A program made the position numbers and the translations under genes. Under the pieces are notes generated by a model. The model saw nothing but the letters and a program-made list of their open reading frames with translations. It did no database searches and was not told the origin of the DNA. From an uncultured Saprospiraceae bacterium (GTDB taxonomy: Bacteria > Bacteroidota > Bacteroidia > Chitinophagales > Saprospiraceae), in NCBI GenBank assembly GCA_937921775.1, contig CAKZUK010000001.1, positions 88,429 to 152,428 on the forward strand: DNA of 64,000 nt, written 5' to 3'. This document shows, piece by piece, positions 1 to 64,000 of this stretch (positions within the stretch are counted from its first letter, which is position 1; each line of letters begins with the position of its first letter).

Positions 1-265
1 TTGCCTCTGTTGAAGCGGTGTAGTCTTCTATCCAAAAATCGATAAGTGTTTGACCATTACTAGTTGTAAATCGAATATCAGAAAAGTCTGCCTTCATTCC
101 TGTAGTGAAATTAAGATCAACTCTGACCTGGTGATTGATCAATGCAGAACCTGAATGCTCAGTAATGGTAACAGGTATTCTGTTTTCCCATGGGCAAAGC
201 CATTGAGAAAATAGTACTTGACTGCAGAATAGCAATACCGTTAAAGAGATTAATTTTTGATTCAC
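1..265 (-). CDS. Secreted DUF2341-like domain protein (partial, runs off window start; GTG start)
   Basis: Manual minus-strand translation: MNQKLISLTVLLFCSQVLFSQWLCPWENRIPVTITEHSGSALINHQVRVDLNFTTGMKADFSDIRFTTSNGQTLIDFWIEDYTASTEA; signal peptide followed by a DUF2341-like 'L.NHQVRVDLN...F.DIRFTTS.G.TLIDFWIE' motif. Confidence 0.7.
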   Translation of the reverse strand, partial: MNQKLISLTVLLFCSQVLFSQWLCPWENRIPVTITEHSGSALINHQVRVDLNFTTGMKADFSDIRFTTSNGQTLIDFWIEDYTASTEA

Positions 266-547
266 CGTAGTGTTACTTTTTTAGATTAAGACATAGATTT
301 AACAGTCTATTAATAGGGGGATTAATAGAAACCAGATTTCTTAGTTCGTTTTGTAAATCGGAAATAGTCTTTAATAAAGCAATGCAGATGAGGGGGTAGA
401 CATTGTTATTAATTGTTATTACGAAAGAATTTTATCTTTCCATTAGTTGGTTAAAAAGACTAATTCGAAAACTATGCCATAAAAGTGGGCAAATGTGACA
501 TAATAGGTGCTTTTATGTCGAAAAAAGATTAAAACACACATGGATTT

Positions 548-832
548 TTAAGCCCATTGCTCAATTTTATCTTCGAAGCTGGCGTCTTTGTTTTTGTGCA
601 AATGAATCTGAATATTGAGTATCAGCTCAATCGCTCCAGCCTCTAAACAAGTCTTTCTGACTTGATCCACTAGTGCCATTAAAGTTTCCAATTCTCCTTC
701 CAGACTAGTTGAGAATGGCCCTACAATATGCTTAATTCCAGACTCTTTAATGACTTTAAGCGCTTCGTCAATTATGCCATAAGCGTTTTCTTGATTGATG
801 GGAATCACCTGTATAGATAGATTTGCAAGCAT
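548..832 (-). CDS. MTH1187/YkoF-like thiamine-binding family protein
   Basis: 94 aa; 'LSIQVIPI...YGIIDEALKVIKESGIKHIVGPFSTSLEGELETLMALV' resembles the MTH1187 (DUF77) fold family. Confidence 0.75.
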   Translation of the reverse strand: MLANLSIQVIPINQENAYGIIDEALKVIKESGIKHIVGPFSTSLEGELETLMALVDQVRKTCLEAGAIELILNIQIHLHKNKDASFEDKIEQWA

Positions 833-912
833 TTTTCGTTATTTATTTAGACTGAGAGCTTGTCTAGTTAATGGCATGAGGACTAGGCTTTAATAGAGGA
901 AAGGGGTCAGTT

Positions 913-2496
913 TTAGTCAACTTTTACTACTTTTTCAGAAAAAGGAACATGGTTGATTTGGTATTGAAATAGGTAGATCCCGCTTGGTAAAGCAGTAAGA
1001 TCCCAGCTCAAAATTTGTCCTTGATTAAGAGACTGTTGCTTGAAAATTTGTTGACCACTCAAGTCACAAAGACTAAGAGATTCGGCTTTAAGGTTCCCTT
1101 GGTTCTTGATATTAAGCATATTTTGACTTGGTTTTGGCCAAATGAGTAAATCGTTATTGAGCACAATTTGATTGCTTGAACTAATAGTAGGGGATTCATA
1201 GGCAAGATGATAAGTATAGGCATCATAAGCTCCAAGCCCATATGCATATGCTAAAACCCCCTCCGGGCTTTCGAGTATCATCGCACCAGTATCTAACTCA
1301 ATTCGAGCATATTGATAGTTTGGATACTCAGGAAATGAGCTAAAGGCACCACTAATTCCCTGGCCGTCTATTTCTACATTATCAATATTTTCCGTTTCTG
1401 TAAATAAAGTGACAAATCGTCTGACCTCCATAACGTCAGGATCAGGTATGAAGCGATCGAAGTTATAAATGCCAGTTTCCTTTGTTCTCATCTGAATAGG
1501 AGCGAGGGTGAGCATATTGGGGTCGCCAAGACCTGAGCCAGAGCAAGAGGAGGATACCGTTAATTGAACCACATGAACAGGTTTATCGCTGTTCAGTATT
1601 TTAGGACTGCTTAATTCAAATTCATGGAATTCACCCGAATTAATCTCACTAAGTGGGATGGTCTCATTATTTAGGTAAAGCTTAGTATTATCCTCGGTAG
1701 CAATAATTTTAAAAACGCTGAAACTTTGCCCTGCAAAAGGAATTAAAGGATAGGTGTTTGCAGCATTATTAACGGGCAACAATTGATCGTAAATGTGGCT
1801 ATCAGATTGAACACAGCCCACATTTCCTTGCTTGGCACCACCAAAGAGAGCTAGTTTTTTGTTATTTGTACTTTTGACTAAACTACCTGAAAGGTCCTCT
1901 AATGATTGTACCTGATAACTTTGACCAGCATTAAGTGTAATATTGAATGGTATGCCCGCTGGACGTAATCCGATTGTGAGGCCAGATGGTGTGATTTCTA
2001 TTTCTGTTTCATCTTCTGTTGCAACGATTAGGAAAGAGGCGGGAGACATTGAGCTATTATTAAAATCAAGTACTGCAGCAACTCGGTATTCTGTCCCAAT
2101 GGCATCAATAGGTAAAATCATACTAGACTCCGAAAAAAATATCCGATAGTGGTAAACGAAAAGCTGTGCGTCGGTACTTATATTTAATTTGAGACCATAG
2201 TTTTCAATGTCTTCCGATCCTTCATCATAATAGATGGCGTTGGGAAGTTCTATTTTTTGCATGACATTAGCTTGATAGCTGAGGGGAATAGTGAGGCCGG
2301 TAGCGGGGGCAGATAAGGTGCCATTCCCATCTTCCTTTGAGAAAATATAAATAGAGAATTCGGGATCACCATTGAAAAGTAAATCTAGGTTTTCCATGTA
2401 TCCAAACCAGAATTCCTTGCCAAAGGTTTGATAACTTTGTGCAGAAACGTTTTGAAAATATGCAAGGAGAAGTAGGAGTAGCGTTACTTTTTTCAT
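913..2496 (-). CDS. IgGFc-binding-like secreted protein with T9SS type A sorting domain
   Basis: Signal peptide; 'GKEFWFGYMENL' N-terminus and 'IIATEDNTKLYLN' motifs; C-terminal 'LLIWPKPSQNMLNIKNQ...LSGIYLFQYQ...EKVVKVD' sorting domain. Confidence 0.8.
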   Translation of the reverse strand: MKKVTLLLLLLAYFQNVSAQSYQTFGKEFWFGYMENLDLLFNGDPEFSIYIFSKEDGNGTLSAPATGLTIPLSYQANVMQKIELPNAIYYDEGSEDIENYGLKLNISTDAQLFVYHYRIFFSESSMILPIDAIGTEYRVAAVLDFNNSSMSPASFLIVATEDETEIEITPSGLTIGLRPAGIPFNITLNAGQSYQVQSLEDLSGSLVKSTNNKKLALFGGAKQGNVGCVQSDSHIYDQLLPVNNAANTYPLIPFAGQSFSVFKIIATEDNTKLYLNNETIPLSEINSGEFHEFELSSPKILNSDKPVHVVQLTVSSSCSGSGLGDPNMLTLAPIQMRTKETGIYNFDRFIPDPDVMEVRRFVTLFTETENIDNVEIDGQGISGAFSSFPEYPNYQYARIELDTGAMILESPEGVLAYAYGLGAYDAYTYHLAYESPTISSSNQIVLNNDLLIWPKPSQNMLNIKNQGNLKAESLSLCDLSGQQIFKQQSLNQGQILSWDLTALPSGIYLFQYQINHVPFSEKVVKVD

Positions 2497-2684
2497 GATT
2501 AGGGGAGCTTGGTTAATGCTTTTGTAACATTTTAGGCTTGGATTTGTTCATGGGATGCTAGCAAGGATTTGAGTCTTGAAAGTATTAAGGGAGAAGGAAT
2601 GAAGAGCGCATAGTATGCGTGTGCCTAGGTAGCTAGTGTATAGCCTAAGACTCTTTGCCCTTCATTCCCTGCCTTCTTTACTCT

Positions 2685-3785
2685 TTATTGTTCATCACCA
2701 AAAGAAATTCCTACAGCGCGAGCAGTTTTGATCAGATAGTGATCCTTGCTTACGTAGTTATATTCTTTGATTGCATCCTTGATTGTTACGCTTTCGACTT
2801 GGTTGTTTTTATAAGAAACCATCTTTCCAAAATCCCCCTGCTGAACTAATTCAAAAGCTTTGACACCCATTGAGGTTGCGAGAATTCGATCGAAAGCTAG
2901 AGGAGTTCCACCCCGTTGAGTATGACCAAGAACCGTCGTTCTGATTTGTGCAGGACAGCCCATATTTTCCAACTCCGTTCGGAGGTAGTTGGCAATACCG
3001 GCCAGTTTTTTATGAGGATCTCCTTTATCAGCAGCTTTAGAGCCAAGGGTTTCGCCGCTTTCTACTTTAGCGCCTTCGGCAACAACGATATTGACAAAAC
3101 CTTTCCCTTTTTTGTAGCGCTTTTTAATGCGTTTTAGTATAGCTTTTAAGTTGAAAGATATTTCAGGAATTAGACAAATTTCTGCACCGCCTGCAATCGC
3201 AGTATGTAGCGCAATCCAACCGGCGTCACGGCCCATTACTTCCATGATCATAACACGGTGATGGCTTTCAGCAGTAGTTACTAGTTTATCAAAACTTTCC
3301 GTCGCAATTTGCACGGCAGTGCTAAACCCAAAAGTAAGGTCAGTAGCAGAGAGGTCATTGTCAATCGTTTTTGGAACACCGATAATATTTAAACCTTTTT
3401 CGTAGAGTGCTTGTGAAATCTTCTGAGATCCGTCACCTCCGATATTGACAACAGCATCAAAGCCAAGGTCTTTTATTTTTTGAACCAAGTCTGCAGAAAT
3501 ATCTTTGGTAGACCAAGTGCCATCTTCTTTTTGGAAAGGGAAGTCGAGCGGATTTCCTTTGTTGGTTGTCTTTAAGATAGTTCCACCTTTAATGTGGATT
3601 CCAGCTATTTTAGATTTGGATAGCTTTACTATTTCAACTGGATCTTTTAATACGCCATTGAATGCTTCAATGCTTCCGTAGGCTTCCCATTCGCCGCTAC
3701 CTTTTGCTGCTTTTGCCAATCCTCTGATGACTGCATTTAATCCGGGGCAGTCGCCACCGCCTGTTAGTACCAATACCTTTTTCAT
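2685..3785 (-). CDS. pfkA: 6-phosphofructokinase
   Basis: 'LTGGGDCPGLNAVIRGL', 'VNIGGDGSQKI', 'GVPKTIDNDL', 'VMGRDAGWIALHTAIAGGAE', 'LGHTQRGGTPLAFDR'. Confidence 0.93.
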   Translation of the reverse strand: MKKVLVLTGGGDCPGLNAVIRGLAKAAKGSGEWEAYGSIEAFNGVLKDPVEIVKLSKSKIAGIHIKGGTILKTTNKGNPLDFPFQKEDGTWSTKDISADLVQKIKDLGFDAVVNIGGDGSQKISQALYEKGLNIIGVPKTIDNDLSATDLTFGFSTAVQIATESFDKLVTTAESHHRVMIMEVMGRDAGWIALHTAIAGGAEICLIPEISFNLKAILKRIKKRYKKGKGFVNIVVAEGAKVESGETLGSKAADKGDPHKKLAGIANYLRTELENMGCPAQIRTTVLGHTQRGGTPLAFDRILATSMGVKAFELVQQGDFGKMVSYKNNQVESVTIKDAIKEYNYVSKDHYLIKTARAVGISFGDEQ

Positions 3786-3936
3786 GAATATTATTTTAGA
3801 CTCAATGATAGAGAAATCTTTTGACTTTTTAGATTATTTATGGAGGAGTCTTGAGTAGAAGTTGCTTTATAGACGGTCTTGTAAGTACCTGGTACTAAAG
3901 TTAGGAGTAAATTAATAAGCACCATTCATGAGGATT

Positions 3937-4743
3937 TTACTGAAGGTTGTTGGCTTTAATTGTATTCAGAAAATTCAAACATATTTTGTTGAAGATTGCT
4001 GCCTTTTCAATGCTGACGACATGTCCACATTTGGGAACGATTTCTATAGTCGCATTGTCGTGCAAAACAGAATATTCTTGTGCAGGGTGTAAGAATAAAT
4101 GGTCTTGATCTCCCATGACCAAGAGGTGCGGTATATCGGATTTGGCTTTAAATAGTTGAGTTAGTGTCTTGTTGAGGCCATAGTACATGGTCGTCCATTT
4201 TCTGAATTCATCGGTGGTTAATACCTGTGACTCCCTGATGAAAACGTCTCGTGATTTTTTATGGTTGTTGCGAGGCATCATGATTCGAGCGCTCACTTTG
4301 TAGAAGTTAGCATAACCGATTATTTTAGCTAGGCCAAGGCTTAAATTGGCCAGTACTTTTAGTTTAGTATTTAAGCGAACAATTGCTCCGGGCATGATGA
4401 CAGAGGATACACTTTGAGGGCGGACTTCGCGTATCTCCAAGCAAACAATTGTTCCTAATGAAATACCTACAATATGAACGGCAGGAATTTTTAAGTGATC
4501 AACGATTTCCCAGATTTTATTAGCAACTAGTGTAAAGGTGTAATCAGGAGCAAGTTCAGGTTCCCCAGCATTTTTACCGTGGCCTGGAAGATCAATGATT
4601 AATAGGTTGTATTGTGCTCCAATTTCTTCGACCTGTCGTTTCCAAGTACGAGTGCTACCGCCTGCTCCATGGACAAAAAGAACCCATTCGGTATTCCTAT
4701 CGTTTTGGTGAGTTTCGAAATGTAAGCGCCCTTTTTCTGACAT
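3937..4743 (-). CDS. Alpha/beta hydrolase
   Basis: 'VLFVHGAGGSTRTWKRQ', 'IIDLPGHG', nucleophile elbow 'GISLG', C-terminal 'CGHVVSIE'. Confidence 0.85.
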   Translation of the reverse strand: MSEKGRLHFETHQNDRNTEWVLFVHGAGGSTRTWKRQVEEIGAQYNLLIIDLPGHGKNAGEPELAPDYTFTLVANKIWEIVDHLKIPAVHIVGISLGTIVCLEIREVRPQSVSSVIMPGAIVRLNTKLKVLANLSLGLAKIIGYANFYKVSARIMMPRNNHKKSRDVFIRESQVLTTDEFRKWTTMYYGLNKTLTQLFKAKSDIPHLLVMGDQDHLFLHPAQEYSVLHDNATIEIVPKCGHVVSIEKAAIFNKICLNFLNTIKANNLQ

Positions 4744-4850
4744 TAGTGTGGTTTGAGAATTAGGACTGATTAAATCCGTTTTGACTGTTTCTGGTTAGAA
4801 AAATAGCTTCAAAGTTAAAGATAGTAAAAAAGGAGTAGCAGACTGTTTTT

Positions 4851-5267
4851 TTATTCACAGCTAAAAGTCAAATTGCCAGTATCGATCACTTTTTTTCGCA
4901 TGTTGAAGGTATTGAAATTGAACTGACTTTTGTAATCAAATATGACTTGTCCATCTTTGATCTCTTTTAGAACAAAGTAAACAGAAAAGTTACTAGTCGG
5001 TTTAGCGAAAAGGGTGTCCTTTTTAGAGAGATAAAAATCTTTTGAAACTGGCTGATCGAAGAATCGTATGTTACTCAGTTTTCCATCAAGACTTTTAAGT
5101 AAAACGGTGTCGCCTTTTAATTGACAAGATTTAATTGATTTGACTAATTGTTCTTGAAAAAAGACTTGATTGACTAGACTTGTCGTTTCGATTTTGACCT
5201 GACTTTTTCGACAAGAAAAGAAACTAAAAATCAAAAAGCTCAGGAATATTAATTGAAGTGATTTCAT
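4851..5267 (-). CDS. Small putative lipoprotein (start trimmed to MKSLQLIFLSFLIFSFFSC)
   Basis: Lipobox-like signal sequence beginning at internal Met. Confidence 0.6.
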   Translation of the reverse strand: MKSLQLIFLSFLIFSFFSCRKSQVKIETTSLVNQVFFQEQLVKSIKSCQLKGDTVLLKSLDGKLSNIRFFDQPVSKDFYLSKKDTLFAKPTSNFSVYFVLKEIKDGQVIFDYKSQFNFNTFNMRKKVIDTGNLTFSCE

Positions 5268-5271
5268 TTTG

Positions 5272-6009
5272 CTAAAGCATAAATTGTAAAAACAAAACTT
5301 CTTCTTTTTCGGATTGCATATCAGCTGCGACACTGATAGGATGGTCTAGTCTTTCTCTATTGAGCATCCCTGAAATTTGTAGGATAGACTTACCATCTGC
5401 CGATTTGTTTCTTTTGAAGCCTGCTGGTGTGAAGCCTTTTACAGGGCCATTCGCTTTTGAACGGAAGTTAAGCTCAGCGAGAATCTCATCTTTTGGATAT
5501 TCGATGAGATCGGTGTTGTTTAGATAAGGTTTTAACTCCTCCAATTTATTTGCTTTGATAAGCGCTACTATTTTGTCGAGCAGTGCCATTTTCTTGGCTA
5601 CGATTTTTAGGTCAGAGATAGGGTATTTGATCGTTGTTTTATTTTCTTTAATGGTGAGTACCGAGTGTATTTCATCATAATTATTGGCATCTGATTGCAT
5701 ACTCTTGTACATTAACCAAGCTAAGTTGGAGGAGATGAGATTGGCATTTTTAGCCTGTTCTGCTACTTTGGTACTATTGGACAAGCTGATTTCAAAAATT
5801 CGTTTTGCTTTGGTCTCAGCAGTAGCTGCAATGGCACCTTTGTCAAAATGAATTTCTCCCCCATAGGTGCTTATTATTTCCTGTAATCCTTTATTCTCAT
5901 TTTGAGATAAATTGCTTGGGAGGCTCGGCTCGGGAGGAGTGTTTTTACAACTCGAGATAAAAAGAATGCCAAGGAAAAGTAGCGAAAAAGTGTAGTGATT
6001 GAATTTCAT
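5272..6009 (-). CDS. Putative lipoprotein, hypothetical
   Basis: 'MKFNHYTFSLLFLGILFISSCKN' lipobox; no recognisable domain. Confidence 0.65.
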   Translation of the reverse strand: MKFNHYTFSLLFLGILFISSCKNTPPEPSLPSNLSQNENKGLQEIISTYGGEIHFDKGAIAATAETKAKRIFEISLSNSTKVAEQAKNANLISSNLAWLMYKSMQSDANNYDEIHSVLTIKENKTTIKYPISDLKIVAKKMALLDKIVALIKANKLEELKPYLNNTDLIEYPKDEILAELNFRSKANGPVKGFTPAGFKRNKSADGKSILQISGMLNRERLDHPISVAADMQSEKEEVLFLQFML

Positions 6010-6174
6010 GTTTGATGGTATGCTTGTTAGTTTTTGCAAAGGTAGGGAGGAAGACTTAGAATTAGAATGAAAATGAGCATTAATATGAAAATAAAAATAC
6101 GACCAGATCTCTAGAAAAAGGAGTATGTTTATATATCGCAGCTAGGGAGCTTTTATTCTTTATAGTTTGCTCCA

Positions 6175-6552
6175 TCATACAACTTGGGATTGAAGCCGCT
6201 GAATTAGCATAGCTACCAGTCGTTTCTTATTTTCCTTTTCATCGGCAGCAAAAATTTCAAACTCATCCAATGTAAATTGCCCAATGATGCAGCCCAGTAA
6301 TTGATTCTTGAAGTCTCTGTCTTTCTGAACGGCATTTTTGACGTAAGTCAGCTTAAAATCATTAGTTCCGTTGAGAAAGCTCGCACGGTGTTTGCTGTTG
6401 TATTGCTGGAAAATTGCCACTAGCAAACTGTTCTGAAATTTAAGAATAGGGCGGAGGCAAGTATTTTGAAAGTGCTCAGAAGGAGTGATTTTATCCACCT
6501 CTGATATGCTTGGGATAAGTGGGCGTAGTTCTTTTAATTTATTTCGCGACAT
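6175..6552 (-). CDS. Hypothetical 125-aa protein
   Basis: Intact ORF in an intergenic gap with no competing ORF. Confidence 0.5.
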   Translation of the reverse strand: MSRNKLKELRPLIPSISEVDKITPSEHFQNTCLRPILKFQNSLLVAIFQQYNSKHRASFLNGTNDFKLTYVKNAVQKDRDFKNQLLGCIIGQFTLDEFEIFAADEKENKKRLVAMLIQRLQSQVV

Positions 6553-6694
6553 TAATATGGGCTTTCTGATAAAGAGATCAATTTAGAATACACATAGACC
6601 AAACCTGAAAAAGATGTTTTTGTTGACCAATAATCCTATTAATATCAGGTTTTTCCTATATTGGTTTATAATTTACTAACTTAAAATATAAATT

Positions 6695-6871
6695 ATGGCA
6701 CAATTGATCGGACTCGTAATCGCAGGAGCTGCTGGGTTTTGGGTATTTAATGATGCAAATTCTAGAGGAATGAATCCCTGGGCTTGGGCAATCTTTACTT
6801 TTTTACTGCTTATTATTGGTTTGCCTGTATACTTGATTACAAGGAAACCTAAGATAGATGGAGAAGATTAA
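6695..6871 (+). CDS. Small 58-aa membrane protein (missed by supplied ORF track)
   Basis: MAQLIGLVIAGAAGFWVFNDANSRGMNPWAWAIFTFLLLIIGLPVYLITRKPKIDGED; resembles the widespread 'VyDA..RGmn.waWg.f.fl..iIglPiYl..R' small membrane proteins; same strand and just upstream of the DUF805 gene. Confidence 0.8.
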   Translation: MAQLIGLVIAGAAGFWVFNDANSRGMNPWAWAIFTFLLLIIGLPVYLITRKPKIDGED

Positions 6872-6958
6872 CTCGCCTTTTTATTTTGATAAGCTCCATG
6901 TATCGAGCTTGTTTTTGTATTACTATTCAAATTAATTTAACTAACCAAAAAATTCACT

Positions 6959-7336
6959 ATGAATTACTTTTTAGACGTTTTTCGAAAATTTGGAGACTTT
7001 AAAGGTCGATCTCGCAGATCAGAATATTGGTATTTTACCTTATTCTCTACTATTATATCTGCTATTACAATGGGGATTGATTTTATGACAGAAATGCCTG
7101 TTTTGAATCCATTATATTCTTTGATTGTGTTTGTTCCAAGTTTAGCAGTTTTAGCAAGAAGATTGCATGATGGAGGAAGAAGCGCTTGGTGGTTCTTGAT
7201 CGTTTTTATTCCACTTATTGGATTTATTGTTTTGATTGTATTCTTATGTCAAGACAGTGTGCCGGGAGAGAATAAGTGGGGATTGAATCCAAAAGATATT
7301 GGTAACGATGACATTGTGAATCATCTTGTTGAGTAA
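6959..7336 (+). CDS. DUF805 domain-containing inner-membrane protein
   Basis: 'FGDFKGRSRRSEYWYFTLF', 'VPSLAVLARRLHDGGRSAWWFLIVFIPLIGFIVLIVFLCQDSVPGENKWG'. Confidence 0.92.
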   Translation: MNYFLDVFRKFGDFKGRSRRSEYWYFTLFSTIISAITMGIDFMTEMPVLNPLYSLIVFVPSLAVLARRLHDGGRSAWWFLIVFIPLIGFIVLIVFLCQDSVPGENKWGLNPKDIGNDDIVNHLVE

Positions 7337-7360
7337 AATAAGATGTGTTATATAATATAA

Positions 7361-7403
7361 AACGAGCCTTGAAGATGATTGCATTTTCAAGGCTCGTTTT
7401 TTT
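7361..7403 (+). terminator. Intrinsic terminator of the DUF805 gene
   Basis: AACGAGCCTTGAA/TTCAAGGCTCGTT 13-bp perfect stem, 12-nt loop, followed by a T tract. Confidence 0.92.
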
Positions 7404-7455
7404 GATTACTTAGGCCACAATAAGCAAAGCTAGGTTCTGTATTCGGTAATCCGTC

Positions 7456-9627
7456 TTAAACAATCAGCAACCCACTTTCCAGCAATTGTTCCCAAATCTC
7501 AGTTCCTTCCAATTCCTCAAAACTTAAGTCTGAGAACACTTCCCAATCCTTTTTTAATGCTTTGAAAGTAATGACTGTTTCTGCAGAACTACCAACTTTC
7601 TCCAAGGCTTGAATCAACCATTGAGCTGTATCAATATCTAATTCTGCTTCCCAGCTAGTCTGTTTGTTGTGAAAGTTCAGCAACATGGAATCTTCGTCCA
7701 ATTCTAAGATTTCTGGAGGACGATTCAGCCAGCTAACAATGGCATTTTGACGAGGACTGATTTCCGACAAGTCTTCAAGACAATTGGCAATATAATCACT
7801 GGGGATCCTAGTCTCTGGTATGTCAAAATCAAACCATTCCGATAAGTTAAATTCGAAACAAACGCCATGCATGTAATTGAACAAAGATTTGCGCAAGCCT
7901 TCTGAATAGAGTTCGTGTTGCGTACCCGTTGGGTCTTCATGTATTCGATCATTATCTGCAAAGCCACCAAAGCTTGGCCCAATGTCAGTTACTTGATATT
8001 CGGCAGGAGCATGACCAACTGGACTATGTGCCGTCATCGCAAACCGATGCCAAAATCCAGATTGTAAAACACCACTTTCAAAAAGTTGACGCACCATTTC
8101 CAAGGCATCTATTGTTTCTTGATCGGTTTGCGTAGGAAAGCCGTACATGAGGTAAGCGTGCACCATGATACCTGCTTCTGTGAAGGCGTCAGCAACTCGT
8201 GCAACCTGCGCAACAGTAACACCTTTTTTCATCAAATCAAGCAAACGATCAGAAGCTACTTCGAGTCCACCCGAAACGGCGATACAGCCTGATGCTTTTA
8301 GCAATCGACACAAGTCAGGGGTGAAGCTTTTTTCAAAACGAATGTTTGTCCACCAAGTAACCGTAATTTTACGTCGTAGTATTTCCAAGGCAAGATCACG
8401 CATCAGAGCTGGTGGCGCAGCTTCATCCACGAAGTGAAAACCGTTTTGTCCCGTTTGCTCAATGATGGTTTCTATCCGATCACAGAGCATGGCAGGTGTA
8501 AGTGGTTCGTAGTTTTTAATGTAATCTAAGGACACATCGCAAAAGGTGCATTTGCCCCAATAGCAGCCATGTGCTAAGGTGAGTTTATTCCAACGGCCAT
8601 CACTCCAAAGTCGGTGCATGGGATTGACCACTTCTATGACGGAAAGATAATCATGCAAAATCAAATCACTATAGTCTGGAGTTCCCGTTTCACGTTGAGC
8701 GATGTCGAGAACCTTGGTATTATTGTGATAGCAAACGACGCCATTCGTTTTAGCAAAAACACGCTTTAGTTCGGAGCGTTCAAGTTTGCCTTCAAGGTGC
8801 TGAAGCAATAGCATAAGTGGTGCTTCGCCATCGTCGAGTGAGACGAAATCTATATAGTCAAAAAGGCGTTCTTCAGCCAGTCGTCTTAGTTCTGTATTTG
8901 GGTAACCACCTCCCATCACAATTTTAATATTTGGGTGATTGGCCTTGACGTATTGCCCGCATTTTAGGGCACCGAATAAGTTGCCTGGAAATGGGACAGA
9001 AATGCATAGCACTTCAGGCTTTGCTATTTGAATATGCGTTTCTAGTAATTGTTTTAAAGCGGTACTGATAATACTATCGGGCTCTTGTAAAGCCTCGTGG
9101 ATATCATCAAAATGGCTAGCCGACATACCCAGCCGTTCTGCATAGCGACTAAAACCAAAGTGTGGATCAATCACTTCTTTGATGAGGTCGCCCATGTCTT
9201 CGAGGTAGAGGGTGACTAGATGGCGCGCTTTATCATGTGTACCCATGGTACCGAAAGCCCATTCCATGTCTTCCATTTCAGTGAAGCGGCTAGCTTCAGG
9301 AAGGTAAGTTCGATCACAGATGCTGTGGGCTAGGGTAGGGTTTTTATTCTGCAAAAATCGAATGGCGGGATCAATGGTCTGTATATAGTTATCCCGGAGT
9401 TGAAAGATTCGATTGCTATTTTCGCTTAGTTCAGTTTCTTTGTTTTCAATTTCTTGAAATATGTTCTTGAATCCTTTAGAAGAAAACAATTCGAGTATCA
9501 CTTCGATTCCTAGGTCGGCTTGCCGAGAGTTATGGCCTTTAGTGTTGAGAAATCCCTTTAGGTAAGCTGTGGCCGGGTAAGGCGTGTTGAGCTGTGTGAA
9601 AGGGGGCGTGATTAGTAGGAGGTTCAA
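7456..9627 (-). CDS. B12-binding domain radical SAM protein
   Basis: N-terminal 'LLITPPFTQLNTPYPATAYLKGFL', 'VMGGGYPNTELR', cluster motif 'HGCYWGKCTFCDVSLDY', 'AYLMYGFPTQTDQET'. Confidence 0.87.
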   Translation of the reverse strand: MNLLLITPPFTQLNTPYPATAYLKGFLNTKGHNSRQADLGIEVILELFSSKGFKNIFQEIENKETELSENSNRIFQLRDNYIQTIDPAIRFLQNKNPTLAHSICDRTYLPEASRFTEMEDMEWAFGTMGTHDKARHLVTLYLEDMGDLIKEVIDPHFGFSRYAERLGMSASHFDDIHEALQEPDSIISTALKQLLETHIQIAKPEVLCISVPFPGNLFGALKCGQYVKANHPNIKIVMGGGYPNTELRRLAEERLFDYIDFVSLDDGEAPLMLLLQHLEGKLERSELKRVFAKTNGVVCYHNNTKVLDIAQRETGTPDYSDLILHDYLSVIEVVNPMHRLWSDGRWNKLTLAHGCYWGKCTFCDVSLDYIKNYEPLTPAMLCDRIETIIEQTGQNGFHFVDEAAPPALMRDLALEILRRKITVTWWTNIRFEKSFTPDLCRLLKASGCIAVSGGLEVASDRLLDLMKKGVTVAQVARVADAFTEAGIMVHAYLMYGFPTQTDQETIDALEMVRQLFESGVLQSGFWHRFAMTAHSPVGHAPAEYQVTDIGPSFGGFADNDRIHEDPTGTQHELYSEGLRKSLFNYMHGVCFEFNLSEWFDFDIPETRIPSDYIANCLEDLSEISPRQNAIVSWLNRPPEILELDEDSMLLNFHNKQTSWEAELDIDTAQWLIQALEKVGSSAETVITFKALKKDWEVFSDLSFEELEGTEIWEQLLESGLLIV

Positions 9628-9757
9628 GATATGTGGATTTTGATAGAGCGCTTAGTTGAGTTATTTAAAGGAGCTTGGGAGCTGGGAGTATACTCGATCG
9701 CGGAGCATTTCGTCTTAGAGGGAATTTCCCGTTTCCAACTTTCAAGTTCCTGTTCAT

Positions 9758-10492
9758 CTACATTCGTTTCAACTCATCGCGAGCTTCATCGAACCATTGT
9801 CGTTTATCTTTCAATTCAAAGTTGCTCATATGCTCTGCTTCGGCAATGATTTCGGTGTAGATATTTTTGGCATCGGCTTCACGATTTTGCCGGATTAAAA
9901 ACTTGGCGTAAATGATTCTTGGTTCCAGATTGACATACTGTCTATTCATGGATTGGAGTACGCTGTCTGCTTTGTCAAGCTCGCCGGTACTCTCTAATGC
10001 TAATCCATAAAGTACTTTTGCATTTGCTTTGTTGAAGGATGGGTTTTGGCTTGCTTTTTTTGCAATTTCAATTACGCTTTCAAAGTTGTTTTTATGGAAA
10101 TAAGCATAAATTAATTGGTTATTTACATGCGGGTCATTGTCGTGAATACCAGCCCGTGTAGATTCAAAAACAGGGATGGCTTCATCATACATTTTTTCTT
10201 GAAGGTAAGCGTCGCCAAGTGCTACTTTGTTGGTAAAGGTATTGGAGAAAGCTACTTGTTTTTCGAGTTCTTTTATTTTTCCTCCAGGGTTGAAGATGGA
10301 GGCTAAGTCTGGTTTGTTTGAACTACTATATTGCTGTGCAATTTTTGGTTGGTTAATTATCTTTTTATAGATGTAAAACAAGCAACCAAATAAAGGAAGA
10401 AAAATAACAAGAGGTATCCACCACAAGTCATTTTTCTGAGTGACGATGTGATAGATACAGTAGATTTGCATGATGATTAAGAGGTAGTACAT
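9758..10492 (-). CDS. TPR protein with PLDc_N-like N-terminal membrane segment
   Basis: 'WWIPLVIFLPLFGCLFYIYKKI' hydrophobic N-terminus; TPR-like helices 'ALGDAYLQEKMYDEAIPVFEST', 'VLYGLALESTGELDKADSVLQ'. Confidence 0.7.
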   Translation of the reverse strand: MYYLLIIMQIYCIYHIVTQKNDLWWIPLVIFLPLFGCLFYIYKKIINQPKIAQQYSSSNKPDLASIFNPGGKIKELEKQVAFSNTFTNKVALGDAYLQEKMYDEAIPVFESTRAGIHDNDPHVNNQLIYAYFHKNNFESVIEIAKKASQNPSFNKANAKVLYGLALESTGELDKADSVLQSMNRQYVNLEPRIIYAKFLIRQNREADAKNIYTEIIAEAEHMSNFELKDKRQWFDEARDELKRM

Positions 10493-10576
10493 TTGATGTA
10501 GTTTTTATCTCGGAGACGTTTGTTGAACTTTTAAAGTGACTAAACGCCTTTAACTAGATTGCAAATTGCTTAAAAT

Positions 10577-11446
10577 TTAATCACCCTCAGGTTCCTGCGC
10601 TTCAGGTTTCTTTACATCAATCAAATAAGTCCCATCTTTCTCCAAACGAATCAATCGTTTTTTGTAAAGTAAGCCGATTGCTTTTTTAAATGTCTTTTTA
10701 CTCATTTCAAGATGAAAAGTTATTTCGTCAGGCTTACTCTTGTCAGTCAAAGGCATAAAACCTTTTTTACTTTCAAGGTACTCCATTATCTTTTTCGAGT
10801 TGGGTTCGGCAATGTTTTGGTAGCCCGGTTTTTGTAGGATAACATCAATTTTGTTGTCCTCTCTTACATTTTTGATGTAGGCTTTTTTTCTTTGCCCTGG
10901 TCGTAATTGGGTAAAGACTTCATTGTCATAAACGAGTCCTTTGTGTAGGTCATTGATGATTACGTTGTAGCCAAGATCTGTTGGTTCCCATACAAGGATA
11001 TCTACTTCTTCGCCCGGCTTAACGGTTATTTCTTCATCATCCAAGAAGCGGTTGATTTGATTGGATCCAACTAGTCTGTCGGAGTCTTCGTCGATGTACA
11101 TGAAGATCAGGTAGTAGCGGCCCTCCAGCATTTTGGCTTGCTGTTCTCGAAAGGGAACGAAGAGATCTTTTTCAATACCCATGTCCATGAAAGCGCCGTG
11201 TTCACTCACTTTTTCTACGCGAAGTAGTTCAAATTCATGTAAGGTTATTTTGGGATTCATGGTAGTGGCAATAAGTCGTCCTTCTCCATCTTTGTAGATG
11301 AAGACCTCTAGCATTTCTCCAACTTTGAAGTTGTCGGGAATGTATTTTCCGGGAAGGAGAATATCATTACCTTCCTCATCCCCGAGGAATAATCCACTTC
11401 CAGTTTCTCTAAGTATTTCTAAATCTTGTAGCTCTCCGAATTCCAT
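10577..11446 (-). CDS. S1-domain RNA-binding protein, CvfB-like
   Basis: 'LRETGSGLFLGDEEGNDILLPGKYIP', 'GEMLEVFIYKDGEGRLIATT', winged-helix-like C-terminus 'SKKTFKKAIGLLYKKRLIRLE'. Confidence 0.85.
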   Translation of the reverse strand: MEFGELQDLEILRETGSGLFLGDEEGNDILLPGKYIPDNFKVGEMLEVFIYKDGEGRLIATTMNPKITLHEFELLRVEKVSEHGAFMDMGIEKDLFVPFREQQAKMLEGRYYLIFMYIDEDSDRLVGSNQINRFLDDEEITVKPGEEVDILVWEPTDLGYNVIINDLHKGLVYDNEVFTQLRPGQRKKAYIKNVREDNKIDVILQKPGYQNIAEPNSKKIMEYLESKKGFMPLTDKSKPDEITFHLEMSKKTFKKAIGLLYKKRLIRLEKDGTYLIDVKKPEAQEPEGD

Positions 11447-11447
11447 G

Positions 11448-12785
11448 TTATTTTGTCTTCTTTTGTTTGCCGCTTCGTTTAGTAACGGACTTAAATTTTT
11501 CTTTCAATTTTCTTTTGTATGAGTTCCCTAGGTTCACTTTTTGATTCTTTAAACTCTTTTCTTGATAAGCTCCTTTTGATTTCATGCTAGGGGAGGACAT
11601 GTAGTGTTTGTCACCACCCATTCGTTCTCTTTCCGCTTCGATGGTCTCTTCTGATATTTCCAAATCTTCGGGAAGTTCTAGCATCTCTATTTTCATCTTC
11701 ATCAAGTCCTCGATGTCTAGTTGTAGCTCTTCTTCACTTTCCTTTATAAAAGAAATGGCAATACCATCTTTGTCAGCTCTACCTGTACGACCAATTCGGT
11801 GAATATAATCAGGAGCTTCATCTGGTAAATCAAAGTTGATAACATGACTCACCTCTTTGATATCTAATCCTCTCGCAATAATGTCCGTTGCAATAAGCGC
11901 TCTGAAAGTTCCATCTTGAAAACCTTCCACATTTCGAATTCTATAGTTTTGAGATTTATTAGAATGGATGACTCCAATAGTTTCTGGAAACTTCGCCTCC
12001 ACTATTTCGTGTAGAAAATCTGCAAGTTTTTTAGATCCTGCAAAAATTAAAATCTTGGTAAAGTTTTCATGATCTTCCAAAAGTTTAACTAGTAAATTAG
12101 CCTTAGTATAAAAGTTGGGAAGAATATAGGCATACTGCTTGATTTGCTCGAGTGGCGTACCGTGAGCTGCTACAATAATTCGCTCTGGTTTATTGAAGAA
12201 AGTATCGATCAATTTTTCTGCATCCGGATTCATAGTCGCAGAGAAAAGTAAATTTTGTCTGCGCTCTGGAAGGATATCGAGAATACTGTTGAGTTGAGGC
12301 CGGAATCCGAGGTTCATCATTTCATCAAACTCATCGATGACGAGTTTTCTGATCAATGTGAGTTTGAGGGCGCCATTAAGATTCAAATCTAAAAGACGAC
12401 CAGGCGTAGCCACAATCACGTCATGTCCTTCGCGGAGCATGATGGCCTGCGTATTAATGTTGGTACCTCCATAAACTCCTGCCACGCGCAAGGTAGTGTA
12501 GGTGCTTAATAGTTCAATTTCTGCAACCACCTGCAATACTAATTCACGAGTAGGTACGAGTATGAGAATTCGGGGAATAGAATCTTTGTTGAACTTCCAA
12601 AGCCGAAGCAATGGTAGTAAGTAAGCTAAAGTCTTTCCTGTTCCAGTTTGGGCAACACCAGCTACGTCTCTACCAGACATAATGAGGGAAAATACCTCAC
12701 GTTGGATAGGAGTAGGATTGAAGAAACCTCGTTCGGTGAGGCTTTTCTTCAGTGCGCTGTTTAGATTTAAATCGTCAAAAGTCAA
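11448..12785 (-). CDS. DEAD/DEAH-box RNA helicase
   Basis: 'AQTGTGKTLAYLLP', 'PTREL', 'VATPGRLLDL', 'IDEFDEM' (DEFD variant), 'FSATM', 'HRIGRTGRADKDG'. Confidence 0.93.
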   Translation of the reverse strand: MTFDDLNLNSALKKSLTERGFFNPTPIQREVFSLIMSGRDVAGVAQTGTGKTLAYLLPLLRLWKFNKDSIPRILILVPTRELVLQVVAEIELLSTYTTLRVAGVYGGTNINTQAIMLREGHDVIVATPGRLLDLNLNGALKLTLIRKLVIDEFDEMMNLGFRPQLNSILDILPERRQNLLFSATMNPDAEKLIDTFFNKPERIIVAAHGTPLEQIKQYAYILPNFYTKANLLVKLLEDHENFTKILIFAGSKKLADFLHEIVEAKFPETIGVIHSNKSQNYRIRNVEGFQDGTFRALIATDIIARGLDIKEVSHVINFDLPDEAPDYIHRIGRTGRADKDGIAISFIKESEEELQLDIEDLMKMKIEMLELPEDLEISEETIEAERERMGGDKHYMSSPSMKSKGAYQEKSLKNQKVNLGNSYKRKLKEKFKSVTKRSGKQKKTK

Positions 12786-13058
12786 GAGTCTGTTTTTTAA
12801 TGTGCCACAAAGATAGCTTTTTTGGACTGGATTTAGGCGTGGGAAGCCTGTTCAATTAGCAGTGTCCTAAAAAAAGTAAAATCAAAAAATCAATCAAAAT
12901 TAACCCCAAAAAGTATATAGATGACTTGGTTCAACTGGCTGATAATCAAATAGGTAAATGTATCGATATTTCATCTTAGATGAAGTGCTTTGATTTTGAT
13001 TGTCATTTTGATTTTGACAAAAGGGGAGAGTCTCCTTGAGGAGAGTCGAGTTAGCCCT

Positions 13059-13691
13059 TTATTGTCCATCTAATTCTAGCATTTCATACAGTCGCTTAAA
13101 CTCAGCTAGATAATGCTGTCGATGACTAAGACCATTGGTACCACCGTTGACTCGTTTGGTGACCATGTGGATATCATCTAGATCAGCAAATTGATTGATT
13201 TTGCGTTTTTTCCAGTACCAAGCAGCAGATTTGAGTGCCCATTCTGGTTCTAGTATTAGATCTGGCTTAGTGATAAAATCGATGTTTTGAGATTTTCCGA
13301 ACTTATCATAGTTCCATTTTCCAGTTAGCTGAATGAGTCCTCGACCTCGGAATTTCCAACCATCACCGCTTGCTTCATCCCCATTTCCCATGCGATTGGC
13401 GTATACCCGGTTAGCAATTTTTTCGGGCTGGCGAGCATAGAGCTCTGCCTCTTCAATACTAGAGAAGTATTTTCGAAAGGTGATTCTGAGTGCTTTTGCA
13501 GAATAGTTAAGATTCTCCTCCGTGTATCGGAGTCCTCCACTTTCATGTGCAAGTTGAGCTAAGAAGTGTGCTTTTCGCAAAGAAGTATCGATGCCATAGC
13601 TGGGTAAAATATGGCTAAGGTGGGGAATAAAGGCTTCCGCTTTTGTCCAATTGACGTTTGGAATAATGGCTTTGAATTTGTCAGTTTTCAT
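13059..13691 (-). CDS. GH19 family chitinase/endolysin-like protein
   Basis: 'FLAQLAHESGGLRYTEENLNYSAKAL', 'IANRVYANRMGNGDEASGDGWKFRGRGLIQLTGKWNY'. Confidence 0.9.
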   Translation of the reverse strand: MKTDKFKAIIPNVNWTKAEAFIPHLSHILPSYGIDTSLRKAHFLAQLAHESGGLRYTEENLNYSAKALRITFRKYFSSIEEAELYARQPEKIANRVYANRMGNGDEASGDGWKFRGRGLIQLTGKWNYDKFGKSQNIDFITKPDLILEPEWALKSAAWYWKKRKINQFADLDDIHMVTKRVNGGTNGLSHRQHYLAEFKRLYEMLELDGQ

Positions 13692-13873
13692 TGGTAGAGG
13701 GGGTTGTTTTTATAAATATAGGGAATTTTAAACCGAAGACGGAAGTTGGAAGAGCGAAGTTTGCTGTAAATCTATGTTGGCCGGCAGGCTACTGTGAATC
13801 TCTATGGACTGAGAAGACTAATATAACTAGACTAAGCTAAGCGCTTCAAAGTATGAAAAACTTTGTGGACAGA

Positions 13874-14416
13874 CTAAGCCGAGCACATATCATACAATCG
13901 GTTCACGGTTTTCCAATTCCGAGTAGTGCATGGCACTTTTAATTTTCTTTCGAAAAAATTATTGGTGAGTTTGGTTCGTCCATAACCATTAGGACAGTGT
14001 ACGTATATACTTTGTTTGTCAATGATGAAATCATCGTTTGGATCTTCGTGAGCTTTGACTGTATTGGTGAGTGTCTTGTCTGCTAGTTTGGCCATGAAGG
14101 TGACATGTAATTTGCTGATGTCAATAGCTGGATTTTTTAAAAAAGGATTTTTACTGATTACTTTTTTAAGTATTTTTTCAGTCGTGATTAATATTGGGAC
14201 ATCGAATCCATATTCCTTTTTTATTTTACTTAGAATTTTTTTGGCAATAGCTGTTTCATCATTTAGTGAGCTCTTAAACAATACGTTTCCACTTTGAATA
14301 TATGTTTGTACATCAGTAAATCCGATGGATTCATAATGGCCTTTTAGCTCAGCCATTTTGATCTTCTTTTGACCGGATACGTTGATGCCGCGGAGTAAGG
14401 AGATGTAGTGAGTCAT
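13874..14416 (-). CDS. DUF1697 domain-containing protein
   Basis: 'MTHYISLLRGINVSGQKKIKMAELKGHYESIGFTDVQTYIQSGNVLF'; start trimmed to this Met. Confidence 0.92.
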   Translation of the reverse strand: MTHYISLLRGINVSGQKKIKMAELKGHYESIGFTDVQTYIQSGNVLFKSSLNDETAIAKKILSKIKKEYGFDVPILITTEKILKKVISKNPFLKNPAIDISKLHVTFMAKLADKTLTNTVKAHEDPNDDFIIDKQSIYVHCPNGYGRTKLTNNFFERKLKVPCTTRNWKTVNRLYDMCSA

Positions 14417-14446
14417 AGTTGGAACTTGAAAATTGAATTTATAAAA

Positions 14447-14495
14447 GGAAATATTCACACAAAAGCTTAACACTTTAATTTGTGTGAATACTTCC
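14447..14495 (-). terminator. Inverted repeat / probable terminator downstream of the 14542-14955 gene
   Basis: GGAAATATTCACACAAA / TTTGTGTGAATACTTCC: 17-bp arms, one mismatch, 15-nt loop; followed on the minus strand by TTTTAT. Confidence 0.7.
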
Positions 14496-14541
14496 TACTT
14501 TCAATGATTAAAATTTTAGAAGTAATTTATTGTATTGATCA

Positions 14542-14955
14542 TTAATTTTCCATATTCTCCCAAGCAGAGCGGCCGTCTTGTTTGATCTGTAAGATGGCGT
14601 ATAGAATAGCAATACCTACCAGTCCCATGATTATTTGACTAATCTCAACTCCCATCATGATGTTTAAGGCAGCGGCAGCGAGTGAGGTACCTATAAAACC
14701 GAAAAAGCCTATCTTTTTCCATTTCCATAGCATGACAGCAAATACTACGTTTGCGATACCAATTATTCCAAGCGCATAAATCATAGCTGGAGAAGAACCA
14801 GCAGTTTCTTCCAAAACAAATTGATTAGCAAATAAATAGGCTAGAGCTATTAATGAGTTTATGACAATCATAAATACTAGATAGGCTGTTACGCAGCCAT
14901 GTCTTTGTTTTAAGTTGAGCTCATTATTTATTGAATCATCTAGTACGTCTTCCAT
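14542..14955 (-). CDS. Hypothetical membrane protein
   Basis: Start trimmed to MEDVLDDSINNELNLKQRHGCVTAYLVF; four hydrophobic segments. Confidence 0.65.
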   Translation of the reverse strand: MEDVLDDSINNELNLKQRHGCVTAYLVFMIVINSLIALAYLFANQFVLEETAGSSPAMIYALGIIGIANVVFAVMLWKWKKIGFFGFIGTSLAAAALNIMMGVEISQIIMGLVGIAILYAILQIKQDGRSAWENMEN

Positions 14956-15146
14956 TTTATATTGGTTTGAATAAAGGTAAAATTTGCTTTGAATGTTACA
15001 GAGTACTAAGCTATTGAAAAGAAAGATGGATGCAAAAGAAATGGATGAATTAGTTGAAAGTAGGAGGTTCACTAGGTCGCTGACTTAGTCGCCTGCCTGT
15101 CAGCAAAGGCAGATTTTAGCTAAAACTTCCGACTAGTCAGCTCCGA

Positions 15147-15611
15147 CTACTTTAAAAAATTCTCAATCTGCCGTCTATGCCTAAGTATATGAACAATTGC
15201 GTGTTCCAGCAATTGTTCAGCATCATAAGTGACACCCCACCTTGTTTTAAAAATCCATTCGTCTACTGTTTGAGAGGGGAGTTGATACTTGTCATCTAAA
15301 ATCTGATCGGTATAAATCAGCATTTTATTTATCTCTTCAATACCTTTTGTTGCATTGTCGATTGGCATATTGTATTCCTTCCATGCATCATCGAAAACAG
15401 TGTTAAGGTAGTTGGCGTAGGTATATCCTGAATGGACAACATGAACATTGATGGTTTGTATAGATTGGCAATCTGGATCTTCCGTTTTATTGTCTCTGAT
15501 TAGTTGGAAATCTTTATCAGAAATATTAGAAAGGACTGCTTTGAGATCAATGGCTGCACGTTCGTATTCATCCATTAGGGCGCCGAGGGCGCCAGTTCTT
15601 TGAGTATTCAT
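15147..15611 (-). CDS. DinB-family protein
   Basis: Four-helix pattern with 'VHVVHSGYTYANYL' and C-terminal 'LLEHAIVHILRHRRQIENFL'. Confidence 0.82.
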   Translation of the reverse strand: MNTQRTGALGALMDEYERAAIDLKAVLSNISDKDFQLIRDNKTEDPDCQSIQTINVHVVHSGYTYANYLNTVFDDAWKEYNMPIDNATKGIEEINKMLIYTDQILDDKYQLPSQTVDEWIFKTRWGVTYDAEQLLEHAIVHILRHRRQIENFLK

Positions 15612-16561
15612 AGTTCTTCTAAGTTAAGTTTGAGTTCGCTAATCAAGTTGTCTAGTTGTTTGATTAGTGTCATATCGGAAAGTTCGATTTTGCTTAGAGA
15701 ATCGACAGTTTCGAGGATTAATTTTTCTACAGAATCGAAGTTGCTGTAAGTAGTATCAATGTTTTCTTGAATGCTTCTGTTTTCAGGAAGCTGTGTTTGT
15801 AAGGCTTTACAAATTAGATCTTTGGTAGCGATAAAATTCTGAATACCTGGAAGTATTTCATTAAATGGCTTAAGCTGTTTGCCTTGAGCTGCTTCTAGTT
15901 TTTGAGCATGTATTTTTATATCATCAAAATTATGTTGAAGCAAAGCAATTTTTTGTGCATCTATCTTTTCCTTGGGGAAGTCTAGGTACAAAACTAGTTC
16001 CTGATAAAGCTGGATAATCTCTTTAAAGGATTTACTTTGAAATGATCGGAGTGCTTTTATTTCGGTACAAGCAATGGTCACACGTCTAAGCACTTTTCTT
16101 GAAGCAGCTTTTAGTGTTTGATCAAAAAGGATAGTTTGCTCTACTTCGTCTTTTTTTCCGCTAAGGATTTGACCAAGTTTTATCAAGCTATAGGCCGCTT
16201 TATCAATCCCATCCGCCTTTTTATTGGTAATTTCTTTGAGCTCATTTTGTTTCTTTGTTATGGCGGTATGAAAATAAGTAATAGATTTTTGAATGATATC
16301 ATTTTTAAAATCATCCTCATCCGCAAGATCAAGCATATTGAGTAGATCGTTGATAAGCGTATTGCGTTGTAGTTGATGTTCCTCGGAAGAGAGAATACCT
16401 TTGATAGAATCTGTTTTGTAATGTTTGTATTTACTTTTTAGCGTTATAGCCAAATTAACCAAATCAGAATCTACAGCTAATGATGAGTTGATTTTGTCAA
16501 AGAAAAGATCGATTTCATTTTCCTTGATATGTTGCTTTAGTTGCTTTAATTTTTCACTCAT
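15608..16561 (-). CDS. EAD11-like (effector-associated domain 11) N-terminal domain plus helical domain
   Basis: N-terminal 'LFFDKINSSLAVDSDLVNLAITLKSKYKHYKTDSIKGILSSEEHQLQRNTLINDLLNMLDLA' fits the EAD11 pattern 'L..L...Y......G.ls.ee....rn.l...LL..ld'; remainder alpha-helical. Confidence 0.65.
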   Translation of the reverse strand: MSEKLKQLKQHIKENEIDLFFDKINSSLAVDSDLVNLAITLKSKYKHYKTDSIKGILSSEEHQLQRNTLINDLLNMLDLADEDDFKNDIIQKSITYFHTAITKKQNELKEITNKKADGIDKAAYSLIKLGQILSGKKDEVEQTILFDQTLKAASRKVLRRVTIACTEIKALRSFQSKSFKEIIQLYQELVLYLDFPKEKIDAQKIALLQHNFDDIKIHAQKLEAAQGKQLKPFNEILPGIQNFIATKDLICKALQTQLPENRSIQENIDTTYSNFDSVEKLILETVDSLSKIELSDMTLIKQLDNLISELKLNLEEL

Positions 16562-16755
16562 ATTGTAAGCAGGTGTTCAATTTAAATTTAGTCCAAGCAC
16601 TTGGTGTTCAAAATTGTGTTTACAATAAATTCTGATGGATTTTGAATCTAGACGACTTGCTTTTTTGGAGTAATCCTTCTGGATTGCTTCACAAAAAAAG
16701 GAAGTATAGGTTTAAAAGGCGCAGATTTATTAGTAGGTTTAATTCTGCACATTAC

Positions 16756-17214
16756 TTACATAAATCTACTAAAACCAATCACAACACCGATAAGGATTAG
16801 CACATAAATACCAAGAGCCACGATGATGAAAATACCATAAAATTTGTAGTGTGATTTTAGATTGGAGAAAGAAGCGGTTAAGCTAGATTCGCTATTATTG
16901 CGTAAAGCTGTAGACATGTTGGTTGAAAACCGGAATAGATAAAGAAAAGGAATGAGTGTAACTAAACCAAGTATTGCGTAGACGATTCCAATTGCTCCCA
17001 TTGATATCGGCATTGGAGTACCTGTGTCAGGCATGAAGCCAGAAGAAAATCCCATCGCTATCCCTGCTATTACGATGATACCAACATATATAAAACCAAT
17101 TATAGAGATGAAAAAAGTCCATTTGGCTGTTTCCTTAAGGAAAGATCTAATTTCAGGATTGAGGGATAGTTGTTCATTAGAAAGTTGACTATCGAGGGGT
17201 AAATTGGCTTCCAT
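16756..17214 (-). CDS. DUF5362-like membrane protein
   Basis: 'LKETAKWTFFISIIGFIYVGIIVIAGI...LRNNSESSLTASFSNLKSHYKFYGIFIIVALGIYVLIL'. Confidence 0.7.
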   Translation of the reverse strand: MEANLPLDSQLSNEQLSLNPEIRSFLKETAKWTFFISIIGFIYVGIIVIAGIAMGFSSGFMPDTGTPMPISMGAIGIVYAILGLVTLIPFLYLFRFSTNMSTALRNNSESSLTASFSNLKSHYKFYGIFIIVALGIYVLILIGVVIGFSRFM

Positions 17215-17590
17215 GGTTTTTTTTTACTAAAATGAATCGATGGTGATGAACGATTGAGGATGGAAAATTACTAAAAGGAAAGGAGATGTACAACTAGATT
17301 TAACGAAATGATGGACTAAGAAGCATTACATTGTGAATGTAAAAGAGATTGGGAATAACGGATAGGATGACGCAAGATGATGTGTTTAGCCAATTCTAAC
17401 TAACTAGAAGTCATTTACTTATAATAACAAATGACTATATGTTGTTAATGAATTGGCTAAAAACCTAACTTTATCTTTGTGTTAAATCCATGACAAAAGG
17501 CATTGAAACGGGACAGCCTATTGAATGAATTATATTGTTCTAAACTATTTAATATCTTGATTATCAGAAGTATATGGTTTTAAATACAGA

Positions 17591-17652
17591 AAAAATAAGG
17601 ACATAAGCTCGAAAGGACTTTTTAGGTACTTTCAAGCTTAATCCTTATTTTT
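17591..17652 (-). terminator. Long hairpin / probable terminator downstream of micropeptide 1
   Basis: AAAAATAAGGA/TCCTTATTTTT outer stem (11 bp) plus AAGCTCGAAAG/CTTTCAAGCTT inner stem (10 of 11). Confidence 0.8.
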
Positions 17653-17822
17653 GTAGTAGACACAGAAACAAGAATTTTCGAGGTTCCAATAACTGCGGGG
17701 ACGTCCTTTCGGGGACGTTCCCTTTGGTACAAAGATATTTAGAATGAAAGAAAGTTTTAGCGAGAAAAAACATTCGTTTTATTCCAATATTTTTACAAAC
17801 TTTGTTGAATCAAGGAAGAACA

Positions 17823-17954
17823 CTACCAAATATCGGCGTCGATAATGATATCACTCATAGTGCCTGTACCACCTTTCAATTTTTTCAAATCGGTAGTATC
17901 AACTTTTTTAATTTGCTTTAATGTGCTTAATTTAGAAATACTTTTTTTAGACAT
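17823..17954 (-). CDS. 43-aa GG-leader micropeptide (putative natural-product/RiPP-like or signalling peptide precursor); not in supplied ORF track
   Basis: ATG...TAG translates to MSKKSISKLSTLKQIKKVDTTDLKKLKGGTGTMSDIIIDADIW; Lys-rich leader, 'LKKLKGG' processing-like motif, acidic core. Confidence 0.75.
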   Translation of the reverse strand: MSKKSISKLSTLKQIKKVDTTDLKKLKGGTGTMSDIIIDADIW

Positions 17955-18055
17955 AACAATGAAATTTATGTGGTTAATTAATAATTACCTTGTTATTTCT
18001 AGTCTGCGAAAAGTTCTATGTAGGCGATTTGTTGAATTGAAAGAATATCAACTCA

Positions 18056-19297
18056 ATGGATAAACGAAGTAATACAAGTACTAAGCCAAAGTCTATTTCA
18101 AACACCCAAAAGGCATTTGCAGCTTGTAGCGATATGGCTATTCAGATGGAGAAATATGCGAAGCGCGGAGAAAGTGAGCTTGTTGTTGAAGATGTACTCG
18201 CTCATTTCAAAAAAGCTAAAAAATATTTGTTCAATAAACTAGCTGGAGAGTTTGCGACTTTTTTACAACACTACTACTACGTAGTTGGGCAAAACGAAAA
18301 GCTAGGCGCAAAATTTACCGAATTTGCTTTATATTATAACGAACTAGCTTATTATGAAAAAATAGTAAAGCTTAAGTTTTCTAGTATTTCCTTTGCTCTT
18401 AACCGCACTAAAAGCCCAGACCTTATTCTAGTAACTAGGCTAAAAGAGATTTGTGATGAGCTCAAAGGTTATCTAATTTATGACTCTGCCGAAATCTGGA
18501 TAAGAACTTACCTGTTACTCAATGCTTATGCTACTCACCAGTCTGATTTTAATCTAATCATTAAACAAAGTCATGAGGTCATTGAATTTTTAAATAAAAA
18601 AGGGATAGAGCGTACTTTTCCTTTTTATAAAGATTTTGCGGTTGCTTATATTCAAACAGGAGATTATGACGCAGCCGTTGTTGCAATCAATAAAGCGATT
18701 GATGGTATCAAAAAAGGAACATCTTCCTGGAGTGTTTTTGTTTATTATCGAGTTATTATCGAACTACATCGAAAGAATTATCAAAAAGCCTATGAGATCT
18801 ATCAAGAGGCAGAAAACAAACGCTACATCAAAAAAGATCTTAATAAAGTTATTTACGAAACTTGGTATTTTGTAAAAGGATACATTAAGTTTTTAATCCT
18901 TGCCGGAAAAGTGGAAGCTGAGTCACATCAATTTAAGATTGGTCATTTCCTAAATAGTATCATCGTCTTCAATAAAGATAAATCAGGTCATAAAATCAAT
19001 ACACTCATTCTGAAAATAATCCTTCGATTAGATTCTGAAAATGGTAGGGAGAATATCATTAAAGAGCGCTCTGCGATCAAGAAATATTCAGAAGAAAACT
19101 TTGAGCAAGGCTCTCGTGCCCGAATTGTGTTCAGACGATTGCTGCACATTGTACCGGGTGACTTTAATGCTGAAATTGTTCAGGAAAAGGTGGCAAAAAA
19201 TGTGGAACCACTTCCTCCATTAAAGGGATATAATCCGGATTTGGAGATGTTGCCTTATGAGGATTTGTGGGAGATGGTTTTGGAGGTGTTGGATTGA
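18056..19297 (+). CDS. Soluble TPR-like helical-repeat protein
   Basis: 413 aa, all-helical; TPR-like segments 'FAVAYIQTGDYDAAVVAINKAIDGI' and 'YYRVIIELHRKNYQKAYEIYQEAE'; no TM or signal peptide. Confidence 0.7.
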   Translation: MDKRSNTSTKPKSISNTQKAFAACSDMAIQMEKYAKRGESELVVEDVLAHFKKAKKYLFNKLAGEFATFLQHYYYVVGQNEKLGAKFTEFALYYNELAYYEKIVKLKFSSISFALNRTKSPDLILVTRLKEICDELKGYLIYDSAEIWIRTYLLLNAYATHQSDFNLIIKQSHEVIEFLNKKGIERTFPFYKDFAVAYIQTGDYDAAVVAINKAIDGIKKGTSSWSVFVYYRVIIELHRKNYQKAYEIYQEAENKRYIKKDLNKVIYETWYFVKGYIKFLILAGKVEAESHQFKIGHFLNSIIVFNKDKSGHKINTLILKIILRLDSENGRENIIKERSAIKKYSEENFEQGSRARIVFRRLLHIVPGDFNAEIVQEKVAKNVEPLPPLKGYNPDLEMLPYEDLWEMVLEVLD

Positions 19298-19716
19298 TTT
19301 GTAAGATAAAATACTTTCTTTAAATAACACTCAACGGCATATCGACTCGCATCAAAATGAGGCTCAGGAAGTAGCTCCGGAGATACCCATTCCCAGCTCT
19401 CACATTTTTCCGGTTCCATCAATGCCGGTTCACCTTCAAATGTAACACACAACAAGTTTACTGAGACATAATGTTCCCCCGTTTCACCATAGGTTTCCAA
19501 ATTATTCGTCACGCAAAACACTTTTGGATTTTGTATTATCAAACCTGTTTCTTCTTGTACTTCTCTGATGGCTGTCGCTTCAAATGTCTCTCCCATTTCA
19601 AGATGTCCACCGGGAATGGAGTAGTAAGGAGATAGCGTATTACGTCGTTTACCAACTAGTATTTTTCCTTCTTTGTTTTGGATGATGATCCCTATTCCTA
19701 CTTTTGGCTGCTTCAT
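19255..19716 (-). CDS. NUDIX hydrolase
   Basis: Nudix box 'GGHLEMGETFEATAIREVQEETGL'. Confidence 0.95.
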   Translation of the reverse strand: MKQPKVGIGIIIQNKEGKILVGKRRNTLSPYYSIPGGHLEMGETFEATAIREVQEETGLIIQNPKVFCVTNNLETYGETGEHYVSVNLLCVTFEGEPALMEPEKCESWEWVSPELLPEPHFDASRYAVECYLKKVFYLTNQSNTSKTISHKSS

Positions 19717-19864
19717 TTTTTTGTTTTTTTATTGGCTTGAAATCTGTCGGGCTGGCATTTTTTTGTCAGATGCGCATAGACTGAAGAGATCACTGGTTTT
19801 AATTTTCCAAATCTGCCTTTCCATTACAAACAAGACTGCAAGTCAAATATAAGCATCTAAGATT

Positions 19865-20227
19865 CTAAGTCTCCTCTCGAATAAACATCTTCGCCAAATA
19901 AAGAATAACAAAGCCCATAAGGAATTGGAAAACACCAAGGTAAAACATCGGGGACGTAACATACTCCATCTCTCCATTCAAGCTCGCCAATATTTTTGCC
20001 CCAATCCTAAGTCCTCGATCAGCTATCACAAATACGATCACCCAAGTACGTAGAAAGGTAGCTGTCCAACTATGCTCAATAAGAATCAAGGCAATAATAA
20101 AGAATTGTAATCCCAGTGGAATGACCGAAAAAAAATCACCAAATGCAATGGCCACAAAGATCTTCCATATTAGCAATATGGATAGGTAAGTTATCAAAAA
20201 ATGTCTGACTGCTTGTGTTCGAAACAT
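19865..20227 (-). CDS. Hypothetical membrane protein
   Basis: 120 aa with four hydrophobic segments. Confidence 0.6.
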   Translation of the reverse strand: MFRTQAVRHFLITYLSILLIWKIFVAIAFGDFFSVIPLGLQFFIIALILIEHSWTATFLRTWVIVFVIADRGLRIGAKILASLNGEMEYVTSPMFYLGVFQFLMGFVILYLAKMFIREET

Positions 20228-20338
20228 GTCGAGAGAATGCGTTGAAAAATGATTTTTACTTATGGTTTTCGTTTTGAAATGAATCGTAGGTGGATGGGGC
20301 TATATATTGAATAAGCTTTGAAAGTAACAAGACCTAAA

Positions 20339-20398
20339 GGAGTGAAGGACAGGCGATGATAAACTTTAGCTATCGCCTGTCCTTCTAGTCTTCACTCC
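20339..20398. terminator. Nested hairpin downstream of the SNF2 helicase gene
   Basis: GAAGGACAGGCGAT/ATCGCCTGTCCTTC 14-bp perfect stem plus competing outer GGAGTGAAG/CTTCACTCC 9-bp arms. Confidence 0.6.
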
Positions 20399-20408
20399 TA
20401 GAATCTTC

Positions 20409-23400
20409 TTAAAATTCGCCCTTTATCAAGGCCAATAAATCTGCAGCAGAAAGCTTCGCACTAGCCTCCGTTCCTTCCAACAAACTATCTGCCAAGTTAC
20501 GTTTATCAGCATGCAGTTGAACAATCTTCTCCTCAATCGTATTCTCACTAACCAGTCGGTAAATAGTCACCGGACGCTTTTGTCCAATTCGATGCGCACG
20601 ATCACTCGCCTGATCTTCCACTGCTGGATTCCACCAAGGATCAAGATGGATAACATAATCGGCAGCAGTTAAGTTCAGACCAACACCACCAGCTTTTAGA
20701 GAAATCAAAAATAAATCGCCTTCGCCTTCTTGGAAAGCATTAATTGATTTTTCGCGTTTAGTCAATGCTGTTTGACCATCAAGGTATTGGTAGGAAATAT
20801 TTTCTTCTTGCACCCATTCTTCAATTAGGCGAAGATGTTTTACAAATTGAGAAAAGATAAGTGCCTTATGTCCGTTTTGAATGAGTTCAGATACAGTTTG
20901 CTTTAGCAAATTCATCTTCGAACTTTGAATCTTGGAGTGTGGCATAACCAAGCGAGGATGACAAGCTGCCTGTCGCATACGCATCAATTCTGCTAAGATT
21001 TGAAAACGTTTTTGTCCGCCATCTTCATCTAGTGTAGCCAATTTCTCTAAGGCATTTCGTCGCAAGGCTTCATAGAATGAACGTTCTTCTTCTGATAGCT
21101 CTACCAAGAGTGTAACTTCCGTTTTCTCAGGTAGTTCAGAAAGTACATCGTTTTTGCGTCGACGCAAAATGAAGGGCTGTAAGAGGCGTTTTAATTGTTG
21201 ACTCTTTTCTACATCCTGATTCTTTTCAATCGGGACAGCATATGAATTGTTGAATCGATCAAGCGAACCAAGTAAACCAGGATTAATGAAATTAAACAGA
21301 TTCCAAATCTCACCTAGATGATTTTCAATTGGTGTACCTGTTGTCAATACTTTGAAATCACCCTGTAATTTCATTGCGGTTTTAGAACGCTTAGTTTGAC
21401 GGTTTTTTATCGCTTGTGCTTCATCCAAAATGATAGTGGTGAAGGTATGTTCCGATAATAAGACTGCCTCTGTTTGCATCAAGCCATAACTGGTGATCAT
21501 GATGTCAAATGGCTTTAGATTTTTTACCATTTCTTTACGATCTCCTTGTCCGAAAAGTAGGGGATTTAGAGAAGGTGCAAACTTCTCAGTTTCTCTCAAC
21601 CAATTTCGGGCAACCGATGCTGGAGCTACGATAAGCGTTGCGCCTTTTTCAGCTCGACTGACTATCAGTGCGAGTGCTTGAATGGTCTTTCCAAGTCCCA
21701 TATCATCAGCCAGACAGGCACCTACACCCCAATCCGCCAGTTGTGTAAGCCATTGAAAACCACGTTCTTGGTAATCACGTAATACCGCTTTAAAAGTAGA
21801 AGGTACCTTAACCTGAACTTCTTTGATTGCTTCCAATCTTCTTAGTTGTGCATTCCATGCAGCGTCTACTTGTATATCTTCAATCATGTTGGTAAAACCT
21901 TCCATAGCAGGAGCGGCTAGTGAATGAAATTGAAGTTCATCTTCATTGCGAGTTACCATACTATTGATCTCACGGAGTTTGCTACGCAGTTGATTTGTAA
22001 TGGCCAAAAATTTACCTTCACTAACTTCAACAAAGCGCATCGAACTATCACCCACTAGGGCCAATAGTTTTTGAAAATCCATGATGTGTTTATCGTCTAC
22101 ATTCAGTTTACCTGTAATGCCAAACCAATCATTTTCTTTTTTGATTTGAATGGAAAGGTTGTTGAAAGTAGCCTCACCAACAATCTTTATTTTTTCACCT
22201 TTTGGATGTTCTAGATTAAGTGCTTTGTTTTTATGTAAGGGATCTAGCTCTACCATTACATTGAGACAATCTTCTATATCGTCAAAGAGCCATTCGCCAT
22301 TGTAGGGTGTTACTTTTTTGAAACTTGGACAAGCAGCTACCACTTCGTTTGCAAGATTTCGTTCGGCTTCCAGGTCACGTTTGGTTTGTGTACGGATACC
22401 TTTAACTTCAGTAATTACATTGGCACGACCTACGCCTGGTTTGAAATAAGGAGGGTCGGTGATATAAGGTTTTACAAAGAATTCAATTTTAAAACCTGTA
22501 CCAATCGGAAGCATGTGAATACAAGGTCTAGGGTCTGCAATGACACCTGGAATATCAATGGCACCTTCTCCCAGAACAGATTGAATCGTAACTACGTTGG
22601 ACAGTTTGCCCACCATTTTAATGATTTGATCTTTTGCCTTTTTTGGAACACGTAATTTACCATTTTCCAGCAGGTTGTTAATTTGTTGGAGGTTACTGTC
22701 GACACTTAATAAGTTGTATCGAGTAGGCGTTTCACGGGTTAGATAAATACCTGTATCAGAAAAAGGTTGAGAGAATTTAATCTCAAAATGATTTCCATCC
22801 TCTTCTACTATTAACTCAGGTTTCTGTTCTCTCAGTTCCACACTGACGGTGGGTGCTTCCCAAAGAAATAGGTATGGGTGATCGACAAGAGCTTTGATTG
22901 CTTTTTCGAAATTGAATTCGTGATATTCTTTATTTTGTGCACCCCATCCATTACCAGAAGCATCGATTGCTTTTGCAACGTTTGCATCCTGTGTTGACAT
23001 GTAAGGGAGGCCTCCCATGCTAAGTCGTTTGAGGGCAATATTTCTACCAGCGCTCCATTTGCCACCTTTACTTAAGGTTTGTTCTTTAGGTTGTATTTGT
23101 TTGTTTTTGAAATGTATGTAGTATACCAACCTTGTCTTTGGTAAGTGGCTTGGTGCAGCGACCTTTTTATTAAGTGTGCTAAGGTTGAGTAATGCTTCAA
23201 GCGAGCGTTCCCATTTTTCTAAAACGGGGACAATCTTTAGCACACTTTTCACCTTGAGTTGCTTGTTAAGGCGTTTCCATTCTTTTAGATAGATGCGCTG
23301 CTTTTTATCAGTACGTTCTAGTTTGGATAAAATACCAGCAAATTCCATTCGTATCCAAGGGTAATCGTTTTTGCCAGCGAGGGTATAATAATGCTCGAGT

Positions 23401-24548
23401 ACTTCAATGTTAATTTTATCAGCTTCGGTTTCTGTCCAGTAAGCTGCAAAGCCCCAGAACAGCCAGTCAATACTAGTCACTGCTTCTAATAGCATATTTT
23501 CTTCCGCTTGTAGCTTGAAGTTTTGTTGATATTTTGCAGTAGCTCCGAGATAAGCGAATGGTTTATTGAAGGCAGATTCCTGTGTGTTTTTTACGTAAGT
23601 TCCAACTCGATCGAGGTAACCCTTTTCTTGAGTTTGAATGATGGCCAATACGTGAAAAAGACCAGCCAGCGTTTTGAAGTATTTGTCGGAATTGCCGGTA
23701 CTTTTTTGAACATTGAGCAAGACCTGATCTAAGTTTTTTAGTGATTTGGTGTAAGAACCTTCTAAAAAATTGATCCACCCTTTTCGAGTGAGTAGGGTAT
23801 TGGTTTTCTTTTCTTTGGCTAGTAGTTTAGTCGCTTTGGCAACGTTACCTTTTAGTAGATAAATAGTGTGAAGGTAAGGTGTGAAAGAGTTTTTCTGACC
23901 TTCAGGTATCTGATCTGATTTGCCTTCAAGGTAAAGGGTTAGTTCATCAATCGAATCTAATTCATAGAGTGATTCGAAGAGAACTGTCTTAAGAGCTGAG
24001 ACTTTTATACCCTCTCCAAAGGTGTCAAAAAGCTCCGCATCAAAGGGAAGAAAGAACTGCTTAAAGAAGCCAAACTCCTGCCAATCCCTAGCATGGTGAC
24101 GGCTAATGGCATCAAGAAGCTCATCTGTTCGATCAGTATTGTGCATATATAAGGCCACACGGAGATCGCTGATACAAACTTCAAAATTACGCGGACGTTG
24201 AGCATATTCTTTGAAAGGATAATACTTGCGAATTTCAGTGTAGTATACCCCAAAGGTCTCTTCTTTTATCGCGATTCGCATAATGAGTTCCCGGTTGCTG
24301 GGTAGGGAAGACATTCGACCATTGGTATTGACATTGATCCAAGTCTCTGTGTCTAATTTGGCTCGAATTTCTCGGACACGAGTCGCATTTATTTTCTGTC
24401 CTTCTTCATCACGAATATTCGATTTTTCGAGGATGCTCATCATGTTACTTTGACTAACAGGCTCGAAAGCGATGGATAGAATTTTAAGAAATTCCTGTTC
24501 CTCGTAAGGCAGTTGAATAAGTTTAGTTTGAAAGGAAAGAAAGTTCAT
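20409..24548 (-). CDS. SNF2-family DEAD/DEAH-box helicase, 1379 aa
   Basis: 'LADDMGLGKTIQALAL', 'ILDEAQAIKN', 'LTTGTPIENHLGEIWNLFNFINP', 'FILRRRK', 'LSLKAGGVGLNLTAADYVIHLDPWWNPAVEDQASDRAHRIGQ'. Confidence 0.95.
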   Translation of the reverse strand: MNFLSFQTKLIQLPYEEQEFLKILSIAFEPVSQSNMMSILEKSNIRDEEGQKINATRVREIRAKLDTETWINVNTNGRMSSLPSNRELIMRIAIKEETFGVYYTEIRKYYPFKEYAQRPRNFEVCISDLRVALYMHNTDRTDELLDAISRHHARDWQEFGFFKQFFLPFDAELFDTFGEGIKVSALKTVLFESLYELDSIDELTLYLEGKSDQIPEGQKNSFTPYLHTIYLLKGNVAKATKLLAKEKKTNTLLTRKGWINFLEGSYTKSLKNLDQVLLNVQKSTGNSDKYFKTLAGLFHVLAIIQTQEKGYLDRVGTYVKNTQESAFNKPFAYLGATAKYQQNFKLQAEENMLLEAVTSIDWLFWGFAAYWTETEADKINIEVLEHYYTLAGKNDYPWIRMEFAGILSKLERTDKKQRIYLKEWKRLNKQLKVKSVLKIVPVLEKWERSLEALLNLSTLNKKVAAPSHLPKTRLVYYIHFKNKQIQPKEQTLSKGGKWSAGRNIALKRLSMGGLPYMSTQDANVAKAIDASGNGWGAQNKEYHEFNFEKAIKALVDHPYLFLWEAPTVSVELREQKPELIVEEDGNHFEIKFSQPFSDTGIYLTRETPTRYNLLSVDSNLQQINNLLENGKLRVPKKAKDQIIKMVGKLSNVVTIQSVLGEGAIDIPGVIADPRPCIHMLPIGTGFKIEFFVKPYITDPPYFKPGVGRANVITEVKGIRTQTKRDLEAERNLANEVVAACPSFKKVTPYNGEWLFDDIEDCLNVMVELDPLHKNKALNLEHPKGEKIKIVGEATFNNLSIQIKKENDWFGITGKLNVDDKHIMDFQKLLALVGDSSMRFVEVSEGKFLAITNQLRSKLREINSMVTRNEDELQFHSLAAPAMEGFTNMIEDIQVDAAWNAQLRRLEAIKEVQVKVPSTFKAVLRDYQERGFQWLTQLADWGVGACLADDMGLGKTIQALALIVSRAEKGATLIVAPASVARNWLRETEKFAPSLNPLLFGQGDRKEMVKNLKPFDIMITSYGLMQTEAVLLSEHTFTTIILDEAQAIKNRQTKRSKTAMKLQGDFKVLTTGTPIENHLGEIWNLFNFINPGLLGSLDRFNNSYAVPIEKNQDVEKSQQLKRLLQPFILRRRKNDVLSELPEKTEVTLLVELSEEERSFYEALRRNALEKLATLDEDGGQKRFQILAELMRMRQAACHPRLVMPHSKIQSSKMNLLKQTVSELIQNGHKALIFSQFVKHLRLIEEWVQEENISYQYLDGQTALTKREKSINAFQEGEGDLFLISLKAGGVGLNLTAADYVIHLDPWWNPAVEDQASDRAHRIGQKRPVTIYRLVSENTIEEKIVQLHADKRNLADSLLEGTEASAKLSAADLLALIKGEF

Positions 24549-24747
24549 TTTTTGATTTAAAAATTAGATCTATTTCGATGAATTTAATATTTATTTAATA
24601 TTAGAGTTTATGAACAGAGAATTAGTATGGAGCCCAAATGTTCTTTTAAAAAAAAGCTGTCGTCTCGTCCTCACCTTAATAGCTAAGGCTATTAGATTCC
24701 GGGCGTTCCTCGGTTTTTCTCAAAAGCCCTATTTGGTTCCTGTACAA

Positions 24748-24782
24748 AATCTCTATGCATAATCTCTATGCATAATCTCTAT
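24748..24782. repeat. 13-bp tandem repeat AATCTCTATGCAT x2.7
   Basis: AATCTCTATGCAT|AATCTCTATGCAT|AATCTCTAT read directly. Confidence 0.9.
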
Positions 24783-25133
24783 TGCAAGATGTTTATTTGC
24801 AATGCGAAATAAAAATTAAAGTCTAATACAGATTTAATAAGTTAGATTTTGCTATAATTGACTGTTTGTCAGTCCCTTATGAGCGTTGTTTTCTCTAATT
24901 GAAAATTGAATTCCAATTTTTTTGCTAAACGCACAAAGGTAGTTAAAGGAGAAGATAAAGAGAAACTATTTGTCTTAAATCAGAAAAGTATTTGGCTAAA
25001 CAAAACGGCAGCGGACGGGGAGTCGGCTGCCACCACTCGATTTTGTATTTTCCCCGATAGCTGTAGTTTGGGGAAAGTCGAGTTTTCTTCTTTCGAAAGA
25101 ATGTACTACAAAGTATAGATAAAAGTTGAAAAT

Positions 25134-25646
25134 TTATAGGTTAGAGAGATTTTTTTTGATTAGATGATAGGTTGCACAGGGAAGGCCCTGCCAAGTGCCC
25201 ATTTCTTTCAATACAAAACCACATTTTTCCAATATTTTTTTAGAACCAATATTCTCCGGATCGATAAGTGCAATCAATTCTTTCGCCTCTTTTTTAACTT
25301 CAGAGCGTTCAATCATCCGTTTCGAAACTTCAGTACCATACCCTTGCCTCCAAAACGCTTTGTGCAAAACATAACCAATTTCTGCCTGCTCTTCTCCCGT
25401 AAACACAAATTTCGCCAAGCCAACATAGTCCTTCGTCTCCTTATGAAAAACCGCATAAACTTCTGACTCATCCTTAGCAGCATTGATGGCCAGTATCTTT
25501 TGAAAACGAGCCTTCGATTCAGATTCCGTATGTGCTTTGCCGTTGATATGCTTCATCAATTCGTCACTCATGGTAAGCTGAAGGTATAATGGCTCATCAT
25601 TGGGTTCGTAAGCTCGATAGCTGAGTCGGGTGGAGTAGAAGCTCAT
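25134..25646 (-). CDS. GNAT-family N-acetyltransferase (RimJ/RimL-like)
   Basis: 'TRLSYRAYEPNDEPLYLQL', 'EIGYVLHKAFWRQGYGTEV', 'NIGSKKILEKCGF'. Confidence 0.9.
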   Translation of the reverse strand: MSFYSTRLSYRAYEPNDEPLYLQLTMSDELMKHINGKAHTESESKARFQKILAINAAKDESEVYAVFHKETKDYVGLAKFVFTGEEQAEIGYVLHKAFWRQGYGTEVSKRMIERSEVKKEAKELIALIDPENIGSKKILEKCGFVLKEMGTWQGLPCATYHLIKKNLSNL

Positions 25647-25764
25647 TGATCTAGTGTTTTAATCCTTTAAATGTGGTGTGAATTATTTGAAAAATATTTT
25701 ACTTTATCGTAATTTTCTTGGTAATTGTTTTGTCGCATTTTTCAAAAACTATTTATAAGAATTC

Positions 25765-28128
25765 CTATAAACTAAACTTTCCAGTCCCCACCAAAACAGC
25801 ATCCCGATAAACATTAAAAAAGTAAAGGCCCTTCGCCAATCCACCACAATTCAATCTAACTTTATTGCCTTCATAAGTCACAGGAAGCTTCACTTTTTGC
25901 CCTAAAGCATCACTAATACGAACAGTCATATTTTTCCCATCCGAAAAAGGAAGAATGATGTTAGCTGTGTCAAATACCGGATTTGGAGCCACTTTTAGGG
26001 TCAATAACTTTTGCGGAGCAGTTTGTGTAGAAACCATAAATTCGTCACAGCCAAGTTCTGCTGGGCCAACTCGCAAAAACAAATCATCAAAGTAACTGTC
26101 ATTATCAGCACCAGCATTTCGGGTGCCTGTAAGCGTAAAAGAAATGATACGTGTACCAACTGGAATAGCTGCCCACTCACTAAATAAAGTCCAGCTTGAA
26201 ATCAATGAAGAAATAGTCTCCGTAGAATCCAAATTCATATTGTTTTCATCTTGAAAATATAACTTCATCGCTGGTACATCCTGACCTCCCCAATTAGAAA
26301 GGTAGCCACCAAAGTTGGCTTGTAAAGTGCCCGCATCTATTTCAGCACTGTAGCTCACTAGGTTCACCAATTGCTCACATTCAGCATAAGCACCATCCAT
26401 ACAAACACCCCCAATCGCAAAATATTTCACACCAGTATGTGGAGCAATTCCATCACATTCTCCATCAGTCAAAACTTCTGAGACACCGATGGTTGGAGTC
26501 CATCCGCTCAAGTCCGATTCTGCCCCAGGGTTAATGATTAGGTTTTGACTATACTGAGAAGCACTAGTACTAAACGGGCTGGCCTCTGACCAGTCAGTCC
26601 AATTCAAGCTACGATCTCGATAGCGTACTCGCCAGCAATAGTCTGTGTTTTCGGAAAGGTTCATAACCGCTTCATCACGAAGGTCATCATCGGCTTGTGT
26701 GTCAACATCGTAGTACCAGTTCTCGTATGCCTTCCAACTATCATAATTTGGATTGGAAAAATCGGTGCAATTGGTAGAAATTTGCCACTGACTAGCACCA
26801 TGGCTTTCGCCAAACGAAGATGAAAAATCATTGCCTAATAAAACCACGCAGTCAGGGTTTACCGTCTCATCCTTTGGAAATATAGTTAGAGGAGTACTTG
26901 GTTTGTCCAAACTCTTTTTGATCATTAAACTATCGCGAAGTATATTGTCCTGTGGATTCGCTGCATCACCACGACCGATTCTTTTTAGTGTAAAAGATGG
27001 ATCGTTACCGGCATTGACATCGACTACCACGAAGCCATACTCGTCTTGCGAAACGGAAAACTCATCGTAGTCCGCAGTTGGCCAGTCCCCCCAAAGGTCA
27101 ATAGCTCCACCAGCACTAGCTACGTTGACCCACAGGTGTTTGTGGTCTTGTGACTGACCACGGGAGTAGCCATGCGTGTGTCCAAAGAAGTGGATACTTG
27201 GCTTGTCGCAATCATCTGTGAAGTTTTCTAAAAGTTCGATGACTTGACCGGTGTAGTTGCTTTCGCCCGGTGTCCAGAGTTCAGATTTGTGAGGATGGTG
27301 CAATTGTGCAAAAACAAAATCGATAGAGTCACTAGTACAAGCTTCTGCCAAAACGCCTTCGAGCCAATCTAGTTGCGTTTGATTGTTGTAAGGCGAGTTG
27401 GAGTCTAGGCCAATGATTCTGGTGTTGGAGTAATCCTTGTACCACCAATGTTCTTCGAAATCAGTGCTGCCATTATCCGGCAAGTGAAAATATTTGAAAT
27501 AGTATTCTGAGTTTTGTTCATGGTTTCCCGGAACAGGATATATAGGAACCTGATTGAATAGAGCTTGAGAAGGTGTAAAAAAGTGTTCTTCCCATTGACT
27601 ATAATTTGATCCGGTAACAACAAGGTCTCCGGGGATCATAACAAAAGCAATTTCTTCGTTCAAATCAGCGCCAAAATTATTTTGGACGTAAGTCAAAACG
27701 CCCTCATCTATCAATTCTGCAAATTTATTGGGATTGCTTCCATCTCGTTGCATGTCACTCATTGCGATCAATCGAAATGACTCTTTGTCGGATGCAAAGG
27801 GAGCTGTTTTGAAGGTATAAATTTCAGAAGTAGCGTTTCCCGTCTTTACACGATAGTGGTATTTTGTAAATCGTGTTAAACCTTCCAGCAAAACATCGTG
27901 AATTTGAGCAGTACCAGAGCTAATCTCAGAGGTACCGGAAGTGCTATTCCCAAGTGTTGCTGTCAGTCCCCATTCTACAATAGATTCGTCCCCTTCAGTC
28001 GTTTCCCAAAGAATACGAATGGTGTTCGGATTTGCATCTTGTAGGTAAGGTTGCACTTTTATGCTTTGCGCCTTAAGTGAAATAGTTATCGCTAAAAGTA
28101 GAAGTAGACTTAGGTATTTGAATTGCAT
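25765..28128 (-). CDS. Purple acid phosphatase-like metallophosphoesterase with T9SS sorting domain
   Basis: Fibronectin-like N-terminus 'VQPYLQDANPNTIRILWET', 'MIPGDLV', 'YPVPGNHEQ', 'FAQLHHPHKS', 'FFGHTHGYSR'; C-terminal 'KVAPNPVFDTANIILP'. Confidence 0.9.
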   Translation of the reverse strand: MQFKYLSLLLLLAITISLKAQSIKVQPYLQDANPNTIRILWETTEGDESIVEWGLTATLGNSTSGTSEISSGTAQIHDVLLEGLTRFTKYHYRVKTGNATSEIYTFKTAPFASDKESFRLIAMSDMQRDGSNPNKFAELIDEGVLTYVQNNFGADLNEEIAFVMIPGDLVVTGSNYSQWEEHFFTPSQALFNQVPIYPVPGNHEQNSEYYFKYFHLPDNGSTDFEEHWWYKDYSNTRIIGLDSNSPYNNQTQLDWLEGVLAEACTSDSIDFVFAQLHHPHKSELWTPGESNYTGQVIELLENFTDDCDKPSIHFFGHTHGYSRGQSQDHKHLWVNVASAGGAIDLWGDWPTADYDEFSVSQDEYGFVVVDVNAGNDPSFTLKRIGRGDAANPQDNILRDSLMIKKSLDKPSTPLTIFPKDETVNPDCVVLLGNDFSSSFGESHGASQWQISTNCTDFSNPNYDSWKAYENWYYDVDTQADDDLRDEAVMNLSENTDYCWRVRYRDRSLNWTDWSEASPFSTSASQYSQNLIINPGAESDLSGWTPTIGVSEVLTDGECDGIAPHTGVKYFAIGGVCMDGAYAECEQLVNLVSYSAEIDAGTLQANFGGYLSNWGGQDVPAMKLYFQDENNMNLDSTETISSLISSWTLFSEWAAIPVGTRIISFTLTGTRNAGADNDSYFDDLFLRVGPAELGCDEFMVSTQTAPQKLLTLKVAPNPVFDTANIILPFSDGKNMTVRISDALGQKVKLPVTYEGNKVRLNCGGLAKGLYFFNVYRDAVLVGTGKFSL

Positions 28129-28202
28129 GATGTTTTGATTGTGTGTTTTCTACAGCGAAGTTGTAAACGAATATTAGCTATTAGCGGAGCTGTAAACAAG
28201 TT

Positions 28203-29057
28203 TTATTTTTTTGATTTTTTTTGTTTTGCCAAAAAGTTTAAGCCTAGTTCAAGTCCATAGCGGTAATCTTTTTTGAGTGTACTAATAGAGTAGGTGTAAG
28301 TGGTGCTTTTAAGCAAACGCCTAGGGGCAATTTGCTTGATGACACAATCCGATGGAGGCTTGAGCATAAAGTCGATACTCTCGTTGTATTGCTCGTGACT
28401 TCTTTCAAAGCAACTAGCAAGGCCTTTATTGTCACGATGATAAAAACTGCCGAAGTAATCAGGCCAGCTTTGGGAGTGCTTCAGGTCAGCGGGAGATGTC
28501 CGTATCACAAGGATATTTTTAGAACCGGTTTTGTATGCTTTTTGTACAGGAAGAGGATCACTCCAGCCACCATCCATATAGTTACTTCCATCTACTTTAT
28601 GTCTACCTTTTGTGACAAAGGGCAAGGTGGAAGATGCGATAAGTGTATCAATCCAATTTTTCTTAGATGGTTCAAGATAAGCTGTCTTACCGTTTTTGAT
28701 TTTTGTGGCAACAAAATAAACATCCTTGTCTTTGGTCCGTTTTGTAGCAGACTCAATATCGAGTGGAGAAACTTCAGTGGCAGTAGTTCTGAGGTAATCA
28801 ATGTTCATGTAGCCCTGATTGGATAGCAAGCGATTCATTTTGACAAACTCCTTATCATTCGCTAGGTGAAGGAGACCGGAAAAACAAGCATTGTACTGTC
28901 CACTGAGTAGGTAGGACAGGGCTATAGATCCTCCTGAAATACCGTAATAGCGTTCAAATGGATTGTAGCCATAAGTGATGAATAGGTCGAGAATTCCACA
29001 AGTGAAGGCAGTTTTGAAACCCCCACCTTCGATAATAATTGTTGGCTTGTTGTTCAT
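28203..29057 (-). CDS. Patatin-like phospholipase family protein
   Basis: 'IIIEGGGFKTAFTCGILDLF', 'YGISGGSIALSYLLSGQY', 'YMDGGWSDPLPV'. Confidence 0.9.
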   Translation of the reverse strand: MNNKPTIIIEGGGFKTAFTCGILDLFITYGYNPFERYYGISGGSIALSYLLSGQYNACFSGLLHLANDKEFVKMNRLLSNQGYMNIDYLRTTATEVSPLDIESATKRTKDKDVYFVATKIKNGKTAYLEPSKKNWIDTLIASSTLPFVTKGRHKVDGSNYMDGGWSDPLPVQKAYKTGSKNILVIRTSPADLKHSQSWPDYFGSFYHRDNKGLASCFERSHEQYNESIDFMLKPPSDCVIKQIAPRRLLKSTTYTYSISTLKKDYRYGLELGLNFLAKQKKSKK

Positions 29058-29425
29058 ATGTTTTTATCAGAATATTCTTTGTCCGTAAGTAGATTTTTAA
29101 GAAGGATAAAGATACCAATTAGAAATAATAATTGGCCAATTCTGCCAATAAAGGAATTGTAAGTAAAGTATTGACTGATGTTATTCATGTCACTGGTTCT
29201 CATTAGAAAAAACTGAATAAAATAGCGCGATAATCCAGTGAAAACTTTTAGCATAGCACCAATTCCGATTAGTTTTCCTGCAGTGCCGGATACTTTCTGG
29301 AAGGCTAGTATTCCAATAATAAGGGTTAAAATTATTGCTACAAAATTAAAAAGCATGATCAGCATCTGACTCAATTCTAAATATTGTGGAATCATTTCCA
29401 TAATTTGTTTTTTATAGGGGTGCAA
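29054..29425 (-). CDS. Hypothetical membrane protein overlapping the patatin gene start by 4 bp
   Basis: 123 aa with three hydrophobic segments; ATGA overlap with the downstream gene. Confidence 0.6.
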   Translation of the reverse strand: MHPYKKQIMEMIPQYLELSQMLIMLFNFVAIILTLIIGILAFQKVSGTAGKLIGIGAMLKVFTGLSRYFIQFFLMRTSDMNNISQYFTYNSFIGRIGQLLFLIGIFILLKNLLTDKEYSDKNI

Positions 29426-29480
29426 ATATATTTTATAAATGTACCTTTTTCAAGTCAAAAAAATCAATATTTTAAGGTAA

Positions 29481-30068
29481 ATGAAAATGAAAAAATCCAT
29501 TGGAATAATACTCGTGCTGGTATTGGCTGGTTTGATTATTTATAAACTCTCAAGCAAAATTAATATCAATCCTAAATATAAAGTTGGTCAGGTGATTGAT
29601 CGTTTAGATAATGTCGCGGTGTACTACAACGGAGGTGTACGACATGTCGCTAGTCGCCATGTTGTGGATGGATATAATGTAGGTCTCAAATACCAATGTG
29701 TCGAATTTGTAAAGCGCTATTATCTGGAACATCTAAATCACAAGATGCCTGACAGCTATGGGCATGCTAAACATTTTTATGATCCAAAGGTACTAGATGG
29801 TGCCTTGAATAAAGCTCGTGGTCTGACTCAATTTTCGAACCCTAGCAATTCGAAGCCGAAGCGTAGTGATCTGATTATCATAGCCGCTACATCTAGAAAT
29901 GCCTTTGGACATGTGGCGATTATCTCTGAACTTAAGGAAGGAAAAATTGAGTTGATTCAGCAGAATGGTGGTGCTTTTGCTCCGTCTAGAATTTGGCTTG
30001 GCTTGCGCCAAAAAGATGGGAAGTGGGAAGTTGAGAGTGATCGGGTTTTGGGCTGGTTGCGCAAGTAA
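29481..30068 (+). CDS. CHAP-domain amidase/peptidase-like protein
   Basis: 'YQCVEFVKRYYLEHL', 'KPKRSDLIIIAATSRNAFGHVAIISEL', 'IELIQQNGG'. Confidence 0.85.
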   Translation: MKMKKSIGIILVLVLAGLIIYKLSSKININPKYKVGQVIDRLDNVAVYYNGGVRHVASRHVVDGYNVGLKYQCVEFVKRYYLEHLNHKMPDSYGHAKHFYDPKVLDGALNKARGLTQFSNPSNSKPKRSDLIIIAATSRNAFGHVAIISELKEGKIELIQQNGGAFAPSRIWLGLRQKDGKWEVESDRVLGWLRK

Positions 30069-30220
30069 TTTAGTAATGAAAGGGATTGTAGATACAGCGA
30101 AGCATAAGCAAGCTATTGGAGGACTGCTGGACTATCGGAAAATATGGATCTGGTAGCTGCGCTTTTTATGAAAAGCTAATATATTTGGATATTGAAAATT
30201 TTGAACATAAATAATTGGCT

Positions 30221-30820
30221 ATGAATAAATTTGATTTTGGTGAAGATTATACACTGGAGAATGATCGCGTATTGTTACGCCCACTTTTGGAAACAGACTT
30301 AGAACATCTACTGCCTTTTGCTATAAACGAAACTACCTTGTGGCAATATTCATTAACTTCTGCAGCAGGAGAAGAGGGAATGAAAAATTATATTGCAAAA
30401 GCATTGCTTGCTCGTGCAAATAAAGATTCTTATCCTTTCATCGTATTCGATAAAGCTACAAATGAGTACGCAGGATCCAGTCGATTTTATGATTACCAAT
30501 CCATTCATAACACTACGCAGTTGGGCTACACTTGGTATGGCAAGGCATTTCAGGGGACAGGATTGAACCGAAATAGCAAACTCTTGCTGCTTAATTTTGC
30601 TTTTGACAAGATGGATGTACAGCGAGTTGAATTTAGGGCAGATAATAATAATGGTAGATCAATTGCTGCGATGAAAGGAATCGGTTGCACCGTTGAAGGT
30701 ATACTTCGTTCTAATTGTGCGGATGCCCAAGGAGGACGTCGGGATAGTATTATATTGAGCATTTTACGGGAGGAGTGGTTTGCGGGGAAGAGTCTATCCC
30801 TAAGGCAGAGCTGTAAATGA
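30221..30820 (+). CDS. GNAT-family N-acetyltransferase
   Basis: 'VLLRPLLETDLEHLLPFA', 'LGYTWYGKAFQGTGLNRNSKLLLLNFAFDKMDVQRVEFRADNNNGRS'. Confidence 0.93.
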   Translation: MNKFDFGEDYTLENDRVLLRPLLETDLEHLLPFAINETTLWQYSLTSAAGEEGMKNYIAKALLARANKDSYPFIVFDKATNEYAGSSRFYDYQSIHNTTQLGYTWYGKAFQGTGLNRNSKLLLLNFAFDKMDVQRVEFRADNNNGRSIAAMKGIGCTVEGILRSNCADAQGGRRDSIILSILREEWFAGKSLSLRQSCK

Positions 30821-30874
30821 GCAAGGCTTGATAAATCTTATTTATAAGTCGATTTAATCTACGAAATAAAAACT

Positions 30875-31294
30875 ATGTCAAATATAACATTCGAAACAGA
30901 AAAAGAAAAAATGGATATTGATCTGATTCATCAATTCCTGACCAAGAGTTATTGGGCTAAAGGAAGAACAAAAGAGGTGGTGCAAATCAGTATGAAAAAC
31001 TCACATAACTTTGGGATTTTTAAAGATGGTAAACAAGTTGGCTTTGCGAGAGTGATAACTGATCTTGCAATCTATGCTTATTTGATGGATGTTTTTATTG
31101 TTGAATCAGAAAGAGGGGCTGGCTATGGCAAAGATTTGGTGCGATACATCATGGAGTATCCGGCTTTTCATGGTTTAAAAAAATGGACTTTAGGAACGAG
31201 AGATGCAGATGGTTTGTATGAGCAGTTTGGCTTTAAGAAATTTGATGGGTCTTATATTTTTATGGAAAAGAGTAGAGGGATGGGGGAGAATTAG
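30875..31294 (+). CDS. GNAT-family N-acetyltransferase
   Basis: 'VGFARVITDLAIYAYLMDVFIVESERGAGYGKDLVRYIMEYPAF...LYEQFGF'. Confidence 0.92.
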   Translation: MSNITFETEKEKMDIDLIHQFLTKSYWAKGRTKEVVQISMKNSHNFGIFKDGKQVGFARVITDLAIYAYLMDVFIVESERGAGYGKDLVRYIMEYPAFHGLKKWTLGTRDADGLYEQFGFKKFDGSYIFMEKSRGMGEN

Positions 31295-31347
31295 AATGGG
31301 AATTAGAATTTCTTGCGAGCTTGGGGGGATTTGTGTTAGGAGTACAT

Positions 31348-32178
31348 CTAAGTCGATTGCGCAGCTTCCATTTGTTTGGCAAGTTTGGCGAGGTGATTTG
31401 GAGAAGTGGGGCCTTCCGGAATCAAACGATGCATAACAATTGCCGCAGTTACAGCACCAAGTAAAGGAGCAAGGAAACTACCAACTAGAGGAATCATCAT
31501 CATCATGTAACTTACGAATCCAATTCCAAGAGCGACTCCGGAAAAAGATTTACTAAATTTAAGACTTTCTTTAATGGTGAGGTGGTATGCTTCATTATAG
31601 TTGTCGAGCATCAGGAATCCGAGGAAATAACATTGCATGATCAGTACCAAAGGCGCTTTAATAAAATCCAATCCAAATATCGATACAATAATGGTGATCG
31701 CTAAAGTTAAAAACCATTCAGTAACGGCACAATGTATAGCGACTTTGAGCATGCGCTTTTCTGCTTTCCAAAAGGCTTTGAAAGTGGTGTCGAAATTTTG
31801 ATTGGTTTTGATTTCTAGTGTACGGCGAGCGAAATGGAAAATGACAACTTCCATTAGAATGAAAACAATATACTTGAAGTAAGAGCTAGACACAAAGTCA
31901 GCGCCCATACTAGAAATATCACTTACGGATGAGCTTAATGATTGATAAGCGGCAGTAAAATCTTGAGCGTCAAATACTTCGGTTATTCTCCCTACTGTTC
32001 CATAAGCATACCAAGCTAAAATTATTGCAACAATGACTAAGGCTTTGGATAACCAACCATACTGATCCATTCCTCTCCAAAGCTTGTTCGTTTGGATAAA
32101 TTGAACGGCTTCTTTGTAAGTGAACAGACTTATGGGGAAGTTAGTAAGGACTTCTCGTATGCTGAATTTGGTTTCCAT
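31348..32178 (-). CDS. EI24-like integral membrane protein
   Basis: Multi-TM; 'LGFLMLDNYNEAYHLTIKESLKFSKSFSGVALGIGFVSYMMMMIPLVGSFLAPLLGAVTAAI' resembles the EI24/CysZ-like family. Confidence 0.65.
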   Translation of the reverse strand: METKFSIREVLTNFPISLFTYKEAVQFIQTNKLWRGMDQYGWLSKALVIVAIILAWYAYGTVGRITEVFDAQDFTAAYQSLSSSVSDISSMGADFVSSSYFKYIVFILMEVVIFHFARRTLEIKTNQNFDTTFKAFWKAEKRMLKVAIHCAVTEWFLTLAITIIVSIFGLDFIKAPLVLIMQCYFLGFLMLDNYNEAYHLTIKESLKFSKSFSGVALGIGFVSYMMMMIPLVGSFLAPLLGAVTAAIVMHRLIPEGPTSPNHLAKLAKQMEAAQST

Positions 32179-32399
32179 ATTGTAAATTAATGAAGATGGC
32201 TTACAATTCCAAATGAAATCAAGCATCTTGTTAATTTTTGGCTATTGGAATAATCAAAAAGGTATTACTTTCGTTAGGTTTTAACTTGGAATACGAAAGT
32301 CTTAAGTACTCCTTTATAGTATTAAAATCCTATAAATTAATTAGGCCACTGCGGTAATTTAAATGATTGAAATTTGTGGTTGATGCTCAAAATGATCTT

Positions 32400-33518
32400 A
32401 TGCGAATAATATTGATGCTTTTACTTAGCTTTTTAACGGTTGATGCCATTGCTCAAAAAGACAGTTCATGGTTGAAAGTCAGTTTACTTACCTGTGATAT
32501 AGGAGATGAGGCTTACGCTGCATTTGGACACTGCGCTATTCGAGTGATTGATAAAAAGCGGAACAAAGATATTACCTTTGATTATGGAATATTTGATTTT
32601 GATACACCGAATTTCGTTTGGCGATTTATGCGAGGAAGTTTGGATTACAAAGTAGCTGATCGGAGAACGAATCGATTTATGCGTGAATATATTCGAGATG
32701 ACCGGGGGGTGATTGAACAACAATTTAATTTGCCAGAGGAAGAGTTGGTCAAGATGTATAATTTTTTAGTTGAGAACGAAAAGCCGGAAAATCGATACTA
32801 TAAATACAATTTTTTGCATGATAATTGTGCGACCCGACTACGGGATATAGTCAATGGTTTGGAAGTCAGTCCTGGAAAGCCTGTTGCCGAATTAACGGAT
32901 ACTTATCGAAATTATTTGCATGCTCATTTGCCCAATAAACCATGGTTGAAGTTTGGGATAGATATATTGCTTGGTGCAAATACTGATCGAGTGATGAGCT
33001 ATGATGAGCGAATGTTTCTACCAAGAAACCTGTCTGAGAATTTAAGTTATTATGTTTTTGATAATGAGGGGAGGAAAGAGAAGGTACTCGGTCCAGCAGT
33101 TTCAATTGTTCCAGCTCAAAAAAAAGAACCTAGTTTTTCTTTCTTTCAACCACTTATTGTACTTGTATTTATATTGTTGTTAGTCGTAGCTTTGGTTCGT
33201 TGGAAACCAAAAATGAGTAAATGGCTGTTCTTATTTTACTGTTTAGTTTATGGACTTGCTGGTTGTTTATTGTTTTTCCTTTGGTTTGCAACAGAGCATA
33301 CTGCAACTCGAATGAACTGGAATTTACTTTGGGCTAATCCGCTTTATCTTTTATTCTTTTTGCCTTCTAAGAATCTTAAATCGGTATTGACTAAAGTTGC
33401 AATGGGGCTAAATATTGTAATCCTTTTATTCTGGTGGTGCTTGCCGCAAGAGATTAATTTAGCTGTTTTACCTTTGCTTGCGATGTTCTTATTTTTGCTA
33501 TATGCTACAGAGTATTAA
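32400..33518 (+). CDS. DUF4105 (Lnb N-terminal-like) domain membrane protein
   Basis: 'LLTCDIGDEAYAAFGHCAIRVID...FDYGIFDFDTPNFVWRFMRGSLDY', 'NFLHDNCATRLRDI'; C-terminal TM segments. Confidence 0.88.
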   Translation: MRIILMLLLSFLTVDAIAQKDSSWLKVSLLTCDIGDEAYAAFGHCAIRVIDKKRNKDITFDYGIFDFDTPNFVWRFMRGSLDYKVADRRTNRFMREYIRDDRGVIEQQFNLPEEELVKMYNFLVENEKPENRYYKYNFLHDNCATRLRDIVNGLEVSPGKPVAELTDTYRNYLHAHLPNKPWLKFGIDILLGANTDRVMSYDERMFLPRNLSENLSYYVFDNEGRKEKVLGPAVSIVPAQKKEPSFSFFQPLIVLVFILLLVVALVRWKPKMSKWLFLFYCLVYGLAGCLLFFLWFATEHTATRMNWNLLWANPLYLLFFLPSKNLKSVLTKVAMGLNIVILLFWWCLPQEINLAVLPLLAMFLFLLYATEY

Positions 33519-33641
33519 GTAATGTGCTTGGACTAAATTAAATTATAGTTTACTCACTGAGTCTTTTAGTCCTACTTTTCCCAAATATTAGGCTACAGTC
33601 CAAAGGATGAAGACTAATATTTAGTCAATTTGAAGACCTGC

Positions 33642-34628
33642 TTAATTCCCAAAAGAAAAGCTCTTGACACCTTTAACGTCAGGCATTGCCATAAAAACTG
33701 AACCAGCGTTTGGATACTTAGTCATTTCTTCCGTTGACATGTCCACAGAGGCAGTAGTGATGTAGAGCACATCTAGATTTGGGCCACCAAAAGCACAAGC
33801 GGTAACGTTGTGAGCAGGTACTTCAATCTTTCGAATCAGCTCTCCAGTTTGAGGATTGAAATTAGCGACAGCGTTGCCATTCCAAAGTCCGACCCAGAGC
33901 ATATCGTTCTCATCTATGGTCATGCCATCAGGATAACCCAGAGAAGTAGGAACCTCAACGGCAATACGTTCATTGGAAATATCGCCGGTAGTTAAGTCAT
34001 AATCATAAGCTCGAATGAAGCCAGTTGGAGTATCAATATAATACATTGTTTTTTGATCTTTGGTCCAAACGATTCCGTTAGAGATCGTGATACTGTCCAG
34101 CATTTTAGTGGCAGTACCATCGTGATCGATGCGGTATAGGTTTGCTCTGCCAGTGATTTGTTCGAGGTGCATGGAGCCTACCCAAAGTCTGCCTGCAGGA
34201 TCGCATTTTCCGTCGTTGAAACGGTTCTCAGGTTGATCAGTTTCTACTTTCGTAAAAAGCTTGATGTCTCCAGTAAGTGTGTTGATGTTGTACATTCCAT
34301 CTTCTAAAGCAATGAGGGCAGATTCTTTTCCGGAAGGAACAACTGTACCAATCCTAGAGGGAGTTGGGAATGATCGGTTCACTTTAGTTTCAGGGTTATA
34401 GATGTGTAACATTTTTCCTTCAATATCAACCCAGAAAAATTCTTGTGTTTGATGATTCCAGAGCGCGCCTTCTCCAAGTTGAGCTTTTATTTTGTATTCT
34501 AGAATTGCTTTATTTGGATCCATTTTATTAGACACTTTTTCAGTTTCCTTTTTGGGAGGAGTGGGGGAACTGGAGCAGTTGTAAAATAGTATTGAAATTA
34601 GAGGAAGGAGGAATATCAATTTTTTCAT
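33642..34628 (-). CDS. SMP-30/gluconolactonase/LRE family lipoprotein
   Basis: 'LGEGALWNHQTQEFFWVDIEGKMLHIYNP', 'RFNDGKCDPAGRLWVGSM', 'YPDGMTIDENDMLWVGLWNG'. Confidence 0.92.
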   Translation of the reverse strand: MKKLIFLLPLISILFYNCSSSPTPPKKETEKVSNKMDPNKAILEYKIKAQLGEGALWNHQTQEFFWVDIEGKMLHIYNPETKVNRSFPTPSRIGTVVPSGKESALIALEDGMYNINTLTGDIKLFTKVETDQPENRFNDGKCDPAGRLWVGSMHLEQITGRANLYRIDHDGTATKMLDSITISNGIVWTKDQKTMYYIDTPTGFIRAYDYDLTTGDISNERIAVEVPTSLGYPDGMTIDENDMLWVGLWNGNAVANFNPQTGELIRKIEVPAHNVTACAFGGPNLDVLYITTASVDMSTEEMTKYPNAGSVFMAMPDVKGVKSFSFGN

Positions 34629-34738
34629 AAGAACTTCTAATAGTTTTGATTATGCGAAAGCATGAAGATAAGTAAATTTGAAAAAAGATAGGAATATATA
34701 TTCTTTTAGAAGTTTAGAATATATTAAGAAGTTGAGGG

Positions 34739-34923
34739 AAATCATTTGAGCGTCTGACGAAAGTCCTTAGCTAGTAGGCCTTTCGTTGTTGGCTTCCCTT
34801 TAAGAGGTGTGCCCGCCAGGCGAATAAGCGCTAGCCTTAATACAGATCGACAGGTTTGAAGGAAGTCAACAACTAAGATTTAATTGCTAACAGCAGGCCA
34901 TTTGTCAGAAACTCAAATCATTT
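34739..34923. repeat. ~185-bp element bounded by long imperfect inverted repeats (MITE-like or structured RNA)
   Basis: Left AAATCATTTGAGCGTCTGACGAAAG vs reverse complement of right AAATGATTTGAGTTTCTGACAAATG; inner arms GTTGTTGGCTTCC vs GTTGTTGACTTCC. Confidence 0.7.
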
Positions 34924-34961
34924 AGAAGAGCAACAAATGATTGAGAGAGTTTATAAAATTA

Positions 34962-34989
34962 GAAAAGCCCCTTAAAAAAGGAGCTTTTC
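34962..34989 (-). terminator. Terminator of the RRM protein gene
   Basis: GAAAAGCCCCTTAAAAAAGGAGCTTTTC hairpin ~50 bp past the stop codon. Confidence 0.75.
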
Positions 34990-35039
34990 ATAAAACATTA
35001 AATATTTTGAATTGGCTGCTATGATAGCAACCTTATATT

Positions 35040-35360
35040 CTAGTATCTTTTGTTGTAGCCGCCTCCGCCGCCACCACCGTATCCACCACCTCCGCCTCCG
35101 CGGTTGCTGTTACGATTTTCTCTAGGTTCTGCAACTTTAGCAACGATAGTTCTACCATCCATCTCTTGATCATTCAAACCGTTGATTGCATTTTGTCCTT
35201 CTTCATCAGAAGCCATTTCAACAAAACCAAATCCCTTTGATTTTCCAGAAAACTTGTCCATAATGATTTTAACTGAGTCTACTGCACCATATTCTTCAAA
35301 TGCTGCTTGTAGAGTTGACTCGCTTGTGTCAAAGTTTAACTTTGCTACGAAAATATTCAT
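35040..35360 (-). CDS. RNA recognition motif (RRM) protein with Gly-rich tail
   Basis: RNP2 'NIFVAKLNF', RNP1 'KSKGFGFVEM', tail 'RGGGGGGYGGGGGGGYNKRY'. Confidence 0.95.
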   Translation of the reverse strand: MNIFVAKLNFDTSESTLQAAFEEYGAVDSVKIIMDKFSGKSKGFGFVEMASDEEGQNAINGLNDQEMDGRTIVAKVAEPRENRNSNRGGGGGGYGGGGGGGYNKRY

Positions 35361-35440
35361 AAATAAAAATTTAAAAAAAAATAAAAAATTTCAAGTAGCA
35401 TTATCAATTATAAGTATAAACTTTACCGAGTAGCTACCCA

Positions 35441-35479
35441 ATCTAACACATGTTAGATAAAGTTGATCAATACAACTTT
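35441..35479 (-). promoter_or_regulatory. Two inverted repeats upstream of the RRM gene (candidate 5'-UTR regulatory element)
   Basis: ATCTAACA-CA-TGTTAGAT (8-bp arms) at 35441-35458 and AAAGTTG-ATCAATA-CAACTTT (7-bp arms) at 35459-35479. Confidence 0.5.
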
Positions 35480-35712
35480 CAGGTACAAAGCTATGTTATT
35501 AATTTGACTAATGCTTGTTTTTGTTTAAAAATATATTAAAAATTTACATTTGATACATATTATTGATGGTTTTTGTATGTTTTGCAAGGACATAATTCCT
35601 TCAAACAAGCTAAAAGCTGCGGTTTATCACTGTTTTAGCAACTAAATTTGGTTGCTATTGTTTTATAATTAAACTTCAATTGTGTTATTTCTACACCAAA
35701 AAGCATCAGAAT

Positions 35713-36198
35713 ATGGTCATTCAAGAGCCAGCGCCTAGTACAAGTTGTATAGGTACATGTCTTAAAAAGACAGATTACGTGGATACTTTCTCTACTACGA
35801 ATCACAGTGATTCCTTAGCTACTATTACTACTAAAATATTTGCTACTGCGCCAGGTTGGGTTAAAGCTTTGATGGGTTTACGGAATGCCTTGGTTAAGGT
35901 ACTAGGTTTGAAAACTGACTTTCCTGAAGCAAAAGATCAACGATTTGAAGAGGGTGGGAGACTTGCCTTTTTTAAAATCTATGAAATCCATGACAATGAA
36001 ATTTTGCTAGGGGAAGATGATTCGCATCTTAATTTTAGAGTGAGTATATTCGATTCTAAAGAAGCTGAGAATAATATTAAAGTAACCACATTGGTGCAAT
36101 ACAATAATACTTTGGGTAAACTCTACTTTGCAGTGGTTAAGCCTTTCCATATGATCATTGTGAAGAAGATGGTGAGGAATGCTTTTGTTAAGGATTAA
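35713..36198 (+). CDS. DUF2867-like protein
   Basis: 'YVDTFSTTN...APGWVKALMGLRNALVKVLGLKTD...LLGEDDSHLNFRVSI...TLGKLYFAVVKPFHMIIVKKMV'. Confidence 0.8.
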   Translation: MVIQEPAPSTSCIGTCLKKTDYVDTFSTTNHSDSLATITTKIFATAPGWVKALMGLRNALVKVLGLKTDFPEAKDQRFEEGGRLAFFKIYEIHDNEILLGEDDSHLNFRVSIFDSKEAENNIKVTTLVQYNNTLGKLYFAVVKPFHMIIVKKMVRNAFVKD

Positions 36199-36201
36199 TA
36201 T

Positions 36202-37002
36202 TTACGTCACATCTCTTTGTCGCTCCTTCCAATATCCTAGTGCAACAAATAGGACAAAAAAAGCAATACTTATATATTCAACCTTGTTGAAAAAGGTACC
36301 CGTATCTTTATTTAAAGTACTGTGAATGATATCTAGATCATTGACCAAAGCAGCTTGCGAATATGGGAAATGAAGGCCGTATTTTGATCCAGATATATAG
36401 ATAAAAAGTCCAATAATAAAGCCCATTATTCCAACCATTATAGGTATGAGGAAATTTTTGAAATGCAAACTCAAGCAATATTGAAGTCCTACTACTGAGA
36501 GTATTCCAATCATCAAGTGTGTAAATCGTGGGATTAATTCTCCCATGTTTGGAAAGTAATACTGAAACTCAAATTCAGGAAAAATCAATGACATGAAATA
36601 ACCTAATACAAGTGCGGAAAGAAAATAAACGATGATGCTTGTAAATATTAAAAGGAGTATAACAGCCAGTTTCGAAAAATAAATATAGGCACGCTTCAGG
36701 GGCATACTGTAAAGTCTTTTCCAGGTATCGCTTTGATGTTCTAGGTTGACGACAAAACTATTGGTCAAAACAATGATAGGAAGTAAAATGAAAACAGAAA
36801 AGATATCACTGGTTAATTTGTAAAAATAGCCCCATGGGTTTACGTTTAAAGTCGTATTGTGATAAGGCGATGTCAAAAAAGAAATCGTAATCATAATAGG
36901 TACAAGGATACCTCCAAAAAGAATAAGCCATCTTAGTGGTGTACTTTTAAGTTTGTACAATTCAGCATGGAAGCATCTGATAAATAGTAGAAGCATCGAC
37001 AT
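36202..37002 (-). CDS. ABC-2 type transporter permease (lantibiotic-immunity-like topology)
   Basis: 'CFHAELYKLKSTPLRWLILFGGILVPIMIT', 'HQSDTWKRLYSMPLKRAYIYFSKL'. Confidence 0.8.
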   Translation of the reverse strand: MSMLLLFIRCFHAELYKLKSTPLRWLILFGGILVPIMITISFLTSPYHNTTLNVNPWGYFYKLTSDIFSVFILLPIIVLTNSFVVNLEHQSDTWKRLYSMPLKRAYIYFSKLAVILLLIFTSIIVYFLSALVLGYFMSLIFPEFEFQYYFPNMGELIPRFTHLMIGILSVVGLQYCLSLHFKNFLIPIMVGIMGFIIGLFIYISGSKYGLHFPYSQAALVNDLDIIHSTLNKDTGTFFNKVEYISIAFFVLFVALGYWKERQRDVT

Positions 37003-37913
37003 TATTGATCGGAGTTTGTGATGTCAATAAATAGATTTTCCAGATTGTTTTTTTCCAGCCTTACTTCATAAATATTAATCTTATTACGTACTAATGTTTC
37101 AATGATAATTGGAATGTCGTTTTCATCTTGAACATCGACTTTAATAGTATCGGTATCATTGAGGTTTGCTATAAACTGTGTTTTCAATAAGTCGATTACT
37201 TTTTGAGGATGATCCACTTTTAGATTTACTTGGAGGTTTTTCTTTTTTAATAATTCTAATTCTTGTATCGATCCTTGGAATACCATCTTTCCATCTTTTA
37301 TGATACCAACGCTTGTTGCAATTAGCTCAATTTCATTTAACAAATGGCTGGAAAGAAAAATAGTTTTTCCTTCGTTTTGTAAATTTTTAATTATGTTTCT
37401 AATCTCAATTATTCCAGTAGGATCTAGACCGCTCGTTGGCTCATCTAGTATGAGAAGTTCGGGGTCGTTGAGCAATGCCATGGCTAGTCCGAGTCGTTGT
37501 TTCATACCGGTGGAGTATGCCTTTGTTTTTTTATCTTTTTGTGTCCTTAGATTTACGAGATGTAGTACTTCTGTTATTTTAGCATAAGGAATGTTAAGAT
37601 ATTTACAAACTAACTTCAAGTTTTGATAGCCCGTCAAGTGTGAGTATATCGCAGGAGATTCAATAAGGGATCCTACGTTTTTTAATATTTCGGGATTGCT
37701 TATTTTTATTGCTTGATTAAAAAGTTGAATGTTGCCTTTACTTGGTTTTATTAGTCCGAGGATACTTCGGATAGTGGTTGTTTTGCCAGCACCATTGGCT
37801 CCGAGGAAACCATATATTGCTCCACGCGGCACCTGCAAGCTTAGGTTGTTGAGGACCTGTTTGCCTTTTTGGTAGGAGTAAGAGAGCTCGTTGATGGAGA
37901 TGATGTTGGACAT
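37002..37913 (-). CDS. ABC transporter ATP-binding protein (BcrA/NatA-like)
   Basis: Walker A 'GANGAGKTTT', signature 'YSTGMKQRLGLA', Walker B 'LLILDEPTSGLDP'. Confidence 0.95.
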   Translation of the reverse strand: MSNIISINELSYSYQKGKQVLNNLSLQVPRGAIYGFLGANGAGKTTTIRSILGLIKPSKGNIQLFNQAIKISNPEILKNVGSLIESPAIYSHLTGYQNLKLVCKYLNIPYAKITEVLHLVNLRTQKDKKTKAYSTGMKQRLGLAMALLNDPELLILDEPTSGLDPTGIIEIRNIIKNLQNEGKTIFLSSHLLNEIELIATSVGIIKDGKMVFQGSIQELELLKKKNLQVNLKVDHPQKVIDLLKTQFIANLNDTDTIKVDVQDENDIPIIIETLVRNKINIYEVRLEKNNLENLFIDITNSDQ

Positions 37914-38030
37914 TAGTTTGTTGTTAATATTTAGATTTTGTCAAATTAATGCATTGGATCGTAGTCATCATTTTAATGCTGATTTCAAACAAAATAGTCA
38001 TTATAGTTGAAGCTGTAATTAATGAAGCTT

Positions 38031-38101
38031 TGATTCTGATTCTGATTCTGATTCTGACTCTGACTCTGACTCTGACTCTGACTCTGATTTTGACTCTGAC
38101 T
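38031..38101. repeat. Hexanucleotide microsatellite (TCTGAY)n, ~11-12 units
   Basis: tgattctgattctgattctgattctgactctgac... read directly. Confidence 0.95.
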
Positions 38102-38622
38102 TCAAATTCAATAGTAAGTATATCTGAGAATTAGCTGGGGCTTTTGGAAGGGTGGGACCCACCCATCCACCGCCGCCTCCGAAAAATCGGAGCAAAAAAT
38201 CAATAAATTTGCATACCTCTGGCTCCCCTTCATGAGCCATTTTATGGTACTAGGTTACTGAATAAAGAATTCTTTAGCGATCGTCTACTAATAAGCGTTG
38301 TTTTTATACTAAATTCCATAACTGGATATTTTATATTTGTTTTAAGTTCTTGAGTTTTATTTTTTAAATAGCTGATATACAGGTGTTTGTGCTGCAGTTT
38401 TAATCGACTAATAGTTGGAAAATAAATTCGTATTACATGACTTAAGAAAAGTTCTATACCGATTCCCTAATGGTCAATCGTTCACGGAATTGAGCTTACA
38501 ATAGATTGAAATGATTCGACTCTAGCAAACTAATCATTTATTCCAATATCGACACATTCGAATGAAGCTGACTAGTACAGTGGCCTTCTTCAGTAGACCT
38601 AGAGACACAAGGATTTATCTCC

Positions 38623-39786
38623 TCAGTGCAGTGATCTCATAAGCACTCGTTTCAACACAAACTCAGCTGATTTATTCGTACAATTCATGGCCACTGCTAC
38701 ATCATATTCTGGAACATAAATAACGCTCGACCCCAAAATCCCTCCATGCGTATACGCTTTTGTACCAAATATGTCGATGACCTTAAACCCAAATCGATAA
38801 TCTGTATTTGGGTTAGCTAATGAGTTCCGATTATTTTTTAAATGTTTATAAACATAAGCTTCAGGTAAAGGAGGTTTTTCCAAAAGCAATTTAATAGTTG
38901 CTGGATTTTTGAAAACCTGATTGCTAAATAGAAGTTGATAAAAAACAGCTACATCACGAGCAGTCGCTGCAAGTCCTCCACCGCCATAAGCATCGTTTGT
39001 AGAACTGAAAGGGTAGGTGTCAATATTTGCAAAATGTTGATGTACCATATCTGTAATTCCTGTAGGTTGATCTTCGGAATGTTTCCACCAAGTTGTATGT
39101 AAACCCAGTTTTTCAAAACCAAGTAATGTGCGAACAGCACTTCCAAGATCTTGACCTGTCAGTTTTTCAATAATAGCTCCCAACAAAATGTAACCGGTAT
39201 CAGAGTATTGATATACTTTTCCTGGTTTGCCATATGGTTTTCCTTTTTCCATGGCGCGTGTCAATTGCTCATCACGTGTCCAAATATGTTCTGGATTATC
39301 AATGACCATTTTGGTATAATCGCCATCTGTGCCATAGTCAAACAAACCACTTGTATGTGTGGCGCAATGACGAAGGGTGATTTCCATTGGCTTGTAGCCA
39401 CCAGCGTTTAATTGCTGATTAAACTTATCCGACAGGTATTTACCGATTGGTTCGTCTATAGAAAGTAGTCCATCTTCATGTAAACGAAGTATGGATGCTG
39501 CCACATACGTTTTGGTGATACTTGAAATTAAAAAACCGTGATCTTTTGTCAGAATAGGAAAGGTATCCTTGTCTGCGAAACCGGATGCTCCGCTCCAGGA
39601 TAATTTCTTTCTAGGTGCTTCCACATGCAAGTTGATACCGTAAAGATAATTTTTAATTGAGGTAGCTTCATCAATTATATATTGGAAATCTGCTTCTGGA
39701 TTATCCGTATAGTATGCTTTTTGGCAAGAAGCGGAGAGCAATAAAATTGCAAGAATAAAGCCCAGATGTTTCCAGTTTAGGTGCAT
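38623..39786 (-). CDS. Serine hydrolase / beta-lactamase-like (class C fold) lipoprotein
   Basis: SxxK 'ISSITKTYVAASI', Yxx 'YSDTGYILLGAIIEKLTG', 'THGGILGSSVIYVPEY'. Confidence 0.9.
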   Translation of the reverse strand: MHLNWKHLGFILAILLLSASCQKAYYTDNPEADFQYIIDEATSIKNYLYGINLHVEAPRKKLSWSGASGFADKDTFPILTKDHGFLISSITKTYVAASILRLHEDGLLSIDEPIGKYLSDKFNQQLNAGGYKPMEITLRHCATHTSGLFDYGTDGDYTKMVIDNPEHIWTRDEQLTRAMEKGKPYGKPGKVYQYSDTGYILLGAIIEKLTGQDLGSAVRTLLGFEKLGLHTTWWKHSEDQPTGITDMVHQHFANIDTYPFSSTNDAYGGGGLAATARDVAVFYQLLFSNQVFKNPATIKLLLEKPPLPEAYVYKHLKNNRNSLANPNTDYRFGFKVIDIFGTKAYTHGGILGSSVIYVPEYDVAVAMNCTNKSAEFVLKRVLMRSLH

Positions 39787-39978
39787 TTTTTGAATAAATA
39801 ATTTGAAAATAGAAGTACTTTGTAATTCAAAGTTACTATTTGTTTCTTAATATTCCAAATGGAGCTTGGGCTTCAGGTCAGACTTGAAATTTAGGGATGC
39901 GGCCTAAGTAACTGTCCGATTTGAGAGGTAAACATTTAGTTAATCCTTATCCCTTAGTAAAAGGGGAGAGGCGATATT

Positions 39979-40434
39979 TTATTTCTTTAAATTCTTTTCA
40001 TATTGCGCAATCCAATCTTCCATGCTTATTTTACTTACTAGTTCAGCGATCAAATCGTAAGGGATGTCATCCATCTTTTTGAATCGAACACAGCTTTTCC
40101 CCATGTCTAATTTTCGATCGGAATGCTTTGGATATTCAGTCACAAACCATTTATATATTTTTGGATCAGCATACACACCCATATGGTATAAAGCCACAAA
40201 ATTCTTTTGAGATGCCAAGTTCATAAAAGGGAGAGGTAATTTGGGATTGCAATGATAGCCATCTGGGTATTTGGAGAGTGGGACTACCCAACCTATCATA
40301 TTATAGCTTAGAGTTTCCTTGAACCCTTTTGGTAAGTTTTTTTTAATAATCGATCTGATTTTCTTGATAACTTTTTGACGGTCTTCAGGAAGTGCATCGA
40401 TGTATTCTTTTACGGAAGTATGTTCTATTTTCAT
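39979..40434 (-). CDS. DUF1801 domain-containing protein
   Basis: 'VKEYIDALPEDRQKVIKKIRSIIKKNLPKGFKETLSYNMIGWVVPLS', 'MGKSCVRFKKMDDIP'. Confidence 0.9.
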   Translation of the reverse strand: MKIEHTSVKEYIDALPEDRQKVIKKIRSIIKKNLPKGFKETLSYNMIGWVVPLSKYPDGYHCNPKLPLPFMNLASQKNFVALYHMGVYADPKIYKWFVTEYPKHSDRKLDMGKSCVRFKKMDDIPYDLIAELVSKISMEDWIAQYEKNLKK

Positions 40435-40540
40435 AAGATATAATTAATATTGATGCTAATATAGTAAAAAAGCAACTTATTCATTTACGTAGATTAGTTG
40501 AAATTATAAATTCACCTTAGGGACACCTAGCGTGCAGTTT

Positions 40541-41239
40541 TTATACTAAAGGTTTTCGCTCTAGTTCAAAGATTTCATCCACGTTATGATCAATAAGTAA
40601 GTTCAATAAATCATTGTAGCCATTGTCAATTTTGTATTGTAACTCTTCTTGGTACATTGGAAACAATGAATAAATATTGATCAAATTTTCACCAACTTGT
40701 AGAGCAGTGAATTCTTCTTCAAAAGTTACAGAAGGAAGTACAACTGCTCCTACATATTTTGAATCTTCTTGGTAAGGATTTCCGAATTCATCATTCTGAA
40801 TACTATGTCCAATGCCTAGCCAAGTAGCGTAATGATGAGGAAATCGAGCCGTTTGTTTTAGCATAGAAACGATCCATCCATTTGGGCTGTCATTATTTTG
40901 AAAGTTACCAAATTCAATACTTTTAGGTAAAATTAACATCAACTCGGCAAACTTATATTGATCAGGGTCTTCAATTCCTTCTTGCAATTGCATCGCCATG
41001 CTACTCATCCCTGAAGTCAGAAGAATATTAAAATTATGCTGCTCTGATTGAACTAAATAAACATCAAGATTAAAGTCAAGAGGAACAACTTCATGAAGAA
41101 CACTGAGCTCATCGTCCTCATAATAGTTAGAAAGATGCTTGCTTATAGCTAGGGCATGTTGATCATAAATGGTTCTTCCTGTGTAAAGGTCCTTAGGCAC
41201 GTCCATGAAGTATTTTGTGTTTTGCTGGTACTGAAACAA
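40541..41239 (-). CDS. Suppressor-of-fused (SUFU)-like domain protein
   Basis: 'VPLDFNLDVYLVQSEQHNFNILLTSGMSSMAMQ', 'AELMLILP', 'WIVSMLKQTARFPHHYATWLGIGHSI'. Confidence 0.75.
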   Translation of the reverse strand: MFQYQQNTKYFMDVPKDLYTGRTIYDQHALAISKHLSNYYEDDELSVLHEVVPLDFNLDVYLVQSEQHNFNILLTSGMSSMAMQLQEGIEDPDQYKFAELMLILPKSIEFGNFQNNDSPNGWIVSMLKQTARFPHHYATWLGIGHSIQNDEFGNPYQEDSKYVGAVVLPSVTFEEEFTALQVGENLINIYSLFPMYQEELQYKIDNGYNDLLNLLIDHNVDEIFELERKPLV

Positions 41240-41436
41240 TATTGAATTCCCTTATAATCAGCGGATTAGGGCTGTTTTATATTGTAAAATTATCTCATTT
41301 AATAATAAAATCCTACTTTGTAGAGCAAATGTATAAAACACATAGTCAGTAAGCAAAACGATGGCGATTAAATTGAGCTGATAATCAAATATGAACTTAA
41401 CATTCGATTTGAGAATACCTGCTAAAAAACCAAGAG

Positions 41437-42546
41437 ATGAATAGCGATTACGTAAAAAAACGAATTGAAAAAATAAGAAGCTTAATCAGTGAAGCTCGCC
41501 ATGACGAGGCATTTGCAGATTTGGAAAATTTCATCGCTGAGATTGATGGAGAGAAAGTAGAAAATATTCGTGAGCGTGATTTACTAGACCAATTAATTTC
41601 TGTAAAATCACGATATAATTTTTTCAAGCAACAAGTTCTAAAGGGCTTGCAGGAAGGACAGACTGAACTGAATCAGATATCGGCTGCTTTACTGAGCTTG
41701 ACCAATGAGGTCAACAAAATTGGAGAAGAGAACCCAAAGGCCTTCAAGCCTGATGAGGAAGAACAAGAGTACTATGCAGAAATGGCAGCGACAGCTCCCT
41801 TAACTGCGACCCATAATATAAATGATTCACTTCAAGATGGAAGTCAAAATAGCGGCTGTCTGCTTGCTATCAATAATAAAAATACAAACGTCAACGTAGA
41901 AATTAAAGACTTCAACTGGTCAGCTTTCTTTTTTAAAGTTGCCTTTGGACTTGTCCTGGTTGCTGCAGCAATATTTTTCATGACTAGAGGTTGTGCGAAC
42001 AAATCTGTAGATCCAGTAAGCCCACCTGTAATTAGTCCAGAGCCTGCTCCAGATCCGGGTGGGGCAACAAAGGACAGCATAAATAGAGGAGGAGGAAACT
42101 CGACGGATGTGAAGAGTAACCAACAAGCAAGAGGTAAAAATTGCAAAGAACTTCAACTTTCTGCTGGGAAAATTTGTGAGCTAGCAGATTACATAAGTAA
42201 TGTTGATAATGCTCTTTCGAGAAAATTCGAATTGAGCGATGTTTCATTTAAAAAGAATAGTCTAGATTTGTCCGATCGTTCAAAAGCAAATCAGCAAATT
42301 AATGATCTGGTAAAACTTTTAAAAGCTTACCCTGGTCTTGACTTGACGATTTATGGATATACTGTTGATGGCGAAAATGATGTTATTAAAGGCGTAAATG
42401 ATAAAGAGGATGGATTGGATAATATTCGCGCAAAGAAAATATTCGGATTTTTAAACGATAGAGGTATTAGTAAAAAACGTATGGATTATATTGGTGATAC
42501 TGACAACGATCGTGGCGATAGTCGCATATGGATTAAAATGGAATAG
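41437..42546 (+). CDS. EAD11-like N-terminus + single TM + degenerate OmpA-like C-terminal domain
   Basis: N-terminal 'LLDQLISVKSRYNFFKQQVLKGLQEGQTELNQISAALLSLTNEV'; TM 'VAFGLVLVAAAIFFMT'; C-terminal 'LLKAYPGLDLTIYGYT...DNIRAKKIFGFLNDRGISKKRMDYIG'. Confidence 0.6.
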   Translation: MNSDYVKKRIEKIRSLISEARHDEAFADLENFIAEIDGEKVENIRERDLLDQLISVKSRYNFFKQQVLKGLQEGQTELNQISAALLSLTNEVNKIGEENPKAFKPDEEEQEYYAEMAATAPLTATHNINDSLQDGSQNSGCLLAINNKNTNVNVEIKDFNWSAFFFKVAFGLVLVAAAIFFMTRGCANKSVDPVSPPVISPEPAPDPGGATKDSINRGGGNSTDVKSNQQARGKNCKELQLSAGKICELADYISNVDNALSRKFELSDVSFKKNSLDLSDRSKANQQINDLVKLLKAYPGLDLTIYGYTVDGENDVIKGVNDKEDGLDNIRAKKIFGFLNDRGISKKRMDYIGDTDNDRGDSRIWIKME

Positions 42547-42817
42547 TCGCCTAGCTATGTGATTTTTCATAAAAATACTTCAAGAAAATGATATAAAATG
42601 TTCTAATTTTCAGCTATGAATATAAATTGATATATTTATTTTGCATAAAAAGAAAGGCTTACATATTGTCTGAATTTTAACCTTGTTAATGTTTCGCTTT
42701 GAATCTATGATTGTAGAGAATAAATATCCTAAATACTCTCCTTTGGAATTGTTTTTGCTAATCAAAGCATAAATCTTCTCCTCTTTTATTTTACCCTCCT
42801 TCCTTTGTAAAACTCGG

Positions 42818-42845
42818 TTGACAAACAATCTAATTGATTTGTCAA
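42818..42845 (+). promoter_or_regulatory. Inverted repeat in the promoter region of micropeptide 2
   Basis: TTGACAAA-N12-TTTGTCAA perfect 8-bp arms, 38 bp upstream of the ATG. Confidence 0.5.
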
Positions 42846-42882
42846 TTGTTCTATAATTTATTTTTAATTAAATACTATAACC

Positions 42883-43014
42883 ATGAATTTAAAAGCATCA
42901 AAAAAAATTACTAAACTAAATTTGGACCAGAAGCAGATTATCAAACCTGACAACTGTTCAAACATTAAAGGCGGGGGCTATTGGTGTTGCGTCCGTAATA
43001 AATGGATTCACTAA
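42883..43014 (+). CDS. 43-aa GG-leader micropeptide with Cys-Cys/Trp-rich core (putative RiPP-like or signalling peptide precursor); not in supplied ORF track
   Basis: ATG...TAA translates to MNLKASKKITKLNLDQKQIIKPDNCSNIKGGGYWCCVRNKWIH; flanked by an upstream inverted repeat and a downstream terminator. Confidence 0.8.
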   Translation: MNLKASKKITKLNLDQKQIIKPDNCSNIKGGGYWCCVRNKWIH

Positions 43015-43022
43015 ATAACACC

Positions 43023-43073
43023 AGAAATGAGCTACTTGTTACAGCTGTAGCTAAGTAGCTCATTTCTTTTTTT
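43023..43073 (+). terminator. Strong hairpin terminator between micropeptide 2 and the histidine kinase
   Basis: AGAAATGAGCTACTT/AAGTAGCTCATTTCT perfect 15-bp stem followed by TTTTTT. Confidence 0.92.
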
Positions 43074-43085
43074 CTAAATCTATAT

Positions 43086-45146
43086 ATGAAATATTCAACA
43101 TCGGTCATTCTTGTACTCTTTTTCTCAATTTCATTATATGGATCGGGAACACAGGTGGATAGTATCACCGCACCTAAGCTGTGGTTAGAACAACAGAATG
43201 AACTAGGAGAAAGATTGTTGAAGAGCAGTCATGATTTTAAAGAAGCAGTTGATATCTACAAATCTGCTTACAATTTTGCCGTCTCAAATGAGCTGTCTTC
43301 TCACCTTATAGACTTAACAGTCAATTATGGAATCGCCTTGTATAAAAATGGAGAAATACAAGAAGCTTATTCCATCCTACACGATGTCTTACCAAAGATC
43401 ATAAACGATAATTTAAAGTTAAAGGCGGATGTCAACCAAATTCTTGGTATGACACTGGTATTTCAAAACAAATTTTCGGAAGGTTATAAACACCAAATGG
43501 ATGCTTTGAAATACTATACCGATATGAAGGATTCTTCTGGTGTAATGAGTGTGTTTTACGATCTGGGAAACAACTTTGCTACACAGGGACAAAGTGAATT
43601 GGCACTAGAAAATTACGAAAAAGGAATTGCGATTGCTAAATCCCTAGAGGATGTAAAGATGACGATGTTTGGTATCACTGCATTAGGAGGTGCTTGGGCG
43701 GCACTTGGTGATCTTGAAAAAGCTTTAAAATATAGTAACGAAAGTATTGACTTAGCTAAACTGCTAAAAGATGATGAGGAGTTGGCTTGGGCTTCCATTA
43801 ACCAAGGACACATATTGGTGCAACTAGCTAAGTATGAGGATGCTGAGGTGTTTTTACAACAGGCATATGACCTTAGTTTTGTTATTGGCAACAAGCTATT
43901 GACGGGGTACTCTATAGAGCAAATGGCAGAACTAAAATTTAGACAAAACCATTTAGAGGAAGCGATTCAGCGTCTTGATGAAAGTTATAAAATTTATCAG
44001 GAACTTGGTCATACGAATAGTGTAAAAGAGGTGACGAAAAAGTATGCAGAGATTTATTTTAAACAAAAAAATTATATCAAGTACAAGGAATATACAGATC
44101 AGTATATAGCATTGAAAGACTCCTTGTACTCGAAAGAAATGATGGAGTCAATGGCAAGCCTTAAACAAGATTTCGAATACCATAAAATGGAACGCGAAAA
44201 TCAAATTGTTTTGTTGACCAAAGATCAGGAATTGGCTCAAGCCAAAGGCTATATTATTTGTGCGATTGTACTAGGTACATCGCTTGTTTTTATTTTACTA
44301 TTGATTTTATTATTTAGTAGAAACAAAGCAGCCAATGAGAAAAATGAAATTCTAAGAGCTAAAAACGCTGAGATATTACGACAAAATGAATCGCTGGTTA
44401 GTTCTAATGAAGATTTAGAAAAATTTGCTTACATCATTTCCCACGACCTTAAAGAACCGCTACGTAACATCAACGGATTTACAAAACTACTAAGTCGGAA
44501 ATTAAAAAAATATTCATTTGATGACAGCATTAGCGAGTATCTGCAATTTATTGTCAGTGGAACCGATCAAATGGGGGACTTGTTGACTGGCTTATTAGAT
44601 TACTCTAAAGTTGGTGTCAACAAAAGTGAGAAACAACTCATTAACCTCGATTCTATAGCACGAAAAGTAATTAACGGATTTAGAATCCAAATAGCAGAAA
44701 AGAATTGCGAAATTGAATTGCATGAACTGCCCAAGGTCTCTTGCAAAAATACACAGCTTAGTCAGGTATTTCAAAACCTACTTGCCAATGCCATCAAATT
44801 TGGACAGGATCAAGGAAATAAAATTATAATTGGAGCAAAAGACCTAGGGGATGAATATCAAATCTTTGTAAAAGACGAGGGGATTGGTATTGAAAGAAAA
44901 TATCAAGAAGATATTTTTGTGGTTTTCAAACGACTGCATGACCGTAAAGCATTTACTGGCTCAGGAATTGGATTGGCTACTTGCAAGAAAATTGTAGAAG
45001 ACCACGGAGGTCGTATATGGGTGAAGTCAGAAGAAGGAAAGGGATCTTGTTTTTATTTTACCTTACCAAAAATCCCATTAGATGATCCCCAAAATCCTAC
45101 CATTGAAAAGATAAATACCTCTCAACGTGATTTAGTAATTGCTTAA
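43086..45146 (+). CDS. Periplasmic-TPR sensor histidine kinase
   Basis: Signal peptide; TPR repeats ('ALENYEKGIAIAKSLED', 'ALKYSNESIDLAKLLKDDEELAWASINQGHILVQLAKYEDAEVFLQQAY'); TM 'ICAIVLGTSLVFILLLILLF'; H-box 'FAYIISHDLKEPLRNI'; N/G boxes 'LLANAIKFG', 'GIGLATCKKIVEDHGGRIWV'. Confidence 0.93.
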   Translation: MKYSTSVILVLFFSISLYGSGTQVDSITAPKLWLEQQNELGERLLKSSHDFKEAVDIYKSAYNFAVSNELSSHLIDLTVNYGIALYKNGEIQEAYSILHDVLPKIINDNLKLKADVNQILGMTLVFQNKFSEGYKHQMDALKYYTDMKDSSGVMSVFYDLGNNFATQGQSELALENYEKGIAIAKSLEDVKMTMFGITALGGAWAALGDLEKALKYSNESIDLAKLLKDDEELAWASINQGHILVQLAKYEDAEVFLQQAYDLSFVIGNKLLTGYSIEQMAELKFRQNHLEEAIQRLDESYKIYQELGHTNSVKEVTKKYAEIYFKQKNYIKYKEYTDQYIALKDSLYSKEMMESMASLKQDFEYHKMERENQIVLLTKDQELAQAKGYIICAIVLGTSLVFILLLILLFSRNKAANEKNEILRAKNAEILRQNESLVSSNEDLEKFAYIISHDLKEPLRNINGFTKLLSRKLKKYSFDDSISEYLQFIVSGTDQMGDLLTGLLDYSKVGVNKSEKQLINLDSIARKVINGFRIQIAEKNCEIELHELPKVSCKNTQLSQVFQNLLANAIKFGQDQGNKIIIGAKDLGDEYQIFVKDEGIGIERKYQEDIFVVFKRLHDRKAFTGSGIGLATCKKIVEDHGGRIWVKSEEGKGSCFYFTLPKIPLDDPQNPTIEKINTSQRDLVIA

Positions 45147-45256
45147 TTCTAGTCTTATATTTATCAAGTTATTCTTAGCTTTTTGTATATTAGAGCCTGC
45201 ACGAGATTACAGCCTTTGTAACTCGCAGTCTTATAAAACTAAAATACAACAAAGCT

Positions 45257-46840
45257 ATGAACCTAATGAACCAGTCAAGCCATTCCTTTGCATTGTCAAG
45301 AATGCAATTTTTACCTTATCTTTTAATCTTATTCTGTTCTCTTATTTTTAAAGGAAATACCTTACAAGCACAGGTATTTGCAGTGGATGAAAACCAAGAT
45401 GGCGTTTCCCCAGTCTTAATATCTGGCAACTCAGCTCCACCAACTCTACAATCTCTTACTGTAGATGATTGTATTAGTATTGGAATTGTTGATTCAGGAG
45501 CGCCAATGGCTGCAATGAATCGCTTGATTAGTTTGGGATATTCGGATGTTACTTTAATCCCCCCAAACTCAGGCCTTACGGAATTTGAATCTTTTGATCT
45601 GCTCTTTCTCCCGGGCACCTGGGCTAGTGCTACTTCTGGCGACTTGTCTACGATCGAATCTAATGCGGCAGATTATATTAGCTATGTTGAACAGGGAGGT
45701 AGTCTCTATGTAGAACAACCAAATCCATATTTACAGCCGGGTTCTGTTGTTACACCGACCATTCTTCCATACCCAATTACATTTTACAATTCATATAACT
45801 CTGGTGATCATCCTCCAATTATCATTAATCCGAATCATGAAATATTGTTTGGTCTTGATGCAGAAGAATTATCAATTCCTGCTGATCAGATGACTGTCAT
45901 TGCACCAGAATATGAAATTCTGATAATAGGAGCAATTACTGGGAGCGCCTCATTAGTTGTCTTGGAATATGGAGAAGGAAAGATATTAGTTTGTACCTCA
46001 AATGTAAATCCAATTGCCAATACACCGATGAGCGACCAATACTTTCTTAGATTGATTCAATGGTTAGGATCGAGTATTACAGTTGATAATATTCAAGCTT
46101 GCGAAAGCTATACCTGGCTTGATGGCATTACCTATACTTCAGATAACAATACTGCTAGTGTTATTTTGGATGGGACAGATGGTTGTGATTCTATTGTTAA
46201 CCTAAATCTCACAATCAACTTCGATAGTTCAGAAGGAGTCGATCTTATCTCTGATTGTGGTCCTTATACTTGGATTGATGGTATCAGCTACGAGACTAGT
46301 AATAATACCGCAAGTTTCACACTCATCAATGCTGGAGGATGTGATAGTATCGTTTCACTTGATCTTACGATCACTGGGCCTGATGTTACCATCTCGCAAA
46401 ATGGACAATTACTTACAGCTGGAAGCACAGGTGCAACTTATCAATGGCTGGAATGCGAAAATGGTTTTACACCAATACCCGGAGCTACGGATCAAAATTA
46501 TTCAGTTTCCACCGATGGAGGCTATGCTGTCATTGTTACCCAAAATGGTTGTACCGATACTTCTGACTGTGTTGTCGTGTTGTTGAATGGAGTGGATAAC
46601 CCCTTGTTGGAAAAAGTTTCAATATTTCCAAATCCTACAGACGGCCAGTTGACGATTGATTTTGGTCAACTGGATCAGCCTGCCGTAAAAGTGTATTCTG
46701 CTCTTGGGCAATTAGTTTTTGCAAAAGAGAAAATAGGCAAACGTTTATTAGAATTTGACTTGGGAGATGTGGCTGGCGTTTATTTTGTGGAGGTTCTTGT
46801 GGAAGGCGACTTGAAGGCTTTTCGTGTGATCTTAGAGTAA
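45257..46840 (+). CDS. Secreted repeat protein with T9SS type A sorting domain
   Basis: Two 'YTW(L/I)DGI(T/S)Y...NNTAS...GCDSIV.L(N/D)LTI' repeats; C-terminal 'VSIFPNPTDGQLTIDFGQL...VAGVYFVEVLVEGDLKAFRVILE'. Confidence 0.87.
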   Translation: MNLMNQSSHSFALSRMQFLPYLLILFCSLIFKGNTLQAQVFAVDENQDGVSPVLISGNSAPPTLQSLTVDDCISIGIVDSGAPMAAMNRLISLGYSDVTLIPPNSGLTEFESFDLLFLPGTWASATSGDLSTIESNAADYISYVEQGGSLYVEQPNPYLQPGSVVTPTILPYPITFYNSYNSGDHPPIIINPNHEILFGLDAEELSIPADQMTVIAPEYEILIIGAITGSASLVVLEYGEGKILVCTSNVNPIANTPMSDQYFLRLIQWLGSSITVDNIQACESYTWLDGITYTSDNNTASVILDGTDGCDSIVNLNLTINFDSSEGVDLISDCGPYTWIDGISYETSNNTASFTLINAGGCDSIVSLDLTITGPDVTISQNGQLLTAGSTGATYQWLECENGFTPIPGATDQNYSVSTDGGYAVIVTQNGCTDTSDCVVVLLNGVDNPLLEKVSIFPNPTDGQLTIDFGQLDQPAVKVYSALGQLVFAKEKIGKRLLEFDLGDVAGVYFVEVLVEGDLKAFRVILE

Positions 46841-46855
46841 CTTTATAAATAAATT

Positions 46856-46893
46856 GAACCTGCCCTTGCCATGAGGCCGGCAAAGGCAGGTTC
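46856..46893. terminator. Hairpin between convergent genes
   Basis: GAACCTGCC...GGCAGGTTC with inner TTGCC/GGCAA pairing. Confidence 0.6.
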
Positions 46894-46905
46894 AAAAAAA
46901 TCTTA

Positions 46906-49410
46906 TTAATTCCCTTGGCCACCTCCCTGTTGACCACCATCACCACCACCTTTCTGGTCATCATTATTAATCTTAGAACGACTCTTTTTGGCTTTAAAGT
47001 CAAGCTTTCCAAAAGTATACTTAAAGTTTAAACCAAAAGATCTGAAAGGAATTTTAAATTCAGATTTTTGATAAAAATCGTCATCCTTTAATTCTGTTCT
47101 GAATATTTTACTTCTTGTAAATGGATCGACAATTCGAATACCTAAACTCGCACGTTTGTTCCAAAATTGCTTTTGAAAACCAAGGCTTGTCATCCAAAAT
47201 GAAGTCTTCTCTCCTTGAAGGGTACGCTCCTTTGCACGATAAAACCCAAAGGCTTCGGCTTTCCAGCCTTTCTTAAAATCATAAGAAGTACTAGCAAAAA
47301 AATTGTATTGCAAACCATCATTGGTCACGCTGTAATTTTCAATATCACTTTCAGCATTGTAGGTGAAAATGTTGAAGTTTCCTCGAACAGTCCAGACCTT
47401 ATTGAAAGTCTTAGAGATAAATGTATTGAAGCCAATTGAGTTGTTGGTGCCAATGTTTTGATAAACGGATTCAGCTACTCCTTCGTCATCGACAATGACG
47501 ATGCTCTCGATAAGGTCTTGCGTGTTTTTATAAAAAAGAGAGCTACTAAGGACTAGACCTTTGATAAATGTATTATAACCCAACTCCACTTGATGGACCA
47601 ACTCGGGTTCCAGCTCTGGATTACCTTGGGAAACGTTTCTTCGATCAATATCATTCCGATAAGGATTGATATAGAAAAGACTTGGTCGTTGAATACGTTG
47701 GTTATAACTTAACTTGACAGTCGAAAACATATTGGTTTTCTTAGAGATAATAACACTCGGTAGCCAGTTGTCATAAGAATTGTCAAAAGGGTCAAGTTGA
47801 GATTCGAACTCTCCACCAATACCCGTATGCTCATAACGCACACCTGCAATGATTCCAATGTCCTTTGGAAGATTGAATGTGAAAGAAGTATAGGCCGCAT
47901 AAACATCTTGTTCATAGTCAAAAACATTTGTTCGTGTCGGATCGGAAATATACTCATCCAAGTCAGCGTCAAGTTGATCAAATTTATAGTCACTGTTGAT
48001 TCGGCGAATGACGGCTTTAGTTCCAATCTCAAGTTTTACTTTTTCCCCGAAAGGGTGAACGTAATCAATCTGACCAGTGTATTCTTTGTTGTTACCTTGA
48101 TTCTCTTGTCGTTCTACAAAATCAAGAACAGAAGCGTTGCTACTTGAAGTGATGTCACTGTCGAGGTTACTTACATTTCCATTTAATAAAAATGCGGCAG
48201 TAAATTCTCGGCCTTCTTCTGCAAAGGTACGACGATAATCAGTAGACCAATCAAAGCCACCTCTCAGCGTTTTTCCATCCGAGTCACGACTTGTCATTTC
48301 AGAAAACAATTGGTTGACATCTGGAATATAGGTTGCTGGATTCGAAGATTCTGTGTTAAACGCAAAGCCTCTAAAGTTGATGGAGGAAGATATGTTTTGA
48401 TAAGCATTGATATCATAATTGAGGCCACCATTTCCGAAGAAACCAGTTCGAGAGGAGGTGGTGACAGCAGATTGAGTATAGCTGGAAATTAATTGTTCTC
48501 CGTCAAAATCTTCTCTGATAAACGAGAGATTTCCATCATTGGGCCAAGAATGCCAGAAGCCAGTATTCGCGTTGAAGCCGAGTCGGCCTTTAGTTGCATT
48601 GATACCAATGTTACCATTGTTTTGGCGAGTTCCTAAGGAGCCGTTGACGGAGACATTGTAGCCTTGTACCTGTTTTTTTTGAGTGATGATATTGATGATA
48701 CCGCCGGAGCCTTCACCATCATATTTAGCAGAAGGGGAGGTGATGACTTCCACACTTTTGATCTGATCCGCAGGAATCATTTTTAGTGCATCAGCTGTTC
48801 CGTTGGCAAACATTCCTGATGGTTTTCCATTGATCAATATTTGTAAATTTTGAGACCCTCTTAGTGAGACATTTCCTTCCAAGTCAACAGAGAGCATTGG
48901 GACTTTACGGAGTACATCACTGGCATCGCCACCTGCGTTGGTGACGTCCTTGTCTGCGTTGTAAACTATTTTATCAATTTTGGTTTCAACCAAAGGTGCT
49001 TCTTCCACTACTTCTATTTCAGAAAGGGTAAGATTATCTTGTTCGAGCGCAATCGTTCCAGCACTAAAATCTGGTTTTCCAAGAGTTAGGTTCACCTCCG
49101 AAATCTCTTTAGTGAGATAGCCTAAGAAAGAGACGCTTAGGGTGTAGGTTCCTGTTGGAACATCTTTGATTTTGAACTTTCCTTTTTCGTCGGTAATGTT
49201 TCCGTTGACCTGCTTTTGGGTCTTAGTGTCTGTCAAAACCACAGTAGCATAAGCTACAGGTTTATTTTGTGGATCGAGGACTTTTCCGGTGATTTTTCCT
49301 TTGATGCTCTTTTCCTTTTTTTTCCATTTGCCGCCACCGCCACCTGGGTACTGAGCGGATAGGGAAGTAGAGAAGACTAATACGAGGAGGAGTAAAAGTG
49401 TTTGTTTCAT
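46906..49410 (-). CDS. TonB-dependent-receptor-like outer-membrane beta-barrel protein with CarboxypepD_reg domain
   Basis: 'ITGKVLDPQNKPVAYATVVL', plug 'DVLRKVPMLSVDLEGNVSLRGSQNLQILINGKPSGMFANGTADALKMIPADQIKSVEVITSPSAKYDGEGSGGIINIITQK'. Confidence 0.93.
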   Translation of the reverse strand: MKQTLLLLLVLVFSTSLSAQYPGGGGGKWKKKEKSIKGKITGKVLDPQNKPVAYATVVLTDTKTQKQVNGNITDEKGKFKIKDVPTGTYTLSVSFLGYLTKEISEVNLTLGKPDFSAGTIALEQDNLTLSEIEVVEEAPLVETKIDKIVYNADKDVTNAGGDASDVLRKVPMLSVDLEGNVSLRGSQNLQILINGKPSGMFANGTADALKMIPADQIKSVEVITSPSAKYDGEGSGGIINIITQKKQVQGYNVSVNGSLGTRQNNGNIGINATKGRLGFNANTGFWHSWPNDGNLSFIREDFDGEQLISSYTQSAVTTSSRTGFFGNGGLNYDINAYQNISSSINFRGFAFNTESSNPATYIPDVNQLFSEMTSRDSDGKTLRGGFDWSTDYRRTFAEEGREFTAAFLLNGNVSNLDSDITSSSNASVLDFVERQENQGNNKEYTGQIDYVHPFGEKVKLEIGTKAVIRRINSDYKFDQLDADLDEYISDPTRTNVFDYEQDVYAAYTSFTFNLPKDIGIIAGVRYEHTGIGGEFESQLDPFDNSYDNWLPSVIISKKTNMFSTVKLSYNQRIQRPSLFYINPYRNDIDRRNVSQGNPELEPELVHQVELGYNTFIKGLVLSSSLFYKNTQDLIESIVIVDDEGVAESVYQNIGTNNSIGFNTFISKTFNKVWTVRGNFNIFTYNAESDIENYSVTNDGLQYNFFASTSYDFKKGWKAEAFGFYRAKERTLQGEKTSFWMTSLGFQKQFWNKRASLGIRIVDPFTRSKIFRTELKDDDFYQKSEFKIPFRSFGLNFKYTFGKLDFKAKKSRSKINNDDQKGGGDGGQQGGGQGN

Positions 49411-49728
49411 GCTGTGCGTGATGGTTTTAAGTTTTTCCTAATAGAGAAGCTGCTTTAAGTAATGCAAAGATTAAGACAAAATGTAAGCTTCATTGTTCAT
49501 TTAGAATGATGAAACGTATGATAAATGCTCACTATGCTAAGTTAAGTTGAATTTCAATGAATTTACTTATTGTTAGTCTGATAAAAAGTGGGGTCGGTCG
49601 AAATGGGAAGGAAAGGTAGATTTTATTTTATCATTGTGTTCTTTTACGGAATTTGTCAAAGAACCATTATGGAAAAGTAAAATTTAGTCTTTTCATAAAG
49701 TTTAACTATTTATTAGTTCTAAATCCAA

Positions 49729-49736
49729 TATCTTTG
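49729..49736 (+). promoter_or_regulatory. Bacteroidota-type -7 element TATCTTTG upstream of 49769
   Basis: Matches TAnnTTTG; the -33 TTG is not obvious. Confidence 0.45.
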
Positions 49737-49768
49737 CAGTCTTATTTCAAATTAAAATAAATTAAAAA

Positions 49769-50302
49769 ATGTTTAAACTCAAACAATTGAAATGGAGCTT
49801 ATTGCTTTGTGCTGCTCTATTTTCAACATTAAGTTTTACTGCTTGTGGTGGTGACGACGGTGATGATCCGGAACCAGAAGATACTTGTGTGCCTGAATTT
49901 GCAAGTGCAGTTGCTACAGGTTCTTTTATGGGGACTGCTTATACAATAGTAGAAGGAACGGCTGAAGAGGATTTTGCAGATGCAAATAATTATAGATTCA
50001 ATTTATATGGAGAGGCCGTAATGGGGGATCCTTGTGATGGTTTCAACTTTGATAAGCCAAAGTTATCTATCATTTTTTCTATTCCTAAGGAGGTAGGTGT
50101 CTACAATCTTGGAGTAGCTGCTGGTAACACAGTAACGTTTAATGATGCGACAGTTGTGAACGAGGTGAATGCAGATATTGCGACTTGTGGTGGTGTTGAA
50201 ATTTTATCCGTAACTGCAACAGAAATAACTGGAAGAATTGACGCTTTTGCAAATTCAACGAGTGATTTGAACGGTACATTTACTGTGGCGCTTTGTCCAT
50301 AA
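49769..50302 (+). CDS. Putative lipoprotein, hypothetical
   Basis: 'LLLCAALFSTLSFTACGGDDGDDPEPEDTC' lipobox. Confidence 0.75.
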   Translation: MFKLKQLKWSLLLCAALFSTLSFTACGGDDGDDPEPEDTCVPEFASAVATGSFMGTAYTIVEGTAEEDFADANNYRFNLYGEAVMGDPCDGFNFDKPKLSIIFSIPKEVGVYNLGVAAGNTVTFNDATVVNEVNADIATCGGVEILSVTATEITGRIDAFANSTSDLNGTFTVALCP

Positions 50303-50321
50303 GCGATAAAGTGTAAAGAAA

Positions 50322-50368
50322 AAAATACGGAAGCCGGTGCTAGTAAATAGCCTCGGCTTTTGTATTTT
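50322..50368 (+). terminator. Terminator of the lipoprotein gene
   Basis: AAAATAC/GTATTTT and AAGCCG/CGGCTT nested stems. Confidence 0.75.
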
Positions 50369-50478
50369 GTGTGATGCGTTTAATATACTTGAATTTGATA
50401 ATTCAGCTTATTGTAACTTGGATAGGGATGATGAAAGAACGGATGTATGTTTAGCTTTGTTCGAAAACAAAAAAAAAT

Positions 50479-50610
50479 ATGACAAAGATTTCTTTTTTAC
50501 TATTATTTATTTCGGTTAGCATTATAGAACTGCTTGTTCTATTTGGTTTTATGATCGTGGTGGTTTTTATTATTAATGTGATTCGAAATAATAAGGAGGA
50601 TCATTTTTAA
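50479..50610 (+). CDS. Possible 43-aa single-pass membrane micropeptide
   Basis: MTKISFLLLFISVSIIELLVLFGFMIVVVFIINVIRNNKEDHF. Confidence 0.4.
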   Translation: MTKISFLLLFISVSIIELLVLFGFMIVVVFIINVIRNNKEDHF

Positions 50611-50743
50611 CTAGAACCAGATGATTTGTCGATTTTACCTGTGATGTAATGATTGCCTTTTGAGAAAGCAAAGCCTTCTAGTTTGCCAACTTAAGTTACA
50701 TAGATAATTTACTACCTTAGTTCAAAATAATTCAATAAAATTA

Positions 50744-51313
50744 ATGGTCAAAAAAATAGCTCTTACACTAATGTCCGTTTTTCTTATTTTACAAACGTAC
50801 AAATTGATGGCAAAGATTGATGAGTTTGAAATAGAGTCTTTGGCTTTGACCATCTTCATTGCTTGGATTATCAATATGTTTGTTACTGGGATTTTTGGTT
50901 TTGCAGGTTTTGCTTGGCCAACGGAACGATTGATGCCCAATGCTTATTATCGAATCAGAGCGCCACGAAAGTTAAAGAAATTATGTAAACTAGTCGGGGT
51001 AGAAAGCTTTCGGAAAATGTTGTTGGCTACGCTATGGAGAAGTAAGGAACTAAGGGCTAAGCATTTTGATGGAACAGCAAGTGGAATTACCAATTTTGAT
51101 GTACAATCGAAAAAGTCTGAGTTTGGACATGTTATTCCCTTGATTCTTTTGACTTTTATTGCTGTTTATTTGATTGTTATTGGAAAAGTGGTATTAGGAA
51201 TTATCACTTTAGGCTTCAATCTTTTGGGTAATCTTTATCCAGTTCTTTTGCAGCGGCATCATCGGATGCGCTTGGATGTTTTGAAGCGAAGATATGCATC
51301 TAAAGGGCTTTGA
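50744..51313 (+). CDS. Hypothetical membrane protein
   Basis: 189 aa; hydrophobic segments and 'WPTERLMPNAYYRIRAPRKLKKLCKLVGVESFRKML'. Confidence 0.7.
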   Translation: MVKKIALTLMSVFLILQTYKLMAKIDEFEIESLALTIFIAWIINMFVTGIFGFAGFAWPTERLMPNAYYRIRAPRKLKKLCKLVGVESFRKMLLATLWRSKELRAKHFDGTASGITNFDVQSKKSEFGHVIPLILLTFIAVYLIVIGKVVLGIITLGFNLLGNLYPVLLQRHHRMRLDVLKRRYASKGL

Positions 51314-51408
51314 AAATGAAATTACAAGTAAATATTGCTCCACCAAAAGATGGTTGGATCTGTTAATATTCGCTTTTCTTCTGGCGCCAATCTCTAATCT
51401 AATCTTTT

Positions 51409-52428
51409 CTATGGAATCTTATGTTCAGCAACAGAACCTAACTCCACTAATTTGGTTGAAACAAGCAGTCCCGAATCAAAATTGGTGGAGGGCTCGGAAA
51501 TACATTGGAGTAAAAATTTGCAGGCAGTTCGGCCCATTTTATTTCCAGAATCTTTTATATGGCTGGTTTGAGGATGTGTCAAATAAGGGAAGTCTCCATC
51601 ACTTATCGATACGATAGAAAGATCTCTAGGCACAGCTAAATCAAGCGCATTGATATGGTAGAGACTCTTAGCGAGGAGTTCATCAGACATGGTGAAGAGG
51701 GCACTGATATTTTTATTGTGATTTAAAATAGGAGGAAGAATATAATCGAGATCTGTATTTTTGTCAACACAAATAATGTTTTCAGTCAAAACAGGAATGT
51801 TATTTTCCTTCATCGCTTCCTTATAACCATTAATCCGCTCCTGGGAGATACTAAAGTTGGGATTGCCGAAAATACCCAAAATATTTCGATGTCCTTTTTT
51901 AATTAAATAATCAATCGCTTTTTTACTTGCTTGATTACTGTCAATCGTTACAGAAGGGTAGTGTTCATTATCCAAAACCTTATCTAACAATACGCATTTG
52001 ATTTGAGATTTAGTCAGTGGCTCTAAGTGACTTAGGTCATAAGTTTCTTTTGATAAAGAAATGAGTACACCTTCTACCGCCCAATTTAGACATTGCTTGA
52101 TGATTTCTTTTTCCTTTTTATAACTATCATTTGATAGGAATGTAATAAGTGAATAATTAGAAGCAGCAATTGCTTTGTTAATGCCTTTTATTAAGTTGGG
52201 TGTAAAAAACATGTTGACCTCTGGCAGTACTAAGGCAATTAATCCCGAATTTTGTTTTCTGAAAAGGCGAGCATGTACATTGGCCGAATAATTAAACTCA
52301 TCTGCTAATTTCCGAACTCGTTGTTTAGTAGCATCGCTAATGTCCTTATGGTCAGAGAGTGCTCTGGATACTGTTGAGGTCGAAATGTTCAACATCTTAG
52401 CCAAATCTTTTATAGTTAACCTTTTCAT
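51409..52428 (-). CDS. LacI-family transcriptional regulator
   Basis: HTH 'LTIKDLAKMLNISTSTVSRALSDHKDISDATKQRVRKLADEFNYSAN'; periplasmic-binding-protein-like C-terminus. Confidence 0.95.
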   Translation of the reverse strand: MKRLTIKDLAKMLNISTSTVSRALSDHKDISDATKQRVRKLADEFNYSANVHARLFRKQNSGLIALVLPEVNMFFTPNLIKGINKAIAASNYSLITFLSNDSYKKEKEIIKQCLNWAVEGVLISLSKETYDLSHLEPLTKSQIKCVLLDKVLDNEHYPSVTIDSNQASKKAIDYLIKKGHRNILGIFGNPNFSISQERINGYKEAMKENNIPVLTENIICVDKNTDLDYILPPILNHNKNISALFTMSDELLAKSLYHINALDLAVPRDLSIVSISDGDFPYLTHPQTSHIKDSGNKMGRTACKFLLQCISEPSTNFDSGLLVSTKLVELGSVAEHKIP

Positions 52429-52476
52429 TAGGTCAAAGATAAGATTTTAATATTAAGTTATCAACAGCAAACGGTA

Positions 52477-52494
52477 CCGCAAACGGTTGCGGTA
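52477..52494. promoter_or_regulatory. LacI/PurR-type operator
   Basis: ACCGCAA-ACGG-TTGCGGT: 7-bp perfect arms around a CG-containing centre, 48 bp upstream of the LacI start. Confidence 0.65.
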
Positions 52495-52596
52495 ATTTCA
52501 TATTTTTATAAAAAAGAAAAAAAGTTTAGCATTACATTGTTGTGTGTAAATGAAATCATTCTTTTTAGTGAAAACGGCTAAAAAAAAGAAGGAAAT

Positions 52597-52698
52597 ATGC
52601 ATTTCATAAGTTTATTACCGAAGGATGAGTTAAAGAAAATTCGTTCAAGGTTCATCAAAAAAGGATCGATTATCTGGGATTTTCGGGTATTCGTTTAA
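52597..52698 (+). CDS. Possible 33-aa micropeptide downstream of the LacI-type operator
   Basis: MHFISLLPKDELKKIRSRFIKKGSIIWDFRVFV; purine-rich 'AAGAAGGAAAT' upstream; terminator downstream. Confidence 0.35.
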   Translation: MHFISLLPKDELKKIRSRFIKKGSIIWDFRVFV

Positions 52699-52734
52699 AA
52701 ATAGTTAGTAATACAGAAGTATTATAAATTTTGG

Positions 52735-52767
52735 AAGGGGGAGCTTTATTAGCCCCTTTCTTTTTTT
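52735..52767 (+). terminator. Intrinsic-terminator-like hairpin
   Basis: AAGGGGGAGCT ttatt AGCCCCTT with bulge, followed by TTTCTTTTTTT. Confidence 0.7.
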
Positions 52768-52946
52768 GTACACCCTTGTTTTTTGGTTTTATAGTTGACA
52801 TTGTTAGTTGTTATAAGACCAATGTTTCCATTTTAGGAAAAGCATTGTATCTTGCGCACTGAAATACTGGCCCAAAAATCAGGTAGCTCAGTATTTATAA
52901 TAACTATTAAATCAAACATTTGCCGCCAGGCAGCTTGATACGATCA

Positions 52947-53810
52947 ATGATGAAAAACACAACCTATCTTCTGTTCTCCTTTTTCCTTTTTGGAATATTT
53001 GCCTGTGGTGATTCTGACACTAGTTCTGGATCTTCAACTGCGGATACTACAGTCCTTGAAGAGAAGGATGATGGTTCTGTAAGCCGTATCTGGAAATTGA
53101 AAGAGATTGATCGAACTGGTTTTCCGGAGGAGGATAATCCATTGAAATATAAGGAGCGTAAGATGCGTTCGAAGGGATATTACATCAGTTTGTTTTCGGA
53201 TAATACAGGGACTATAATTGAGCATTCAGAATGTGAAAAATTTGAGTGGACGATGGATGAGGGATCGAATAAGATTGTCTTTAAAAATAAGTTAAAGTAT
53301 ACTTCATTTCGCGAATTGGAAGTCGTTAGAAAGGATGGAAAAACACAGTTGGTAGCTAGGGTGCCAAATGCAGGAACGTTAACACTTGAGCCATATTCAA
53401 AGACGGCACAGTATATAGAGGAGGATCCATTTCATCCAAAGAACAATTTATGGCGTTTTCGCAAAATGGATAAGGAATCTTCTAAGGAGTTAACGGCTAA
53501 GGCTGATAACTATTTGCAACACGTTCGTTACTTATTTAAGGCACGAATTGATAATCCAGGTCGTCGATTTTCAACGGTAAATTCTTCTGGTGTTTTGAAT
53601 ATTTATGATGGTGGAATTGGCGTGACGGAGAAATCTAAAATATCAGAAGACTGGTACAGTTATTTTTACTCAAAGGAGGAGGCTATAGAAGCCTGGAAGG
53701 TAGTTCGGAAGCGAATAGGAAGAAATACTTTACGAGCTAAGCGTGAAGGTGATTGGATTGAGGCGAATTATGAAGTATTGGTTCAGAAATTGGATTCGCA
53801 AACGGACTAG
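52947..53810 (+). CDS. Putative lipoprotein, hypothetical
   Basis: 'MMKNTTYLLFSFFLFGIFACGDSD' lipobox. Confidence 0.75.
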   Translation: MMKNTTYLLFSFFLFGIFACGDSDTSSGSSTADTTVLEEKDDGSVSRIWKLKEIDRTGFPEEDNPLKYKERKMRSKGYYISLFSDNTGTIIEHSECEKFEWTMDEGSNKIVFKNKLKYTSFRELEVVRKDGKTQLVARVPNAGTLTLEPYSKTAQYIEEDPFHPKNNLWRFRKMDKESSKELTAKADNYLQHVRYLFKARIDNPGRRFSTVNSSGVLNIYDGGIGVTEKSKISEDWYSYFYSKEEAIEAWKVVRKRIGRNTLRAKREGDWIEANYEVLVQKLDSQTD

Positions 53811-53872
53811 GAGAGGCTAGTTTTTTGAGCCTATCTTTACGGAAGACAGATGTTGAAGATTTAGTTTTAACA

Positions 53873-54568
53873 TCATTTTATTTGAACACCTAAGATACTC
53901 AACGTTTCAAAATCTAACTGTCCAACCGCTAAGTTATTGTCTCTTTGAAATTCAGCTAGCGCTTCTTTCGTTTGATCATTAAAGGTAGCTTCAGTTTGCG
54001 CAGTCAAATATTCTTCTGCTACGAGTGCACTTTGAATTTGTGTAATGACATCGACCGTTATATCGCTTTTACACAAAACGGCTGTCCAAACATTAATAAC
54101 GATATCTCCTTGCTCAGACAGCTCTTCATATCGAAGGCTTTTAACTTCATAATTTTTTGATTGAGTGGTATCTATTAATATAGTAAACGCTTCTGTTTCT
54201 GGCGGTATCTCAACAAGACACCAAACCAAACAATCATCTTGATTTTCAGAAATACAGTTTATGTCTGCTTTCTTTTTTACCCATTTTGTAGAAGCAGGTT
54301 TGATGATGAGTTCAACATATTCAAGGTCAACGGTTTCTTCTGATTCATTGCCGGTGTAGATGGCATAATCTTTAAAATACGTTTCATAGCTATTCTTTGG
54401 CTGGGCTCTTGCATAGCATTTTCCACTTTTATCTTTTCTTTCTATGTTGCTTTGGGCGTTTAGTTTACTTTGTTTTTCTTCATCAGAAACAGGGGCATAT
54501 TGGAAGACTTTGCAACTGAAAAAAGTGAGGGCAACAAGAAGAATTAGGATTAATTGTTTTGATGGCAT
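53873..54568 (-). CDS. Lipoprotein with C-terminal peptidoglycan-binding-like domain
   Basis: 'MPSKQLILILLVALTFFSCK'; C-terminal 'TEATFNDQTKEALAEFQRDNNLAVGQLDFETLSILGV'. Confidence 0.8.
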   Translation of the reverse strand: MPSKQLILILLVALTFFSCKVFQYAPVSDEEKQSKLNAQSNIERKDKSGKCYARAQPKNSYETYFKDYAIYTGNESEETVDLEYVELIIKPASTKWVKKKADINCISENQDDCLVWCLVEIPPETEAFTILIDTTQSKNYEVKSLRYEELSEQGDIVINVWTAVLCKSDITVDVITQIQSALVAEEYLTAQTEATFNDQTKEALAEFQRDNNLAVGQLDFETLSILGVQIK

Positions 54569-54682
54569 GTATTGATTTGTTTTGAATCGATCTTGTCTGT
54601 TTAGTGAATAGAAGCTTAGGGCCTTACCGTTTTTAAACTCAGTATAAAAAATGTACAACTTTACTAATCAATAGAAAGGCGC

Positions 54683-55201
54683 TCATAATTTTGCTAAAGC
54701 AGAAGGAAAGCCCATTGCCCGTCTCCAACCAGCCAATTGCCCAAGATGCATTGACTCATGCGTTACGCACATGAATAACAATAGATCTCCTAGACTTGAC
54801 ATATAAGTATCAAACCGCCATTTGGCAGCTTCATGAAGGCGTGCCTCATCTAGATTGATGATTAGATCTTCCACTAATTTATGTTGCTTTGTCAACTCGC
54901 CTAGTAGTTCATCCTTCTTGGGGTATAAAGCAGTATTTGGTTCTGGATACCTAGGGTCACCAGGACCATTTCTTTTGAATATTTTTTCCCAAGTAGCATC
55001 AAATTCGTATGGGCCGCCTATGTATTTTGAAGTTAAGGCAGCTGCTGAAGCAAGATGTCCAATCGTGAAAGCAGGATGGTTCTCTAAACCTTTGGAAGGA
55101 GATTTGGTCATCATGTTTTCGTCAACATCACAAACTAGTTCTTTCACATATTGAAGATTGAACTTGTAGGATCGTATCAAATTTTCTTTCATTGGGATCA
55201 T
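54683..55201 (-). CDS. DinB-family protein
   Basis: 'HPAFTIGHLASAAALTSKYIGG', 'LLLFMCVTHESMHLGQLAGWRRAMG'. Confidence 0.9.
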   Translation of the reverse strand: MIPMKENLIRSYKFNLQYVKELVCDVDENMMTKSPSKGLENHPAFTIGHLASAAALTSKYIGGPYEFDATWEKIFKRNGPGDPRYPEPNTALYPKKDELLGELTKQHKLVEDLIINLDEARLHEAAKWRFDTYMSSLGDLLLFMCVTHESMHLGQLAGWRRAMGFPSALAKL

Positions 55202-55304
55202 TTACTTGACAATGAACAACATTGCTATTGGCAATAGTTTTAAACCTTGCTCGATACTAATTATCTGTTCATAAACTCTAAAGTATGCCTACTGAATCTC
55301 AGCT

Positions 55305-56738
55305 TTAATAAATCATTAATTTTTGATAATCAACATGTCCTTTTGTTGCTACTTTTAAAATGTAAGCTCCTTTGCTTGTTAAGTTAGAAATATTGACAAT
55401 CGTATTTTTTGAGTTGTTGGACTTGCCGTTTTGATAAACACGTCCGTCCAAACCAATGATTTCCCAACTGTAGTTCAAACTACCATATTCAATAATTACT
55501 TGCTCAGTTGCTGGATTTGGGTAGATAGAAAGGCTACTAGGTTTTTCTTCGTTTTGCGAAAGCATAATATCATCACCAGCTATTCCAAATATGACTGATT
55601 CCTGATCCATAAAAACGCCTCCTTCTGCAATAACTTCCAATGTGTCTGTATAGATTCTCCAATAACCTTCTCCGGGGTCAGCATAAGCACAGCAGATACC
55701 ATCTGATGCAGCATCAAAAATATTAAAGGTATAGCAATCGCCTTTTGGCAAAAGGATGAAGGTGTCAATAGGAGGAGAGAAATCGGGAAATCCAATGTAA
55801 TCACCACCAGACAAAACGACTTCTCCAACGGAGTTGAGAAATTCCCAAGTTGTTTCTTGCGGGAAGTTATCAAATGCTAATTCAAAACGTATGCTGTCTG
55901 TTTCGTAGGTGGTGGCACCGCCGTATTCGATAGCAACAGTTTGCATGTCATTGTCAGGGTTGGGGTCAGTCATGCCATTGGGATTCTCTAGTACAACCAT
56001 TATTTCCGGATTGCTAACACCACTAACATTTATTGTTGGAAGTAAAACGGATTCGGATTCAAATACAGATAAGTTACCTCCCCAATTTGTAGTACTTTGT
56101 AAATCGCCATTTAAGTAAGCTTTTATCGTTACAGAGGTTAGTGCTTGTTGGCCCATGCTCATCAAGGTAATATTTGGTGTTGTCTCTTCAGAGCAAAGTG
56201 TAGTAGAACTGTTATATTCGAAAATACGCGCATCAAGTTCTAAGTCCAAGTAAGGTGCACAAAGGCCTAGGCCAAAAGACAAAGCCGCTTCAATGGCAGT
56301 AGGTCCTACACCCTCATATGGCTCAAAGGATCTGTCTGGACATACCATCAAATAGGTGGGGTAGTATTGAATGCTATAAAGGTCCATGACGTCTTCCGTG
56401 TTATTGATCTGTGGGTTAGACGAGTTATAATCAACAGCATAATCTGCTACCTCATCATCTGTAGAGTCGTCATCTCCTTCAAGTCCAAGGATCATAACTT
56501 CATCCGTACCATCCGGTCCATACTCCTCCCAAATTGCTTCAACTCCCGGAGCATTTACTTGGCAAGGGTTGCACCATACCGCATAAAAATCGAGAATAAC
56601 GATCTTGCCCTCATCAAGATATTCGTAAAGTTCGTGTGACTCCCCGTTGATATCTACTAAGGTGAAATTTGGAGCAAATTGAGCAATTCCGTTTTGGACA
56701 TATAGGAAGAGGAATAAAAATAAGTAAAGATTTTTCAT
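55305..56738 (-). CDS. Secreted TlpA/redoxin-like protein with T9SS sorting domain
   Basis: 'FYAVWCNPCQVNAPGVEAIW' thioredoxin-fold CxxC; C-terminal 'LSIYPNPATEQVIIEYG...KGAYILKVATKGHVDYQKLMIY'. Confidence 0.9.
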   Translation of the reverse strand: MKNLYLFLFLFLYVQNGIAQFAPNFTLVDINGESHELYEYLDEGKIVILDFYAVWCNPCQVNAPGVEAIWEEYGPDGTDEVMILGLEGDDDSTDDEVADYAVDYNSSNPQINNTEDVMDLYSIQYYPTYLMVCPDRSFEPYEGVGPTAIEAALSFGLGLCAPYLDLELDARIFEYNSSTTLCSEETTPNITLMSMGQQALTSVTIKAYLNGDLQSTTNWGGNLSVFESESVLLPTINVSGVSNPEIMVVLENPNGMTDPNPDNDMQTVAIEYGGATTYETDSIRFELAFDNFPQETTWEFLNSVGEVVLSGGDYIGFPDFSPPIDTFILLPKGDCYTFNIFDAASDGICCAYADPGEGYWRIYTDTLEVIAEGGVFMDQESVIFGIAGDDIMLSQNEEKPSSLSIYPNPATEQVIIEYGSLNYSWEIIGLDGRVYQNGKSNNSKNTIVNISNLTSKGAYILKVATKGHVDYQKLMIY

Positions 56739-57278
56739 GCGTTGGTGATGGTTAATTTTATTTGATGACGAATGTTCCTGCATAGGTGCAGTATCGTAGC
56801 TATCGGCTATTCTTGTTGTGTACTTTGTAGATGCCTAGAATGAGTAGCACCATCGAAAGATAGTGAATTTATTTTAAATGGTGAAAGTTCCTTGGGGGAC
56901 CAAGTTATCTAAATGGCATCTTTGAGAAACGAACAAAGCAGTATGATTGCTCTTAAGAATAAAGCTAAAATGAATTATTTAAGATCTTTTGCTTGTCTAA
57001 GTTCTACCTTGGACTAATTATTGATTCTGCTATGTTAGAAAACGTGCAGCCCCGCACAAACGGATAGTAAGTCGACAAAATTATAAATCCGTATTTCGGA
57101 ACCCTCAATAACAAAACACAGGATGTGAGCATCCAAAAATTCCATTCGATTAGAGCCCTCTTTCTTGGGAATTGACTGTTTTCTATTCAAGCTTAGCCTT
57201 CTTTCTCAATTTCACAACTAGAAATATAATACTTTCTGTAAGTATGCTTCTTTTTAATTTTCATGTAATCGCAGCACT

Positions 57279-59366
57279 ATGACTAAATGTATTTTTATTA
57301 CAATCCTTTTTACGATAAGTTCTCTTGTCAATTCTTTAAATGCTCAAACTGAAACTAGGGGGATTGCCATCCTAGATTTGAGTATAAGGAATAATGAAAC
57401 GAATAATGCCCGAATATTCTCAGCGGAGCATATGGTTAAAGTTGCTGGAATAAATTATATCCTTACGCAGGATTTGGAAGAGGCGAGTAATTACACGATG
57501 ATATTTTGTAGTTCCTTTCTTGGAGGATCTACTTTTACGGAAGTAGAAAAGACGGAATTGATAGCCTTTGTAGAAGATGGTGGTATATTGCTGGCGCCAA
57601 GAGTGGAAGATGAAGACTTGTTTGCGCTTTTTGGGCTAGCAGCTTACGAAAGTGATTTTGCTCGATTTGAAATCAATTGGGATCTTGCCTCACCAATGGG
57701 GGCCTTGGAGTGGATTGATCAACCAGAAGAGTGGACGATCCCCTTAGGTAAATCAACTTATCCTCAAATTTATAAAACCTTGGGTTATGAACCGACTACG
57801 GCTGAGACGCTAGCCACTTTTGTAGATGGTACTTCTGCGGTGACCCGAAATGCCTATGGAAATGGACAAGCAGTGGCGATTGGACTTTCTCTAAAAGATG
57901 TGATATTGAGAAATCAAATCAATCGGGATTATGAAGCGCAGCGAATCGCTTCCAATGGCTTTGAGCCGGCCTCGGATGTATTTTCTCTTTTCGTTAGAGG
58001 GCTTTATACCGAACACAATCCTTACGCGGTTTGGAAACATACAAGTCCCGGTAATTCTGCGGCAACTTTAATGATCACACATGATGTGGATAGCAATACT
58101 GGAATGGATACTTTAGATGTGTTTGTGGAATATGAATACGAACAGAACATCGAAGCTAGCTATAATATCACGCTTCGCTACTTTGCGGATGACTTAATGA
58201 CTGCCTTTTATTTGAATCGACAAGGAACGATGGACTACATTAAAAGTCGCGGTCATACCTTTGGTTCGCACTCCGTTGGTCACTTTTTTGATTTTGCAGA
58301 TGAAGATATTTTTCCTATCGGTGAAGCAGGGAATACGATCGCGAATTATGCTCCGTATAATGACGGTGATATTACGGTAGGAGGAACGGTATATGGAGAA
58401 TGTGAAGTTTCCAAAAATGAATTAGAAACTGACATTGGAGTGAATATCAGAAGTTTTCGTGCAGGGCATTTGGCTTTTCCGAAATATTTGGTAGACGTAC
58501 TAGAAGACTTGGGATATGAATATAATTCGACCGTTTCAGCTAGTGATGTGCTGACTCATTTTCCATTTCAGAATAAAAAGGGACGAAGCTTTAGTGGAGA
58601 TATTTCGTCTGTATACGAAATTCCAGTTACCATTTCAGATGTCTTTCATGCTGATCCTATTTCTAATATGAATTATTTGGATAAAGCAGACATCTGGTTG
58701 GATGTAACCCTTAAAAATATAGCGAATGGTTCACCAACTTTATTGCTGATACATCCCAATCGTAATTATAAATTGCATGGGATGGCATACTATTTAGACC
58801 AACTGCCAAATGATATTTACATTATGGAAATGAACTTGTTTGGAGATTTTTGGAAGGCGAGAGATGGCTTTCAATTTGATACTCAGATGCAAGGAAATGT
58901 GCTTAATGTAGTCGTGGCAACTAATACAGACTTAGATGATAATGTCAGTTTTATTGTAAATAATGGACAGTCTTTATCTTCCATAGTTGTAAAAGATGAG
59001 CAAGCACAGATTTTGAATTTCGAACAAGAAGACTGGGGTGATAATGATGTTATTCTGTACTACACTGGTGTGCTTAGTCACACAGGAAAATTGCTGGTAG
59101 AGACGGGGTCCTTAAATGTTTATCCAAGTCCAAGTCAAGGTGTGTTGAATATTGAGTTTGATTTGATGGAGTCAGGAAAGGTGGAAATTGATTTGTTTGA
59201 TATACACGGGAAGCAGGTGAGTCAACTGTTGGATCAAAGCTTGAGTGAAGGTGCACAGAAGTTGTTCGCTGATCTTTCAGGGGAAAACATTTTACAGGGG
59301 ATTTACTTTGTGGTATTGCGCATGGAGAATGGGGGAGTGGTGAGACGGAAAGTTGTGTTAATGTAA
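57279..59366 (+). CDS. Secreted polysaccharide-deacetylase-like protein with T9SS sorting domain
   Basis: 'ATLMITHDVDSNTGMDTL', 'RGHTFGSHSVGHFFDF', 'FRAGHLAFPKYLVDVLEDLGYEYNSTVSA'; C-terminal 'LNVYPSPSQGVLNIEFDL...YFVVLRMENGGVVRRKVVLM'. Confidence 0.87.
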   Translation: MTKCIFITILFTISSLVNSLNAQTETRGIAILDLSIRNNETNNARIFSAEHMVKVAGINYILTQDLEEASNYTMIFCSSFLGGSTFTEVEKTELIAFVEDGGILLAPRVEDEDLFALFGLAAYESDFARFEINWDLASPMGALEWIDQPEEWTIPLGKSTYPQIYKTLGYEPTTAETLATFVDGTSAVTRNAYGNGQAVAIGLSLKDVILRNQINRDYEAQRIASNGFEPASDVFSLFVRGLYTEHNPYAVWKHTSPGNSAATLMITHDVDSNTGMDTLDVFVEYEYEQNIEASYNITLRYFADDLMTAFYLNRQGTMDYIKSRGHTFGSHSVGHFFDFADEDIFPIGEAGNTIANYAPYNDGDITVGGTVYGECEVSKNELETDIGVNIRSFRAGHLAFPKYLVDVLEDLGYEYNSTVSASDVLTHFPFQNKKGRSFSGDISSVYEIPVTISDVFHADPISNMNYLDKADIWLDVTLKNIANGSPTLLLIHPNRNYKLHGMAYYLDQLPNDIYIMEMNLFGDFWKARDGFQFDTQMQGNVLNVVVATNTDLDDNVSFIVNNGQSLSSIVVKDEQAQILNFEQEDWGDNDVILYYTGVLSHTGKLLVETGSLNVYPSPSQGVLNIEFDLMESGKVEIDLFDIHGKQVSQLLDQSLSEGAQKLFADLSGENILQGIYFVVLRMENGGVVRRKVVLM

Positions 59367-59395
59367 ATTTATTGTTGCAATGTAACTGTAGCCAC

Positions 59396-60211
59396 TTAGT
59401 TCACCAAATCATTTTCAAATAAAATAGCCATCTCCTTATCCGAGAAGTCAAGATTAAGTGCGAATTCTTTATTGATTGTTTCAAGCCAATCGTGCCCAAA
59501 GTCAACTCGCTTTTTATCCACAACTTTGATCCCCTTTCGGATTGAAATTTTGTTATTGAAGAGTGCGATTCTTCCATCTGGGGTATTTCTCCCAACGAAC
59601 TTATGAAAGAAAAAATGTGAATTAGGATGCGTAGACATATAGTAATTGGAGATGGATATATCTTCGGTACTAATCTCTACATTTTCAAAACTATATAGAT
59701 TCATCCATCCTTTTTCCGTTTGTCTTTGTATCATAAATTGGTGGTCAGCAATATTAACGACGCGAATCATCCCATCTTTATCATTCACTGGAGAAGATAC
59801 ATTGATGTCTAAAGGAACTCTGGAAATAAGTCCTCCAAAACCAACATCAGTGATATAAGTTTTTCCTTCCAAGTCAACTAGATGAGCCAAGTGATTTCTC
59901 GGGGGCATTAGTTTTGGGTTGCTTAGCCAAACCCTTCCAAGAACCGGTTTTGGAGAAAAGCCTAATGCTTTTAATAGTTCAGCATATAAAGTATTGAGTT
60001 CAAAGCAGTACCCGCCACGCTTTTTTATCATCACCTTTTCAAAAAGATGCTGATAGTTTAATGCAATTTTTCTACCTACGACGATGTCCAAGTTTTCAAA
60101 TGAAATGTTTTCCATATGATTATCTTGCAACTTGGCCAATCCCTCTAAATTCGGATTGCAATCATCGATTTTTATTCTGCTTAGGTAGCTTGATATTTCA
60201 GGGTCTTTCAT
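59396..60211 (-). CDS. Arylamine N-acetyltransferase
   Basis: 'ENISFENLDIVVGRKIALNYQHLFEKVMIKKRGGYCFELNTLYAELLKALGF', 'AHLVDLEGKTYITDVGFGG'. Confidence 0.95.
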   Translation of the reverse strand: MKDPEISSYLSRIKIDDCNPNLEGLAKLQDNHMENISFENLDIVVGRKIALNYQHLFEKVMIKKRGGYCFELNTLYAELLKALGFSPKPVLGRVWLSNPKLMPPRNHLAHLVDLEGKTYITDVGFGGLISRVPLDINVSSPVNDKDGMIRVVNIADHQFMIQRQTEKGWMNLYSFENVEISTEDISISNYYMSTHPNSHFFFHKFVGRNTPDGRIALFNNKISIRKGIKVVDKKRVDFGHDWLETINKEFALNLDFSDKEMAILFENDLVN

Positions 60212-60347
60212 TGTTTTTGTAGATTTTGTTAACGGTGGGCTTTCTTATTGCTACTAAGTTTAGTACAATTAAGTAGGATCAAACTATAGATACAATGTTG
60301 CAATATTTTGCAAATAGAAATCTAGGTAATTTAGTGCAAGCACTTAC

Positions 60348-60467
60348 TTAGCCCTGTGCGGGTAATTTGAATCTGATTGGTAAATTAAAATAGACCATGA
60401 CATTTCTATCTCTTTGTTTGCCAGGAGTCCATTTTTCTTTCATCGTGTTCATTTTATTGATAAGAGT
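60348..60467 (-). pseudogene. Remnant of a TonB-like C-terminal domain
   Basis: Minus-strand translation TLINKMNTMKEKWTPGKQRDRNVMVYFNLPIRFKLPAQG*; 'KWTPGKQR...V...NLPIRFKL' is the usual Bacteroidota TonB_C ending; no upstream ORF. Confidence 0.75.
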
Positions 60468-60482
60468 TCATACTCCAAATGT

Positions 60483-61478
60483 TTATCGTATCCATTTTTT
60501 CCTTCTAAAATAAACTACTGCGATTATTAAACTTATGACCATCAAGCCAATTGCAGCGGGATACCCAAATCGCCATCCTAGTTCAGGAATATTTTTAAAA
60601 TTCATTCCATATATTCCAGCAATGAGTGTTGGTAAAGAGATGCAAACAGTTATAATTGTTAGCGTTCTAAATATGCTATTTTGTTCTAAATCAATTTTAC
60701 TATTTATATTTTCTTTCAAATCATCGAGTCTGTCAAAGTTAAATTGAATGTGATCTGAAATTACTGCAATATCATCTAGTTCTAAATTTATTTTACTGGT
60801 TATTATTTTTTCCTCAAATTTGTTTTGTATAAGTAAATGAAGGATTCTTTGAAAATTACTGATCGATTCCTTTATCAAAAGGTTATTAAAATTTAGGATC
60901 ATTATTAAGTCTAAGTCCTTTGAAATAAACTTTTTTGAGTTTAAAATATTTTCATAAAACTGCTTTACTCTTTTGGAAATGATTTCTGTTAAGTCAGCAT
61001 AATAATCCGAAATTATTCCTATTTGAAATACAAAGTGTTCTAGGTGAGAACTAAAATTTATACTAGTGAAGTCATATCTTGTTTTTGTTAGTTGTACAAA
61101 GTTTTCATCAATACTTGAAGATAAAAAATAAAAGACAACTTGCTTTTTGATGATTATGAATATTTCTTCTTCTTTAAAAAGAGTATCGGAGTTATAATTA
61201 GGTATTGAAAAATTAAACGATAATTGGTCATTTGATTTTAAATAATGAGAGCTTATTTCAATATCTTCTTTTTGATTAAAGATGGATAGATCAATATCAA
61301 ATTTGTTGGAAATCTCCTTTAGTACTTGCTCCGTGTAATCAATTATGCGGATATTAAAGATGTCTTTAGCATGATAGTCAATTTCACCGATAGTGTTCAG
61401 CCTTTTCACTTCATTTGTCTTTAGGTATAATTCTATCATATTTTTTGTAGTGTCTCGTTTTATTTTTTCAATAGCCAT
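60483..61478 (-). CDS. CorA-like divalent cation transporter
   Basis: C-terminal 'IYGMNFKNIPELGWRFGYPAAIGLMVISLIIAVVYFRRKKW' with GMN motif between two TMs. Confidence 0.9.
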   Translation of the reverse strand: MAIEKIKRDTTKNMIELYLKTNEVKRLNTIGEIDYHAKDIFNIRIIDYTEQVLKEISNKFDIDLSIFNQKEDIEISSHYLKSNDQLSFNFSIPNYNSDTLFKEEEIFIIIKKQVVFYFLSSSIDENFVQLTKTRYDFTSINFSSHLEHFVFQIGIISDYYADLTEIISKRVKQFYENILNSKKFISKDLDLIMILNFNNLLIKESISNFQRILHLLIQNKFEEKIITSKINLELDDIAVISDHIQFNFDRLDDLKENINSKIDLEQNSIFRTLTIITVCISLPTLIAGIYGMNFKNIPELGWRFGYPAAIGLMVISLIIAVVYFRRKKWIR

Positions 61479-62200
61479 TGATTGAAATACAGGTGTTCTA
61501 TTTTTCGTCTAAAAGATGAATCAATCATTTCATTAATTTGCCATTCCTTATCAATGAGTTCTGTTCTATACCATATAGAGACATCATCCTTATTAAATAG
61601 GGAGTCCTTGTTTATATCTCTTCTAGTCTCTAAGATTATTTGATTAGAATTTGGTACGACCTCATAGTGTATTAAGTCTTCATTTATTGGTGAAATTCGT
61701 TTCAAGTTGGTTCCGTCAATTTCTGAAATAAATAAAAATTCAGGATCTTTTTGATTTAATTTTCTGTCTTTGTTATAGTCGATATCACCAATTTTGTAAA
61801 GAATCTTTCCGTCCAATGATTTTAATTTTCGCTCATGTTCCGTTGCATTATTTTTAGTTGAAATACTTGAAATTCTATACTTATCTTCCGTCAATAATCT
61901 TGTTTCATTTGATTTTGTGTTATAGAATAGTACATTCCAATACCTTGGATATTCATTGTATTCATAGCTAACTTTGCTATACGATTTTCTTTTTTGAATG
62001 AATTCTGTCGAGATAGGAATTAGTACTTGGTCATTGCTATCTAGGATTATTGGTTTTTCATATTTGAATCTGAATTTTTCTAAAATAGAATCTATCTGCG
62101 TCTGCGATAAATTTTCTTGGTCAATTAACTCAATTCTTTTTTCGTCTTTTTGACAAGCTATAAAAGCTATTAGGACTAAGATGCAAAACAATTGTCTCAT
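61460..62200 (-). CDS. Putative lipoprotein, hypothetical
   Basis: 'MRQLFCILVLIAFIACQKDEKRIEL'; 'DIDYNKDRKLNQKDPEFLFISEIDGTNLKRISP'. Confidence 0.75.
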   Translation of the reverse strand: MRQLFCILVLIAFIACQKDEKRIELIDQENLSQTQIDSILEKFRFKYEKPIILDSNDQVLIPISTEFIQKRKSYSKVSYEYNEYPRYWNVLFYNTKSNETRLLTEDKYRISSISTKNNATEHERKLKSLDGKILYKIGDIDYNKDRKLNQKDPEFLFISEIDGTNLKRISPINEDLIHYEVVPNSNQIILETRRDINKDSLFNKDDVSIWYRTELIDKEWQINEMIDSSFRRKIEHLYFNQWLLKK

Positions 62201-62318
62201 GGTATGTTTTTTTTGAATCTAATTTTAATTTAGATATGCTTGCTCGTTTTTTTTAAGACACAAGTGCTTTAGTTATACACTGTGTGGATCGAGTGGGAGG
62301 GGGTCGACTGAATCTTTT

Positions 62319-63206
62319 TTATCCTTCAGGGTTTAATACCTTCCATTCGTTATCAGATTTGTAAGTATTCAACCTTTGAATTGATTTTCCACCATCAGGA
62401 TGATAACAGACTTCTGTAATGATCATATGATTACTACTAATTTTTTCTCTCTTTGGGAAAGCCCTTTTAATTCCTTTAAATTTAGGCATTCCATTCTCTT
62501 GAAGAGATTTGATAAATGAAAGTTTAAGTACTTCTGCCGTTTGGAGAATAACTTCCTCTCCAAGGTCTTCGCTTCCCATTTTTGCAAGCATTAATTCCGC
62601 TTCTTTATGAAAGTCTTTACAATCAATTGCTTTTTCAATATTATCTTCATCAAATGCTTTTTCAATTTTTACTATAGCGCCTTCTGGGCTAGAATGGGAA
62701 GGAAGAAAGTAATCTTCACCTTCATCAATAAACATTCCGCCAAGTCCTTTGTCAAAGTTTTGTAAACGATCACCTGATAAATCATCTCGAATCGCTCTAA
62801 TTGTATAACCTCCAATAAGACGGCCATTCTCTAATATCATCCAATCAGAAATAAGTTTTCTGTCGATACCTATTTTTTGATTTAAAGCTATATTTTTTAC
62901 ATCAATAGGTTCATTACCAACTATTCCGAACAAGTTTCCTTCGTCATCAAAATTTGGATCTGAAAGCCAAATATGCTCTACCTTTTCATTTTCTTCAATT
63001 TTCACTTTGATTGAAAAATATTGCTGACCTTCTTTAGGAGACTTTAGGCAATCCTCAAAATAGTGTAGCGTTAGTCTTGATTTTTCTATCGCCCAGTTCA
63101 TTTTTTCATCTTCACTTTGTACATCAACTACGACTGGTTCATTCGTTCTATTACGAAATTTTTTAGTGTCTTTTTTCTTCCCAAATAATTTTGAAAATAA
63201 GCCCAT
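62319..63206 (-). CDS. DUF2314-like domain protein
   Basis: 'MNWAIEKSRLTLHYFEDCLKSPKEGQQYFSIKVKIEENEKVEHIWLSDPNFDDEGNLFGIVGNEPIDVKNIALNQKIGIDRKLISDWMILENGRLIGGYTIRAIRD'. Confidence 0.88.
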   Translation of the reverse strand: MGLFSKLFGKKKDTKKFRNRTNEPVVVDVQSEDEKMNWAIEKSRLTLHYFEDCLKSPKEGQQYFSIKVKIEENEKVEHIWLSDPNFDDEGNLFGIVGNEPIDVKNIALNQKIGIDRKLISDWMILENGRLIGGYTIRAIRDDLSGDRLQNFDKGLGGMFIDEGEDYFLPSHSSPEGAIVKIEKAFDEDNIEKAIDCKDFHKEAELMLAKMGSEDLGEEVILQTAEVLKLSFIKSLQENGMPKFKGIKRAFPKREKISSNHMIITEVCYHPDGGKSIQRLNTYKSDNEWKVLNPEG

Positions 63207-63435
63207 AGTTTGATTTTTTGATGAATGATAAGTTTGGCTAAGTTGCCGTGTTTAGCATTTTTTGAACTAAATGCTATCTAATGTTCTAGGCATTGTCGAC
63301 CTATAGCTCAAAGCGCTTTATAACTTAAATATAGTAAATCTTCCCCATATTGAATAACAATTAAATCGCAAAATAATACGAGCTTCCTAAAACAAAATAA
63401 ACAACTACCTTTAGCCAATAAAACCATACAAATAA

Positions 63436-63564
63436 ATGCACAAAGTAAGTCTAATCCTCTTAATCATAAGTCTATTAAGTCAATCTCTTCAAGCCCAACA
63501 CAATTGGCAAAGAACAAACCCTGGAGGAGGAGCTATCGCCATGACGGCTTTGCTTTGGTCTTGA
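63436..63564 (+). pseudogene. 5' remnant of a secreted protein
   Basis: MHKVSLILLIISLLSQSLQAQHNWQRTNPGGGAIAMTAFLLWS-like translation (last residues ALLWS*): signal peptide plus 'WQRTNPGGG', then abrupt stop. Confidence 0.55.
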
Positions 63565-63600
63565 AAAAAAAAGTCCTCTGATCCGAAGAGCAGAGGACTT
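63564..63600 (-). terminator. Intrinsic terminator of the redoxin gene
   Basis: AAGTCCTCTG/CAGAGGACTT 10-bp perfect stem, T tract on the minus strand. Confidence 0.9.
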
Positions 63601-63737
63601 AGGTGCTTCAAAATAGAAGGAGCTAATATTTTGTTTATTCAGAAGTTGTAAACTTCATTTTGCTGAACGATCCAAAATAAAAGATAATTTCCATATTAGT
63701 TCTCTGTTCATAAACGCTATTATCTAATAAGTTTTCT

Positions 63738-64000
63738 TTACAAGGTCTTCAAAACGGCGAGCAGTGTTTCCGGTTTCAATCGAATCGCATGATTTGGATT
63801 TACATATTGAAACTCCACGATATTTTCTTTAATCACAAATATGGCAGGAACAGGCAACGAATGATGATCTTCTCCACTCCATGCTTCTAAATCTAATTTG
63901 TAGGCCGTCTTGTATTTTTCAAACAAGGTACTATCGACTTTCCAATCTAGTCCAAATGCCATGATGGTTTCCGCTTTGGAGTCGGAGTATACGTCAATCT
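63738..64000 (-). CDS. Peroxiredoxin-like (AhpC/TSA) protein, partial at window end
   Basis: 'IDVYSDSKAETIMAFGLDWKVDSTLFEKYKTAYKLDLEAWSGEDHHSLPVPAIFVIKENIVEFQYVNPNHAIRLKPETLL'. Confidence 0.8.
   Translation of the reverse strand, partial: IDVYSDSKAETIMAFGLDWKVDSTLFEKYKTAYKLDLEAWSGEDHHSLPVPAIFVIKENIVEFQYVNPNHAIRLKPETLLAVLKTL

Follow-up and report, generated by a model that had tools for sequence, protein, structure and literature searches.

The window analysed here (64,000 nucleotides of a contig from an uncultured Saprospiraceae bacterium) carries, in close succession on the plus strand, an ORF for a short peptide with a double-glycine (GG) leader, a hairpin and a gene for a sensor histidine kinase (Table 1). 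An initial annotation made from the sequence alone had proposed these elements, preceded by an inverted repeat, as a peptide-sensing module. The GG-leader peptide gene which it predicted was found to be present and conserved.

Table 1. Positions in the window of the peptide–kinase locus and of other features mentioned in the text
Feature	Position	Strand	Description	Basis
GG-leader peptide gene	42883..43014	+	43 aa; MNLKASKKITKLNLDQKQIIKPDNCSNIKGGGYWCCVRNKWIH	ORF, purifying selection, family matches
Predicted leader	within 42883..43014	+	residues 1-31; predicted cleavage after G30-G31	leader-like motif
Predicted mature peptide	42976..43011	+	GYWCCVRNKWIH, 12 aa	alignment of 7 orthologs
Intrinsic-terminator-like hairpin	43023..43067	+	15-bp arms, T-rich 3' side	repeat search, alignment, covariation
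Sensor histidine kinase gene	43086..45146	+	686 aa	Pfam, hydropathy, AlphaFold2 model, PDB searches
Kinase parts	within 43086..45146	+	signal-like segment 1-25, 8-TPR sensor ~28-345, TM ~383-417, HisKA (H453), HATPase_c	
Inverted repeat	42818..42845		TTGACAAA-N12-TTTGTCAA; judged outside the module	repeat search
EAD11 protein gene	41437-42546		EAD11 effector-associated domain, TM segment, OmpA-like domain	
Two-gene ABC transporter	36202-37913	-	ATPase and ABC2_membrane_4 permease	
Second GG-leader peptide gene	17826-17954	-	...KKLKGGTGTMSDIIIDADIW	
413-aa ORF	18056-19297	+	weak TPR match	

The peptide gene, the hairpin and the upstream repeat

The peptide ORF was compared with that of G001 (locus L045), the sole genome of the same genus that was found, which served as the reference for all pS and pN values. 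The peptide has a pS of 0.72 and a pN of 0.042, and this high pS with almost no amino acid replacement indicates that the ORF is a real gene under purifying selection. The pN of the kinase against the same genome is 0.127, and those of the upstream and downstream genes are 0.19 and 0.23, respectively. The leader, whose cleavage site is placed from knowledge of GG motifs, has hydrophobic residues at positions -4 and -12, and no transmembrane segment was found in the peptide. Within the predicted mature peptide Y, CC, RN and W are invariant across the clade (alignment of seven orthologs). The 12-residue peptide is probably exported, and its vicinal cysteines could undergo oxidation outside the cytoplasm.

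The GG-leader RiPP precursors of Bacteroidota (TIGR04149, NF038153/NF038158) have a leader style and a GG cleavage motif in common with the window peptide, which however falls below the family cut-offs. Its match to the lanthipeptide-leader model NF038158 was sub-threshold (10.8 bits, cut-off 27), TIGR04149 was not among its family-model matches, and no curated family cut-off was reached. A second low-scoring match to the peptide in its own genome (L002) was rejected as an unrelated Cys-rich ORF. Upstream of the pair lies the gene for an EAD11-domain protein, which G001 retains as well.

The terminator of the initial annotation was recovered as a perfect 15-bp inverted repeat followed by Ts, which separates the peptide gene from the kinase gene. 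Its core (GAGCTA...TAGCTC) is invariant in all seven loci of the window type, lying in each between the peptide stop and the kinase start, and alignment of these loci shows covariation of the inner stem, with double changes in 7 of 16 pairs. Most transcripts of the peptide gene probably stop at the hairpin, and signal would then be in excess over receptor; with a terminator at this place, co-transcription of the two genes is not required. The hairpin motif was also considered as a genome-wide regulon site and rejected, the counts of GAGCTAY...RTAGCTC being mostly near those of a reversed-pattern control. Six of the seven matches in the window genome represent one near-identical element, the remaining one being this locus, and no recurring function was seen among the genes adjoining five other sites of the motif.

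The repeat TTGACAAA-N12-TTTGTCAA, put forward as the first element of the module, does exist upstream of the peptide gene. It was nevertheless dropped as an operator or module part, because an equally good repeat occurred in 42% of dinucleotide shuffles of that intergenic region and because the repeat is absent from G001.

The kinase and its TPR sensor

The kinase has the Pfam domains TPR, HisKA and HATPase_c, and its hydropathy profile shows one strong TM segment besides a signal-like segment at the N-terminus. The AlphaFold2 model (alignment of 21 sequences; pLDDT of the TPRs mostly 85–97) has eight TPRs (residues 28–326), a long membrane-crossing helix and a kinase core. On the basis of the signal-like segment, the TM segment and the layout of the model, the TPR sensor is most likely located outside the inner membrane, in the periplasm; Pfam, hydropathy and model thus agree with the kinase architecture first annotated, a periplasmic TPR sensor with one TM segment.

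By fold (Foldseek) and by sequence the sensor resembles the TPR domains of LGN/Pins, several of which have been solved with partner peptides. In the model it has a peptide-binding type of fold, and binding of the peptide itself is predicted. The sensor/kinase-core identity ratio has a mean of 0.98 in the window clade vs 0.59–0.70 in other clades, and residues which are invariant in the window clade but seldom found elsewhere account for 23% of the sensor vs 10% of the kinase core. More of these clade-specific residues fall in the A helices (40/140) than in the B helices (24/140; p = 0.016). The A helices line the groove of the TPR superhelix.

A similar layout has been reported for FimS of Porphyromonas gingivalis, in which eight predicted TPRs form the N-terminal sensor in the periplasm and the kinase lies in the cytoplasm; the signal of FimS is given as unknown, and a polypeptide is suggested by the authors (PMC11053733). 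The window kinase shares with FimS the periplasmic multi-TPR sensor, the TM segment, HisKA and HATPase_c. The NCBIfam model of FimS matches the window kinase over residues 208–662, but at 159.1 bits (cut-off 600), which makes the kinase a relative of FimS and not FimS itself. FimS also has a cognate regulator, FimR, whereas the window kinase is without an adjacent regulator. The available text of the same report (PMC11053733) mentions no peptide gene accompanying FimS, whereas the window kinase has one.

No response regulator was recognised by inspection among the window ORFs near the pair, and none of the 20 LytTR genes of the genome lies on this contig. In two relatives (L167 and L174) a LytTR response regulator adjoins the pair, so that the description of the kinase as an orphan holds for the window pair and not for those two loci.

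Distribution of peptide–kinase pairs in Saprospiraceae

A peptide profile search of 378 family genomes identified peptides of the window type (KGG…Y-[WYF]-CC-x-RN-x-W) in seven, each just upstream of a kinase of one clade. Five further profile matches were weak (E 4e-4 to 9e-3), three of them being interrupted by stops. The genes flanking the pair vary between most of the genera which carry it; the exceptions are an upstream ABC gene common to two genomes of one genus and G001, which shares the neighbours of the window. As the pair remains constant while its flanks change, the two genes are co-inherited and stay together as a unit. Adjacency of peptide and kinase across genomes had been set beforehand as a test that could refute the module, and the pair was found to be kept across genera.

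In the wider kinase family 30 of 48 TPR kinases have a GG-leader ORF on their own strand at most 1 kb upstream. In the controls this held for 0 of 23 distant TPR kinases (p = 7.6e-8), 0 of 60 non-TPR kinases (p = 1.7e-14) and 3 of 399 other genes (p = 8e-31; Fisher tests). One rule was used throughout, and a family kinase was counted if its upstream sequence extended to 600 b or more; the profile by which the kinases were ranked was built from ten peptide-bearing kinases, and minus these ten seeds the count is 20 of 38. At other positions around family kinases, GG-leader ORFs numbered none antisense upstream, two downstream on the same strand and one downstream antisense. Eighteen of the 48 TPR kinases have no GG peptide under the counting rule, and the TPR-kinase fold therefore does not require one. 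When the kinases lacking a peptide were re-read for overlooked ORFs, one (L153) proved to have a CPPP peptide with GKG instead of GG. No GG-leader peptide was recognised beside kinase relatives in other families of the class (L190, L192–L196, L198, and L199).

The wider-family kinases are ~25–35% identical and the cores of their GG-leader peptides differ considerably (DPPPW, tandem NPPDWD repeats, CPPP, and GCPPDYD). Peptide types cluster on the kinase tree, with 21 changes of label vs 36.6 for shuffled labels; the window type forms one clade (SH-aLRT 100), and the window and NPPDWD types are each confined to one side of a single well-supported branch. The tree was a quick one with many open forks and shows clustering only, and in this sense peptide type seems to track kinase clade. 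In L026, L143, and L147, tandem GNPPDWD repeats follow the GG motif and resemble multi-copy peptide precursors. An array in another genome (L029 and L038; G034:C97:15002-24454) interleaves two TPR kinases with at least five GG-leader peptides, several of which end in CPPPDPED or similar.

The peptide-free sister TPR kinases (L037, L025, L165, L166, L170, L172, and L173) have upstream, in most cases checked, a gene for a secreted-looking protein, which is mostly divergent and in L165 encodes a T9SS C-terminal signal. Such a neighbour is possibly a different sensed partner, and if the family senses various partners the window kinase too might sense something else, its adjacency to the peptide gene being incidental or due to shared mobility. 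This reading is considered very improbable, as it is at odds with the pairing statistics, the clade-specific peptide types and the upkeep of the pair in differing neighbourhoods.

The window contains a second GG-leader peptide gene, which is oriented divergently to an ORF of 413 aa whose product matches TPR weakly and has no obvious signal peptide (Table 1). G001 shows the same arrangement (L220). Of 199 family genomes, 59 encode homologs of the 413-aa protein, and in L222, L223, L225, L234, and L237 these homologs lie near GG peptides with acidic cores rich in I/V. The 413-aa protein and its peptide may represent a family which combines a cytoplasmic TPR protein with a GG peptide.

Candidate signalling mechanism and comparison with known systems

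One full C39-peptidase ABC transporter (G000:C6:83075; C39, ABC_membrane and ABC_tran domains) is encoded in the genome. It lies outside the cassette and is followed by the gene for an HlyD-like adaptor, cut by the contig end. C39 domains are described as cleaving leaders at double-glycine motifs (PMC6363468). C39 was present in 33 of 34 family genomes with a strong match to this kinase vs 121 of 214 others, a co-occurrence which larger genomes may explain in part; in G001 the C39 match is a fragment only.

On balance, the pair is rather likely to be a peptide-signalling cassette in which a C39-exported peptide would control the kinase by binding to its periplasmic TPR superhelix. The precursor would be cut after Gly-Gly, and the mature peptide of ~12 aa (GYWCCVRNKWIH) would be exported by the C39 transporter and its HlyD-type adaptor. 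In or via the periplasm it would then bind the concave face of the eight-TPR superhelix and alter autophosphorylation of the kinase at His453, and the phosphoryl group would pass to a response regulator encoded elsewhere, probably of the LytTR type, and so to its targets.

GG leaders and C39 transporters are also used by bacteriocins, and the peptide may instead be an antimicrobial (bacteriocin or RiPP) which, as in nisin-type systems, the kinase senses mainly to control its production or the protection of the producer. The leaders of some relatives weakly match the bacteriocin_sig, TIGR04149 and lanthipeptide-leader models, and the two-gene ABC transporter, of a type known from self-protection against peptide antibiotics, lies ~5 kb from the pair and is kept in G001. 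The transporter genes, however, run opposite to the pair and were not observed adjoining other window-type pairs, and the core of the window-type peptide is nearly invariant across genera rather than diversifying. No maturase gene (rSAM, LanB/LanM, or ATP-grasp) was recognised adjoining the pair by inspection of the window-type loci, whose neighbours were partly checked with Pfam, nor was any modification or immunity gene recognised there in the other window-type loci. An antimicrobial role is therefore regarded as unlikely, though not negligibly so.

The strict 1:1 pairing and strong constraint on the peptide would suit equally well a dedicated partner that acts within the same cell, modulating its own kinase in the manner of MgrB or a signal antagonist, and not as a cell-to-cell signal. 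A conserved GG processing motif at the end of the leader, the lack of a transmembrane segment and the presence of a C39 exporter in the genomes speak against such an internal modulator, as do the NPPDWD tandem-repeat precursors of sister clades with their resemblance to released multi-copy peptides, and it is held to be distinctly improbable.

The proposed signalling cassette may be compared with the ComC-ComD-ComE/Blp systems, in which a short GG-leader precursor likewise adjoins a histidine kinase and is served by a C39 ABC exporter; their regulators are of the LytTR type, which is adjacent in two relatives here. The sensor of those kinases (HPK10), however, is a multi-span membrane domain as opposed to a periplasmic TPR superhelix with one TM segment, and their hosts are Gram-positive, whereas here the host is Gram-negative and both exporter and regulator are encoded outside the cassette. 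The RRNPP regulators (Rap, NprR, PlcR, PrgX, and ComR), with which a parallel had been drawn at the outset, share the logic of a peptide plus a TPR receptor, and the parallel stands as an analogy only. Their receptors meet a re-imported peptide in the cytoplasm, whereas here the TPR domain would lie outside the inner membrane, fused to a kinase; the kinase is closer to the FimS-type TPR kinases of Bacteroidota, and the peptide to GG-leader pheromones, than either is to RRNPP systems.

RiPP clusters of Bacteroidales with separate HK/RR or TPR genes have been reported (PMC10352776). Both halves of the window pair are known, as GG pheromones with kinases and as FimS-type TPR kinases, and their combination appears to be undescribed: no paper joining a GG peptide with a periplasmic TPR kinase was found in the literature searched, mostly outside subscription journals, in keeping with the earlier statement that no characterised system of this architecture is known.

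The recurrent pairing suggests a peptide-signalling system in Bacteroidota, a group in which peptide signalling is poorly known. It is somewhat more probable than an even chance that the pairs form an undescribed Gram-negative peptide-pheromone two-component family, widespread in Saprospiraceae, in which GG-peptide 'dialects' (YxCC-RN-W, DPPPW, NPPDWD repeats, and CPPP) are read by periplasmic TPR kinases and which provides the class of ligand so far missing for some, at least, of the orphan TPR kinases of Bacteroidota. The signal of FimS, the best-studied relative of these kinases, is still unknown, and with a candidate ligand that is genetically linked and matched to the kinase clade, the question of what TPR kinases sense becomes directly testable. 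If the proposal is correct, the recognition of peptides by TPRs, as in the cytoplasmic RRNPP receptors, would also be built into a transmembrane kinase, and a Gram-negative phylum for which the literature searched describes nothing alike would possess a peptide communication system.
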